Assembly: GCF_000003815.2 (NCBI RefSeq)
Contig: NC_049990.1
Span: 3,771,830-3,835,829 of the forward strand
DNA from: Branchiostoma floridae
Lineage: Eukaryota; Chordata; Leptocardii; Amphioxiformes; Branchiostomatidae
DNA length: 64,000 nt
Direction of reading: 5' to 3'
Position 1 is the first letter of the stretch. Each line of letters begins with the position of its first letter. A program made the position numbers and the translations under genes. Shown here piece after piece: positions 1 through 64,000 of this stretch. The notes beneath the pieces were generated by a model, which was not told the origin of the DNA, did no database searches, and saw only the letters and a program-made list of their open reading frames with translations.

Positions 1-694
1 GTGTACAATGTTGGCAGACTACATGCTGATGGTGGGAGGTTACTGCAGGTTACATATGTTGACACAATAGTCCGAGACAGGTATTGGAGATTCCACTAAG
101 TTGTAAAAAATGTTTGGTGGGCAGTGATTTTTTAATGTCTGGTTGCTCACAAGTGCATACCTGTATTCAGCAAAATTTTCTTGATTAAAGAGGACCAATG
201 CAACAGTGTTGCGGGAGGGTCTAAGGTAAGGTAAAAGAGGCTATCTTTCCAAATGCAGCTTTGTTGTTAAACTTAAAGTATTAATTATATATTTTCATAA
301 AATCATCTGAATTTGTGTAGTGTTGTTCCAGGAATACAATGTATAGACTCTAGGTGCTTTTCTGCTCGAATTTAGAGGACAGTTAATGGCTTCGTCCAGG
401 AATATGAATACTATGAATTTTTTAAAACTACAGTAAATTTTTGAGACTACATCCTGGTTTGTATTCCTACGTTAATTTAAATAGTACATTTCCATGTCAA
501 TCTTCCAGACAAAGTACCGAAACTTTCAATACCACATTAAACTTAAAAGCCTGATGACTACTTGCGAGCGTCCCTCTGCTTTCTCCATCTTAACATTCTC
601 CATTCTCCATCAGATCATTCTCCATCAGTTGAAAACTGGATTGCGCCATTTCTGTGATAGTGGAAATCCATCCACATTCAGGACATAAAACATT

Positions 695-1215
695 ACAGGC
701 AGGAATGGGCTCGTGTGTCTATAATTGAGATGCCCTGCAACTGCACAGGATTCTGAATAAAATATTGCCTTTCCTGACGGTAAACTCCTGGATTTATGTT
801 CCTGATCTGATTTGCTTCTAGGACTCGAAATAAGACCTGCGTATGCAGGTTAGTGCAGGTAAAATTGGAGCTGTGCAGGTATTTCTGATGTCTACCTGCA
901 ACTAACCTGCACTGGTCCATGTACTGGGTGTTATACATAAATGTCTTATGATCTAGGTGTATATGGATTGTTATTAGCTACAATGACCGTTACCACCTAT
1001 AATTATAATATTAAGTATAAAAGAATAAATGGCAATGGTTCCTAAACAATTTTATTAAGATCCATACTTGTAGGTAAAATTTGTCTGGTGCAGGTAATTT
1101 TAAATGTTACCTGCACCAGTATGCAGAAAAAAGTATTTCGAGCTATGAAAATATTGACTTTCCTGATGGCAAACTCCATGATATATGTTCCAGATCTGAT
1201 TTGCTTCTAAGTCGG
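695..1215. repeat. Diverged direct repeat with clusters of CTGCA-type motifs
   Basis: A block of about 50 bp (about 771-823, ending GATTTGCTTCTA) recurs at about 1161-1212 with a handful of substitutions. The first copy is followed by an imperfect inverted repeat built from ACCTGCA/TGCAGGT motifs (about 838-915). A shorter one occurs near 1090-1115. This looks like decayed mobile-element sequence. No coding potential was recognised. Confidence 0.45.
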
Positions 1216-1499
1216 CTATTTATATATCTTTGTTGCTGCGGTTTGGTCAGATGGTATCTAGTTATTGAGTAGTGGATGGATGGATGGTTGAACAAAGTGG
1301 TTTGTCTTGCGGTATTGTCTTTGCTGAAAATATCCACAGATCAATTGACAGCTGTTACATAATAATGTGGTGGGTGGAGAATTGATGTGAAGTCAGTTGT
1401 AGCAGATATATTATATGAATACATATCTCAGCATATTGACATTTTTTGCCCAGCTTGAACGATTTTCTGCAATATAACATGATGGTCTCATATTTGTGA

Positions 1500-1790
1500 C
1501 ACAGGATTGAGAACCAAGGTCATGTATTCGACTATTGACAATACAGACTTCGTTGCTTAAATGTCACATATGTCCTTGGGAAAGGCACTTCCTGGGACTT
1601 TCCTCTCCCCACCCAGATGTAAACATGGGTACCTGGCTTCGGTAAAAGGTGGTGGAAGGAGAGGAATGGACTCCACCTTCCATCAATGTGGATTGACCAT
1701 ATGACATCCCACTGCCCACATAGCCTCAAAATTGCCATGGGACTGCTACCTCTTACATTTGAATTATTATTAATATTTATTGATTGTAAA
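1500..1790 (+). mobile_element. Degenerate SINE with conserved core (CTTGGGAAAGGCACTT)
   Basis: A core block beginning CTTGGGAAAGGCACTT and running into GGGTACCTGGCTTCGGT is shared with copies near 9710, 13125, 14420 and 38595. A weak B-box-like motif (near 1520-1535) precedes it. The core resembles the conserved SINE domain reported from marine invertebrates (Nin type, from memory). The exact family needs a library search. Confidence 0.55.
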
Positions 1791-2283
1791 GTTGCTATCA
1801 AGTGTGAGGAGTGTGTGATTAAAAATATTTGGGCAAATCTTTTCAGAATCAGGCCAAAAGTCTACAGTGTATATGTTTTCGCATTTTTTGTATGAAGTTG
1901 CATATTTCTGAAGTTCAAGTTGCTTTTTCCTAACCGTTCCTTTTCCTCTCTGGATCTTCTTGTGATATTTGAAACTTAAAAAAAAATCTTATATGAAATA
2001 TTATTGGAAGTAATATGGAAAGAGAAATCGCCAATCCTGTGTGTTGTAAAACCCACCAAGTACCATGTAATACCTGCAGTATTTCCTTATGGATGTTTGG
2101 CTGCAGTATACTCGTAAATACTGAGTCTTATTCAGGCAGTAAAGCTGCCGTGTGGTTTGATAGATAGTGCTGGTAGTTCACCCCAAGAGGCTCCAGGGTT
2201 CTTCCAGTCTGATGTACTCATAGTCAGGATGGTAATATTTAAAGGTTAATGTTTAAATCCAGAAATACTCAAAGTTTTCTTCA

Positions 2284-2402
2284 AGTTCAAGCAATGACTG
2301 TTTTTAAAGGTAAGGTGCATACATGTACCTCCAAATTTTACATACCAGCCGTCGAAAATTTGGAGGTATGTACCTTACCTTTAAAGTCAGTCATTGCTTG
2401 AA
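2284..2402. repeat. Hairpin element (about 50-bp inverted arms)
   Basis: The left arm at about 2290-2344 starts CAAGCAATGACTG. The right arm at about 2354-2401 ends CAGTCATTGCTTG. They are nearly perfect reverse complements apart from a few indels, with a loop of roughly 10 bases. There is no open frame. This fits a short foldback/MITE insertion. Transcribed, it would form a long hairpin. Confidence 0.75.
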
Positions 2403-2556
2403 AAAAATTTGGAGTAGCTGTATTCATACATGACTGATGAACCTCTTCAATCATAAAGCCAGAGTGCTTTTCATTGGCAACATGCAAGACGATATTACCA
2501 TGTTATTTAGATAGAATTTACTTCTCAAATTTGGCACATGAATGATGTTAGCTTGT

Positions 2557-2597
2557 AAATAATATATCAGCTTTAAGCTGATATATTATTTTATTAC
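2557..2597. repeat. Near-perfect AT-rich palindrome
   Basis: Two 17-base arms (AAATAATATATCAGCTT and its reverse complement) are separated by a single T. It is isolated and non-coding. It is either a cruciform-prone palindrome or the relic of a foldback element. Confidence 0.7.
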
Positions 2598-3224
2598 GTA
2601 CAACTTGGAAACACTTTCATTTCAGGTGGTCTAATTTCAGTAATTTCTTAACATATCTTTTAGAAGTCAATTTTCTTAGAAATAACATTTTTATGGCCCC
2701 ATCCATGCATACAGTATTACTCCTGAATTACAAGCTTATGTGAGACTATAAAAACTGAGCTGAGTTGAGTCAGAATGTCCTTGACTTTTTTGTAGGACAT
2801 TTTTTGCTGGACCCACAAAACGACCAGTCCTAATGCCACTGTGAGGCCGCATTATAGCTGGTGATTATTAACTCTTGGGTTAGATTTTGGCACATTTTAT
2901 GTGTCTTTTTTTCTTGTTTCTTCAATACTTAGAAAACATAGAAAAGGTGGTGTTTGTTTGTGTTTTGTCTACAATTTATATTAGTTATATTATGAATCAA
3001 TTCATGCCATACAGATCAATAGCTTTACTGACACTCTTTATTATGCTATGCACTCAAATTAAAGAAGGTTTTATGCAACAGTGCACTCATATTCCCGAGA
3101 ATGAATTTCGATCCCAGCGTTCCCAATTGCTCGCCCAGCAGCCTATCCATCAGCTGGCTATTTCTGGCAGGGTCCTCCTCTTGTTGCTAGGGGAATGCTG
3201 GCCTGCTGTGTTACACTGTTACAT

Positions 3225-3310
3225 AACGGATCAGATCCAAAAACAATATTGACCTGTTCTTGATCCAGACCTGTGTAATCCATAACCATATGTCTTCAAA
3301 AAACATGACA
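3225..3310. repeat. Dispersed single copy of the 160-bp array unit
   Basis: The stretch with GATCAGATCCAAAAACAA and TGTCTTCAAAAAACATGACA matches the tandem units found at 5304-6070. One fragment therefore lies about 2 kb away from the array. It gives an outgroup copy for that repeat family. Confidence 0.65.
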
Positions 3311-4675
3311 GAACAAGAGTTCGTAGACCTCAGGCCTGCATGAAATATATTGGGTTTCTGTAGACCTATTGTGTATTTTTGCCTTTTTGTCTGTGGTACG
3401 TGGTTGGAAAAATGAGCTTTTTACCGTGTTGGTTGTGCACCATGCAAAAGTCTGACTCTGAAATTCCATTTTCTGAATTTGTAAGTTTGGACAGGGATGA
3501 ACATTACTTATTTTGGATTTCTTAAGTATGTAACCAACCACAGTACTTTGAAGTTGTTGAGACGCTACCTTTTTTTGTCTCAGATGGCCCATGCACATGT
3601 AGTTACTCTGTCACATGATATACTAATATCTTCCTATTTCAATGTACTGACCTAATGCAGCTGCTAAGTCTCCTTGGTTTGTGTTCTTCCAATGATATTC
3701 ATTAAAGATTTATTTCTGGGGTGTTATTCACTTGACATCGGAATGTTACTCGCATAATTTGACCAATGATACTTTTATCTGTAGTTCCATAGACATTAGA
3801 CAACATGAATAGTGGTAGCCCCCATGCAGCAGCAACAGTTAGTCCCCAGGGTGGTATGATATTTTCATTCAATCCATCCAACCCAAACCTAAATCTCCTG
3901 TAGTATCTAAGCCAAATTTAACAGCACAATTTACTATGAAAAATGTCCTTGTCAATCCCATTTATAGATGGCAAGCTGCTGGCAATGGAAGCTTTGAAAA
4001 GTTCAGAAGCTGTTGTAGTCAAAGCAAACACCCAGCAAACATCCCCGCAAACCAATGAGCAGTTGCTTAGAAGGGGAATTTCATCATATATTTGCCGCGA
4101 CAAAATGCAACAAACGATACTGAATTCAAAACAGAACAAAGCTAAGCCTCCACCACTTAACCCTGCCTGTACCATAGATTAAGCAGGCCCAAAAACCAAG
4201 CGAATATGACTAGCCCAAAACAACAAATTACCTGTATACAGTATGGAAATGGCATTACCAAAGAAACAAAAAGAAACACAGGACAAATCATACACATACC
4301 TTTCTCTTATGCCCACACTCTATACAGTTCTCCTCCACATTAGAAAATTGCATCTGCTTCTGTTTAAGTTCAAGTTCAACCATGATTGCCAACAGGGTAA
4401 AGGAACTTGTACCGGAACTTAAAACTCAGTACTATACAGCTCTAGAAACACCACAAAGAGTAATAAGCAAACTTCAATTATACCTGACCAACAGATATAT
4501 AATCTTGTACACTCCCGTCATCTGGCAAACTGTCAGTGCCACTAAGTAACCTGATACATTGAAGGTGGCCCAGGCCAGATGATGGTTCTACACCCAACCA
4601 TAATCTGTTTTTAAAACCAAGCAGATATTGGGAGGATGCCCCAACCACACTAAAACAGGGTCAACCTATACAGTA

Positions 4676-5275
4676 TCAAGTTCAAGCACTAGGAGGCCCA
4701 AAATCAAACCTGACCACCAGGACACCACAAACAACTCACGTACCAAATGGCAACACAATGGCACCTTGCGTTCCGGAGATACAGCGCACGCCCCGTGCCC
4801 GCACAAAAGGTAACCTAAAATGTCAAGTTCAAGCACCAAGGGCGCCAAAATCAAAATTGAGCATTATTCAGCCACCGCCGACACATGTGCCAAATATCAT
4901 CGCGCCAGCACCAGCCGTTCAGAAGATATAACTCCGGAAACACCCCTCCCGGACACAAAATTCGACCCGCCGGGTCAAGTTCAAACGCGACAAGGCCCAA
5001 AGTCAATCCTAGGCAACAGGCAACAACCCCCCACCCATGCACCAAAAATCGTCGCAATCGCGCGTATCGTTCCGGACACACAGCGCCAAAAGTGCCCCCA
5101 AAACACCAAAAATGCCACCTGCAATGCCAGTTCAAACGCCAGGAGGCCCAAAATCAAACCTGAGTGTCAGGCTACCACCCCCAACCCACGTACCAAAAAT
5201 CGTCGTGCTCGCACCATCCGTTCACGAGATACAGCGCCCTACATCCCCGGCTACCGAGAAGTTCCCACCAGCATC
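4676..5275. repeat. Four-copy tandem repeat, period about 145-153 bp
   Basis: Units begin near 4678, 4823, 4976 and 5129, each with a variant of AAGTTCAAGCACNAGGAGGC followed by CCAAAATCAAACCTGA. Sequence between copies has diverged by perhaps 20-30 percent by eye. The array is CpG-richer than its surroundings. Open frames cross it in several phases because the unit is often near a multiple of three, but none resembles a known protein. Confidence 0.7.
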
Positions 5276-5303
5276 AAAACCATACCTGCATACATGCAGG
5301 TAA

Positions 5304-6070
5304 ACAGTATCAGTTTTGAGATTCAGTTTGACGTTTGTGAATATAACTGATTATTATAAGAACTATATCTACATGACAGATCGGATCCAAAAACAATATT
5401 GACCCGTTTTTGATCCAGACCCGTGTAAGCCATAACCGTATGTCTTCAGAAACATGACAGAAACAGTATCAGTTTAGAGATTCAGTTTGACGTTTGCTGA
5501 ATATAACTTATTATTATAAGAACTATATCTACATGACAGATCAGATCCAAAAACAACATTGACCCGTTTTTGATCCAGACCTGTGTAAGCCATAACCATC
5601 TGTCTTCAAAAACAGGACAGAAACAGTAACACAGTCAATGTTTTAGGATTCAATTTGACGTTTGCTGACTTATAAGAGCTATCTGAGAATCCAAAGCTTT
5701 ACAAATTACAGCTTGTGCACAGTTGCACACTTTGCACGGTCGGCAAACCAATATTGACACATTTCTGATACAAACTGTAACCGTGTGTCTTCAAAATATA
5801 ACAAACAGTATCAGTTTTAAGATTCCGTTTGAAATTTGTTAAATATAATTTTGAAGACCTATCTCTGAGGCCAACGCATTTACATGTAGGTACTACTAGG
5901 TAGCATGTATGAACAGTTGTATTTTGCATGGTCGGCAAATCGATATTGACTCATGATCATTCCTCATCCACCCACACAAGCCATAACCATATGTCTTTAA
6001 AACATAACAAACAGTATCAGCTTTAAGATATCGTTTACATGTTAGATGATACGAGTAATCGCTCGGACCT
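5304..6070. repeat. Five-copy tandem repeat, period about 160-200 bp
   Basis: Copies start near 5304, 5462, 5622, 5806 and 6010 with ACAGTATCAGTTTTGAGATT-like sequence, then GACAGATCGGATCC, TTTGATCCAGACC and CATAACCNTATGTCTTC. Divergence increases to the right. The array directly abuts the four-copy array on its left. No gene was recognised. Confidence 0.7.
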
Positions 6071-8061
6071 AAGTATTAACATGTATGTAGTGTGTGTACA
6101 GTTTTGAAATGAAATGTTTTATTCAGTAAGGATCTCGCGGTTGATACACCTGAATTTGTCCTTATTACAAGATTTGATAACACAAAACGGCATATTAAAC
6201 ACTCATTTTGCGCTCAGCCTTACATGGTCTACACTACAGTCTGGTTTTACTCTTATCGGCACCAAAGCATTCCTCGCATATCGTGTCTGGGCTCCTTTCT
6301 TCTGACTGATGGCATATGCAGAAGTCATATCTTTAATAGTTTAAGCATGGTAAATCCAGGCAAAACATGTGTGTTAAAATTGATGAGAATCGACGATAGA
6401 AAAAGAATGGTTGATTTTGTCCCCCGTTTTCTTCCAAAATGGCACAGTTCTTTGTTAAGCTTCTGAACTCTGATTGGCTGAGAGGAAAGACCAGCTGGCA
6501 GGCATTGTGGTAGATTGACCCTTAGGTGGCCTTGGAATAGGTCCAGGTGAGAGCAAAGGGGAATTTGTGGGAAAGTGCATGTAGCTAGGGGGCCTTGCAC
6601 ATGAAACTATGCCATATATAACATTTGGTTGGTTTGGTTTTATTGTTACGTTCAACCTTTCGTATATATACACTTACAAATTTCTTAATGTATAAAAACC
6701 GACAGCTCCAAACGCAGTTTCCCAAAGGCAAGTGACTTCTGCCATCACCAAAGCAGCCGATTTCATTTTGTGAATAAAAGCAATTAACTGTTTCCAGTTT
6801 TAGTGTTTCTAGACTAGAGCCATAGTTATAAAGGTACTGTAATATAACTTATAAGCCAGTGAAATATAGACGTCAGTATATATAAAAGAAAAGACGGCAG
6901 TATTGGTGATTCTGCATGCGTAGCTTGTAAGACGTTGTAAAACTGGTCACTGTAAATCCTGAAAGTCATTGCCACATTTCAAGGGTACTAAAGGATGATA
7001 TACTTGAGGCACTGTAAGGAAGTTTTACCATGTTGTTCAGAGAGAATGCCAAGTCTTAGATTTTGAGAATTACCGTGGGAAAAACCAGACTCCTAGAGCT
7101 TGGCGGAAAGGTTTACCGATCCCCGCCACACGAGCCCCCAAGTACAAAGGTATACACCTGGCCCACAATCCATGCCGGCTCCCAACTATCACTTGCCTCT
7201 CACGAAGGCGGCTGTAAATTGTGATGCTGGATCAGTAGCGGTCCCTTCTGACGCTGTCTGGTTTTCCCACATTATTAGTGTGAATGGGCAAAAGACGTGA
7301 ACTTTTGTGTGTTTCTTTTGTGTGTCTCTTGAAACATACAGTGATGATATGCCACCCCAAACTGACCAAAAAATCCTTCACATTACACATGATGTTAACT
7401 AAGTTAAGTCACATCACGGGTACCCTTACAATGCTAACTTTTTACTTTACATTTTGAAAACCTCACTGCGGAAGGGCCAAGATCCCCCTTCCACACCACC
7501 CCCCAGCCTGGTCTCTTTGCCCTTACCATTACTCTAGGATAAAATCCTGGCTAGAACCCTGCCTGACACTGATAAAAATAGACAGTCTTTGATATATCAC
7601 CAGCTCATCTCTGGCTCATTCTGTCAACTTAAGTGGTGAAAAATGCCAGCGTGAGTAGAAAGGTCACGTCTTAAGAACCTTTCAGAGTAAAGAAAGCTCT
7701 GCGTGGTGGCCTTTTGACTTCTTAACCAGCAGACGTGATGCCCTTTGCTTCCCCTGCCATGTATGACTCCTTAGATAGATAGCTGCTTTTAGCCTTACAG
7801 ACTTGGGAAGATGAAGTCTTCCACAGTTAGGCGTGAAACTGGGGTGAAATGGCTTATTTTAAGAAATAGAACTTTTAGAGTAGGCGAATCCCTAACCTTT
7901 GCTGCCAAACTCCATGGCATTCAGCTGTTCAGGCTAATTTGTAATCTCTAAGCAGATCCTAGTGTGTCGTTCGGTGTAAATACTAATATAACCAGCTGCT
8001 GCCGCGCCGCGTGCCTGCGAAGCTGGTGTGTTACGCCGAACGGCGGTTATACCGGCTATAT

Positions 8062-8232
8062 AGATACAGATACAGATCCTACGGTAGCAGAAGATCGTCT
8101 TAAATTAAAAGCTGGCAGAGGAGTGAAGCTGGCCTAGGAGTGTGTTTGACTCCTATTAGTTTGACCAGCTAAACTCCATAGACAGCTTTGATACTATATT
8201 ATTCTCATGCCACTGGAAAATCTGCCTGGAAA
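8062..8232. mobile_element. Short TIR element, family CAGATCCTACGGTAGCA (copy 1)
   Basis: The left end CAGATCCTACGGTAGCAG and the right end ATGCCACTGGAAAATCTG form imperfect terminal inverted repeats around about 130 bp that contain GGCAGAGGAGTGAAGC. Related copies occur at 28186-28358 and 36888-37035, and an isolated right end near 51436-51460. It is non-coding, so a MITE-like non-autonomous element. Confidence 0.6.
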
Positions 8233-8645
8233 AATGTCCCGTTACTAGTGTTACACTCGCGGAGCTTGCAGACTTGTAAAGCGAGCAGCATGTATTTTCT
8301 GCGTGACGCCATCTTGAGGACTGCAACCTTCACTAAGTACCATCTTTAGTATACTCCACTGTGATTTTACGCAGTAAAATGACGTTGTGAATCATTATCA
8401 TTTATTCAATTGTGTCTGGATGAATGTCTATGCCATGAAGTACAGGGAGGCAGTACTCTGGCACCAGGGAGTCTCTGCTGGGTAGGAATGATGTGTCTGG
8501 TCTGTACAGATAAACGTAGGGTCACCGTTAGGTAACGTCAGAGGGCAGAGTATTCCCCACTAGCCAGGCATACAACACCCTTGACATTCCAGAGTAGTTA
8601 CTATGGCTTGCAATTTACAGGTATTTTTTCAGGCCAGGACTTGAA

Positions 8646-8815
8646 ATTAGCCTCTACCAGGCTATGTGGATCAGTGGTCTAATTGTAGAAATTGGACAAA
8701 TAGAGTCAATAGTATGCTAGGGGAGTCGGCCAGTCAGAAAAAACACTATCCTCACCACCGCTCGTCCAATTTCTACGATTAGACCATCGACCCACGTAGC
8801 CTGGTAGAGGCTACT
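8646..8815. mobile_element. Foldback element with about 50-bp inverted arms
   Basis: The left arm (about 8646-8697, TTAGCCTCTACCAGGCTA...) and the right arm (about 8764-8813, ...TAGCCTGGTAGAGGCTA) are reverse complements with a few mismatches. They flank about 65 bp. No coding sequence was seen. Confidence 0.7.
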
Positions 8816-9669
8816 TGAAATAGTTTCTTCCTCTTGAACTGGAGCAGGTGGTAAATATATATAACATTCAAAATCCCCTGATGTAGACAACCCCTTTCTT
8901 ACCTCTTTTCTCGGAAAAGTTACATGTATGAATAAACATTCAAAGTCACCAGATCTAGACAACCACTTTTTTTACCTCTTTTCTCAGAGATGCTATGCAT
9001 ATGAATAACTTTATATTTGTATACATTTATATGTGTGTTGATTATCTTGGTATGAGTCAAAGAACGTAGTGGTCAGATTTGTGGAATTTTAGCCACATTT
9101 ATTTATTGATATTAGATAGTCAAACCAAATAATGATTGTTTTTGAATGATGTATGGTTCACAATTGAATTCCTCACCAGGCTGTTTCATTTGTTGCCATA
9201 ATCCACTGTATTATGAGGAGCAATGTACTCTGTGATATCATCTTTATGATTTGGTGCAGATAGTGGCGGCCTTAAACACATATTGATCTTGGGATGGCAG
9301 TATAATGCAAACTACAGTATTGATAGCATTATAGATGGAAGTGAATCATATGAAAAGAAAAAAAGAATATTTTGACACGCAGTGCAATGTTGTTCCCCCC
9401 CCCCCTTCTTTTCTGGATGTGTCTATGAATTATAGTTAAAAGCACCATAAACATGCGGGTATACCTATGAACCAAGTATATGTACATGTTTTAATTTGAG
9501 AGCTTTCTTAGTACATAGTGTTAGGGAGTGTTACATTTAAACTTTGTGTTGCTACAGTCTGAGATGACATTTAGCCAGTTCCAAATCAGGCGTATTAAAG
9601 TCCTGGACGTATTTGATGTTTTTACTTGATGGAAAGAATCAAATGGTGGCAGCTCATGGCACCAGAGGT

Positions 9670-10010
9670 AATGGGTGTGAAACCGCTGATTTGTCCCGAT
9701 GTAGTGTCTTGGGAAAGGCTCTTTACACAACTCTTCACTCAGGTGAAAATGAGTACCTAGCTTCGGTTAGAGTTGTCCCTTGTTAAATGGAGGTCTTGTG
9801 TTTGAGGAGAGCCACATCTCGAGCACGTTAAAGATCCCACCACACACCCAAAGAGTAGGGGTCCTTCCTAGTTTGAGCAGTTCAAAATCTACAGTCCCTT
9901 GGCTGCACCTGGGTCAATTATATTACTGCGATATTGAGCTTGCTCCATACCCTTGCGATATAGTCCGCCTTTTGTAACATTAGCTCCTCACAATACAGCC
10001 CCTGGCTGCC
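9670..10010 (+). mobile_element. SINE-like element with conserved core
   Basis: The core CTTGGGAAAGGCTCTTTACA at 9708 continues to GAGTACCTAGCTTCGGTT. It is followed by a long tail (GTTAAAGATCCCACCACAC, then CAGTCCCTTGGCTGCACC). This is the longest member of the SINE core family in the window. The 5' tRNA-like head is degenerate. Confidence 0.55.
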
Positions 10011-10825
10011 AAGAGAGAGTGCATACATACATGTAGTCGGCCACCAAATAACTACAACAACATCGAGGCATTGTGTCAGATCCCATATTACATTACAGTT
10101 GATGGCATTTCAGTACCACAGAGACGGCTAACTAAAAAAACCCCGAGGGCCTCTTGGAGTTCTTTCCAATTATCTTAACTTGCCTACGTATACCTCATGT
10201 ATCTTTCCTATTGTCATAACCAAACCAAATTATTCTAGATTTTCTTCCCAGGGTAGTCAGCAAACTGAGTAGATAATTTGTAACCCAGTTCAAGTTTGTC
10301 ATCTTAGAATGTATAAGAGTATATTTGTATCTAAAACACTGTCTAGGAGTAATACTGTTATATTAATAGATTAATCTTGCATGTAATTGATGAGTATAAT
10401 TGGTTCCTTTGGGGCATGAAAGGATTTTGTGAGTCAAGATGGTTTAGACAAAAGGGTCATTGCACTGTATACATACATGTATATGAATATGAATGACAAC
10501 AAGAACCTGTCAACCTTCTTGTACCTCTGGAAACAAAGATCTTTGTATCCAACGAACCATGTGTATTACCAAGTCAACATTTTAATGACTGTCACCTTCC
10601 TCAGGGTAATACTGACTGGTTTTAGCCTGTGAACCATCCGGGTAGTAGTTTGTTTTTGCTACCCATCCGGGGAACTGTGCATTCAAACCTTTTTGTGATG
10701 ATTGTGCAAATTGAGGAATAGGTTCTACAGCACTCGTTTGATGACAACAGGCCTCCCACAAGCGGATGGAGGGCGTTTTGGGTGTTGGGTGCCTGTTTGA
10801 GGGAGCGCTTGAACCCATTCTTTAA

Positions 10826-16164
<5,339 letters not shown>

Positions 16165-16597
16165 TGACGGCTGGCAGTCACATAGAGATGGGCAGTGAAA
16201 TCACAACCATTTTTTTTATATGAAATGAGAGAAAACAAAACCTTCCTTTTTTTTTTAAATTGTTGTTACAATGTTTGAGTTTTTTTTTAAAGAGAGAGTG
16301 TTCTCCCAGAAAGGATTCGAGAGTTTACTGGAAGTATTTACTACCAGGTTCCGATGCCTGCTCAGTTAGAGTTTCACTACTCAGCTATAATGATGCTAAA
16401 CGTTTTTCAATTTCTGTAGTAAGCTTTGCACCCTCACAGTATTTTCATGACATTGTAGACTGGCTTTTGTTAGCATCTGTACATACCTTTGTTTTGGCTT
16501 TCACGGTAGCATGCAGCTAGTGAAGCATTCTTTTTGACTTTCCTATGTTAATGTTTCTTTAGATATATCCTTGTCTAATGGAAGATGCCCAATAAAG
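16165..16597 (+). other. Probable AMMECR1 3' untranslated region with AATAAA
   Basis: Following the stop at 16162-16164 there is no further exon. The first canonical AATAAA is at 16591-16596. Two runs of T/A (16211 and 16250) precede it. The true 3' end may extend further. Confidence 0.5.
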
Positions 16598-19500
16598 AAA
16601 GTAGGTTTGAATTTCGCTTGGTGCATGTGCATCTAAATTGCCCAGTTTTCTCTTAAGAAAGACCCTATGCAGACTACAGTCATGGCATGCTTATAGATAC
16701 AATCTTTTGCCACCACAACTTGTGCTATTCACTTCGTGAAAAAGCTCTGTTTTGTCGGAATAGGTTGTGTCTATAGTGCAAATTGCTCATGACTGGTCTG
16801 CTAAAGTTTGCTTAAAAACGATTTGGACAATCTGGTTGCAAGTCCTTGTCTGCATCCAGACACAAAAATCTGTCTTCTGACCAACTTTGTACAATATGTG
16901 GATCATCAAGTCACCTGACACAAGGTCAAAGAGCAGAGGTCAGAGGTGACCCTGCCCATATTGTGCAAAGGGTGGCAGAAAGACACAAGTTGTAAGAGCT
17001 AAAATTTGCATGCTAAGTTCCAACATGCATATGCTGATTTCTGGGAAGAAAGACTCCAGTTATGTCTGGGGTATTTTCCTAAGTAAAGCTTGCAATGCTG
17101 AACTAAACTTAAGATGTAACAGTCAATGTTATTGCTGGACAGTTACATCAAATGTCCTACAAAAATTGAATGCTTGCTGAGAAAGATCAAATCAGCCAAA
17201 GTTAAAAAAATAATTTCCCTGAAGTTCAATTAAGGAAAGCCCAAGAAAGAAAAAGAAACAGGCTTTTCGATGAGAAACAAAAGTATTGATATGCCTTACC
17301 AGTTTCTGAAATGTATGCCACTTTGATCTTTACCAACTATGAAAAAATGTAACAACATTTAATTTAAGTGGCAAATAAAGTCATTTCCGTATGATGACGA
17401 ACAAAGGCAAATTTCCTAAAAAGAAAGATGCTGTTAAAACTGCTACAGAAAACAAAGTTTCAGCCAGTTGCTTGTAGAAAGTGACACAATGTGTTCACAC
17501 CTGTTGATCACACCTTTCATTTTAACTGTTGCAACTACCTCCCAACAATTCTGTTTCTCAAAACGACAACAGCATGCTCTTTTCTTTCCTCACACCTGAT
17601 GCAGTACATTTCTACTGAACTGAGAAATATGGTACAGTAGTCTGGTTGGTCATTCCGGCGATTCTTCTACACGGTTGCTAACAGTTACACATTGGTCACT
17701 TCCAAATATGGAAGCTTGAAAACGTAAGATGCCTCTTTTTCTTTCACATAATTTCAGAAGAATCCAGACGTGCAGTATATACATGTGTAATAAGAATGAC
17801 CAACCTCAACTACTATTACAAAGATCTAGTTATGGCCAGCATGGCATCTTTTCTTTGTGAAACAAGAACTGATTAACCATAACAAAAAAGACAGACAAAT
17901 ACAGAATGGAGAGAAAAACAAGGCTTTTGTCTGTAAAATACAGCTTTTCCTTTTAAAGGCAGCAGGCATCTATCCTGTTGTGTACGGTTCTGGGAGAGAA
18001 GTTTTTCGATGGTGCTCAGAGAATAATTTCATTGCCCGAACCAGCTCTATGTGACTGCCCTCCCAGTGTGGGGGGGCGCATAGGTTAACGTACCATCACG
18101 TGTCACGGGCCTTGGGACCAGGGATCGCTCACAGGAAGGCAGTGTCCAGTCCACAAAAAGACTCAAAAAAGTTTGCGGAGATCAGATTTCTCTTGAAAAA
18201 CTTTGGCAGACACACTTGCTAAGGGTGAATCTATGAACAGTGCATCGTTGTCTGCCAAACTGAACAAATCCGTCTCAATGTCTCCTTTCAAGGGAAGTAT
18301 TTTTGATTGCAAAACTTGTCTTTGAACAGAAAAATTAACCAAAATCAACCATAAAGTGATAAATACCCCACAAATTTTATCAATGAAAAACTCAACCCCC
18401 TGTGATGCTTGAACTAAAATATCTCTCAAAAGAAAGTCCTCAACAATGTCCACACTATAATAGTGCGCAATGGATTTTTGTAACTCCCTCCTAAGCATCA
18501 CTTAAAACACAAAAACCTTCAGTGAAAAACCCAGTTTATTCTGAAACTAGCAACCCTTCTTCGATAAAAACTGAAGGTTGGTTAAAAGAAACCATTTCTT
18601 TCTATAGAGAAATGTATACAGCAGCTGTGCATCAGCATTGATACTGCCAATTGATTGATTGATTGATCGACCAATCTGTTCCTGTGAGAGGATTCCTTAC
18701 CCGACGCCCGTGGTACCGGTTTTGTATCCGATGGAATATTTATATTGTCCTGCAACCTGAGTCAGCTAGGACGCTGGCTCCTCTATTTTACCCAGTCCAT
18801 TTTCCACTTTTCTACCACGAGAAAATGAGACGCGCCACAATAAATGTCGTGCGCGGCACACAAAAAAATGAATACCAACATCAAAACATCCTATAATGAT
18901 GATAGTGGACACGGGATCGCATTTGAGCACTACTATGATATTGCCAGATACTACTGTTGACAATCTCTTTGAAGAACACATTGAGGACGATTCTAACACC
19001 TCAATGTAGAAGCCTTCCTATATCGCAGGCTTGCCTCTAACGTGGGGTTTGGATTGCAGCAAATGCTTGCAAATAATGTCAACAGCAATTGTTTTTATTG
19101 CTAATTTCCGATACGTTTCTGTTTTTATCCTAGTGATAGTTTTGTTAACGGCACTAGGTATGGTATGTAGTATATTATTATGTAATGTTAAATGTTTTTT
19201 TAGATTTTTTTATAGGGTATACAGTCGGTGGTAGTCACTTGTGCATTGAGCAAAATGTGCAATTAACGTTAGGTCTTGTGCAGATTGTAATTCTTACACG
19301 GGGGTCGCTCTAGTCTCGGGGAAACTTCACCAGAATGAACAGAGCTTTGCATTTATCCTGTTATGAAAAGATTTGTGCAGCAAAATTTGTTACTTTGATC
19401 CATGCTATGTTTACAAGAAAAACAAGACCAGGTCCCTGGAAAACCAAGTGCCACATACTTCAATCAGTGAAATATCTTGTGAGTATCATGACCATTGGAA

Positions 19501-20884
19501 GTTTAGGGTCAAGAAGAATGTTGGTAAATAATGTTGTTTTTAAATCAAAGTAAGATCATTTTCCAGAAAACAACATTGTGACCATTGAAAATAGAGAAAA
19601 GGCAAAGAAGCAAGAGCAAAGAAATATATGGTCAGCTATTGTATAACCGTATACCATCATTACGTCTTGGTGTCATGTGACTTCCCAAATACTGTATTGG
19701 AAATGACTAATGGCTGATTGTACTCTGATTGGCTAGTAACTGACCAATCAGGAATTCTAAAGCTGTGGCACATCTTTTAAAAAGTTGCAGGATTAATCAT
19801 CACCCAGAATGCATTGCTGAGGTAGCCATCTTGAAATGGAATGTCCTCAGAGCTTGACCTTGAACATCATTTAGTTCAGGCTGCCACCCCTCTTCTTTGT
19901 TAAAGGGTTGGTCCACTGTATTTGTAAGAACAAACCAACTCAAGCAAAGGGGTAGAAACAAATGACATGGTGAAGTTTTCCTCATTAATTCCAACTATGG
20001 GACCATATATTTTACCTCCAGTTTTGGCTAATTTTTATCGAGAATTTCTCTGTTTATTTTAGACTTATTTCTCTAATCATTCTGTATTGGCTTATAAGCA
20101 ATGTATCTACGATAGGAAGTAGTGATGTGTACATGCAGTAGATTAATACGTAAAAAGTGCTGAAAAGTTGTTGATATCAGCCTAGATGGAGTCTCCAAAG
20201 ACACTGTGAAGATACAGTTACATTATTGGTACTCATTTTGACAATTATTTTTTTTCCTATTTCCAACTGATTTCCGAAGGACTGTCTCCGCGACCCATCC
20301 TTCCGTTCTGTGACAGAAATTTGCTTGACGGAAAATTTTGCCCCATCTGTCAAAAGAAAAAGAAAATAGGATTTCTGAACATGATAATGATGAAAATATT
20401 CTTTCATCAGCTTAAGATGACAAAAAAAATTGATGAAAATATTCTTTCATCAGCTTAAGATGACAAAAAAAATTAAAAACATGGCCTCCGAAACCATGCA
20501 TGGGTTGGAAGGCAATTAAAGCTGGAGACAACACTTTATATTGCCCACTAGAAACTGTGTAAAACCTGTAAACATGCCCCCAAAACCTATTTGTTACCAA
20601 CTCAGCAATGCTGCCTGTACCTACCAACGTTTCACCAAAAATCTAGAGTGTTACATGTGTATCATAAGGCTTCTCTATATGCACCATGTTACACAAGTCA
20701 GTATCATACATATTCAGTTGTCCTTGGCCTGGAGAGACTTGAGACCAGGAAAGAGTCTGAATCCTTCAGGATTTAATTCCTTCACATGTAATTCCACTTT
20801 AAGTCCCGCAAGCCTTGCAAGGAAATAACATGGTCTTTGATGAAGTTTAGACAATCCAGGTATTAAGATGTGCCCAAGTAATAG

Positions 20885-21190
20885 TCACTGAAGCAACTGG
20901 ATATGATTTTGGAAATAGTCAAACGTTTCAGGTAGCAACCATGCACTACCTTTAGTTAGTGTCACCGAGCTACCTTGAACATTATCTGATCTGACCGTTT
21001 CCAAAATCATATCCAGTTGCTTGAGTCAGTGAACTACTATTTGTGCAGTAGCTGCACAAAAAGGATGGGAAGAAATTGTGGGATGTAAAAATTCCCAGAC
21101 AGTCTTCTAATTCCTTGCATCACCACCCAGTTCCTTTGAGTTATTTGTACATGTATTATGCAGTTTTCTACCTGAATGTCTAACCTTCAT
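20885..21190. mobile_element. Foldback member of the GGATATGATTTTGG / CAGTTGCTTGAGT family
   Basis: The left arm GCAACTGGATATGATTTTGG (20893) and the right arm CCAAAATCATATCCAGTTGC (21001) are inverted around about 90 bp. Downstream parts (TTGAGTNACTGNTNTTTG, TACCTGNATNTCTAAC) recur at 29523-29659, 32430-32520 and 63724-63800, giving a dispersed family of four or more copies. Confidence 0.65.
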
Positions 21191-21589
21191 CAATGCCTCA
21201 TGATCATTCATGATTTAGTAACTGGAAAACAGAAGGCTTTTTTTTTAATTACTTGACTCAAATGCTTAGGTATCTATTATGTAAAGAAGAGCTGTTTTCT
21301 TGTCACGGTGTCTTTGGAGACGTCCGTCCTTCTTGACGAGTTGTTCTTGGTGTGGAGACTATTTGAATAATGACAGACTTGGATGTGGTGTAAGCTATAC
21401 TAGGGAGTATTGCATGTAGCAGGGTGCTGACACTGTAAGCTAGCTAACTGTACCATGGCTGTGGCTGTGAGTTGTGTACAAAAAAGAGAGATTTTGCTGC
21501 TTGATGTTTTGATGGTCGGTGAAGGCGAGAGGTGACCGAGATTTCCGAGTACCAACCTTCCGTTTCGCATGAACATTAAGACTTCAGGA

Positions 21590-21900
21590 CAGGAGAGTTT
21601 TCTTTCATGCAACCAGTTTTTTCTCACCTGCTGACGTTTTGATGTCTGTCAGACATCTTCCTCAGAGCTTCTAACTGGAGTTCTGCTTCTCGCCGCTATG
21701 TGTAGCCGATGTAGGTGGGGCTTTTGCGGCGAGAATACTATCCCAAACGTGGCTGAGCTTGTACCCCCCTTCATCACTGGGGTGGACTTCCTTATCCAGA
21801 CTGCTTCTTTAATCCAACGGATTCGTCTGTTATCTCTGGTTGTGTAAAAGAAAACTTTTATGTCTTATGATCTACCAACCTGATGAAACTATTTTCGGAA
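21590..21900. mobile_element. Half of the CAGCTGACG/TCTGTCAGAC foldback family
   Basis: TTCTCACCTGCTGACGTTTT, TGTCTGTCAGACATCTTCCT and CTCAGAGCTTCTAACTGGAG are shared with the left arm of the element at 60558-60782. A diverged copy lies near 44370-44520. No coding content. Confidence 0.6.
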
Positions 21901-23149
21901 GTAAGCCTTTTGGTGTATCACAACAGTTTTGTACAGTAAGGTACAAGCTGCATAAGATCATACTGTAAGGTTTGATTGAAGTAAACGTGTTGCATTCTTG
22001 TGTGGCTCTCAAAAAGAAACCTTACCACTGGTCTGTCTTAGTACATGGCGACAATGATATGACGATGACCAAATTTGTGTCTTTGCACATTTTTGGTCAC
22101 ATCTTTCACCAAATTGCAAAACTTTGTACAAGCTGTTAAAGGTGTAGGCTTCTTACACTTTGCCTGTAGCAGAATTGTTGAAAGAAAGCTGATACGTGTA
22201 CCAGAATTTTTGGCAATTGTATCACATACATTTACTATGAATACAAAGTGAATTAAAGAAAGAGAAAAGGGAATCTTAATTTGAAAGACTAAAACAAAAA
22301 GTTTGAAAAGTTACAGGGAATCTCTGTGACCTGCCGCCAGAAGGTTGCGCTACACGGACTTTGGTAACGAGAAACACAGTTAAGTAAAAAAAGACACAGT
22401 GACATTCACCTGTGGATGTCCCCACCATTTATTACACACCAGCCTAACACCTTAAGTTTATTGTATGCAGACACTCATGGTCAGATATGTTGAATTTTGC
22501 CATGGCTAATTGTGTTCTGTAAGTGTTGATTCCAAACTCAACCTCCCTTCTGTGAGGACCCTCTTTTGTCATGTGATCAAACAGGTGGCTGTGGTATTGC
22601 AAATCAATGCCTGTATAGATGTCATCTACAACAAAATTATGTTAACATCTTCATGGCAAAGTTAGAAGCTATCATACACAGCATACCGACTTTGGATGCA
22701 TACAGGCACTGCATTATACTACAAAGGCCACCTCCTTGACCACATGACTTCAGTGATGAGTTACCATGATATTGGACTGCAGACACTACAAAGGGCCAGG
22801 CTAAGAACAGTATATCTTGTACTTTATGTTTGTCTGATGTAACGTTACCTACCAGGCTCTCAGCAGGAAGCCAACTAGGGACCAGTGCCTACTCACACCA
22901 TATTTGGATATTTGACCTCCAAAGTGACCCCTCGTAACCTTTGTACTTCAACCTCTAGATGGTGTCTTGTAGTGTTTACCACTCACTGATTGTTTACGTT
23001 ATGTATTCTCTACAAACAATAATAAAAAAAATGTTTCAAAAGTTTGCAACATTTAGCTTGGTGTCTTATTTCAACCATTTTCTAGAGTCTGACATCCATA
23101 ATTGCCTATTCATGATTTTTAAATCTCACCATGATCCTTATACTTGAAA

Positions 23150-23255
23150 TTAAGCTGTCCCTGGTGCTGAATAACATTTACACTCACGCTGCTGTTTGAA
23201 TGAAATGTACACTGTTATCCCTGGTGCTGAATGACATTCACACTAACACTGCCGC
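23150..23255. repeat. Left flank of a minisatellite split by a transposon
   Basis: Units around CCCTGGTGCTGAATGACATT with CACACTAACACTGCC are present here and resume at 25060. The intervening 1.8 kb is the inserted element. Confidence 0.75.
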
Positions 23256-25038
23256 TTAAGCCCCGGTCACAAAGCGCGTACGATTCCTTGCGATGGACTA
23301 TTCCGCATATCGTACGATGAGCGCAGTACATCGCAAGAAAATCGTAAGCATCGCAAGCCATCGCAACGCATCGGATGGTGTTCAAAATTTTTCCAGCGTC
23401 GCACGATTTTTCACTTGTGTCTCTTCTGTATAGCCGTCTGACCGCTTTTGTGCTTCTTTAACCAACAAACATGTGGACGTAGCTGTTAAATACCTTCCTA
23501 TAATATCTTTAACTGTAAAAATAAATTAAAAAAGACCATGACAACAAGAGTATTACAAGCAAAAGTTCAAATCAAGCGTGAGTACTGGTATGGTTATCTC
23601 GGCCTGCTTGCCGGCTCTACGTGTCAGGCTCTTTCGAAGATCGTATCATGATATGCTATCAACAAAAAGATGCCATCATACAAAAATCAAATGATAAGCA
23701 TTATATCATATATATTTCCGACTCATAGAGCCTGCCTTTATGTTCGAGTTGTCCCCATGGTTATTACGATTATGGTAAACTGACCCAAGACCGACGAGAG
23801 CTGAGATTTGATCTAATTATAAACTCACGTGCATGAAGCGATCAAACAATTGTCTGCATCACCTGTGCGTGACGCGCTGTTCTCTGGTTGCGACTGTGGC
23901 AGTTGCGACTGATATATTTCCCCTTTTCGTCAATATCGACAATATCAGGTAAAACTGAAACCATCACAACATACTAAAAAATCATAAATCTATAACCTCA
24001 TCAGTAGACAAAAATTGCCGTAATGAACTCTGCTATGGGGGCAAATAAAACCTTACGACGATAGCGAAATTTTGAACATGTTCAAAATCCATTTCAGCTC
24101 TATTTTTCGCCATACGACGCTCCCCGATTTACTATGATCCACTGCGATTGGCGCAGGCACGCTCTTATGACCTCATCGTACGATGCACTACGCGCTTTGT
24201 GACCACGGCTTTATATACTTAAACCATTGCTTCCGATTTTCTTCCGACTTACGTCGCACTGCGCTTATCCTGCGCATCGGAAGGAATCGCAAGGAATCGT
24301 ACGCGCTTTGTGACCGGGGCTTTACCGGCTCTACGTGTCAGGCACTTTCGAAGATCGTATCATGATATGCTATCAACAAAAAGATGCCATCATACAAAAA
24401 TCAATTGATAAGCATTATATCATATATATTTCCGAATCATAGAGCCTGCCTTTATGTTCGAGTTGTCCCCATGGTTATTACGATTATGGTAAACTGACCC
24501 AAGACCGACGAGAGCTGAGATTTGATCTAATTATAAACTCACGTGCATGAAGCGATCAAACAATTGTCTGCATCACCTGTGCGTGCCGCGCTGTTCTCTG
24601 GTTGCGACTGTGGCAGTTGCGACTGATATATTTCCCCTTTTCGTCAATATCGACAATATCAGGGAAAACTGAAACCATCACAACATGCTAAAAAATCATA
24701 AATCTATAACCTCATCAGTAGACAAAAACTGCCGTAATGAACTCTGCTATGGGGGCAAATAAAATCTTACGACGATAGCGAAATTTTGAACATGTTCAAA
24801 ATCCATTTCAGCTCTATTTTTCGCCATACGACGCTCCCCGATTTACTATGATTCACTGCGATTGACACAGGCACGCTCTTATGACCTCATCGTACGATCC
24901 ACTACGCGCTTTGTGACCACGGCTTTATATACTTAAACCATTGCTTCCGATTTTCTTCCGACTTACGTCGCACTGCGATTATCCTGCGCATCGGAAGGAA
25001 TCGCAAGGAATCGTACGCGCTTTGTGACCGGGGCTTAA
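23256..25038. mobile_element. TTAA-flanked non-autonomous DNA transposon, tandem dimer
   Basis: The outer ends are TTAA|GCCCCGGTCACAAAGCGCG and CGCGCTTTGTGACCGGGGC|TTAA. They give inverted termini of about 33 bases (continuing into TACGATTCCTTGCGAT) and a TTAA target duplication as in piggyBac- or Kolobok-type elements. A complete copy spans 23260 to about 24320. From 23611 the internal sequence repeats as 24325-25037 (period about 714) with very few differences, so the second copy lacks the left end. A third, subterminal end-like motif (ACGCGCTTTGTGACCACGGC) lies near 24190 and 24904. No transposase reading frame exists. Confidence 0.85.
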
Positions 25039-25054
25039 ATGACAATTTACAATA

Positions 25055-25614
25055 ACACTGCAATCCCTGTCCCTGGTGCTGAATGACCCTCACACAGACA
25101 CTGCCTTCCCTGTCCCTGGTGCTGAATGATATTCACAATGACACTGCTGTCCCTGTCCCTGAATGACATTCACACAGACGCAGCCATCCCTGACCCTGGT
25201 GCTGAATGACATTCACACTGACACCGCCATCCCTGTCCCTGAATGACATTTACACTGACACTACCATCCTTGTCCCTGGTGCTGAATGACATTCACACTG
25301 ACACCACCATCCCTGTCTTCATGGTACTGAATGACATTCACACTGACACTGCTGTCCCTGTCCCTGGTGCTGAATGACATTCACAATGACACTCCTGTCC
25401 CTGGTGCTGAATGACATTCACACTAACACTACCATCCCTGACCCTCATGCTGAATGACACTCACACTGACACTGCCATCCCTTCCCGTGGATCTGAATGA
25501 CATTCACACAGACGCAGCCATCCCTGTCCCTGTTGCTGAATGATATTCACACTGACACTACCATCCCTGTCCCTGGTGCTGAATGACATTCACACTGACA
25601 CTGCCATCCCCGTC
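25055..25614. repeat. Minisatellite, unit about 43 bp (CCCTGGTGCTGAATGACATT)
   Basis: About a dozen units read TGTCCCTGGTGCTGAATGAC then ATTCACACTGACACTGCCAT, some lacking the GGTGCTG part. The array runs straight into an assembly gap. The reverse complement of the same unit forms the array at 31303-31860. Confidence 0.9.
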
Positions 25615-25860
25615 NNNNNNNNNNNNNNNNNNNNNNNNNNNNNNNNNNNNNNNNNNNNNNNNNNNNNNNNNNNNNNNNNNNNNNNNNNNNNNNNNNNNNN
25701 NNNNNNNNNNNNNNNNNNNNNNNNNNNNNNNNNNNNNNNNNNNNNNNNNNNNNNNNNNNNNNNNNNNNNNNNNNNNNNNNNNNNNNNNNNNNNNNNNNNN
25801 NNNNNNNNNNNNNNNNNNNNNNNNNNNNNNNNNNNNNNNNNNNNNNNNNNNNNNNNNNNN
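25615..25860. other. Assembly gap (N run)
   Basis: 246 N. It interrupts the minisatellite, so true array length is unknown. Confidence 0.99.
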
Positions 25861-26772
25861 CCGTACAATACGTCACCCGAATGCGGGCTTGTAAGACGTG
25901 ACTTAATATACTAGTAATTTGTCTCGTCTTTGGAAAGAAAATGATGTTTGCATATGTATGAACGTTGGAACGGCCAGCCACAGAACAATAACGGCATCCA
26001 AAGCGTGTGTATATTCTCTACGTATCTACCAGACTGCGGCATAGCGGAATAGTAATAGGGGACTAAAAGTTAAGAATAAAAACCTTGTAGGAGTATTAAT
26101 TGGCCTAGGCGTGAACTGACCGGCCGATGGATAGACGGCAAAAGACTGAAATTCCATGCCAACGTATTTGGCCAAATTCTTCTCCTTTTCATCCATTTGA
26201 CACATCTGCCTGGAGACTACCGTGTGAAGATGAGTCGAAGCAAAAATGAACTGAAGTAAACATACATATATTCATGCAATTTCATTTGTCATTAATAACA
26301 AAACTGAACATACTGGAAATGAAATCAAGATTCTCCACTGGAGGGTTGTTGTGCTTTTGTGTTTGTTTGTTTGTTTGTTTGTTTATTTTCAAACACCTGG
26401 GTAGCCTATTCAGCTTCGATAAACTGGTTTTCAATAGGGCCCAGTTTCACATATACATAGAAGGAAATAAAATAAAAACGTACAGAGAGAAAAGTAGACA
26501 TACACGTCGGAAACATATAAGTACAACTGATACATGAAAGACACAGATAAACCAACGTGTCTATGTTTTATCTTTGATTTCCTTAGCTAGAAGTAAAAGT
26601 GCTTTTAGGATCAGGGTAGGCGCAACAAATATTGTCTACGGGTTTATTAGAGGATTTCATGAACAGGAAAGCTATCCTGCTTTCTGAAAACCCAATGAAA
26701 CTACATGTATTTATGAATCAGAGGTAACAGATGTAGGGCAAACGTCTGTTGCACAGATAAAATATGTAGACA

Positions 26773-29700
26773 ATGGAAAGGACAATTGTCGACATGGCGG
26801 ACGGGCCGCAGCTCACCCGCTCCCAGAGCATGGAAGGTAACTAGTATGTTTTTGCAAAATTCTGTAACATGTTTACGTTTTGTGCTAGCGAAACGGACAG
26901 GATTCTTTGCTGCCGTGGTTATCGCGGTATGACATTAGTACGTCGGTTCATATGGTGGCTGGAATGGTGATTGGCGTCACCACGCATCACGTCATAAATA
27001 CACAAGTCTGGTCGGATGGTTTTCCTAGAAGTGAGAATCAATAATTCAACTTTACAGGGACCAAAAACATTTTCCTGGAATTCAGAATCAATATAACTAT
27101 TCCGAAGACAAACATGTCAAGGTTTGTCGTGATTTTTCATAGCCTATTGTTACCCGTTCTGTACAGCTTTTATAATCTGAATACTCCAAAATTCCACATG
27201 TCCAGCAAAACCACATTAAACGTAGCAAAGCTGAATCTGGACCAGACTGTGCAAAGTTATCTCTGCTGCTATTTCCTTCTTCAAGATTTTAAAGTTGGAA
27301 TATTGTTACTTGACAACTTGTCTTTTTTCGGCACCGGTGCACCACCTCCCAATGGCGACCACTGATGATTATATCGTATTCTGTGAGCGCTTGTTGTTGT
27401 GTTACACTGAATTTATCCAACAGAAGCTCTCTAAGATTTAACATTTCTCAGAATCGACTTTTGGGTCGTGATGAATTTGTAAATGTTCCGCAGGTAACTC
27501 TCCCATGCAAACCGACTGGGTGGCAGTTGCGGACGCCGCTGCGAACATACCCAACGCGATGTACGTCTCCAGTGCAGGTAGATCATTTTCAAATCAAGAT
27601 TATAGTATTCCTGTTGCTGTCGCCTGTTTTGTTCTGTTTTGTAGTTGCCGCGTCCGTCTAAAGATTGCTTTCCAGCCTTGATATGTGATTTTACGTATTT
27701 AAACCTGTCCTTTAAACGTTAGTTCGATACTCGCCATGCCCCTGCCCCCATGACGGTGGAGTGACGCCCACCGACCCTCAAGGCCGGCTAATCTGTCTTA
27801 AGGTGCCAAAAACACATACGGACTTGGTGATGCAAGTGTGTCAACATCTGCACACTTGCTACTAAGACCCGTGAATTGTTTTCTGTTGGCAATAAGAATA
27901 AAGACAAAGTAGAAAACGTTCGAAATTGATTTCAATTTGAATCTTGATTTGAATCATCACGGCATCATGAAATACTTCATGTAGTCAGAAATGACTCAGA
28001 CGCGGACACTTTTTTTTTTTTGCCTGAACAGCCACCAACGCCATGGATCCGGACAAGACCAAATCTTTCCGCCTGGACAACAAGCTTTGGCACATCACCG
28101 GCCTTGTGTTTGCCGTGGTTATCGTCATACTGCTGTCATTTTTTGCAGGTGAGCTTCTTCCCACGTGTATTGAAGAATAATCTAATCCCCAAGCAGATCC
28201 TACGGTAGCATAAGATAGTATCAAAAGATGGCAGCGGAGTGAAACAAGTCTAGGAATGTGTATGGAGGCGGCGAACCTCCTCTGGCCGGCTATACTCCGG
28301 ATCCATATCCGGTTTTGGTACTATCTTATATGCCACTGGGAATCTGCTTGGAGATTAGAATGATCATCGTAATGTTTAGAATAGCCTGTTGACATTCGCT
28401 CTACATTTCACACCAACAGTGTTTGTTGTTCTTTCGAAATCTCCTTGTACACATTTGTACAAAGGTGCAGTGCATCTTTCAATGTTAGTTTTCAGATTGT
28501 TCATATTTCATTACCTTTTGAATACACGCAGTGGGTGATTTACCTCTCCTGTTTATTGATAAGGGAAGCAGACATCGTCAAGTCTTCATGTGTTTCACTA
28601 TCTATATTGTGGGTAGCCTGGGTTTACACAAGCTCTCGCTGGCTGGAGTAAAGCTATTGTAGGGCCCGCCGCTAGGGGCGCGATTTTAGTCAGGCTATAT
28701 TGTGTGGGATTGTTTCTGAACCTGGTCTTATTTACTTTCATGTCTAGTTAACGTTACTACTCTAACTGAGGAGGTGAGGGAGCTTCGAGCATGGAAAGCG
28801 GAGATTCAGCTGCGAGTTATCGAGATGGAACGTAAGCATGACATCCGCATATCACCAAACTGTATTCTGTGATATTTAAGAAATATTTTCCTTAAAATCA
28901 TTAAAACTTTCCAATGCTTCTCACATCTTACCGACCAACAAAAAACAATCTTCTTGCTTGAGTCCTCCAACCCCTTTATCTATGAAAATGTTTGACAATT
29001 CATCTCCCACTGCATACGGTAAAAAAGTCAAACCCATCATACAACTTATAAGTAGAAGTAGATTTAGAATAGATGTTATTTCCCGTTCATTTGTAAATAT
29101 CAAGTTCCTTCTTTGTTGAGTATACAATTATGTATACCACACTGTTTGCAATTAGCCTTCGGGCATGAGCTTGCAATAAAGATTATTATTATTATCTAAT
29201 CATGAAGCAGTCTGCTTTATAGCTATGTGCCTATGGAGAGTGACTTCTGACTCCTATGTATAACACTATAGGAAAAGTAACAGAAATACTAAATAGTGTT
29301 TAAACTAACACTGACAGACATTGTCCCTGTCTCCGGTGCACATGGACTGCCACATGCTTGTATATGCATATGTATATGTAAATGTATATGTATGGTACAT
29401 AGACTACCCCATGCATAAAAATGCAATAAACAGTTGTCAGTAGAATAATGACCTATTCAAACATTTGAGTGGCTTTTTTTTTTCAAAAATGCTGACATAG
29501 CATATCTTACGCCAAAAAGCAATTAAAAAAGCAACTGGATATCATTTTGGAAACAGTCAAAAACGTTTCAGGTAGAATCCACAGTAGAGTCACTGGTAAA
29601 AGGTAGTTGCTTGAGTAATTGCAATTTGTTGTACCTTATTACCTGGATATCTAATCTTCTGTAACAGTGGGGGGTTCAAGTAGTGCTAACTGACTATGCC

Positions 29701-32700
29701 AAACGCCTGTCAGGCTTTTGGGTCGATCGGTTACGCTGCTAGTGTTGTGATCTGTCAGGATGTTTGTATATATTGTTTCTTTCTGTTCTACTCGCCCCTC
29801 TTGCTGTTTCATTGGCGCCCGACGAGGACGAATCTTGAAAACAAAAGGGGGAGTAGTGTAACAGTGGGGGGTTCAAGTAGTGCTAACTGACCATGCCAAA
29901 CGCCTGTCAGGCTTTTGGGTCAATCGGTTACGCTGCTAGTGTTGTGATCTGCCCCCTCTTGTTGTTTCATTGGCGCCCGACGTGGCCCTGGTGGATAACA
30001 GGCCGGAGATGTGCCTGCCCACAGGGATCGAACTCGGAGATTCGAGGACGAATCTTGAAAACAAAAGGGGGAGTAGTGTAACAGTGGGGGGGTTCAAGTA
30101 GTGCTAACTGACCATGCCAAACGCCTGTAGGGCTTTTGGGTCGATCGGTTACGCTGCTAGTGTTGTGATCTGTCAGGATGTTTGTATATATTGTTTCTTT
30201 CTGTTACACTCGCCCCCTCTTCTTGTTTCATTGGCGCCCGACGTGGCCCTGGTGGATAACAGGCCGGAGATGTGCCTGCCCACAGGGATCGAACTCGGAA
30301 ACTCGAGGACGAATCCTAAAAACAAAAGGGGGAGTAGTGTAACAGTGGGGGGTTCAAGTAGTGCTAACTGACCATGCCAAACGCCTGTAGGGCTTTTGGG
30401 TCGATCGGTTACGCTGCTAGTGTTGTGATCTGTCAGGATGTTTGTATATATTGTTTATTTATGTTCCACTTGCCCCCTCTTCTTGTTTCATTGGCGCCCG
30501 ACGTGGCCCTGGTGGATAACAGACTGGAGATGTGCCTGCCCACAGGGATCGAACTCGGAGATTCGAGGACGAATCTTGAAAACAAAAGGGGGAGTAGTGT
30601 AACAGTGGGGGGGGGGGGGTTCAAGTAGTGCTAACTGACCATGCCAAACGCCTGTAAGGCTTTTGGGTCGATCGGTTACGCTGCTAGTGTTGTGATCTGT
30701 CAGGATGTTTGTATGTATTGTTTCTTTCTGTTCTACTCGCCCCCTCCTGTGTTTCACTTCATCGACGTATATCATATTTCAGGCACGTGTGACCTGTCTA
30801 GCCAATCTGGCCGTGCAGGCCCTCTCGGGCCACCCGGACCTCCGGGAGAGATGGGGCCACCAGGGCCGGCTGGCTCTGTGTCCGTCGGGCCACCAGGGCC
30901 TCAGGGGCCGATGGGACCCGCTGGGCCGCCCGGTCCACCAGGGCCGGGGACGAACGAGTGCTCAAAACCTGGGACAAATACTCGACCATCCGTGGAGTGC
31001 GAGTCCAATACAAGTAAGGCATTATCATTCTGTCATACGATTCTATACACTATTTTGACTATCAAAATTAAGTTTGCATTTCTCTTATGCAATGTACTTT
31101 ATTTGCATTGTTTACAACGCACCATTTATAGTGAAAGAAATGTCTTCCTCGATATATGCGCGTGTTACATACTGGTGACCGCATAGTGCGTTTACCTAAG
31201 ATNNNNNNNNNNNNNNNNNNNNNNNNNNNNNNNNNNNNNNNNNNNNNNNNNNNNNNNNNNNNNNNNNNNNNNNNNNNNNNNNNNNNNNNNNNNNNNNNNN
31301 NNCATGGCAGGGTACAGTGTCAGTGTCATCAGGGACAGGGATGACAATGTCGGTGTGAATGTCGTTCAGCACCAGGGATAGGGATGGCAGGGTCGGTGTG
31401 AATGTCATTCAGCACCAGGGACAGGGACAGCAGCGTCAGTGTGGATGTCATTCAGCACCAGGGACGGGGATGGCCGTGTTAGTGTGAATGTCATTCAGCA
31501 CCAGGGACAGGGATGGCAATGTCAGTGTGAATGTAATTCCAGCACCAGGGACAGGGATGACAGTGTCAGTGTCATTCAGCACCAGGGACAGGGATGGCAG
31601 GGTCGGTGTGAATGTCATTCAGCACCAGGGACGGGGATGGCAGCGTCAGTGTGGATGTCATTCAGCACCAGGGGCAGGGATGACAGTGTTAGTGTGAATG
31701 TCATTCAGCACCAGGGACGGGGATTGCAGTGTAAGTGTGAATGTCATTCAGCACCAGGGTTAGGGATGGCAGTGTCGGTGTGCATGTCATTCAACACCAG
31801 GGACGGGGGTGTCAATATCAGTGTGTCATTTAACAGGGACAGGGATGCTAGTGATCGCGTGAATGTTACTTAACACTTAATACAGGTTTTTTCATTCCAG
31901 CAACTTGCCCCAAAGATTACGAAAAGTGGCGTGGAATTTGCTTCAAGGCGTTCAACATACGTGCAACCTTCAACGAAGCGGTCGACTTATGTCGTAAAGA
32001 CGGCGGCACCCTCGCCATGCCCCGAGACGCCGAGACCAACGCCTACCTGACTACGATACACGAAGCCATGGCCGTCTACTCCGGATTCTGGATCGGCCTG
32101 TCCGATCAACATGAAGAGGGGGTCTTCAAGTGGGTGTGTAATGTTTGTTCGTTCGGACCCCTAACTAAAACAACATGAGCTAATTGACTCATTTGCATTA
32201 GCTGTGTCTTAGCCTTGCCTTCCTTTGAAATCCAAAATTGTCTTCAGCTTGACTTTGACTTGTCTTTGTTCTCTTTGGAATCGAAATGGTATTAAGTCTG
32301 AAATTCTCTTACAACGTTTCCGATTGTACATCTGAAATTGTCTTCATTCATAGCTAGAGTATAAAAGACCTGTTTCTTCTAGATCACGTCAGTGTCACTG
32401 ATGAAAACTGGTGGATTCCAGTTGAAACGTCTAGCCGTTTCCAAAACCATATCCAGTTGCTTGAGTAACTGCTTTTTGGTATATCTTATTACCTGGATAT
32501 CTAACCTTCATCGACGTACCTTGTAGTGCCTTGTGGTACATTGGGCAGCAAGTTCCCTTGCTGTTCCAGGAGCAGGGTATATTTCTACGGAGGGTTTTGT
32601 CAAGCTCTTTAACGTACGGAACTTCCATTTCAGATCCCTTCTGAAAGCTTAAGACGGGTGTAGCCCAATTAACCAAAACGTCCTTCCCAGCAACTGTCCT

Positions 32701-33720
32701 TCATGTGTAATGTGTAACAACCCTCTCTCGTCCATCCATTCCACAGGTGGATGGTACTGCACTAGGAGAGTACAACGACTGGGATTCCGGCGAACCAAAC
32801 GATTACGGTGAGCACAAGGACTGTGTTCTCCACATGGTGCGGGGCACATGGGTCGATGCGACATGCCAAGTTCCCGCTCGCTTCATCTGCCAAGTTGTTC
32901 CAGGTATGTAAAAAAAACAAAAACAAGAAAGACTCACTCTTGAAATAGTTGAACTGTAATTTCCAACACCAAAATTGGACTCACCCAAATTTTGTCCAAT
33001 TTTGGTGTTGGAAATTACAGTTCAACTATTTCAAGAATGACTTGTACCAACACAGATGAACTTTCAAGTTAAGAAAGACTCACGTTTATCCCAAAATTAT
33101 CGGGTGGTCAGGGTGGATATCGGGCGTGTAGGGTCGATGTTGGGCGGTCAGGTTTGATGTCGGGTGGTCAGTGTTGATGTCGGGCGGTCAGAGTCGATGT
33201 CGGGTGGTGTAGAATGGACAAGTCACATGTCCAATTCATTTGGTAGAGAAGACCATCATTTCAAATAGATTGACGCTTACCTTCTTGGTATTTGCATAAT
33301 CAATGAATGAATGAATGAATGAATGAAGACCTTTATTGTACATACATACATACCCACTGGGTTCAGTACAGGTCACAACAAACGATACAACATGCTACAA
33401 TGAATCTACACTACTCAAGAATAGTATTCTACTGCGTACATTCGGCTTCTTCTCGTTTCTATGTGATATTGAAAATGTAAGAACAGATATGCTTTATAAG
33501 TAAAGGTTTGTCTAGATTCATAAGGAATATAAATTTGTCTATATTACTTAGATGTATGAAGTGGGGAAACATGGGTTCTATGAGACAAGATAAAACAAGA
33601 AAATTACAAAAAACTGAATATTTCATGCAGGTATGAGGTCTCTGAACTCTTGCTCATTCTGTTACAGTGGTGACGTGTAGCAAGACCGCCGACGAGCTTT
33701 CTCCACTGCTCCAAGAATAG
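26773..33720 (+). CDS. Type II membrane collagen-stalk C-type lectin
   Basis: Exons: 26773-26836, 27494-27577, 28032-28148, 28748-28831, 30783-31013, 31901-32133, 32747-32903, and a tentative last exon 33668-33720 (stop 33718). All internal phases agree (phase 1 up to the lectin exon, then 1/2, 0, 1). The predicted product of about 340 aa has a cytoplasmic tail with a PNAMY motif (about 41-45), one hydrophobic segment (about 71-89, [18 protein letters not shown]), a short coiled-coil stalk (about 92-117) and about 15 Gly-X-Y triplets with one break (GSVSV). The C-type lectin domain from about 194 has six cysteines, WIGL and a mannose-type EPN. The usual WND calcium motif reads WVD, so sugar binding may be altered. 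The likely role is pattern recognition at the cell surface. A second in-frame ATG at 26794 has a better start context. The last exon is weak; the true C-terminus may differ. Confidence 0.85.
28186..28358. mobile_element. Short TIR element, family CAGATCCTACGGTAGCA (copy 2)
   Basis: The best-preserved copy. The ends TAATCCCCAAGCAGATCC and GAATCTGCTTGGAGATTA, plus the subterminal AAGATAGTA / TACTATCTTAT, form inverted arms of about 35 bp. It lies in the lectin intron after the transmembrane exon. Confidence 0.75.
28915..29200 (+). mobile_element. 3' end of a LINE (tail GCAATAAAGATTATTATT)
   Basis: A stretch with a degenerate C-terminal LINE-like reading ([15 protein letters not shown]...) is followed by GCAATTAGCCTTCGGGCATG and AATAAAGATTATTATTAT. 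The GCAATTAGCCTTCG motif recurs in the fragment at 41945-42045. It is 5'-truncated and multiply stopped. Confidence 0.6.
29523..29659. mobile_element. Foldback-family copy that hosts the TRIM insertion
   Basis: GCAACTGGATATCATTTTGG and later TTACCTGGATATCTAATCTT match the family at 20885 and 32430. The copy is interrupted exactly at CTTC by the miniature LTR element. Its remaining end (CTTCATCGACGTA) resumes at 30757. Confidence 0.75.
29660..30756 (+). mobile_element. Tandem array of a miniature LTR retrotransposon (TRIM): 5 LTRs, 4 internal regions
   Basis: LTRs (start TGTAACAGTGGGG, end TTGTTTCA): 29660-29811, 29857-29969 (about 40-bp internal deletion), 30077-30230, 30338-30490 and 30598-30756. 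Each of the first four is followed, after one T, by a primer-binding-like TGGCGCCCGACG(T/A)GG, close to the site complementary to animal tRNA-Lys(CUU). Internal regions are 45, 107, 107 and 107 bp. Each ends in a purine tract AAAACAAAAGGGGGAGTAG directly before the next TG. The whole array is flanked by CTTC/CTTC. No gag or pol sequence exists. It sits in the lectin intron and ends 26 bp before the collagen exon. The central internal region carries GAGTTCGATCCC on the minus strand, like a pol III B box. Confidence 0.85.
31203..31302. other. Assembly gap (100 N)
   Basis: A standard-size 100-N gap at the left edge of the inverted minisatellite in the lectin intron. Confidence 0.99.
31303..31860. 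repeat. Minisatellite, reverse orientation of the 25-kb array
   Basis: About twelve units of AATGTCATTCAGCACCAGGG plus ACAGGGATGGCAGTGTCAGTG. This is the reverse complement of the unit at 25055-25614. Open frames run through it because the unit spans 43 or so bases and stops are rare. They are not genes. It lies between the collagen and lectin exons. Confidence 0.9.
32430..32520. mobile_element. Member of the CAGTTGCTTGAGTAACTG family (intact TRIM target site)
   Basis: CCGTTTCCAAAACCATATCC, CAGTTGCTTGAGTAACTGC and GGATATCTAACCTTCATCGA match the copies at 20885 and 29523. This copy retains the uninterrupted junction CTAACCTTCATCGACGTAC. Confidence 0.7.
32939..33035. repeat. Perfect 42-bp inverted repeat with 13-base loop
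   Basis: The left arm 32939-32980 (CTTGAAATAGTTGAACTGTA...) is the exact reverse complement of 32994-33035. It lies 35 bp after the donor site of the last well-supported lectin exon. No mismatches were seen, suggesting a recent insertion or ongoing gene conversion between the arms. Confidence 0.9.
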
Positions 33721-34140
33721 CTTCCTCAGGTTGGAAGGTGTCAACCCAGATGACTCTGAAATTTCTAAAGTTAAGGTTATTTCAAGCTGTAGTATAGACT
33801 ATAGAGTCATAAACCTTTTTCGTGTATACTTGCAGTTTTGAACTCCATTTATCAAGCAGTAGTATGGAGTCATAAACATTCAAGACTATGGACCGAGCTT
33901 TCACCGCTGCTCCGTGAATAGCTTCTTCAGATTGAAAGGTAGCAGCCCAGATGACTTTGAAATTTGTGAAGTTAGGGCTATACCAAGCTAAGTATAGACC
34001 TAGAGCCTTAAGCTTTTTCGAGTAAGCAAGGAGCCTTGATTCAACGCAACTTGTAACCATTCTTCTTTTATCAAGCTGTAATGTGGAGTCATAGATATAT
34101 TCTTCATGAAAGACAACGTGCAATGTTTTGCAAAGCATCC
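33300..34140 (-). mobile_element. Retroelement relic on the minus strand with internal duplication
   Basis: Read on the minus strand it ends in an ATTCATTCATTC tail after AATAAAGGTC, a common LINE/SINE 3' layout. A block of about 200 bp (about 33688-33880, with CCCAGATGACTCTGAAATTT) is repeated with divergence at about 33888-34110 (CCCAGATGACTTTGAAATTT). A 118-codon minus frame (33782-34138) contains FKVIWAATFQSEEAI but no domain I can name. Confidence 0.45.
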
Positions 34141-34962
34141 TTCAATATTCCTGTAATATCAATGCAAGAGTCCGTGAAAGTTTTTAGTCCTTTCACCAGG
34201 GCTCTAGCCAGCTGTTTTTCTGTCAATTGGCGGTAGGTTGCTGCGTGTGACGGAAAAATTTTAAAACCAATCCGTAAACCTTACCGGCTTACGGACAAAA
34301 ATCCTTGGTGGAAGCTACAGGTGGCTTGGGGACGCCGTCCACGGCCGTATTAAACAGCCACACACTGTTTGTTTTGCTATTGTTATGATTGTTGACAAAG
34401 TGTGTCAGCACCATTTTGAATACAATAATCTCATTAATAAAAACCCGTTTTTCAAGGTCTCAGTTCAGTCTCTGTAACTCACGAATAGTGTTTTCGTGAC
34501 AATAGTAATTAGCTAGACGGAAAAAATTTTTGAGCTGGCTAGAGCCCTGCCTATCACAATTCCTGTAAACAGAGCAACCATGTATAACTTACCTGTTTGA
34601 AAAGTTTGCCATCTATATTCCTTATATCCTAGCTGTTTCTTGAATGTTGACTATATTTCTTATTCCTGCCTGTAAAGTTGATGACATTTGCTTTATCTAT
34701 ATTTAAGGATAACTTAGTTGCCACTGGACGAAATGATATGCAGATTCGATATAATCAGAACCAAAACCATGCAAATATGATAGATGTAATATACATTACT
34801 CTTTCTGTCTAAAACGAAGCGGTATCCCAAGATTTCTGAAATAATTTTTTTCGAAATTCCTTACAAGAAATAGAGTCTCTTTTTTGTAGAGAATTGGTTT
34901 GACATATTTCAATCATTATGAAGGTAATAAACCTATTGACATTTTCCTGCTGCTTCCACACT

Positions 34963-35122
34963 GACATCATCGATTCATGTGTACAATTAACATCATCGAT
35001 TCATGTGTACAATTGACATCATCGATTCATGTGTACAATTGACATCATCGATTCATGTGTACAATTGACATCATCGATTCATGCGTACAATTGACATCAT
35101 CGATTCATGTGTACAATTCACA
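34963..35122. repeat. 26-bp tandem repeat, six copies
   Basis: GACATCATCGATTCATGTGT plus ACAATT, repeated almost without change (one TGCGT variant). It is followed by a short ATC triplet run. Confidence 0.9.
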
Positions 35123-35365
35123 ATGTCATCATCATCATCATCTGTTGTGTAGGCTTGAACAAATAAAATCATCAACTGCTGATACGTAGAATAGTATAAT
35201 TGTGCTTTATTTTCATATTTCCATTATCAACCTCAAGCACTTGACAAGTGAAAATTTAAACAAATACAGAAAGGTCAATATTGACTTAGTCACCAAAAGC
35301 CAGTTGACTTGCATATCTCTTGTAGACAAAAGGATTATTCAACAAAAATATGTATTGTTTGTAAG

Positions 35366-35855
35366 TACACACACTACCAAAATGATTTTTGCTTACCCCA
35401 TGGACAATTCTTATATGAAGAAAAAACATTCTTGCTAGAAGCAAATGTAGAATAAAATTCTAAGCAAAACAAGAAACAACCAAAGAATCTTAATTCTCAC
35501 GCAAAGAACAATTAATTTTCTTATTCTTCTTTGGTGAAGAAAATTTTTCTCACACCTAAGAATTTAAGCAAAACCTTTTTTTCTTATGATGCAAGAAAAA
35601 ATTTTAGAAATGCTTGCTTTTTTTATAACTCTATTAAGTAATACAAGAATTTCTGCTCTTGATGTAAGAAAAGTATTCTTGGTGTAAGAATATTAATCTA
35701 AATTCAAGCAAAAATTTGCTTGTCCCATGGACAAGCACATTTTTCTAAGATTTCTTGGGTTATTATAATACAGAATAATTTTCTTCCTGGAAGATAAATT
35801 TTCTGTGAGGAACAAAAACAAGATACACAAAAAAAGTCATTTTTGGTAGTGCATA
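35366..35855. mobile_element. AT-rich TIR element (CACTACCAAAATGA ends)
   Basis: The left end CACTACCAAAATGATTTTT (from about 35372) and the right end AAGTCATTTTTGGTAGTG (to 35851) are inverted, and TA flanks both sides. The interior is about 75 percent A/T and is rich in TTCTT/AAGAA motifs and internal inverted sub-repeats (CCCATGGACAA appears near both ends). There is no transposase, so it is MITE-like. Confidence 0.7.
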
Positions 35856-36016
35856 CAACATAACCTTCAATCAACATAATTTTTTAAACAAGCTTCCATA
35901 ACATACTTAGAAAACTGTCTTGGTCCCTAGATCCCAGTTGTAGCAAAACCGTACCAAAAATATGTTCTGGGGCAAACAAAGAAACAAACAGAATTTGTCC
36001 ATGTACATTTCATTTA

Positions 36017-36328
36017 AGTCTAAAGGTGGAGTCACACATGTGTATATACTTAAGTCTGTATGAGGCGCGCATGGCAGTATTTGCCTCCCACAGGTCTTTG
36101 GAAAAATATTAGAAATTAGGCAAACGTAAACAGGAAACATGTCAGACGAGTTAGCTGGGTCGCTAATCATACTTCTCGGTCAGCTAACACATCTAGCATG
36201 TTATGTATCTATATTTTTCCAATTTGTACTATTTTTCCCGCGACCTGTGGAGCCTGGTAGAGACTAAGAGCGTCATACACACCTCAAACGGACTTGAATA
36301 TATACGCATGTGTGACCCCACCTTTATG
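36017..36328. mobile_element. Foldback element with TAAAGGTGGAGTCACACATG ends
   Basis: The left arm (about 36019-36056, GGTGGAGTCACACATGTGTA) and the right arm (about 36291-36324, GCATGTGTGACCCCACCTTT) are imperfect inverted repeats enclosing about 230 bp. Secondary inverted motifs (CCCACAGGTC / GACCTGTGGAG) lie inside. No gene. Confidence 0.7.
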
Positions 36329-36887
36329 TCAAGTTCAGCTTGGCTATTTCCTGTACCCTTTGTCCGGGTACTGCCAGTGTATTTCTGTTCTAGCCAACAA
36401 GACACAGCACACTACCCTTGTATAATCTTCATGTACAGAGCTGATGTGTTTACAAACAAAATGTAAACAAATAAACAAACAAACACCGGATCATTGAAAA
36501 TCTGTTGATATCAAACGTTGGGTTCACTTGTGCTGTTTTTCTATATCTGTGATCTAGACTGTTTATTTTTTATGATGATGTCTTCATTGTAGTCAAGGGA
36601 CATTTGGTTAACTGAAAAAAACTGTACAGTATGATGCATATTGCTTCAGTATCTGACATCTGTCCCTGTTTGTGGCTTCAGTACATGTATATTTCAAACT
36701 GTGTATTGAAAGAATATATCTAGTACAAAGATACAACTTGCTTTCGACAAATGGTTGTTTAATGAATTAAACAATTCAATGCATGCCAAATTGATGTACT
36801 GGGTTATAGCAATCAAGGCTATTAAGTGACAGAAAAAAAACTTACGGATTGACACTTTAAGTGTTCTCATGTTTTCTACACACATAC

Positions 36888-37035
36888 AATCTCCAGGCAG
36901 ATCCTACGGTAGCATGAAATAGTATCAAAAGCTGGCAGAGGAGTGAAGCCGGCCTAGGAGTGTGTTTCGCTACTGGGGCAAATGGACACCTTTTGGCTGA
37001 CTATTCTCCATAGAAAACTGTACATCTGATATCGG
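36888..37035. mobile_element. Short TIR element, family CAGATCCTACGGTAGCA (copy 3, right end degraded)
   Basis: The left end AATCTCCAGGCAGATCCTAC and GGCAGAGGAGTGAAGC match copy 1. The right end has decayed. It lies just past the CLNS1A stop codon, so it probably falls in that gene's 3' UTR on the opposite strand. Confidence 0.6.
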
Positions 37036-37060
37036 GATTGTTGTGGTTGTTTTCCTGGGT

Positions 37061-40000
37061 TCACTTCTCGGGGTCTGCATCGTCGAACTGCCCTACCTCC
37101 ATGGGCTCTGTGGGCTGAGTAGTATCATCATCGTCTGAAGTGATGTAAAAATTATACCAAATTAGAAGATGAAGTACATTATTGCTAAAAGTTGGAGTCG
37201 TACTATATATCATATTAATGATACGAATATTAGACAACAAAGAAATCTTTATTGACAACAAAAGTACAGCGACTTTCATAAGATCTACAACAACTACTTC
37301 TATAGTGTTAGTTTGTATCCTGAAGGGCTCACTCTCACAGCAAAAAAACACAATTTCCAATGTCAGCATTGTTGTAACTTGTATATCATAATCTGTTATA
37401 AGTACAAATAAATTTATTTTTTGGTGTAATAACAGGGCATAAAATTCATCTTTAGACATCTATAAATTCCAATCCCATCTTCCAAGTGTCACAACTTCTG
37501 AAAATTCCTCAAACTTTTCACAAGTCTCGAGAACATCAGCCATTCTGTTCACCGTGCACACACACACCCAGCTTACCTCTGCCATTCAGCTCACCGTGCA
37601 CACCCCCCATGGTTTGTGAGAATTCCCCAGCCTGTCCGTTTCCCACACCTGGCACCTGTATGACACTCTCCAGGTGTGCCAGCGTGGCCCGACCCTCCTC
37701 AGTCAGGTGTTCAAACCCTTCCGCATCCTCAAAATACTCAGCATCTCCACAGCCATCCTCCTCTGTGAGATGGAAACAGCCGAAAATAATTTCATCAGGT
37801 TCGTAGAACATATATACTGGAGTTTTCTTTTGCACAACCAGTAATTTCTCTCACCTGCTTAGGCCTAAGGGAAAATGTTGGAAACCTGCTGACCCTAGAC
37901 TTTTTTTGGGTGAGTCACACAGTTCCAGTTAGAATTCTTATTCAGTCTGCTTCCTATTCATGTAAAAAAATACTTGTCCTTTTCTACACTCACTCACTCA
38001 TTATCCGGTTTAGCGTCCATTGTTCCCTGTCTTGCAAGGATTGGATGTTGCGTGGTGTCGTTTAGGTCTGATTGCTTATCTCTAGTTGCCTCTAATGAAG
38101 GATAAATGTATTGTATTCCATAGATTTGTAACCATTATGCATCAAATTAAAGTTTGGCAGAGGCCATATACATATTATGGCACATGGCCCTGGCTTACCA
38201 TACTCCTCTTCATCAGAGTCCAGGTCCTCCGGGTCTGGGTGTAACATCTGACATCCACTCATGGCCTGGAACATGGGGTCCACTGGAAACATACAGAATA
38301 ACAGGTCAAATAAAAATCTAACATTGATCAAAGTTGTAGTTCCTGAATGGACAGCATACATCATTACATGTAGTTTCACAGGTCCGCTGTAAGTTACAGT
38401 ATTCACAGATAGACATCATGAAAGAAATATTTCACTTCCACAAGTATCATTTTTGGGATAGCAATGCTATGATCTAGTTCAAGACGTGCCATCAACATGT
38501 TGTCCCAACCTAGTTAACATGGGATCCTGTTTTGTAACTGCAGGGTGTTTTGCTCACAACCTTTCGAATTCTGTGATACTACTGATCTTGAGTCCTCGGG
38601 AAAGGCACTTTCAAGACATTCCTCACTTCACGAGGGTGAAAATGAGTACCTTTTGTATAACTTGAGTCCAGTGCAACATTGTTCTTGTCAGTCCAAAAGC
38701 ACATAAAAGATTTTACCTTTCTTACATGTAACTGTTGCTGGTCACCATTCACAAGGACTGCAAACCAGTAGGCTTGCCATACTCCATGAGTGGCTTTCCA
38801 TCACAATGACTGACGAGCAACAATAACTTTCAAACATAGATTTAACAACGTACATGTAAACAGTATGTTAAAAGAGGAGTCAGCCTTACATATACAAATG
38901 TAGTGTTGTCCTGGGGAATGAAGCTGACCTTCGTCATGTCAGCTTGGTTTTCTTTTATGTTACTGTGGCTTATCACCATTCAAAAGGACATCAAACCAGT
39001 ACCACAGTAGTAGCAGTACTAATACACTTGCCATACTCCAGTCACAAAGACTGATGAACAACAACTATCAAGAAGTGAAAGGGGATTGCTTACATGCTGT
39101 GTTGTCCTGGGGGATGAACCTGACCTCCGTCATGTCAGCTTGGTTTTCTTCTTCTTCCTCCTCGTCACCTGACCCTGTATCTGCTGGGCTGGGCTCCTTA
39201 TCTAGATGTAGAGTGAGGTTGATAAGAAAAAAAGTTTCATATGTTTTTTGCTACTCTGTCTTATAATATACATGCAACATGATTTTATACCATGATGAGT
39301 GAATGTTGAACTGTTGTATGTTTGATGGCAGCCAATATCAGAACTGCAGACCGGGCAATAAAATAGAAAACAAATGTTGTAGCATTTAGAAAGGCACTTT
39401 ACACCAGGCCCCGGTACTGTTTTCTTACTCATTTCAAGTATCAACGAGTATCTATCTTATGTGTTAATTTAAATATCAATTTTTTATCCAGTCATGTACA
39501 ACTCCAGATATAAACAACAACAGCGATCGCTTGTATCCTTCCACAAATACGAAAAAAACCCATAAACAACATGTACTCACCTGTGATGTCAGAGTCTAGC
39601 ATGATGTAGAGACACTGCTGTGGAAACGCTGTCTGGTCTCGAGACACGGCGTGGAGGGATATGGACGGGTACTGTAGGTTGAACCCCTCTCCGCCGGGAT
39701 TGGTCCATGCTACACAACTGTGGAACAAACAAACAAACAAACAGATAAACAATATGGACATGTACTGCAGGCTGAACGCTTCTCCATCGAGGTTGGTCTA
39801 GGCTACACAACTGTGGAACAAACAAACAGATAAACAAATAAGCAGATAAACAACATGGACGGGTACTGCAGGTTGAACCCCTCTCCGCCTCGGTTGGTCC
39901 ACGCTACACAGCTGTGGAACAAACAAACAAACAAACAGATAAACAATATGGACTGATACTGTAGGTTGAACCCTTCTCCGCCAGGGTTGGTCCAGGCTAC

Positions 40001-40612
40001 ACAACTGTGGAACAAACAAACAAAAAGATAAACAATATGGATGGATCATGGGTACTGCATGCTGAACCTTTCCTCACCCAGGTTGGTCCAGGCAGGTTAT
40101 GTTATTTCTATAATATAATATTTATTTATGATTTCCAAATATGTATTTCATCTTGCATCTTCAGTGCTGATATATTTGCCTGTGGGATCAGGAAGGGTTG
40201 CAAAGCAGTATGGGCAAGGGAGTGCAGTCTGCCATCTCAAGTTTACATAATTTGCATATAGTATGCATGTTATTCTCTTGCTGCTGCACCTTCATGGTTG
40301 AAAATGCACGTGCAACTGTTCGAGTTCCTTAATATGTTACTGACTTAAGCAGATAATACTGTCTATAGATAACAGCACTTATTGTCTTTTCCCCCTAAGC
40401 ACTGAAAGTACGACACTGCTACTAGTACTATGCGAGTGTTTTCAAAAGCGCGTGCGAGTGTGCTGTTGATGGGGGAGGGGGGCAGGCAGCTACCTCTCTG
40501 CAATGTACAAAGTTCCGTCTCCCAAGTTCTTCTCGCCGACGACAGCGACCGTGTTCTTCTCCGTGTGCCTCACGCCTTCTGTGGGAGGCGGCAAGTTGGT
40601 CAGAACCACCAT
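37061..40612 (-). CDS. CLNS1A: Methylosome subunit pICln (CLNS1A)
   Basis: Six exons on the minus strand: 40494-40612 (ATG at 40612), 39581-39717, 39094-39201, 38199-38282, 37577-37762 and 37061-37134 (stop 37061-37063). They total 708 nt and 235 aa (vertebrate pICln is about 237), with all splice phases consistent. Diagnostic segments are LGDGTLYIAE, FNLQYPSISLHAVSRD, TEVRFIPQD, AMFQ-type PMFQAMSGCQMLHPDPED, HLTEEGRATL and the C-terminal MEVGQFDDADPEK. The fold is a PH-like domain followed by acidic loops and tail. pICln chaperones Sm proteins and works with PRMT5/WDR77 in the cytoplasm in snRNP assembly. It was historically described as chloride-channel related. The gene looks intact. Unusual features are partial duplicates of exons 2 and 3 in the introns. 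It shares a 431-bp divergent region with the ankyrin gene. Confidence 0.96.
38560..38690 (+). mobile_element. Degenerate SINE core
   Basis: CTCGGGAAAGGCACTTTCAA then TTCCTCACTTCACGAGGGTG and AATGAGTACC match the core of the copies near 9710 and 14420, preceded by a decayed B box (CTTTCGAATTCTG). It lies in CLNS1A intron 3. Confidence 0.6.
38895..38958 (-). pseudogene. Partial duplicate of CLNS1A exon 3
   Basis: TGTTGTCCTGGGGAATGAAG and CGTCATGTCAGCTTGGTTTT repeat 39098-39160 of the true exon 3 with a few substitutions. Intron sequence on both sides is repeated too (CAAACCAGTA, CTTGCCATACTCCA). This gives a duplicated block of roughly 200 bp. The copy breaks off before the acidic stretch, so it cannot act as a full exon. 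Confidence 0.75.
39753..40100 (-). pseudogene. Four tandem partial copies of CLNS1A exon 2 with its acceptor
   Basis: The first half of exon 2 plus its splice acceptor (plus strand: GGTTGAACCCCTCTCCGCC ... CTACACAACTGTGGAAC) recurs four times upstream of the real exon. The copies lie at about 39753-39815, 39855-39918, 39948-40012 and 40038-40099. They are separated by AACAAACAAACAGATAAAC spacers, giving a period of about 95 bp. Each of the first three keeps an acceptor-like CCACAG and an open reading (CVAWTNPGGEGFNLQYPS-like). None keeps a donor, and the fourth is degraded. Confidence 0.9.
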
Positions 40613-41043
40613 TTTCTCGTCTTTTCCTCGCCACACGTGCTCAAAACACAAAGAAAACGTTTCCCGCGACGCTTCCAGAGATGTAACCTCTGACCTCAGG
40701 TAACCACTGTTACAAAATGTCCGCCTGTAAAATATATGCAATATTTTGCTTACCAGGATAAAAATGTAACCAAACATCTTGAATAATGAATATTATAAAT
40801 ACAATTAATAAGAATGAAGATTATTTAACATTTTCGATAATTATCTAAGTTTTAAATGTGTATCTTTTGTCATACAAATCAGGCACCTATAAAATCGCAA
40901 CTACCGCCCTTTGTTTACCCTAGCACAGAAAGTACAGAAAGGGGCTGAACCATCAGAGACCAAAGACACGAAATTTTGTCCTTTTTTCCTGGTTTTGTTT
41001 CAGGTTTTTGCAGCACTTTTTGTAGGAGCAAGACGGAAGAACC
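40613..41043. promoter_or_regulatory. Divergent intergenic region (CLNS1A / ankyrin gene)
   Basis: Only 431 bp separate the two start codons, which point away from each other. This fits a shared bidirectional promoter. No TATA box was evident near either start. UTR extents are unknown, so the transcription starts are not located. Confidence 0.5.
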
Positions 41044-44000
41044 ATGGCACAAGGATTTGGAGAAAGGATGAAGATGCTAAGGCTTGCTGAAGACGTTCTT
41101 GAAGCGATGAAGAAAAGTGTAGAGGAGAATTGTGACAAGAGGTGACTAAATTATTGAAATTTTCTACAAGGGTCTTGGAGATCAATCTGACAACTTTTGG
41201 TGGGCTCAGGTTAACTTATGATGGCTACTTGTGGTAACCTATATGTTAGTTGAACTTATAGTCGTATGCATTTCAGGTAACAGGTCTGCAGCTTGCATAC
41301 AAAAACTGAAATTGTAGGTTAACAAAAATTAGAAACCGTTAGCCACCCACCGACAATTTTTTTACAGATAAAAATTAGCCATTTGAAAGTGTTTATTTTT
41401 TCAAGGCCAGCAAGAAAATTGCAGGAACCTGCATATAAATAGTCTTGATTGTTGCAATGGGTAGGAAGAAATTAAGAAACTCTGTGATAGACAGGCTCTG
41501 TGTGAATGAGTGAGTGAGCAAGATCTCGAATGTGTGAGCAAGCTATTGAGTGAGTGTGTGTGTGAGTGAGTGTATAAGTGAGTGAGTACTAGTGAGTGAG
41601 TGAGTGTATAAGTGAGTACTAGTGAGTGAGTGAGTGAGTGAGAGAGTAAGTGAGTGTATAAGTGAGTGAGTACTAGTGAGTGAGTGAGTGTATAAGTGAG
41701 TACTAGTGAGTGAGTGAGTGAGTGAGAGAGTGAGTGAGTGTATAAGTGAGTGAGTACTAGTGAGTGAGTGAGTGAGTGAGAGAGGGAGTGAGTGAGTGAA
41801 TGAATGAGAGTGATTTTACATGTCGGTGTCAGAGTGGGTGACTACTACTAGTAAGCGAGTGAGTTACACTTCTCTTGTCAAGATAAGACTCGTAACATTT
41901 GAGTCTTTCACCTCCCAACGACAAAGACAAGGACCTTAAGGAGTTAGGAGATAGCTGTATAGAATAGACACTTGTTACTTTTACTGTCTGTACCTTTGCA
42001 ATTAGCCTTCGAGGATGGATTTTCAAATAAATAAATCATAAATCATTCTCTTGTCAAGAAAGATAAGATTAGTAACATTTGACTTCTTTCACCTCCCAGC
42101 GACAAAGACAAGGACCTTAAGGAGTTTGACAGCCTGTTGAAGGAGTCTTCAGGTGAGAAGCACTTCTCGGAGTCTGCCGGATACGTCTTACACCACGCTG
42201 CTTACCACAACCTGCCGGCCTGGGGCGAGAGACTTCTTAAACATGGCGCCAAGGTCAACTATCAAGGTGAGGTCAAAAGGGTTGAACAACTAGACAAAGT
42301 AAAAGCAATTACCTTGCTGTCCCAAACCCCCAGCAAGAAACCCTCAGAAGAGCATCTGGAAGTGGAACAGTCTATCACCAGACATACGCACAGTCCCAAC
42401 TCTGGCAGCACGAAATAAATAGACTCAAATCATGTCTCTCGCTATTATTTGTTTTGTACCATGTATGTAAAGTTAGGCATATAAGACTCATTAGGACTTT
42501 AAACTGTGTCTCTGTTATTATATACGCTCAGAATGAAAGAAGTGTTCTTGTCCATTTGTAATAAATGTAACAAATTATGATAGTACAGCATTATACCGTA
42601 TATTCAGTCCCTGTACTAGTGGCTCATTCTACAAGAAATTATTGTTGCCTTTTATTTACATGTAGGTCTTAATCTTGTTTTGAGATGTTTGTGGAATGAG
42701 GTAGACCGCAAATGCCTTGTCCTAAGCTGCACCATAATCTGTTTTTATACCCAACATAATTCACACAGCGCCTACATGTGGTATCCATGGCATTCTGCAG
42801 GTATTTTGTACCAAATAGCCTCAGCTACCAGGGTCGATAATTCCACCGCCTCAGATATGTAACATTGTCATGGCAACATTAATCATGGGACGTATGGCAG
42901 GGTAGTTTTGGTAGCAACAGTGAAATGCATTTGCTGTTGGTCGGTAACAAGAGATGTTTGGGGATATTTTATAAGTGTGAATAACAAAGAAACAAATAAA
43001 GGGAATCTTAGTTGGCATTTTGAATGAAAATGTACTTCCGAGTTCAACAGCCTATGCAAGTTTGAAATGTTTTTTTTTTTCCATTTTCTGCAATTTTAGG
43101 TAATTAATGATGTAGAGTCAGCTTGCCAAATTTCATGGTTGAAGTTTTTACTAGTAATACAACCATGTCTCGAACAATGTGCAGTGGATATGTCCAACCC
43201 TGCTTAATGAAGTGAAAGGCTTATCTTCCACTGGTTTTGACACAAAGAACAGAGCTATTCACAGTGCCTACAGGTTCAACATACCATGCAGCTCTGCGTG
43301 GCAAGTACAATTAACAATGGACATACAAAATGTACTTGTCTTATTTGCAAAAGAAAGCCAAGCCAATATATAACCCAATAGTTGAATACACCTGTCAACT
43401 TATGAAGGCCCTAAACTGGAAAAATATTAACAGGTTTTTGCAAACATGTAAATCATCAATGTGAACAGTCACCCCCTACTAAGTAATAGTGCCCTGTACA
43501 ATCATAACAATACTGTAAATGCAGAAATGTTCGCGGTGGATTAATGTTCGCGGTTTTTGCGGTGACCACTTCACCGCGAACTTAAAACCACCGCGAACAT
43601 TTTTCTATTATTGTCTTAGACTGCAGTCTATGGTGTTACCGCGAACTTAAATCCACCGCAAAAAGTCCATTTTCCCGCTACCGCGAAATTAAATTCCCGC
43701 AAACTTAAATGCATTATTTCTCTAAAATAGCCCTACCTATTTAGTCATGAAATTGTTTGTTGACATTACAATAGACCTATTCTACTATGGATTGGCCAGG
43801 ATATCTTAAGGGCCAGGTTCTCTGCTGCTTGGGTAGTCTTTCACCCGGTAGGAGTTTTAAGCTGTACCGTGTCAAACAACCACCATGTGCAAAGCATTTC
43901 CTAGTGAGCTCTGTCTGCCCCGGCCCAAAGATGACAAGAAAGCTTGGCCAAAGATAGCCCAGCCAAAAAATGGTAGACTGGATGCCAGGGTAGCATGCTT

Positions 44001-47000
44001 TCTGAGAAATTAAATGAAATAATCCCTTGTGAAGCTATGTCATACAGTAGACACATACTGCAAAACATTTTTATTGTGATACACACAGGAGATATTTCCT
44101 CTTCTGGTGTGTGTGTTTCACCTGTGTTTCACTTGTGTTTCCCCTGAGTTTTGACTATTGAACTGTATCATCTTCACACTGCAGAGCCAGAGAAGGAGGA
44201 CACTCCCCTGCACAGAGCAGTGGAGAATGGGAACCTGGAGATGGTGGATCTGCTCATCAAGTATGGGGCAGACATCAACATGCAGAACAAGGTGGGATTA
44301 GGCTGGCTTGCATCTTGGGTGGGGTAGGGATTGTATACCCAAGAATAATTTCATCAGGTTGGTACTGTCATAGGATGTAAAGAGCTTCTAAAAAGCACCA
44401 CCTGCATTGGTTACATAAAGCAGTGAGAGGCAGAAGTCCAATTAGAAGCTCTGAGGAAGGTGTGAAGGAATAGGCATCAAAACTTCAGCAAGTAATTTAA
44501 CAGTTACTGGTTGTATGAAAGAAAACTGCACTATCGTTATATTAGTAGTTGTATAGTTCTCTGCTTTGTGATTCTTTCCATAATATGTCTACTCTCATGT
44601 CTAACAGTGCTTCCTTTAAAAGTAGTAATTAAATGTCCGTCCATCTATTTGAAAGCATGCCATTGAACATGTGGATATGAGGTTATAGTCTACGAGATAA
44701 TTGACTACAAGTCTTCAACTCTATATATTACATGATTACATACAGAAGATAAATCAGGACCAGTTGAATAGTCTGCATGAAAATCACACTCCCAGCAGCC
44801 CTCCCTACAGTGGAGTCATTAACCCCAGCCAGCGAGAGATGTAAACACAGGTTCCAGTAGAGGTGGATGAACATTGACCTTACTCTATTTCTTTGCCAAC
44901 ATAGGAAGGTACAGCTCCCATCCATGTAGCAGTATCCAGACATGGCCTGTCCGGCTGTCTACAGAGTCTGATATCCTCCGGTGCTGACCTACAGCTGATC
45001 GAGACCAGCTCGGAGCTCAGTCCACTGGGGAAGGCCCTGGATGAGTGGGTGGGTAAATAGGGCAGACATCACAGTTAAGTTGTGCAGTAGAGGGCACAAA
45101 ATGGGAATATGATTATAGTGCCAAATGAAAGCCTTGAAAATCGTTCTTTTCCTCGAAACTTTTGGCCCAATCTGTAGACTTTTTTTAGGTAGAAGGAACA
45201 GGTAGGGTCTAAGCTTTCCCTGTATACTGGTATTACCTAGTCATGAATTCACGAATCAGCTCTATGTAGCCACATAAACTCTATGTGCACTTGACCTAAT
45301 GCTGAGGGAGGGATTGCTCTTATTTAGATTGGGCCTCCCAGACTGCCTGGAGCCACTGGGCTGGGTGTCTGTCAACCACAGACGGTGGCTACAAAGGTTT
45401 CAAAGAAACAAGAAGACCTGCCCCCCTTACCTTATTTGTCAGGAGTTCCCCTAGAGTCAGACTTTCATGTGCCAGGATTCCCTCTTTATTCACAATTAAT
45501 GTAGCATTGCATAGATTGATACAGTCAAAATGCTGTTACTTTGTATTGAAAATAAGTGTAACGGTCCAAAAATAAGCGTAGTGGTCCAAGATTATAGCGT
45601 AAAGACCCGTAACACTAGTTTGCACTAGCTAGAACCCTAATGATAATAATCTTAGTTTAAATGCCACACTTCTTGTTGGGTTCTGAAATCACATGTAACT
45701 TATTGGTCGCGGTCAATTGATCAGCATTTTCTCTATAGTGGCCACCTGTCTATAGTGGCCACTTTTCCACAGTCCCTTGAATGGCCGCTATAGAGAGGTT
45801 TGACTGTATTTAGATGCATTTCTTCCAGGTTGTCCAGCCACACCCCACCAACAACCTTCAGCAGATCCGGCTGCTGCTGGAGTCCGGCTGTGATGTCACC
45901 AAGGTGGAGAAGGAACCCGGCGACGCCACAGCCTTCTCCTTCATCCTTACAGAGATGTCACGTGGGCAACTGGAGGTCTGTGTTTGTTTCTATCTGTATC
46001 TATATAGCCGGTATAACTGACCTTCGTCGTAACACACCAGCTTCTGTATCTGTATAATCTGTATAGTCGGTTAACCGCCCTTTGGCGTAACACACCAGCT
46101 TCTGTATCTGTATCTATATAGCTGGTATAACCAACCTTTGGCGTAACATTTTGTCTTTGTCTTTCTTTGTATATGGAACCCATACTGTTGTGGCATATTC
46201 AAGGTTTGGTCTTACCAGTGATGTGTATGCAATTATCAGTTGATACATGTAAGTTGACCAGTTTATTAGTCATCTTGCACATCATACAAAGTTTGGATAT
46301 TTTCCTTCTGTCTTCAAGTGACATCCACTGCAGTTCTGTTTTCATTTTGGGTGTCATGTTATACTGAGTCTCGTCAATGAAGAGATTCTATACACCACTA
46401 TCTTAGAACAATGCTCCCATTATTAACCTTACATGTAACCTGAGACGTGGCACACAGCTATGCGTGTAATATGATAGAGTCAGATCATGTTTCTTCACTC
46501 ATGTCGCTCATATCGGATAGCAGCTAGCTATTTTCTTTCAGGAGATTGCAATAAGCTGAGAGTGACATTTCCTTGATAATACAGGTCGATGCCGCGTACA
46601 AACTCGTGGAGCTCCTGCTGGAACACGGGATGGACCCGGACGCGACAGATGCAGAGTTCTTCACGCTCCTGTACTACTCGACACTCGACAATAGACATAA
46701 CATTCCTCCTGGCAGCTTGGGAGGCTGAATTGCGAGGATATTAGTAGTATTACAATAATCATACAAAAATTGTTGTCAGACCAGCTCTCAAGGTTGTCAA
46801 GTTCAGTCTGGAGGGATGTTGCTGATCTTATCTTGCTGTCAACATACTTTCAGTGAGAGTTAAAGGTTTTACGTCATTAATCATTACAAAATGAAAAAAT
46901 GTCGTTTTTCACATCCTACAGGTCGATGCCGCGTACAAACTCGTAGAGCTCCTGCTGGAACACGGGATGGACCCAGACGCGACGGACGCGGAGTTCTTCA

Positions 47001-48064
47001 CGCTCCTGTACTACTCCACGCTCGGACTCGACGACTACTTCCCATTGGTCAGGCTCCTGCTGAACTACGGCGCCGACCCGCTCATCAACACCTCGCTGAG
47101 AGCAACGAAGTACGAGTGGATCGTGGTGGCCTTGCTGGACTGCACGTCAGACCAGGTACGTTGTGTTAGTTCCAAAGCTCAGTTCAATAGTCAAACCTCA
47201 GGGGAAGCACACCATGCAGAAGAGGAGATACATGCATCTCCTATGCTTGCTTTGGAGGATGTATATCGGAAAGGTTTTCTTGTTGCCAATTATAAACTGT
47301 GAATGATATCCAATGTGTTTCTATTGTCAGTGTTTTATTTAATGAATGTAATTATTTAATGAATGTAATCAATCACTCCTGGTAGAAGAGCACACTGTCT
47401 TCTGCAGACAGCAGGCTGGCAGGTCCTTGTGTTTCCGTAGGTGAAGTAGTTGGTCACAGATATTAGCTATGATTCTATTGGCTTTTGCAGGTGTATCCTT
47501 CCGTCAAACAGTGGACCAGTATAAAACCGTCTTTTTTTTGTTGGACTGGTCTAGCGTGCGTAGTCTAGTATTTATTGACCCTGTCTTTGGACCAGGAGGT
47601 AGTAACCTGTGGTACATAATCTCTTCCATCTTTGTGGTTTATAGGTAACAATTTCTTGTAGTGAAGAGATGGAGAGTAAATATTGATAGATAACAATTTG
47701 TTTTCACCAGGTGACAGACAATGCAGACATGAGGGACTTCGGTCCAGCAAGGAGGATGCTGCAGCTGCTCATCGATGGTGTGGACCGCTTCAGGTGGAGT
47801 GAGGAGATGGAGAAGAAGCTGGAGGGAATGAAGGAGGAGTTCTTCAGCGAGAACTCAGAGGAGGATGGAGAGATGACCGAGAGCAAGGATGCCCTGGTGA
47901 AGCTCTGCGATTGGCTGAGGTCGGTCGGGCAGAACCCGCGGGAGCTGAAGCATCTTGCGAGATGCCAGGTGAGGAAGTCCTTGGGAAGGAAGGGCATCTT
48001 CAAGGGCGTACGGGGCCTTAACCTACAGGAAGACATCAGCAGTTACTTACTGATCAAGTCTTGA
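41044..48064 (+). CDS. Ankyrin-repeat protein with C-terminal SOCS-like box
   Basis: Seven exons: 41044-41141, 42100-42266, 44185-44291, 44905-45048, 45829-45975, 46922-47155 and 47711-48064 (stop 48062). They total 1251 nt and 416 aa with consistent phases. The start ACCATGG has a strong context. Residues about 60-300 hold degenerate ankyrin repeats. The clearest are DTPLHRAVENGNLEMVDLLI then KYGADINMQNK, GTAPIHVAVSRHGL, and later RLLLESGCDV, LLLEHGMDPD and RLLLNYGADP. After a charged Glu/Lys segment the C-terminus (about 375-416: NPRELKHLARCQVRKSLG ... SSYLLIKS) resembles a SOCS box, as in ASB-type adaptors that recruit elongin B/C-cullin ligases. The BC-box cysteine expected after HL is Ala here. 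The likely role is substrate recruitment for ubiquitination, by inference. Confidence 0.88.
41512..41810. repeat. GAGT-type microsatellite with higher-order unit
   Basis: GTGAGTGAGTGAGTG runs interrupted by TATAAGTGAGTGAGTACTA, forming a higher-order repeat of about 70-90 bp. It lies in intron 1 of the ankyrin gene. Confidence 0.9.
41862..41945 (+). pseudogene. Duplicate of the ankyrin-gene exon 2 acceptor and first codons
   Basis: CTTCTCTTGTCAAG ... TTTCACCTCCCAACGACAAA ... GACCTTAAGGAGTT matches 42049-42130 across the intron end and first 30 or so exon bases. The acceptor AG has become AA, so it is dead. A LINE tail separates the two copies, so the pair could be a long target-site duplication. 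Confidence 0.8.
41946..42046 (+). mobile_element. 5'-truncated LINE tail inserted at ankyrin-gene exon 2
   Basis: GCAATTAGCCTTCGAGGATG then AATAAATAAATC matches the 3' end at 29140-29200 (GCAATTAGCCTTCGGGCATG). Only about 100 bp of the element is present, flanked by the duplicated exon border described above. Confidence 0.6.
43511..43716. mobile_element. MITE, family TACTGTAAATGCA (copy 2, opposite orientation)
   Basis: Starts TACTGTAAATGCAGAAATGT with GTTCGCGGTGGATTAATG and ends in TTAAATGCATTA. The interior is the reverse of copy 1. It lies in an ankyrin-gene intron. Confidence 0.8.
45725..45812. repeat. Short inverted element around CTATAGTGGCC
   Basis: TCTCTATAGTGGCCACCTG and GGCCGCTATAGAGAGGTTTG form inverted motifs just 16 bp before ankyrin-gene exon 5. 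They probably represent the end of a MITE that now contributes part of the acceptor region. Confidence 0.5.
45985..46150. repeat. Three-copy repeat of CTATATAGCCGGTATAAC ... GTAACACACCAGCTTCTG
   Basis: Tandem copies with a period of about 60 bp. The same motif in reverse orientation (AGCTGGTGTGTTACGCCGAA, CGGTTATACCGGCTATATAG) occurs at about 8020-8065. It starts about 10-30 bp after the donor of ankyrin-gene exon 5. Confidence 0.7.
46585..46692 (+). pseudogene. Partial duplicate of ankyrin-gene exon 6
   Basis: Preceded by an acceptor-like TACAG, it reads VDAAYKLVELLLEHGMDPD onward, nearly identical to 46922-47030 (mostly synonymous differences). After the codons for YYSTL it leaves the exon sequence and meets a stop; no donor was recognised. 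It could act as a poison or terminal exon if spliced in. Confidence 0.8.
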
Positions 48065-48730
48065 GCTTAAATCTTCTGAGAAGATGTGTATTTTAAATGC
48101 TGGGAAAGTGTTATGGTCCAAGACATTCCACACCACTACTGGGTGATTATAACCTGTATATGTGGCAGATTTTAAATGCTGGGAAAGTGTTATGGTCCAA
48201 GGTAGAGTTTTCATACCACTATTAGGGTATATAGGGTACAATATAACCTGTACATGTGGTAGAAATGAGGAAAAGATGTTGAAAATTGAGCTCAGGCTTC
48301 TGAAGATGTTTATTTTAAATGCTGGGAAAGTGTTATGGTCCAAATGTTTTCACAGTACCATAGGTGAATATAACCTATATACTATTAGGTGGTAGAAATG
48401 AGGTAAAGATGTTTATTTTCCAAGCTGGGAATGTATTGAGGGCCAAGAGTTTCCAGGTTTGATGCCACATCAGTGTGACTGTAACATGTATATTTGGTAG
48501 ACATGAGGAAAAGATGTTCAGAATTTGGCACAAAGTTCTTCAATCAAATGTTTATTTTCCAAGCTGGGAATGTTTTCTGGTCCAAGAATTTTTACCACAG
48601 TTGCTACAGGATACAACCTGAGTGTATAAGATGTATAGCCAATCCTGGAAGAGTTAGAATCCATGCCAAGAATATGCTATGTCATTAACCAAAAACCTTC
48701 TCACAGCAAATAACTAACAGTTAATAAACT
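48065..48730 (+). repeat. Tandem repeats in the ankyrin-gene 3' UTR
   Basis: About five copies of a unit of roughly 80-140 bp containing TTAAATGCTGGGAAAGTGTT and ATGGTCCAA (near 48092, 48171, 48312) and diverged forms (near 48416 and 48553) follow the stop codon. A canonical AATAAA is at 48723. The repeat would be in the mature transcript. Confidence 0.75.
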
Positions 48731-49200
48731 GCTACTACCTACAAGGGTTAACAGGGAATACTGGGTACTTTGTTATATCACAACACTTCACCAAATAACA
48801 GCACATAACCAAGAGACATAGTTTAAACAGGTACATGTTGCCTTTGTATGTTTAACCATTACGAATTTGTTTATCAGAAAACCAAAGATAAAGGCATGTA
48901 GTAATTACACGCAGGGTTTTCCCTATAAGAACTTGTCATTCCAGAGTCTTATTTCTATTGATGTCAAGATTTAGGGCCTTTCTATCATGTTGGGTCTCAA
49001 ATGTGAAAGAAATTGAGTCAGGTCCAACCATGCTAGGAGGGGATCAAATGCTTGCTATGAGTACGAGGACAAAAATAATAAGAATAAAAATGCTAGTCAA
49101 TTACCATTAGCAGTGCTAACAAATGCTACACAAAATACTCAAAAAGGGTAATTAATGTTGTAAAAACAGGTAAAACTCTGAAAATAAGCTGAAGCCTAAA

Positions 49201-49412
49201 TACTGTAAATGCATTTAAGTTCCTTGGGATTTAATTTCGCGGTAGCGGGAAAAGGGACTTTTCGCGTTGGATTTAAGTTTGCGGTAACTCCATAGACTGC
49301 AGTCTAATACCATAATAGAAAAATATTCGCGGTGGTTTTAAGTTCGCGGCGAAGTGGTCACCAAGAAAACCGCGAACATTAATCCACCACGAACATTTCT
49401 ACATTTACAGTA
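49201..49412. mobile_element. MITE, family TACTGTAAATGCA (copy 3)
   Basis: Ends TACTGTAAATGCATTTAAGT and CTACATTTACAGTA. The interior GGTAGCGGGAAAAGGGACTT and GTTCGCGG motifs are in the same orientation as copy 1. Confidence 0.8.
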
Positions 49413-50514
49413 GTACATCTGCTTGGACATTAGATTCAATGGTGTGGTGGTTTCAATGTTCTTGATTTGTGCCTTCATAGAAGGAAAGAATTTCATGTAT
49501 ATGATGATAATAATAATAATAGACGATATAAAGTTCACGCTTGCAAGTTGTTTAAACCAAATTAATTCAAATGACTATTAATAGTGTAAAGTTGCAAATC
49601 ATAGAATAGTTGCAAATACTTGAAATTCTAAAGCAAGATAGAGTGATAGAGCTATTAAAGAGTGTACTATTACTATTAATGTATATTCACCGATTGTTAA
49701 AGTTTGTGAACTAGTAGTGATATTCAATCTGATTTGTTTATACTTTTAATGAATTTTGTGTTTTGTTACTGTAAAGAATTTGAGTACTGTACAGTGTAGT
49801 TAGGTTTTATGCTGAGTGCAGTGAATTGTGAATTTTCATTGTAGCTAAAGTGTGACAAAGAGACCAAAATTTAAGCCTTTAAATAAGATAATGCAATTGT
49901 AGGCATTTGTAGTGGTGCCTAAACGTTCATATCTGCACTAATAAGGATTGTGTTGTTTTCATCAACAAATTTCATAGGGACAAAACTTCTTAGCGCCACC
50001 ATAACAGAAAGGAAAGTACACAGAACATTCTCTCATCATAAATCAAGAATTGAGCTCTATTGTATACAGTTGATGTAACCAAAACTACCAAATTCAGTGT
50101 TATGTAGGAAGATTTGAATTGTTTGTCACTTCAGATTTTCCAGTGGACAAGCCAAAGAAGAAAGGACCAAATGCACAACTTGTTGAGCTATTTGTGTACA
50201 TATAGTAAAAAGAAACAGCCAGTTTGTTTTAATATGTAGCACAGTGTAGAATGTTTATTCTGCCAGTGTTGTGTTTGAGCAATTTTTTTGCACGTAAGTA
50301 CTAAACAAGTCCCATCACATGTAACATACGTTTTGTTGCAGATGGACTAGCAATAAAGATTAGACCTATTTAGACAAACATCGTGGCATCATCTTCATTG
50401 TATTACGACTTTCCATTTTACAAAGTTTTGAAGTTTACTTTGGAAAATTTAGTTAATTCTCTTGTGTACATGTGTGTCAGTGCGTCTGTGCATTGAAGTG
50501 TGTGTGTGTATAAA

Positions 50515-50760
50515 CGGTGCAATGGCTAGGTGAGTAGAGTGTTCCCCTTGCATTCGGTAGGTCGTGAGTTCGATCCCGGGCCAAAAGACTGGGGAAAAAA
50601 TGGTACATGGTGCTTTCTCTGCGTAGCACTCAGCACTAATGAGGAAGAGTATGGAGCAGACTACCAGCGGACTAGCCTCCTGCTGGAGTGGCTTGCACAA
50701 ATGTATGGCCCAAGGGCTACAGAAATGGAGATGGGCGCCTCTATCTCAGCAACTGTTACA
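50515..50760 (+). mobile_element. tRNA-derived SINE (second family)
   Basis: The head GGTGCAATGGCTAGGTGAGT (A-box region) and the B box GAGTTCGATCCCGGG are spaced as in a tRNA gene. The body includes GGTGCTTTCTCTGCGTAGCA and TGGAGTGGCTTGCACAAATG, and the tail GGCCCAAGGGCTACAGAAAT is shared with 15690. It is not a functional tRNA, because no acceptor stem closes it. Confidence 0.7.
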
Positions 50761-51108
50761 GATGTATGTGCAACTTGAACGTTGTGTGCGTGCACACGTG
50801 TGTGTGTATGTGTGTGTGTGTGCATGCATGCGCGTGGCTTTGTGTTGTGTGTGTGTGCATGCATGCGCGTGCCTTTGTGTTACATTGAAGACAGCACACC
50901 TTGAAGTACACGAGCACATGCATGTGACTCCGTTAGAAACGTATAGGCCAATCATTTTTCCTGAGGGCGCCAGTTGAACAATATGTATAACCATAATAGA
51001 TTTAGCATTTGTCCAGAGGTGCCGTCATTCGACCTACAGGTTGTTCATGGCCTATACCAAACGTACAGCCTATTGGTACTTTCGTAATGTAACATCGACT
51101 ATCATAAT

Positions 51109-51277
51109 TCCACCAGGTGCCATAATACCACCACCTCAAAAAAACGTTAGTATAGAGGTCTTCCCAAGATTGTCTTGAACTGTAATACAATTCAGATGTT
51201 TAGGTGTTGAAGACAATCTTGAGAAGGCCTCTATAACAACGTTTTTTGAGGTGGCGGTATAATGACACCTGGTGGAA
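51109..51277. mobile_element. Foldback element with about 70-bp arms (TTCCACCAGGTG ends)
   Basis: The left arm 51109-51180 and the right arm about 51207-51277 are inverted with few mismatches (CACCTCAAAAAAACGTT / AACGTTTTTTGAGGTGG). The loop is about 25 bp. No open frame. Confidence 0.8.
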
Positions 51278-51609
51278 GTATGCGAATGTATGTTACTACA
51301 AGTGAAAAAGTTAAAAAGTCTGCCCTAACGTTACACATTGAGCACCTAATGTTGTTGTTGTTGTTGTCCTCGTTTAACGTCTATTATTTCGCTAGACGTG
51401 GCCTCTAATGTTGCAAAACAGACGTAAAACACCCTACGTCTGCTTGGAGATTAGAACGACCTACCAGTCGTTCGTGACGACATAATCCTAATTTGCTCAG
51501 TCGACATTTTTATACAAACACTTGCTCGACCAGTAGGTCGTTGACCCCAGCACGACAAACTTGATTTGCATAAACAGGACGTCACCTGTCCACTGTGCAC
51601 CTCAATAGG

Positions 51610-51656
51610 TCCATATAAGGTGCGCAGGTGACGTATTAAGTGGGTCAGAGGTGACC
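51610..51656 (+). promoter_or_regulatory. Possible P450 core promoter with TATA-like box and DR1-like nuclear-receptor site
   Basis: TATAAGG at 51614-51620 lies about 150 bp before the start codon. GGGTCA-G-AGGTGA at 51642-51654 is a direct repeat with one-base spacing (DR1), and another AGGTGA is at 51626. CYP3 genes in vertebrates are controlled by nuclear receptors. Whether this site is used is inference. Confidence 0.35.
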
Positions 51657-51765
51657 AAGAGAACGGCACTAAATTACAGCAGGTCACCATTTTGCAGAGA
51701 GAGGTGGTTAGCTGTTAACTTGGTGTGAGCTGTTCCGGTCTGTAGTCTGCAAAGAGTGTTTCGCA

Positions 51766-54700
51766 ATGTTGGACCTCCTGCCTTTCTCCCCCACCTGGGT
51801 GCTGGTAGGACTGTGTGTGGTGTTGGTTTACCTGTAAGTGAGCCTTTAGTTTTACGTCGCACGTATCTTAATACTTGTTGTCGCTGGGGATCTAAATTAG
51901 CCGCCGTAAGTGTAATGTAAATACATGTGTTGTCAAGCTTGCTATGGATTTTTTTGGTAGCCACGAAACAGCAGAGAGTACCCTGTCCTACTGCCTGGAG
52001 TCCAGCCTTGTTGTGCTTTCACTAAGCTTTAAAAGTCACTACCGAAAGGTCACCTTCTTTGTTGGCGGAAGCGGACCTTTTGGGAGCCCTAGTTGATCCT
52101 AGTTCCCAGTCCAACATATTCTTGTACTGTAGTGGTGATTTGACTTCAGCCTAATACAAACAGTACGGCGCAGACTGTCCTTTGGGCAGACTCTAGATGC
52201 AGACCTCTCTATATGATAACCTACTATAACATGCCATACGTCAGGTTTGTACCGTAGTTGACTTGGACGTCATAAGTCGCCAGAAGACCTCAGATTTGGA
52301 CAACACATTATACACAATGGATTGTGCATGCAAAGTGTTACGCCTGTTGACATAGTGTACAGAACTCCGTTGCCGCACAAGTTCCTATATCCATGATCCA
52401 AAGAGCATAGTTACACAACTGTTTTCATACTTCCGACAACAAAACGGTATTTGACTCTCAGACCTTTTTCAATAAGGCGAGTAATGACGACTTCGGTAGT
52501 TTATACTTGAACTACGCTGGCTACTGTAGGTAAAGTGTTTGGCCACCATGGAGTTTTATTTGTAGGATGCGAGAACTTAGTGTCCCGTAGCCAAATATTT
52601 ACCCTCAGTTGCCAAATATTCGTAGCCTGGGTACCATACGTATTCTAGTAGTCCCTAAGGTAGCGAGTGTAAGGAGCCCCGGTAAAATACGGATGGTACC
52701 CAGGCTAAAATATTCGTACCCCGTATAGGAAGATCTGATGAAGGGAAGCTGAGAGAATATTCAAATAGATTCACTCAGGCGAACAAATAGCATAGACAAA
52801 GAGCGTTTGGGGTGTTTTGTTCTCGTTTAGTTCATACTTCATCGTTTGTCATATTCTTTTTCCGATTATAAAACCAAGGGTTACACACAAATGTGATTTT
52901 GATCGTTCAATGGTTGCTCAGCGATCGCTGTCTTGTGGAAAGGGGGCTAAAGGGGCGTAGCCATGACAAATGCGGGCAAACAGTGCGTGTAAATATTGTT
53001 CAAACCAGCAGGTGGTGCTTTCCACCCAACATTCTCTTGTACATACATTTCGTAAATATCATGTCTTTCATCAATTTTAGACATAGACAACGGAGATGGG
53101 TAAAGCCCAGTGTTATCATAGGCTTGTTTGTTTTTACAACAACCTTACCCCACATATATACACCAATTTGTCTTTGTCAACTCGACGGCCGATGATGTCA
53201 GTGACGCTTCGGCCCTTTGCCAACTCGGCCCAAAATAGGCAGATCGAATCAGCTAGGAACGGCACCCTAGCCCCAACGCCTTAACCAAATTCCTAATCCT
53301 AACCCTGACCCTAACCCCAACCTCAACCCCAACCCCTAACCCGTAACCCTAACGCCTAACCCTAACCCTAACCCTAACCCTAACCCTAACCCTAACCCTA
53401 ACCCTAACCCTAACCCTAACCCTAACCCTAACCCTAACCCCAGCCCCAGCCCCAGCCCCAGCCCCAGCCCCAGCCCCAGCCCCAGCCCCAGCCCTAGCCC
53501 TAGCCCTAGCCCTAGCCCTAGCCCTAGCCCTACCCCTAGCTCTACCCCTACCCCTATCCCAACCCCTAAACCCTAACCATACCCCAACACCAATCCCTAA
53601 CCCTAACCCTAACCATATACCTCTAACACCAATAACCCTACCCCTACCCCAATCCCTAACCCTACCACAATTCCTAGCCCGAACCCCAGACACAACCAAA
53701 CCCTAACCCCAACCTAAAGCTAACCTAACCCAACCTCAACCCCAACCCCAATTAACCCCAACCNNNNNNNNNNNNNNNNNNNNNNNNNNNNNNNNNNNNN
53801 NNNNNNNNNNNNNNNNNNNNNNNNNNNNNNNNNNNNNNNNNNNNNNNNNNNNNNNNNNNNNNNACCCAAGTTGGTAAGAAGCGAATCGTCCTGATCTCGA
53901 TTGGATTAGTTCATCCTTTAGCTCAAGTAAACTTAGCCTGTCTAAAGTCGCTCTCCTAGCGGCCGGCCTTATAGTTGCCACCTCCTTGGGGGTCATTGAC
54001 CCCAACCAGCGAGAGATTGTGTAAACACAGACTAACAGTAAACTTATTAAAAGTAAAAAAAAAAAATTACCTACTGAAATCAACATATTTTGTCCATGTG
54101 AACGCCCAATAACCAAGTTCCTCTGTCTTCTACTCACTGACAGGTACATGGTGTGGCCTTACTCCACCTTCAAGAAGCTGGGAATCCCAAACCCGAAGCC
54201 TTACCCGCTGTTTGGAAACTACCTGGAATATGGGAAGGTTTGTGTCTGTAACGTCATTGTTCTGAATAATTGGTAAACCGGCACAAGGTGTGTCCCGACT
54301 AGGTACCCTTTATTCCCATGTTTCACTGTCAACGAGCTTCAGTCGAATTTCAAAATAGCCCTAGAGTCGAGCGTACTAGCATGTTTCTCATGAAAATGTA
54401 TCACATTGGATGGGACTCGTTGACCGATTGATCGAGAGAAAATTATTCTTAATCTTTCATTGAGCTCGCACTTACGTTTCTAATATTCATTGTTGAAGAC
54501 TTGTGTGCCTGTGTCAGGCGTAACATTTCCCCCATTACCTTTAACCCAGGGAGCCAACCTGTTCGACAAGGAATGCTACGAGAAGTACAACAAAGTCTAT
54601 GGGTAAGTCCTTTGCTACATATTCTGGGTGACCTCAGCTAACTTATTCTTTATTGAACCAAATTATCCGTGATCCAGGTTCAATCCAAAATTTTGCTCCT

Positions 54701-57700
54701 GTCAAATATTTGCTCCCACACTGCTTGGGAGTTTCCAATGAACCCGAGGGGAAGAGGGGTAGCGATTTGGAGGCTAGCACTAACTAAAAAAAAAACGAAC
54801 CCAAACCGTAGCCCTTACTCTGCGCACGCGCACTAAACTGACAAAGAATAATCTTGTTGGGCAGACATTCGACATGACACCGGACAAAATGTCCCAAATG
54901 ACGACGTAATCACCATTCCTAATACCCGCCTCACATTATATACGATCTTCGGACGTACTTCGCGATCGCAGGAAGGTCGGCTGATTTTAAGATCTTAAGA
55001 TGGTCTTGCGTATTTTTCGCTCAAAATCTGTTTCCCTCACATATAAGCGAGCCTCGTGCGATCGACGGTGAATAAATCTATGATAATGAACCTCCCACGA
55101 CCTCTTGCATGCGGACAAGGGAACACAAAACGTTCCTCAAAAAAAGGCAAGAGATCAATAAATGTTGCTTATTTTGTTGTCGGAATCTTTTTAACCAATG
55201 AATGGAATGCGCGGGCATAATAGAAGTGACACAAGAAAGGAAAGTGTGTCACAAAGCCAGCCTACATACTGCCATAGGGGCCACAATGTTAGAATTACCC
55301 CCACATTCCCAGAAATTCAATATTTGTAAACAATCGGAAGTCGCGTGAACGTCGCCCGAACGTCGCCCGACTAACGGGCGTTCGCCATCCGATTTGCGTT
55401 CGATGATTAATAACTATGTCTGTGCTCGCCTATCGGTCTTCAATCGTTGGATTGACGCAAGACTATTGACCGATACCCTTGCGAGGTACGCACGATTTGC
55501 ACGCACGATCTGCGACTTGATAACGAGCTCTACGATCTCGGGGATCTCCTGCGACTTGTCGCTTATGTTAAGAACATGTTTCGCTGCACCGCGACCGTCG
55601 TAAGACTCCTGAAAATTGCCGGCGATCCCTAAAAATCGCAAGATGATCGTGAGAACACCGGACGTCTTACTCACGAAAATGTCATTTAGAGCTCGTAAAC
55701 TAGTCTTCCGATCGAATCGCGCCTAATGTGAGGCGGGTATAACGATGACAGAATGGAACTGATTGCAACTAACGTTATAAGCCCTTTCACAGAGATCATA
55801 ACGCATGCAAGGAATTCTAGGTTGTATGTCAAAAGCAAAGGCCCAGAAAAAGAAAACAAAAACCTGCCTGGATGTTATTAAGCAAATCGAAACAATGATT
55901 AAGACAAGGTTTTTCTCGAGGTGTTTTCGAGGCATTTACTTCCAACATATTACCTAGCTATAGAATTCGTGTCTTTACATATGTGAAAGGGATTACTGTT
56001 TGTTTGTCTGTTTGTTTTCAGGTACTTCGAAGGCAGGACACCAAACCTGATGGTCGGTGACCTGGAGCTCATCAAGGAAATCACGGTGAAGGAGATCAAC
56101 AAGTTCACCAACCGAAGGGTGAGTGACATAGAATAGATATTCTAACCTTATATTCTATTGAAACTCTATATCTTCGACACGTTTATGAAGGTTAGACATC
56201 CAGGTAAGCAATATTCAATACAATTCAATCTCTACAACTGGAAAAAAACGGAGATTTATTTCCGGACGTTTCGAGTGACATCCATCACTTGATTTGCATT
56301 TGTGTAACCTTTCCCATACGATCCTAACGATTTAGTGGTTAAACCAGTTTTTCTAGTTAGCTGTACTGGTATTGAATTGTTCTGACTAGTTCATTCTTTC
56401 AAAGCTGAAGAAGAGTGATGGATGTCACTCGAAACGTCCGGAAATAAATATCCGTTTTTATCCAGTTGTAGAGATTGAATTGTATTTGAATCTATATCTT
56501 TGACGTACGTTAATTGCCCTTTATAAAGGTTATACAAACATATACAATGTAGTTTCCATTCACATTAGTTTCTGCACGGAAATAGCTTAATATAAAAATG
56601 GCCACAGATTGAGTGAGTTGACCGCATTGCATGGTCGGTTCCAATCACCACCGAATATACCACCGAGTGAGCAAAGCGTAATGACCAAAAAAGGGCACAT
56701 GGTTAGTAGTAGCCTGACGTGATTCGAACCCGGTACCTCTGGTGTTCTATACAGAATACCTTGCAGTCACGTCACCCGAACTAATGGGAACGGCCAAACA
56801 AAGTAATGGGAACGGCCACAATGACCGGAATTGTAGCAGTTTCTCTCTATCATGTATTTCTTATGTATTTAAACATATTGTATGTAGACTTAATAGTTAT
56901 AGGACTTATAAGGACTCTAAACAATGTAAACTGTATCTCTGTTATGCACATGGTCTGACCCTTGCCTCTCCCCTAATGACCTCAATGAAGCGGCCTGCAG
57001 GCCAATTTGAGCTTTCATGAATAAATAAAGGTTCGAACAAAAACAAACAAACAAACTCACCTGCCCTATTTGCCCAGAGGACCAAAGAGACTCGGCAACT
57101 TTAATAGGATGTACGCAGGCTAGTTTCAATCTTTCATGTAAAGCGTTAATTCTTACCCGGAGAGTTTTGCCAACTTTTGTCGATATTGTGTTGCTGAAAC
57201 TACCTTTATTCTAAACTGCAGACTTTTGACGGTCAAGGGGATATCTTTGACAATGCTCTGACCAGCTTAAAGGACACGGACTGGAAAAGGGTCCGGAGTG
57301 CCATCACCCCTACCTTCAGCTCCGGGAAGCTCAAACAGGTTTGTCTTCTTCTGCTTCGTCACATCTTGTCGGATGATTTGTTCCAGGGCGACCATGGGCA
57401 CCAGGTCATGGCGCAGGATGCCCCAACACACATATATCAATAACTTCTTGAGTTATGTTGTCCACATACCCAACCGCCCAACCACCCAACCAACCACCCA
57501 CTCAACCAACCACCCAACCACCCAAAAAACACGTCAAACAACCACCCACCCAACCAACCAACCAACCAACCAACCAAACAAACAAACAAACAAACAAACA
57601 AACAAACAAACAAGCAAACAAACAAACAAACATCCAAACAAAAACAACAAACCAACCAAACAACAAACCAACATTCAAACCAACAAGGCAGCCACCAACT

Positions 57701-60700
57701 ACACCCACAACCTTCTGGGCAAAGGTTCGTCTTTTCCGACTCTTTCATCCTTTGTTGAGATTCTCGTGTTTCCTATAAATCCACAGATGGCGGCGCAGGT
57801 CGAGCGATGCGCGGATGGGCTAGTGGCGAACCTGGCGGAGAATCAAAAGACGGGGATGGAGTTTGACATGAAGCGGTGAGTTTCATCTTCAGCCTGATGT
57901 TCGTTTATCTTGGTGACAGGTGTTTCTCATTTTATTTTCCTTACTGGCTCAGATTCAAGTTTGTCCCTAGCCTGAGTTGTACCCCAAAGGTTAACTTGAC
58001 TTATCTTACCTTTGTATCATATTGGGCTACTGAATTTTTCTGTATTTCCCTTGCATATCAATTCACAGTTAAGATATAAAGCCTGCTCTCCAATAAGATC
58101 TCTTCAGTGTCATCGTCGAGGATGTGAATAAAGATCTGGAAGGTCTGCAGGCCCTCATGTGGCTGAACAGTCCTATCTTCGACCTGCACACACTGCTGCA
58201 CTGCTGGCAGGTGAACTGGGCTGAAGAGACGGTCTGGTCAACTCACTGCCACCTTTCTCCATCTCCTTCTATCTTCAGCGTGGTCATGTCGCTTATTCTC
58301 AAGGGCCTCTGCGCCTCGCCTTGTCAAAGTTCCCCAGTTGGCTCTGTTAGCTGCTCTATTTTCCCAATCAGCTTCAGGTATTATAGGGATGATGTATGGC
58401 TGTGTTACTGTGACGTATATGACTGTGTCATATTTCGACTTTACCGCCAGTCTTGCCGGTGCCTTCACCATGGACGTGATCTCCAGTACTGGATTCGGAG
58501 TGGATGTCGACTCCCTGCACAACCCGGACCATCCTCTGGTCACCAGCGCCAAGTCGTTTTTCGAGTTCAACTTCTACAACCCTATGATCATCATACTATG
58601 TGAGTATCAGCATCAGTCTGTTCTTGTAATTGATGTGAACCCGTGCAGTGCGAAATCAAACAAATCAAACTCCACGCCTTCTTTTCTCCCTGATGTCAAA
58701 AGCTGTCTACCACCAAAATGTAAAGACGTACATGTATGATGTCTAGAACAGAAAATTAGACAACAAGGGAAGTCGCTGTGAGGCCCCAACTTAACCTTCA
58801 TATTGACTTGACGTTTGTGTGTTCGTAGTTATTTCTAAGAATGACTTTATGTTCTGTTATTGTTCATTCTAATTTTCGTAGTAAAGATGATGTTGTATTT
58901 GCAAGAAGAAGGAAAAAATGTTTTCTTGTGTTTATCATGATTTCCTTAATAAAGATTAAGAAAGCATTTTTCGTTCCCCATAGTCTTATTCCCGTCGCTT
59001 GGCGGGATCCTGGAACGGCTGGGGTTTACCTTCTTCTCGAAGAAGGCTTTGAACTACTTCAGCGAGGCGGTGGACACGGCCGTCAGCATGAGAGGGAGCG
59101 AGCCGAATGGGACGGTGAGATCTTGTCGTGGGTAATTCCTAACAGATGAGCTATGGCAACATGTTATGTAATGTAAACATATAGAATTCGGTTATGTTTT
59201 ATTTGAAAATGAAGAAGTCTTATAGAGCCATCACAATTGTGAAATAGTACAAGATTTATGGTTTCTGAAGGAACTGTGCAAAGGGCCTTCACACTGAAAC
59301 CGAATCAGTACGAATCATGCAGAAGCAGTCGGAATGAAGAATATGCAAAATTCGTTTGTAAATGGTCAAACGTCTCAGATAGCATCCTCCAGATTTCGTC
59401 AGCAACTGAAAAATCTGAAGTCTCAGTCCGACAGTCGCTGTTGAATGATAGTGGATGCTGTGCTTATCATTTCAGGTCATTCTTAAGATTTGTGTTTTTT
59501 TTTTTCATTATCTATTTCAAATCATTTCACATGCTCAGAGACCAGTGGACCTCCTTCAGCTGTTGCTACAAGCTCACAACGAAGAACTGGACAAGAAGGT
59601 GTGCAACTTTGCTTATTTATGCTAATGCCCGGTCACATGTAGCGAAAATCGATCGGACTAACAGTCTGCTAGTTCTCATTTACGAGGAGGGATGACCCTG
59701 GCGGGAAGGTGGGAACCCNNNNNNNNNNNNNNNNNNNNNNNNNNNNNNNNNNNNNNNNNNNNNNNNNNNNNNNNNNNNNNNNNNNNNNNNNNNNNNNNNN
59801 NNNNNNNNNNNNNNNNNNTTGTCGGCATTAGGGTCATGCCTCCTCGTTATTTAGAGCTCCCAGACTATTTCTCCGATCGATTTTCGCTACACGTGAGGGG
59901 GGTATAAGGGCACAACCCGCCGCACGTGCAAATTTTCCGTACGTTTTTTGGAAGGTTCTGTCTCTCCCACCGACACTGTAACGTTATGTTGTAAATGTTA
60001 TGTTGTGTTATGTTATGTTGTGTTGTGTTATGTTATGTTATGTTGCACTATATTATATTAAGGGGGTGGAGAAGGAATTGTACACCCCTCCTTCACCATA
60101 AAAAGTCATGATTGTACAGGCCAGGCAAACAGGCAAATGCCTGTCTGTCTCCTCATCTGTCAAATCGACAGGAGAAAAAATATTGTATTATATTATATTA
60201 TATTGTATTGTATTGTATTGTACCATATCATATTATATTATATTATATTATATTATAATATTTTGCAATAAAAAGGTACCCAACGACGCCGCGAAGCACG
60301 GGATCTCCTCTATTGAGATCAAAGGGAACGCCATCATCATGTGGGTTGCCGGGTACGAGACTACAGCCAACACCCTGTCCCTCACAACCTACAACCTGGC
60401 CCTGCACCCGGAGGTGCAGGAGAAAGTCCACGCGGAGATTGCTGCTCTGCTGGAGAAACGCGTGAGTTGGGCTGTAATTGGTGGCACAAAATTTGACTTG
60501 ACTTACACATAGGACATAAGAGATCTCTTTTACTTTTTTTTTTTAAATTTACATCACCAGTTTTTCTCACCTGCTGACGTTTTCTTGTCTGTCAGACTTC
60601 TTCCTCAGAGCTTCTAACTGGAGTTCTGCCTCTCGCCGCTATATGTAGCCGATGTAGGTGTTTTTGCCACAAAAGCACCACCTAAATCGGCTACATATGG

Positions 60701-63700
60701 CGACGAGAGGTAGACCTCCAGTTAGAAGCTCTGAGGAAGATGTCTGACAGACATCGAAACGTCAGCTGATGATAAAAACTGATTGTGTACAAGAAAACTA
60801 TTATGTCCTATGATCTACTAACCTGATAAAATTGTTTTCGGATAACTTATTCATGTTTTTGACTGTCCAGCTCCAGATTTTTGTCAACGAATGAATATCA
60901 GGACAATCGATATTTCTTTATGAGAAGTTATTAAGGTGTGTAGAATCCACTGACGCAGCCCACTGTCTCTCTTGAGCTATTTGAAACTTGAAACTTTATT
61001 TTCCAATCAACTTTGCAGCCCTGACAACAAGGGCTGAATTGCATTGATTTTACCTAAGACAGCACTACAGTGATCATCATTACATGCACTTTCACAACAA
61101 AATTGAGATAAAATCGGCATAGAGCAATCAATATAAAATTTTAAATATATTTACATAAACATTTATATCGATACACAGGCAGCATTTTGGGCCAGAGTTC
61201 GTGGTACGAAGGACATCTTGTGTCTGTTTGATTTACTAAGTGGTATTGTCAGTTCTACATTGCGTTTCGGGTTATAGCGATCATTGCGATCATTGCTTCA
61301 TCATTCGTAGGCCTCTGGCGCTGTCCGTTGTCGACAAAAAGATCGTAGGATCTTTTGTCACTTAGTATCAATATCTTCTTTATAATTCCTTACTTTCCCA
61401 AGTTGAGTACGGATGATTTCTGTCCATTAGGAGAAGCTGGACTACGAGGCTGTCAACGACCTGCCTTACCTGGACATGTGTATCAGCGAGACCCTGAGGA
61501 TGTACCCTGCCGCACAGAGGTAGGCTTTTTTTTATTGCAACATTAATACAATACAAAAACATAGTGGTGCCCCTACTCGAGCACACAGTCTTATATTAAA
61601 GACACCACTAGACAAAATAACCACACAACATAGGACAAAAAAGATGAAACGGGTACGCTTTAGGCCTGGGTAGGCTTTATTAGGCAAGGAATGTAAGATT
61701 AGTGTTGTTTTTTTTTACCATTAGGCCATGTTGCTTTGATTATATGAATGGCATCCGCGCACGCATGAATGAATGAATGAATGAATGAATGAATGAATGT
61801 ATGAATGTATGAATGTATGAATGAATGAATGAATGAATAAATGAATGAATAAATGAATGACCTTAATTGTACTTTTGTGCTTAAACAAGCTAAGTACAGG
61901 TCGTAGCGCTAGTGATAATATTGTGTGTGTTCAGTCATCTGTTCAACCTTCCTGGCCAACTTTCACAATGAAGGTAACTTTTTTTTAGTCAAACGATTTT
62001 TGATACGCACGCTCGCGTCAATTTTTGGGTTTCCAGAGGATTTCATCCATATAATTAGATCAACATAGCCTAAATTGTAGATTCTAAAACGTGGCAAATT
62101 GGTCTTGTTTAGTGTTGGACTGAGAATCCAAAGATTCTGGGTTCGGATCCCTGACGTTCTGACGGCACTTTACGCCTAGTTCCTCACGCTGCTGCAAAGT
62201 CTTTAGAACGGGACGTTACGCTGTTGACTATTTTTTGTTGCATTTGTCGAAAAGCGGAATTTTCCTTTACAGCAAACCTGTAACTACTGTATTCATATAC
62301 CCCATTTTGAATTGTAACGGATGTAGGTTACCCCGCGGATAAAGGTGAACTAGGCAAAGCAGTCCTAGATTGATGGCCTCACGTTAATCTGTTTTGTCGT
62401 CAGGTTTGACCGCATTTGCAAGGAGGATACGGAGGTGAAGGGTCTACACATCCCGGCCGGCATGATCGTGAATATTCCCGTCTATGCGATCCACTATGAC
62501 GCAGAACTCTGGCCCGAACCCGAGAAGTTCAAACCTGAGAGGTCTGTTATTTTCATTTTTTTTCGACCTTTACTCAACCTTGATACATCTGTGAATATTT
62601 TCATCAGAATAAAGATACTCTTTTTACGCAAGCATTGGACCGCATCTGAACTGTGAGCAGCGACACCTGTCCTGCAGTACAATGTGAACCAGTTATAATT
62701 GCTCTGAAGAAGGTGACAGACGGTCACCGAAACGTTGGTGAGAATAAAGCAGTAATGGTTGTGTAAAAAGAGTCTCTTTATTCAACCTTGATACATCTTT
62801 GGCCTAAGTCGTTTTCAAGACTTCGATGAAGTCAATGATCTTTCTTTGTTAAAAGTAAACAGAGCAATTCACAATTCAATATTCGATACTCATGTTCAAA
62901 ATAGTCAACATGATATCAGTCCATCTTCTCAAAATCAGTCTATAGTTACATACTATTAGTTTCTCGTCGCGCCATATTCCGAAAACTTCAAAAAGTGACG
63001 ACGGGAGGCTCACTTGTAAGAATCGAAATTTGTTTGGGGTGGTGTGTATCCACGCTAGCGCAGTAAACGTGACGTCTACAGTTGGTCAAAAGTTCATAAC
63101 CTCTGCCGTCTCTTAAGGGCGTCTCGAAGAAAGTTAGGATGATATCATCAGTGTCAAGTACAAAATTTGTTCGGGGTGGTGTGTATCCACGCTAGCGCAG
63201 TAAACGTGACGTCTACAGTTGGTCAAAAGTTCATAACCTCTGCCGTCTCTTAAGGGCGTCTCGAAGAAAGTTAGGATGATATCATCAGTGTCAAGTACAA
63301 AATTTGTTCGGGGTGGTGTGTATCCACGCTAGCGCAGTAAACGTGACGTCTACAGTTGGTCAAAAGTTCATAACCTCTGCCGTCTCTTAAGGGCGTCTCG
63401 AAGAAAGTTAGGATGATATCATCAGTGTCAAGTACAAAATTTGTTCGGGGTGGTGTGTATCCACGCTAGCGCAGTAAACGTGACGTCTACAGTTGGTCAA
63501 AAGTTCATAACCTCTGCCGTCTCTTAAGGGCGTCTCGAAGAAAGTTAGGATGATATCATCAGTGTCAAGTACAAAATTTGTTCGGGGTGGTGTGTATCCA
63601 CGCTAGCGCAGTAAACGTGACGTCTACAGTTGGTCAAAAGTTCATAACCTCTGCCGTCTCTTAAGGGCGTCTCGAAGAAAGTTAGGATGATATCATCAGT

Positions 63701-64000
63701 GTCAAGTACAAAAGTCTGGCCGTTGCAAAGTCATATACAGTTGCTTGAGTAACTGCTATTTGGCGTATGTTTATTACCTAAATGTCTAACTTTCATTGCC
63801 GTATCAAGCAGAGTAAAGTGACAAAGGTATTTTTGTTCCAGGTTCACCAAGGAGGAGAAGGAGTCACGTGACCCGTACGCCTACCTCCCGTTCGGCTCCG
63901 GACCCAGGAACTGTGTGGGCATGCGCCTCGCTCAACTGGAGCTCAAGTTTGCTCTGGCCAAAATGCTGCAGAAGTTTCGTTTCGTTACCTGCGACAAGAC
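51766..64000 (+). CDS. CYP3-clan cytochrome P450, 3' partial
   Basis: Thirteen exons: 51766-51833, 54144-54237, 54550-54602, 56022-56118, 57222-57338, 57787-57875, 58451-58599, 58984-59114, 59539-59598, 60276-60461, 61431-61519, 62404-62541 and 63842-64000 (continues). Together they encode about 476 aa; CYP3A proteins are about 500 aa, so only about 25-30 residues are missing. Motifs: an N-terminal signal anchor (about 8-25) and [11 protein letters not shown]; helix C WKRVR (125-129); I-helix AGYETT (311-316, A/G-G-x-E-T-T); ExxR in ETLR (368-371); PERF (422-425); heme loop [10 protein letters not shown] (441-450, Cys448 as ligand). All key residues are intact, so it should be an active ER monooxygenase. 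CYP3A-like features include [23 protein letters not shown] and [14 protein letters not shown]. Most junctions are canonical. The acceptor at 60275 lies in a TTA microsatellite and has a poor pyrimidine tract. Introns are full of short elements. Confidence 0.93.
52614..52716. mobile_element. 85-bp MITE with 22-bp TIRs and 9-bp target duplication
   Basis: The element spans 52623-52707: left TAGCCTGGGTACCATACGTA, right the inverse ending GGTACCCAGGCTA (one or two mismatches). It is bracketed by AAATATTCG at 52614-52622 and 52708-52716. A 9-bp duplication is typical of Mutator-type elements. It lies in P450 intron 1. Confidence 0.85.
53290..53763. repeat. Interstitial telomere-like tract (CCCTAA)n with variants
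   Basis: A run of perfect CCCTAA hexamers (about 53350-53440) gives way to CCCCAG, CCCTAG and mixed CCCTAC/CCCCAA units, then to a gap. The minus strand reads TTAGGG, the metazoan telomere repeat. It is inside P450 intron 1, not at a chromosome end. Translated frames across it are low-complexity artefacts. Confidence 0.92.
53764..53863. other. Assembly gap (100 N)
   Basis: Follows the telomere-like tract in P450 intron 1. Confidence 0.99.
54920..55742. mobile_element. TIR element with TAA target duplication (about 817 bp)
   Basis: The element 54923-55739 begins TACCCGCCTCACATTATA and ends TAATGTGAGGCGGGTA, flanked by TAA on both sides (54920-54922, 55740-55742). A 3-bp TWA duplication is typical of PIF/Harbinger-type elements. 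The interior is rich in CGATC/GATCG motifs and has no transposase frame. It lies in P450 intron 3. Confidence 0.82.
56212..56491. mobile_element. Foldback element with GAAACGTCC arms
   Basis: The left arm about 56212-56288 (CAATTCAATCTCTACAACTG ... GGACGTTTCGAGTGACATCC) and the right arm about 56414-56491 (GGATGTCACTCGAAACGTCC ...) are inverted around about 125 bp. It lies in P450 intron 4. Confidence 0.8.
56640..56790 (-). mobile_element. Possible tRNA-type SINE on the minus strand
   Basis: The minus strand shows a B box GGGTTCGAATCAC (plus strand GTGATTCGAACCCGGTACC) with an upstream GTGACGTGACTGCAAGGTA. Fragmentary. Confidence 0.45.
57466..57690. repeat. CCAA / CAAA microsatellite
   Basis: Compound (CCAACCAA)n then (CAAA)n simple repeat in P450 intron 5. 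Long open frames here (both strands) are repeat artefacts. Confidence 0.9.
59626..59904. mobile_element. Second TAA-type TIR element, containing an assembly gap
   Basis: The left end TGCCCGGTCACATGTAGCGA and its continuation AAATCGATCGGA are mirrored by TCCGATCGATTTTCGCTACA ... GGGGGGTA. TAA flanks at 59623-59625 and 59905-59907. Its right end (TTAGAGCTC ... CTCCGATCGA) also resembles that of the element at 54923-55739, so both belong to related groups. It lies in P450 intron 9, 27 bp after the donor. Confidence 0.78.
59719..59818. other. Assembly gap (100 N)
   Basis: Lies inside the small TIR element of P450 intron 9. Confidence 0.99.
59990..60265. repeat. TTATG / TATTA microsatellite ending at a P450 splice acceptor
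   Basis: (TGTTATGT)n then (TATTATAT)n with TTGTA variants. It ends about 10 bp before the exon at 60276. The acceptor context is A-rich (AATAAAAAG) instead of a pyrimidine tract. Confidence 0.85.
60558..60782. mobile_element. Complete foldback element (GCTGACGTTT ... AAACGTCAGC)
   Basis: The left arm (CCTGCTGACGTTTTCTTG, CTCAGAGCTTCTAACTGGAG, GGAGTTCTGCCTCTCGCCGC) and the right arm (GGCGACGAGAGGTAGACCTC, CCAGTTAGAAGCTCTGAGGA, CATCGAAACGTCAGCTGATG) are inverted over about 100 bp. Half-copies lie at 21590 and 44370. It lies in P450 intron 10. Confidence 0.8.
61770..61905 (-). mobile_element. (GAAT)n tail and short retroelement end, minus strand
   Basis: A GAATGAATGAATGAATG run is followed by ACCTTAATTGTACTTTTGTG and AAGTACAGGTCGTAGC. 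This resembles the 33300 element (tail of TTCA repeats when read on the minus strand). It lies in P450 intron 11. Confidence 0.5.
62100..62225 (+). mobile_element. SINE-like fragment with B box
   Basis: GATTCTGGGTTCGGATCCCT is a B-box-like motif. CGGCACTTTACGCCTAGTTC follows, a diverged version of the SINE core seen at 14420. It lies in P450 intron 11. Confidence 0.5.
63029..63713. repeat. 137-bp tandem repeat, five near-identical copies
   Basis: GGTGTGTATCCACGCTAGCG recurs at 63041, 63178, 63315 and at the same spacing twice more (period 137). Each unit also contains CAGTAAACGTGACGTCTACA and GGATGATATCATCAGTGTCA. Copies 2-5 look identical by eye; copy 1 starts with a few differences. The array ends about 130 bp before the heme-loop exon of the P450. 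Confidence 0.95.
63724..63800. mobile_element. Fragment of the CAGTTGCTTGAGTAACTG family
   Basis: ACAGTTGCTTGAGTAACTGC then TTACCTAAATGTCTAACTTT matches 32455-32510. It directly follows the 137-bp array and precedes the last P450 exon by about 40 bp. Confidence 0.6.

Follow-up and report, generated by a model that had tools for sequence, protein, structure and literature searches.

We show that the 64,000-nt stretch of Branchiostoma floridae DNA analysed here (the window) holds a tandemly arrayed miniature LTR retrotransposon (TRIM) at 29660-30756, in which five LTRs (152, 113, 154, 153 and 159 bp) alternate with four internal regions (45, 107, 107 and 107 bp) within one target-site duplication. 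Every LTR is short and runs from TG to CA, a primer-binding site lies next to the 5' LTR and a polypurine tract next to the 3' LTR, while the internal regions are gene-less and at most 107 bp long, as a sequence-only reading had described. The full account that we favour, with fair though not strong confidence, is that the proteins of a gypsy-type element would have copied a gene-less TRIM (LTR of about 154 bp, internal region of about 107 bp) into cDNA, starting from a tRNA-Lys(CUU) primer, and this TRIM would have integrated once, making a 4-bp CTTC duplication. It would belong to a family of the Helenus/TRIMp3 type, in whose LTR a Pol III-type promoter sequence of tRNA origin appears to lie; the copy that landed, or its parent, would already have been without box B, and the five-LTR array would then have grown by recombination in place.

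On the forward strand the array begins after the left CTTC (29656-29659) with LTR1 (29660-29811), followed by internal region 1 (29812-29856), LTR2 (29857-29969, with an internal deletion of 40 bp), internal region 2 (29970-30076), LTR3 (30077-30230), internal region 3 (30231-30337), LTR4 (30338-30490), internal region 4 (30491-30597) and LTR5 (30598-30756, with an expanded G run), and it ends at the right CTTC (30757-30760). Each internal region starts with T + TGGCGCCCGACG, which continues with TGG in three cases, and has AAAAGGGGGAG + TAG at its end. The primer-binding site TGGCGCCCGACGTGG (29971-29985, 30232-30246 and 30492-30506) is the complement of tRNA-Lys(CUU) with one mismatch. Its proposed position one base after the LTR holds, a T preceding each site, but internal region 1 keeps only the first 12 nt, its middle 62 bp being absent. 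The polypurine tract AAAAGGGGGAG precedes each following LTR as claimed (29843-29853, 30063-30073, 30324-30334 and 30584-30594). The only other recognisable feature of the 107-bp interior is an AGGA-loop hairpin (GATTCG-AGGA-CGAATC) 5' of the tract, found at 30039-30054 and 30560-30575, with a mismatched stem at 30300-30315 and missing from internal region 1.

A second hairpin region is found in all five LTRs (30096-30162 in LTR3). Whole-LTR folding gives a z of -2.67, with 4 of 200 shuffles equally stable. Covariation over 36 distinct rows is modest: double changes occur in 6 of 24 pairs (shuffle mean 3.0; 3 of 500 as high) at a score of 0.120 against 0.093 (none of 500 shuffles as high). The hairpin is broken in some LTRs (for example L035), and we build no conclusion on its covariation.

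The insertion site is preserved in an uninterrupted sister copy of the host repeat. When the flanks of the array are joined with one CTTC, they align across the junction to 32455-32518 (89% over 64 nt), where CTTC is present as a single copy, and also to 63739-63804 (79% over 66 nt). Both the single duplication and the empty site had been recognized from the letters, and together they support the origin of the present array from one TRIM insertion. The proposed host, a lectin gene, agrees with the joined translations of the two downstream exons, which match Lectin_C (E 3.2e-22); a collagen-like exon scores 26.7 bits, just under the Pfam cut-off of 27.2. Placement within an intron is likely rather than observed, as it is read from a TTTCAG acceptor 26 nt past LTR5.

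The first 441 bp of the array have at least 109 matches in the 513-Mb genome (40 of 753 candidates scored), and two family patterns hit 33 and 354 sites (the latter being the polypurine tract/LTR pattern) against none for the reversed-pattern controls, so the array is not a chance repeat. Both solo LTRs and multi-LTR relatives are among these copies. Duplications were tested at 27 multi-LTR loci with both outer ends placeable and at 4 solo LTRs, leaving out 17 truncated or complex places. Ends and 4-bp duplications agree at 24 of the 27 loci (mismatched-pair control: 7 of 930), a count in which L031 and L038 are one locus counted twice and the ends of L009 and L024 were placed by hand (TA and TT in place of CA and TG). 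One of the four solo LTRs has a 5-bp duplication. LTRs are identical within the locus at 8 of 17 loci having two full LTRs, which suggests recent activity of the family.

Among the 48 places that we read in this genome, 7 have at least three LTR copies, and at six of these seven (L009, L013, L024, L048, L052 and L054, not L029) one duplication surrounds the whole. These loci also bear on whether the array is a single or double unit expanded through mis-assembly. The assembly does contain runs of N (within L022, L024 and L038, and at 31203-31302 of the window). Nonetheless, six other loci were read with at least three LTR copies, and every array LTR has private substitutions or deletions. Since any two array LTRs are 3-9 substitutions apart and the other arrays have separate duplications, an artefact is unlikely, and we give it the lowest probability of all explanations.

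The relatives outside the window carry a sequence in their LTRs that the array has lost. An exact Pol III box B (GGTTCGANNCC) occurs in 33 of 51 LTRs, at 21 of 31 loci outside the window, against a chance rate of 0.0005 per shuffled LTR, whereas none of the five array LTRs has it. In the alignment the relatives show a tRNA-derived stretch (with a box A recognised by eye only), and their tRNA-like T-arm with box B, about 28 nt, is missing from the array LTRs at a junction that falls at 30171-30172 in LTR3. Four array LTRs show the gap plainly; LTR2 is only consistent with it, its own deletion starting beside the gap. ARAGORN called no tRNA in the family LTRs, and Rfam gave tRNA-clan matches, to tmRNA families, of 15-19 bits (below the gathering threshold of 47) in 13 of 40 loci and none in the window. 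Judged by published descriptions and not by sequence, the family belongs with Helenus/TRIMp3 because the LTRs of the relatives bear a tRNA-derived stretch with an exact box B; this defining feature is found outside the window, and the array itself lacks the intact box B. The relatives with box B may be transcribed by Pol III, and we propose that box B was lost before arrival, in the landed copy or its immediate parent. Neither the stretch nor its absence from the array had been mentioned in the sequence-only reading.

The array LTRs resemble each other more than any of the 51 LTRs outside (identity 92.9-96.8% against at most 91.6%, counting a gap as one difference; 94.1-97.4% against at most 93.4% without gaps). 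Aligning them to obtain the order of amplification was partly successful: LTR3 and LTR4 (100/98) are nested inside LTR3-5 (99/94), and both groups have shared derived changes, polarised by seven outgroup LTRs. All five LTRs as one group reach a support of only 45/0, and a bootstrap of 200 trees, which had not settled, gives them a single origin in 50%, so the tree is compatible with a mixed origin of LTR1 and LTR2. Two or more independent TRIM insertions could accordingly have recombined to give LTRs of differing origin, and some relatives do pair LTRs of different subfamilies (L025 at 89.8% identity, L032 at 93.4%). We nevertheless regard such an origin as very improbable: the box-B gap is common to the array LTRs (LTR2 being consistent only), a substitution in four of the five is absent from the seven outgroup LTRs (LTR2 is deleted there), and a single CTTC pair flanks the array.

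A more serious competitor, though still rather unlikely, is a ready-made multimer, in which tandem transcripts or concatenated cDNA would have been reverse transcribed and inserted in a single step. Multi-unit transcripts and concatenated cDNA have been proposed for Cassandra (PMC7215508), a single duplication encloses each of six multi-LTR loci, and LTR1 and LTR5, at the two ends of the array, have diverged no further than several of the inner pairs. The derived changes shared by LTR3-5 and by LTR3-4 speak against it, as does L029, which consists of three repeated 148-bp units, all without the primer-binding site and the 3' part of the LTR; reverse transcription does not readily account for a triplication of this kind. 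Given the partly nested LTR tree and the repetition of a unit without primer-binding site in L029, the array probably grew in place, and recombination would be the route.

Animal TRIMs in tandem have been described before, and the novelty of the array is moderate. The suggestion that such arrays are rarely described in animals was overstated: they have been published for clams, where one array can reach 58 terminal repeats (PMC6934838), tapeworms (PMC4558846) and zebrafish (LTR-11_DR; PMC10886601). Likewise, a unit of about 415 bp, though small, is not exceptional, as Helenus elements span 311-1263 bp (PMC10886601) and the smallest plant TRIM measures 233 bp (PMC4717578). Helenus/TRIMp3 elements (Kojima 2024, PMC10886601) resemble the lancelet family in being short non-autonomous LTR elements with box B in the LTR, a primer-binding site and a polypurine tract, 4-bp duplications in animals and tRNA-Lys among the reported primers; they differ in that the window copy is without box B and lancelet relatives keep primer-tRNA cDNA. 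Plant tandem TRIMs (PMC4717578) and Cassandra arrays (PMC7215508) show the same alternation, including the form with five LTRs and four internal regions, whereas the window array has an animal host, a tRNA-Lys primer and gypsy-like ends, and the family LTR has tRNA-like sequence where Cassandra has 5S sequence (PMC7215508). Solo LTRs and tandem forms also occur in biv-TRIM of bivalves (PMC6934838) and ta-TRIM of taeniid tapeworms (PMC4558846), although the portions of these papers drawn on here report no tRNA-like LTR sequence; most ta-TRIM duplications in E. multilocularis are 4 bp long, and ta-TRIM has a candidate helper element (lennie) and, unlike the lancelet family, a tRNA-Leu primer site (PMC4558846). 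The main text of the Helenus paper (PMC10886601) does not mention Branchiostoma, amphioxus or lancelet, and our results would add the lancelet to the animals with tRNA-promoter TRIMs. The window contributes a case of a box-B-less copy turned into an array, and relatives in the same genome keep uncommon marks of the copying process.

The primer of an LTR element is usually inferred from its primer-binding site. Here the cDNA of the primer itself is kept in three relatives (L021, L031 and L082) and reveals it directly; these tRNA copies identify it as tRNA-Lys(CUU). They reach beyond the m1A58 stop; the plus strand would have been extended over the primer roughly as far as nt 26, nt 8 and nt 1 in the three insertions. 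Ordinary insertions of a tRNA gene are ruled out, as the copies bear CCA and lie precisely at the junction of LTR and primer-binding site. Genome-wide, a CCA-bearing tRNA-Lys pattern (up to 2 mismatches) occurs only at L021 and L031, in a search that misses L082 and the N-masked L038; two further tRNA matches on C150 are without CCA and presumably tRNA genes, and the one tRNA-Lys call of ARAGORN is the L031 insert. In at least two of the three insertions, a read-through product may have been joined end to end with the primer-binding-site end of the element and integrated. According to a retrovirus review, read-through products reaching the tRNA 5' end cannot serve strand transfer (PMC13191261); the retained copies suggest that such products can nonetheless become integrated in a genome.

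As to the source of the enzymes, the genome contains two gypsy copies of autonomous type, one near C5:6870.7 kb and one near C3:11010 kb. Their LTRs run TGTAA...TTACA, their duplications are 4 bp long (GTAC and CTAC), and an AGGA-loop hairpin followed by a polypurine tract lies 5' of the 3' LTR. They are like the TRIM family in LTR ends, duplication length and hairpin/tract layout but have other LTR bodies and other primer sites (C + TGGTGTCAGAGG; T + TGGTGGCAGCAG). The genome search found no autonomous element with the primer-binding site and LTR of the TRIM, and a gypsy element would be the mobilising partner. Since hairpin and tract are arranged as in these autonomous elements, the hairpin is a candidate cis signal (for packaging or plus-strand priming) that may be recognised in trans. 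The AGGA loop was chosen from the TRIM and L065, so that among 20 gypsy stretches only L060 shows it unprompted. The 3' part of the TRIM internal region may derive from the last stretch of a gypsy pol frame. The shared hairpin offers a testable candidate for how a gene-less element borrows the machinery of another. The combined proposal that the family records errors of reverse transcription, that the hairpin acts as such a signal and that arrays form from box-B-less copies is tentative, and we would put it at somewhat under an even chance.

One further candidate partner, L081, has a tRNA-Lys-like primer-binding site and a TGTAAC...CTTACA LTR, yet no long frame in the following 6.7 kb; its LTR gives at least 4 pairs of matches about 1.7-1.8 kb end to end, and it is probably another non-autonomous family. 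A search with the integrase zinc-finger family gave at least 128 matches (150 of 174 candidates scored), none within about 20 kb of the polypurine tract/LTR sites as judged by eye on 100 of the 354 sites. One integrase match (C3:1659768) is close to the TRIM L011, which by eye seems to be set in a gypsy gag-like stretch.

The array at 29660-30756 consists of five LTRs (LTR1-LTR5; 152, 113, 154, 153 and 159 bp), all starting with TG and ending with CA, and four internal regions of 45, 107, 107 and 107 bp. These lengths and ends confirm the structure proposed in the sequence-only reading (five TG...CA LTRs with internal regions of at most 107 bp). Every internal region starts with T and TGGCGCCCGACG (followed by TGG in three) and ends with AAAAGGGGGAG and TAG. 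A copy of CTTC lies at either flank; when the flanks are joined with one CTTC, they match 32455-32518 (89% over 64 nt, spanning the junction), so the single target duplication and the uninterrupted sister site described earlier both hold.

A DNA search of the genome (513 Mb, 431 contigs) with the first 441 bp of the array gave at least 109 matches (best 40 of 753 candidates scored). We read 48 places: the array, 39 others from this search and 8 picked among 100 listed of 354 sites with a polypurine tract (PPT) plus LTR pattern. In our own sorting, three or more LTR copies are present at seven places (L009, L013, L024, L029, L048, L052 and L054), while the solo LTRs and single TRIMs sought amount to 4 solo LTRs and 20 two-LTR elements; the other 17 places are truncated or complex. 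L031 and L038 are a single locus represented twice, with flanks 94-97% alike. An internal region separates every adjacent LTR pair in L013, L054 and the window array; L009, L024, L029 and L052 have some incomplete or missing LTR copies or internal regions.

Exact 4-bp target duplications are found at 24 of the 27 multi-LTR loci with placeable outer ends (in L009 and L024, with an outer end altered to TA and TT, the position was set by hand), and mismatched flank pairings, used as control, agree over 4 bp in 7 of 930. The expected coincidence of TG...CA ends and duplication is thus seen at these 24 loci. The test took in the 27 loci and the four solo LTRs, one of which has a 5-bp duplication. 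L029 and L033 have no target duplication at their outer ends; L023 was scored likewise, with a remnant TGTAACAG-TAG preceding its first LTR, and beyond this remnant CACC equals the other side. Of the 17 loci with two full LTRs, 8 show no difference between the two, so the family has moved recently. L025 and L032, both single elements with intact 4-bp duplications, each combine LTRs from separate clades (89.8% and 93.4% identity, respectively), which we read as recombination or conversion between copies. L051-L054 form a related subfamily with a similar 3' end, a tRNA-like LTR and another primer site, TGGTTCCCA, which we take to be tRNA-Glu-like. The flanks of L028, L032 and L034 hold palindromes, perhaps inverted-repeat transposons, that match Rfam mir-4875 and mir-2574 under the curated score on both strands.

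The LTRs were compared in a set of 56 (at least 140 nt, TG and CA ends, no N; window LTR2 admitted as an exception, L024_2 with its 5' end cut), aligned as 46 distinct rows. The relatives' LTRs contain CCCGGGTTCGATTCCCGGG, which resembles a tRNA T-arm; in many rows a box-A-like TGGCTCAG or TGGCTCGA, as judged by eye, comes before it. An exact box B GGTTCGANNCC occurs outside the window in 33 of 51 LTRs (21 of 31 loci), against 0.0005 per shuffled LTR. Rfam gives tmRNA-family (tRNA clan) matches on the sense strand of the element in 13 of 40 loci, at 15-19 bits against a gathering score of 47; ARAGORN called no tRNA in the LTRs. According to PMC10886601, Helenus elements are, like the relatives here, TRIMs whose LTR includes a tRNA-like sequence and which, in animals, make 4-bp duplications. 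The window array differs in that none of its five LTRs has the exact box B: four share a box-B gap, and LTR2, in which a deletion of its own starts beside this gap, is consistent with it. The window copy is therefore a derivative of a Helenus-type family (assigned by described anatomy) with a damaged putative promoter.

Tandem TRIMs are already known from plants, clams, tapeworms and zebrafish (PMC6934838, PMC4558846, PMC10886601, PMC7215508, PMC4717578), which corrects the earlier view that such arrays are rarely described in animals. A lancelet TRIM was found neither in the main text of Kojima's paper (PMC10886601) nor in a literature search covering few subscription journals, with supplements and Repbase outside its scope. 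New here is the lancelet family; the kind of element (tandem TRIM, Helenus type) is known.

Three independent TRIM loci retain cDNA of the tRNA-Lys(CUU) primer, between LTR and primer-binding site (PBS) or after the LTR, and all extend past nt 58 (numbering by our own count on the standard cloverleaf). In L031 (C245:43739) the complement, spanning CCA to about nt 8, comes after the LTR and is joined by ACAT to the element's PBS; the tRNA-Lys stretch of its twin L038 (C1:19.87M) reads N. The complement in the independent insertion L021 (C7:7650099; duplication GACA) covers CCA to about nt 26, with TTCAT between it and the PBS; the first PBS copy of L021 carries the tRNA's base (CCCAACG) and its second the base common in family copies (CCCGACG). 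In L082 (C19:7815252) the cDNA runs to about nt 1, and the upstream LTR part is N. Genome-wide, the tRNA 3'-end complement (CCA plus 22 nt, at most 2 mismatches) has matches in L021, in L031 and at two sites on C150, the latter two lacking CCA. Because they carry CCA, the CCA-bearing copies are cDNA of mature tRNA; tRNA-Lys therefore primes the family, which substantiates the tRNA-Lys-like PBS noticed earlier. According to PMC13191261, plus-strand synthesis usually stops at m1A58, and strand transfer is not supported by read-through that reaches the 5' end of the tRNA. After the tRNA copy, synthesis would have resumed within a few nt of the LTR end, on its inner side, which suggests that the polymerase jumped from end to end or that the ends were joined.

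The array LTRs are 92.9-96.8% identical to each other and at most 91.6% to the 51 outside LTRs when each gap counts as one difference (94.1-97.4% and at most 93.4% with gaps ignored). The five-LTR alignment proposed for inferring the order of amplification shows, with seven outgroup LTRs, derived changes common to LTR3, LTR4 and LTR5, and more in LTR3 and LTR4. In the tree, for which the bootstrap was unsettled, LTR3+4 (100/98) is nested in LTR3-5 (99/94), with no firm placement of LTR1 and LTR2 (group of all five, 45/0). The three LTRs of L013 form one clade (99/96), and L029 has three 148-bp units, each without PBS and without the LTR 3' part, a repetition that reverse transcription does not readily account for. 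Of the two routes left open by the sequence-only reading, these observations make recombination in place the probable one; insertion as a multimer, against which the L029 units and the shared changes in LTR3-5 and LTR3-4 both speak, seems rather unlikely. Unequal crossing-over has likewise been proposed for tapeworm TRIMs (PMC4558846), and for plant tandem LTR elements both routes are discussed (PMC11899658).

We examined twenty gypsy 3' stretches, all of them following a match to the integrase zinc finger. In two, a hairpin with a perfect 6-bp stem and an AGGA loop stands right before the PPT, a count that is not a rate as the PPT could not be located in many of the stretches: L065 (434-449, reverse strand of the locus; GACACG-AGGA-CGTGTC) and L060 (740-755, reverse strand of the locus; CACTTC-AGGA-GAAGTG). 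The TRIM carries GATTCG-AGGA-CGAATC at the same position (30039-30054). Mononucleotide shuffles of the 20 stretches give an expectation of 0.03, although the loop was chosen from the TRIM and L065, so that L060 alone counts as an unprompted hit. The LTRs of both gypsy copies have the form TGTAA...TTACA, with no difference within either pair over the 234 and 172 nt that were compared; both copies have 4-bp duplications (GTAC, CTAC) and differ from the TRIM in their primer sites. Given the hairpin, LTR ends and duplications, the mobilising element is probably a member of this gypsy group; the exact autonomous partner that was looked for was not found among the integrase-match stretches. The shared hairpin and the retained primer-tRNA copies are the parts most worth following. 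A TRIM with duplication GGAT (L011, C3:1662 kb) seemingly lies inside a gypsy gag-like stretch, gag being judged by eye. L081 (C18:13270562-13270839), examined as candidate partner, has a tRNA-Lys-like PBS and TGTAAC...CTTACA LTRs; with relatives such as C15:678074-679872, LTR elements of about 1.8 kb, it looks like a second non-autonomous family.

The array and the gene have the same orientation. The gene's exons downstream of the array code for a C-type lectin domain (E 3.2e-22) and for a collagen-like stretch whose 26.7 bits fall slightly short of the 27.2-bit Pfam cut-off. A putative acceptor AG (30781-30782) ends 26 nt beyond the array. At 30716-30782, a pyrimidine-rich stretch of LTR5 is now at most 26 nt from the putative acceptor of a lectin exon, and may be used as, or disrupt, its splice signal. 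Elsewhere in the window, the Rfam tRNA model reaches its gathering score nowhere, and ARAGORN calls a tRNA-Leu (gag) at 62085-62163. An N run at 31203-31302 is followed by a 43-bp minisatellite at about 31330-31825, which recurs, inverted, near 23155-25614.
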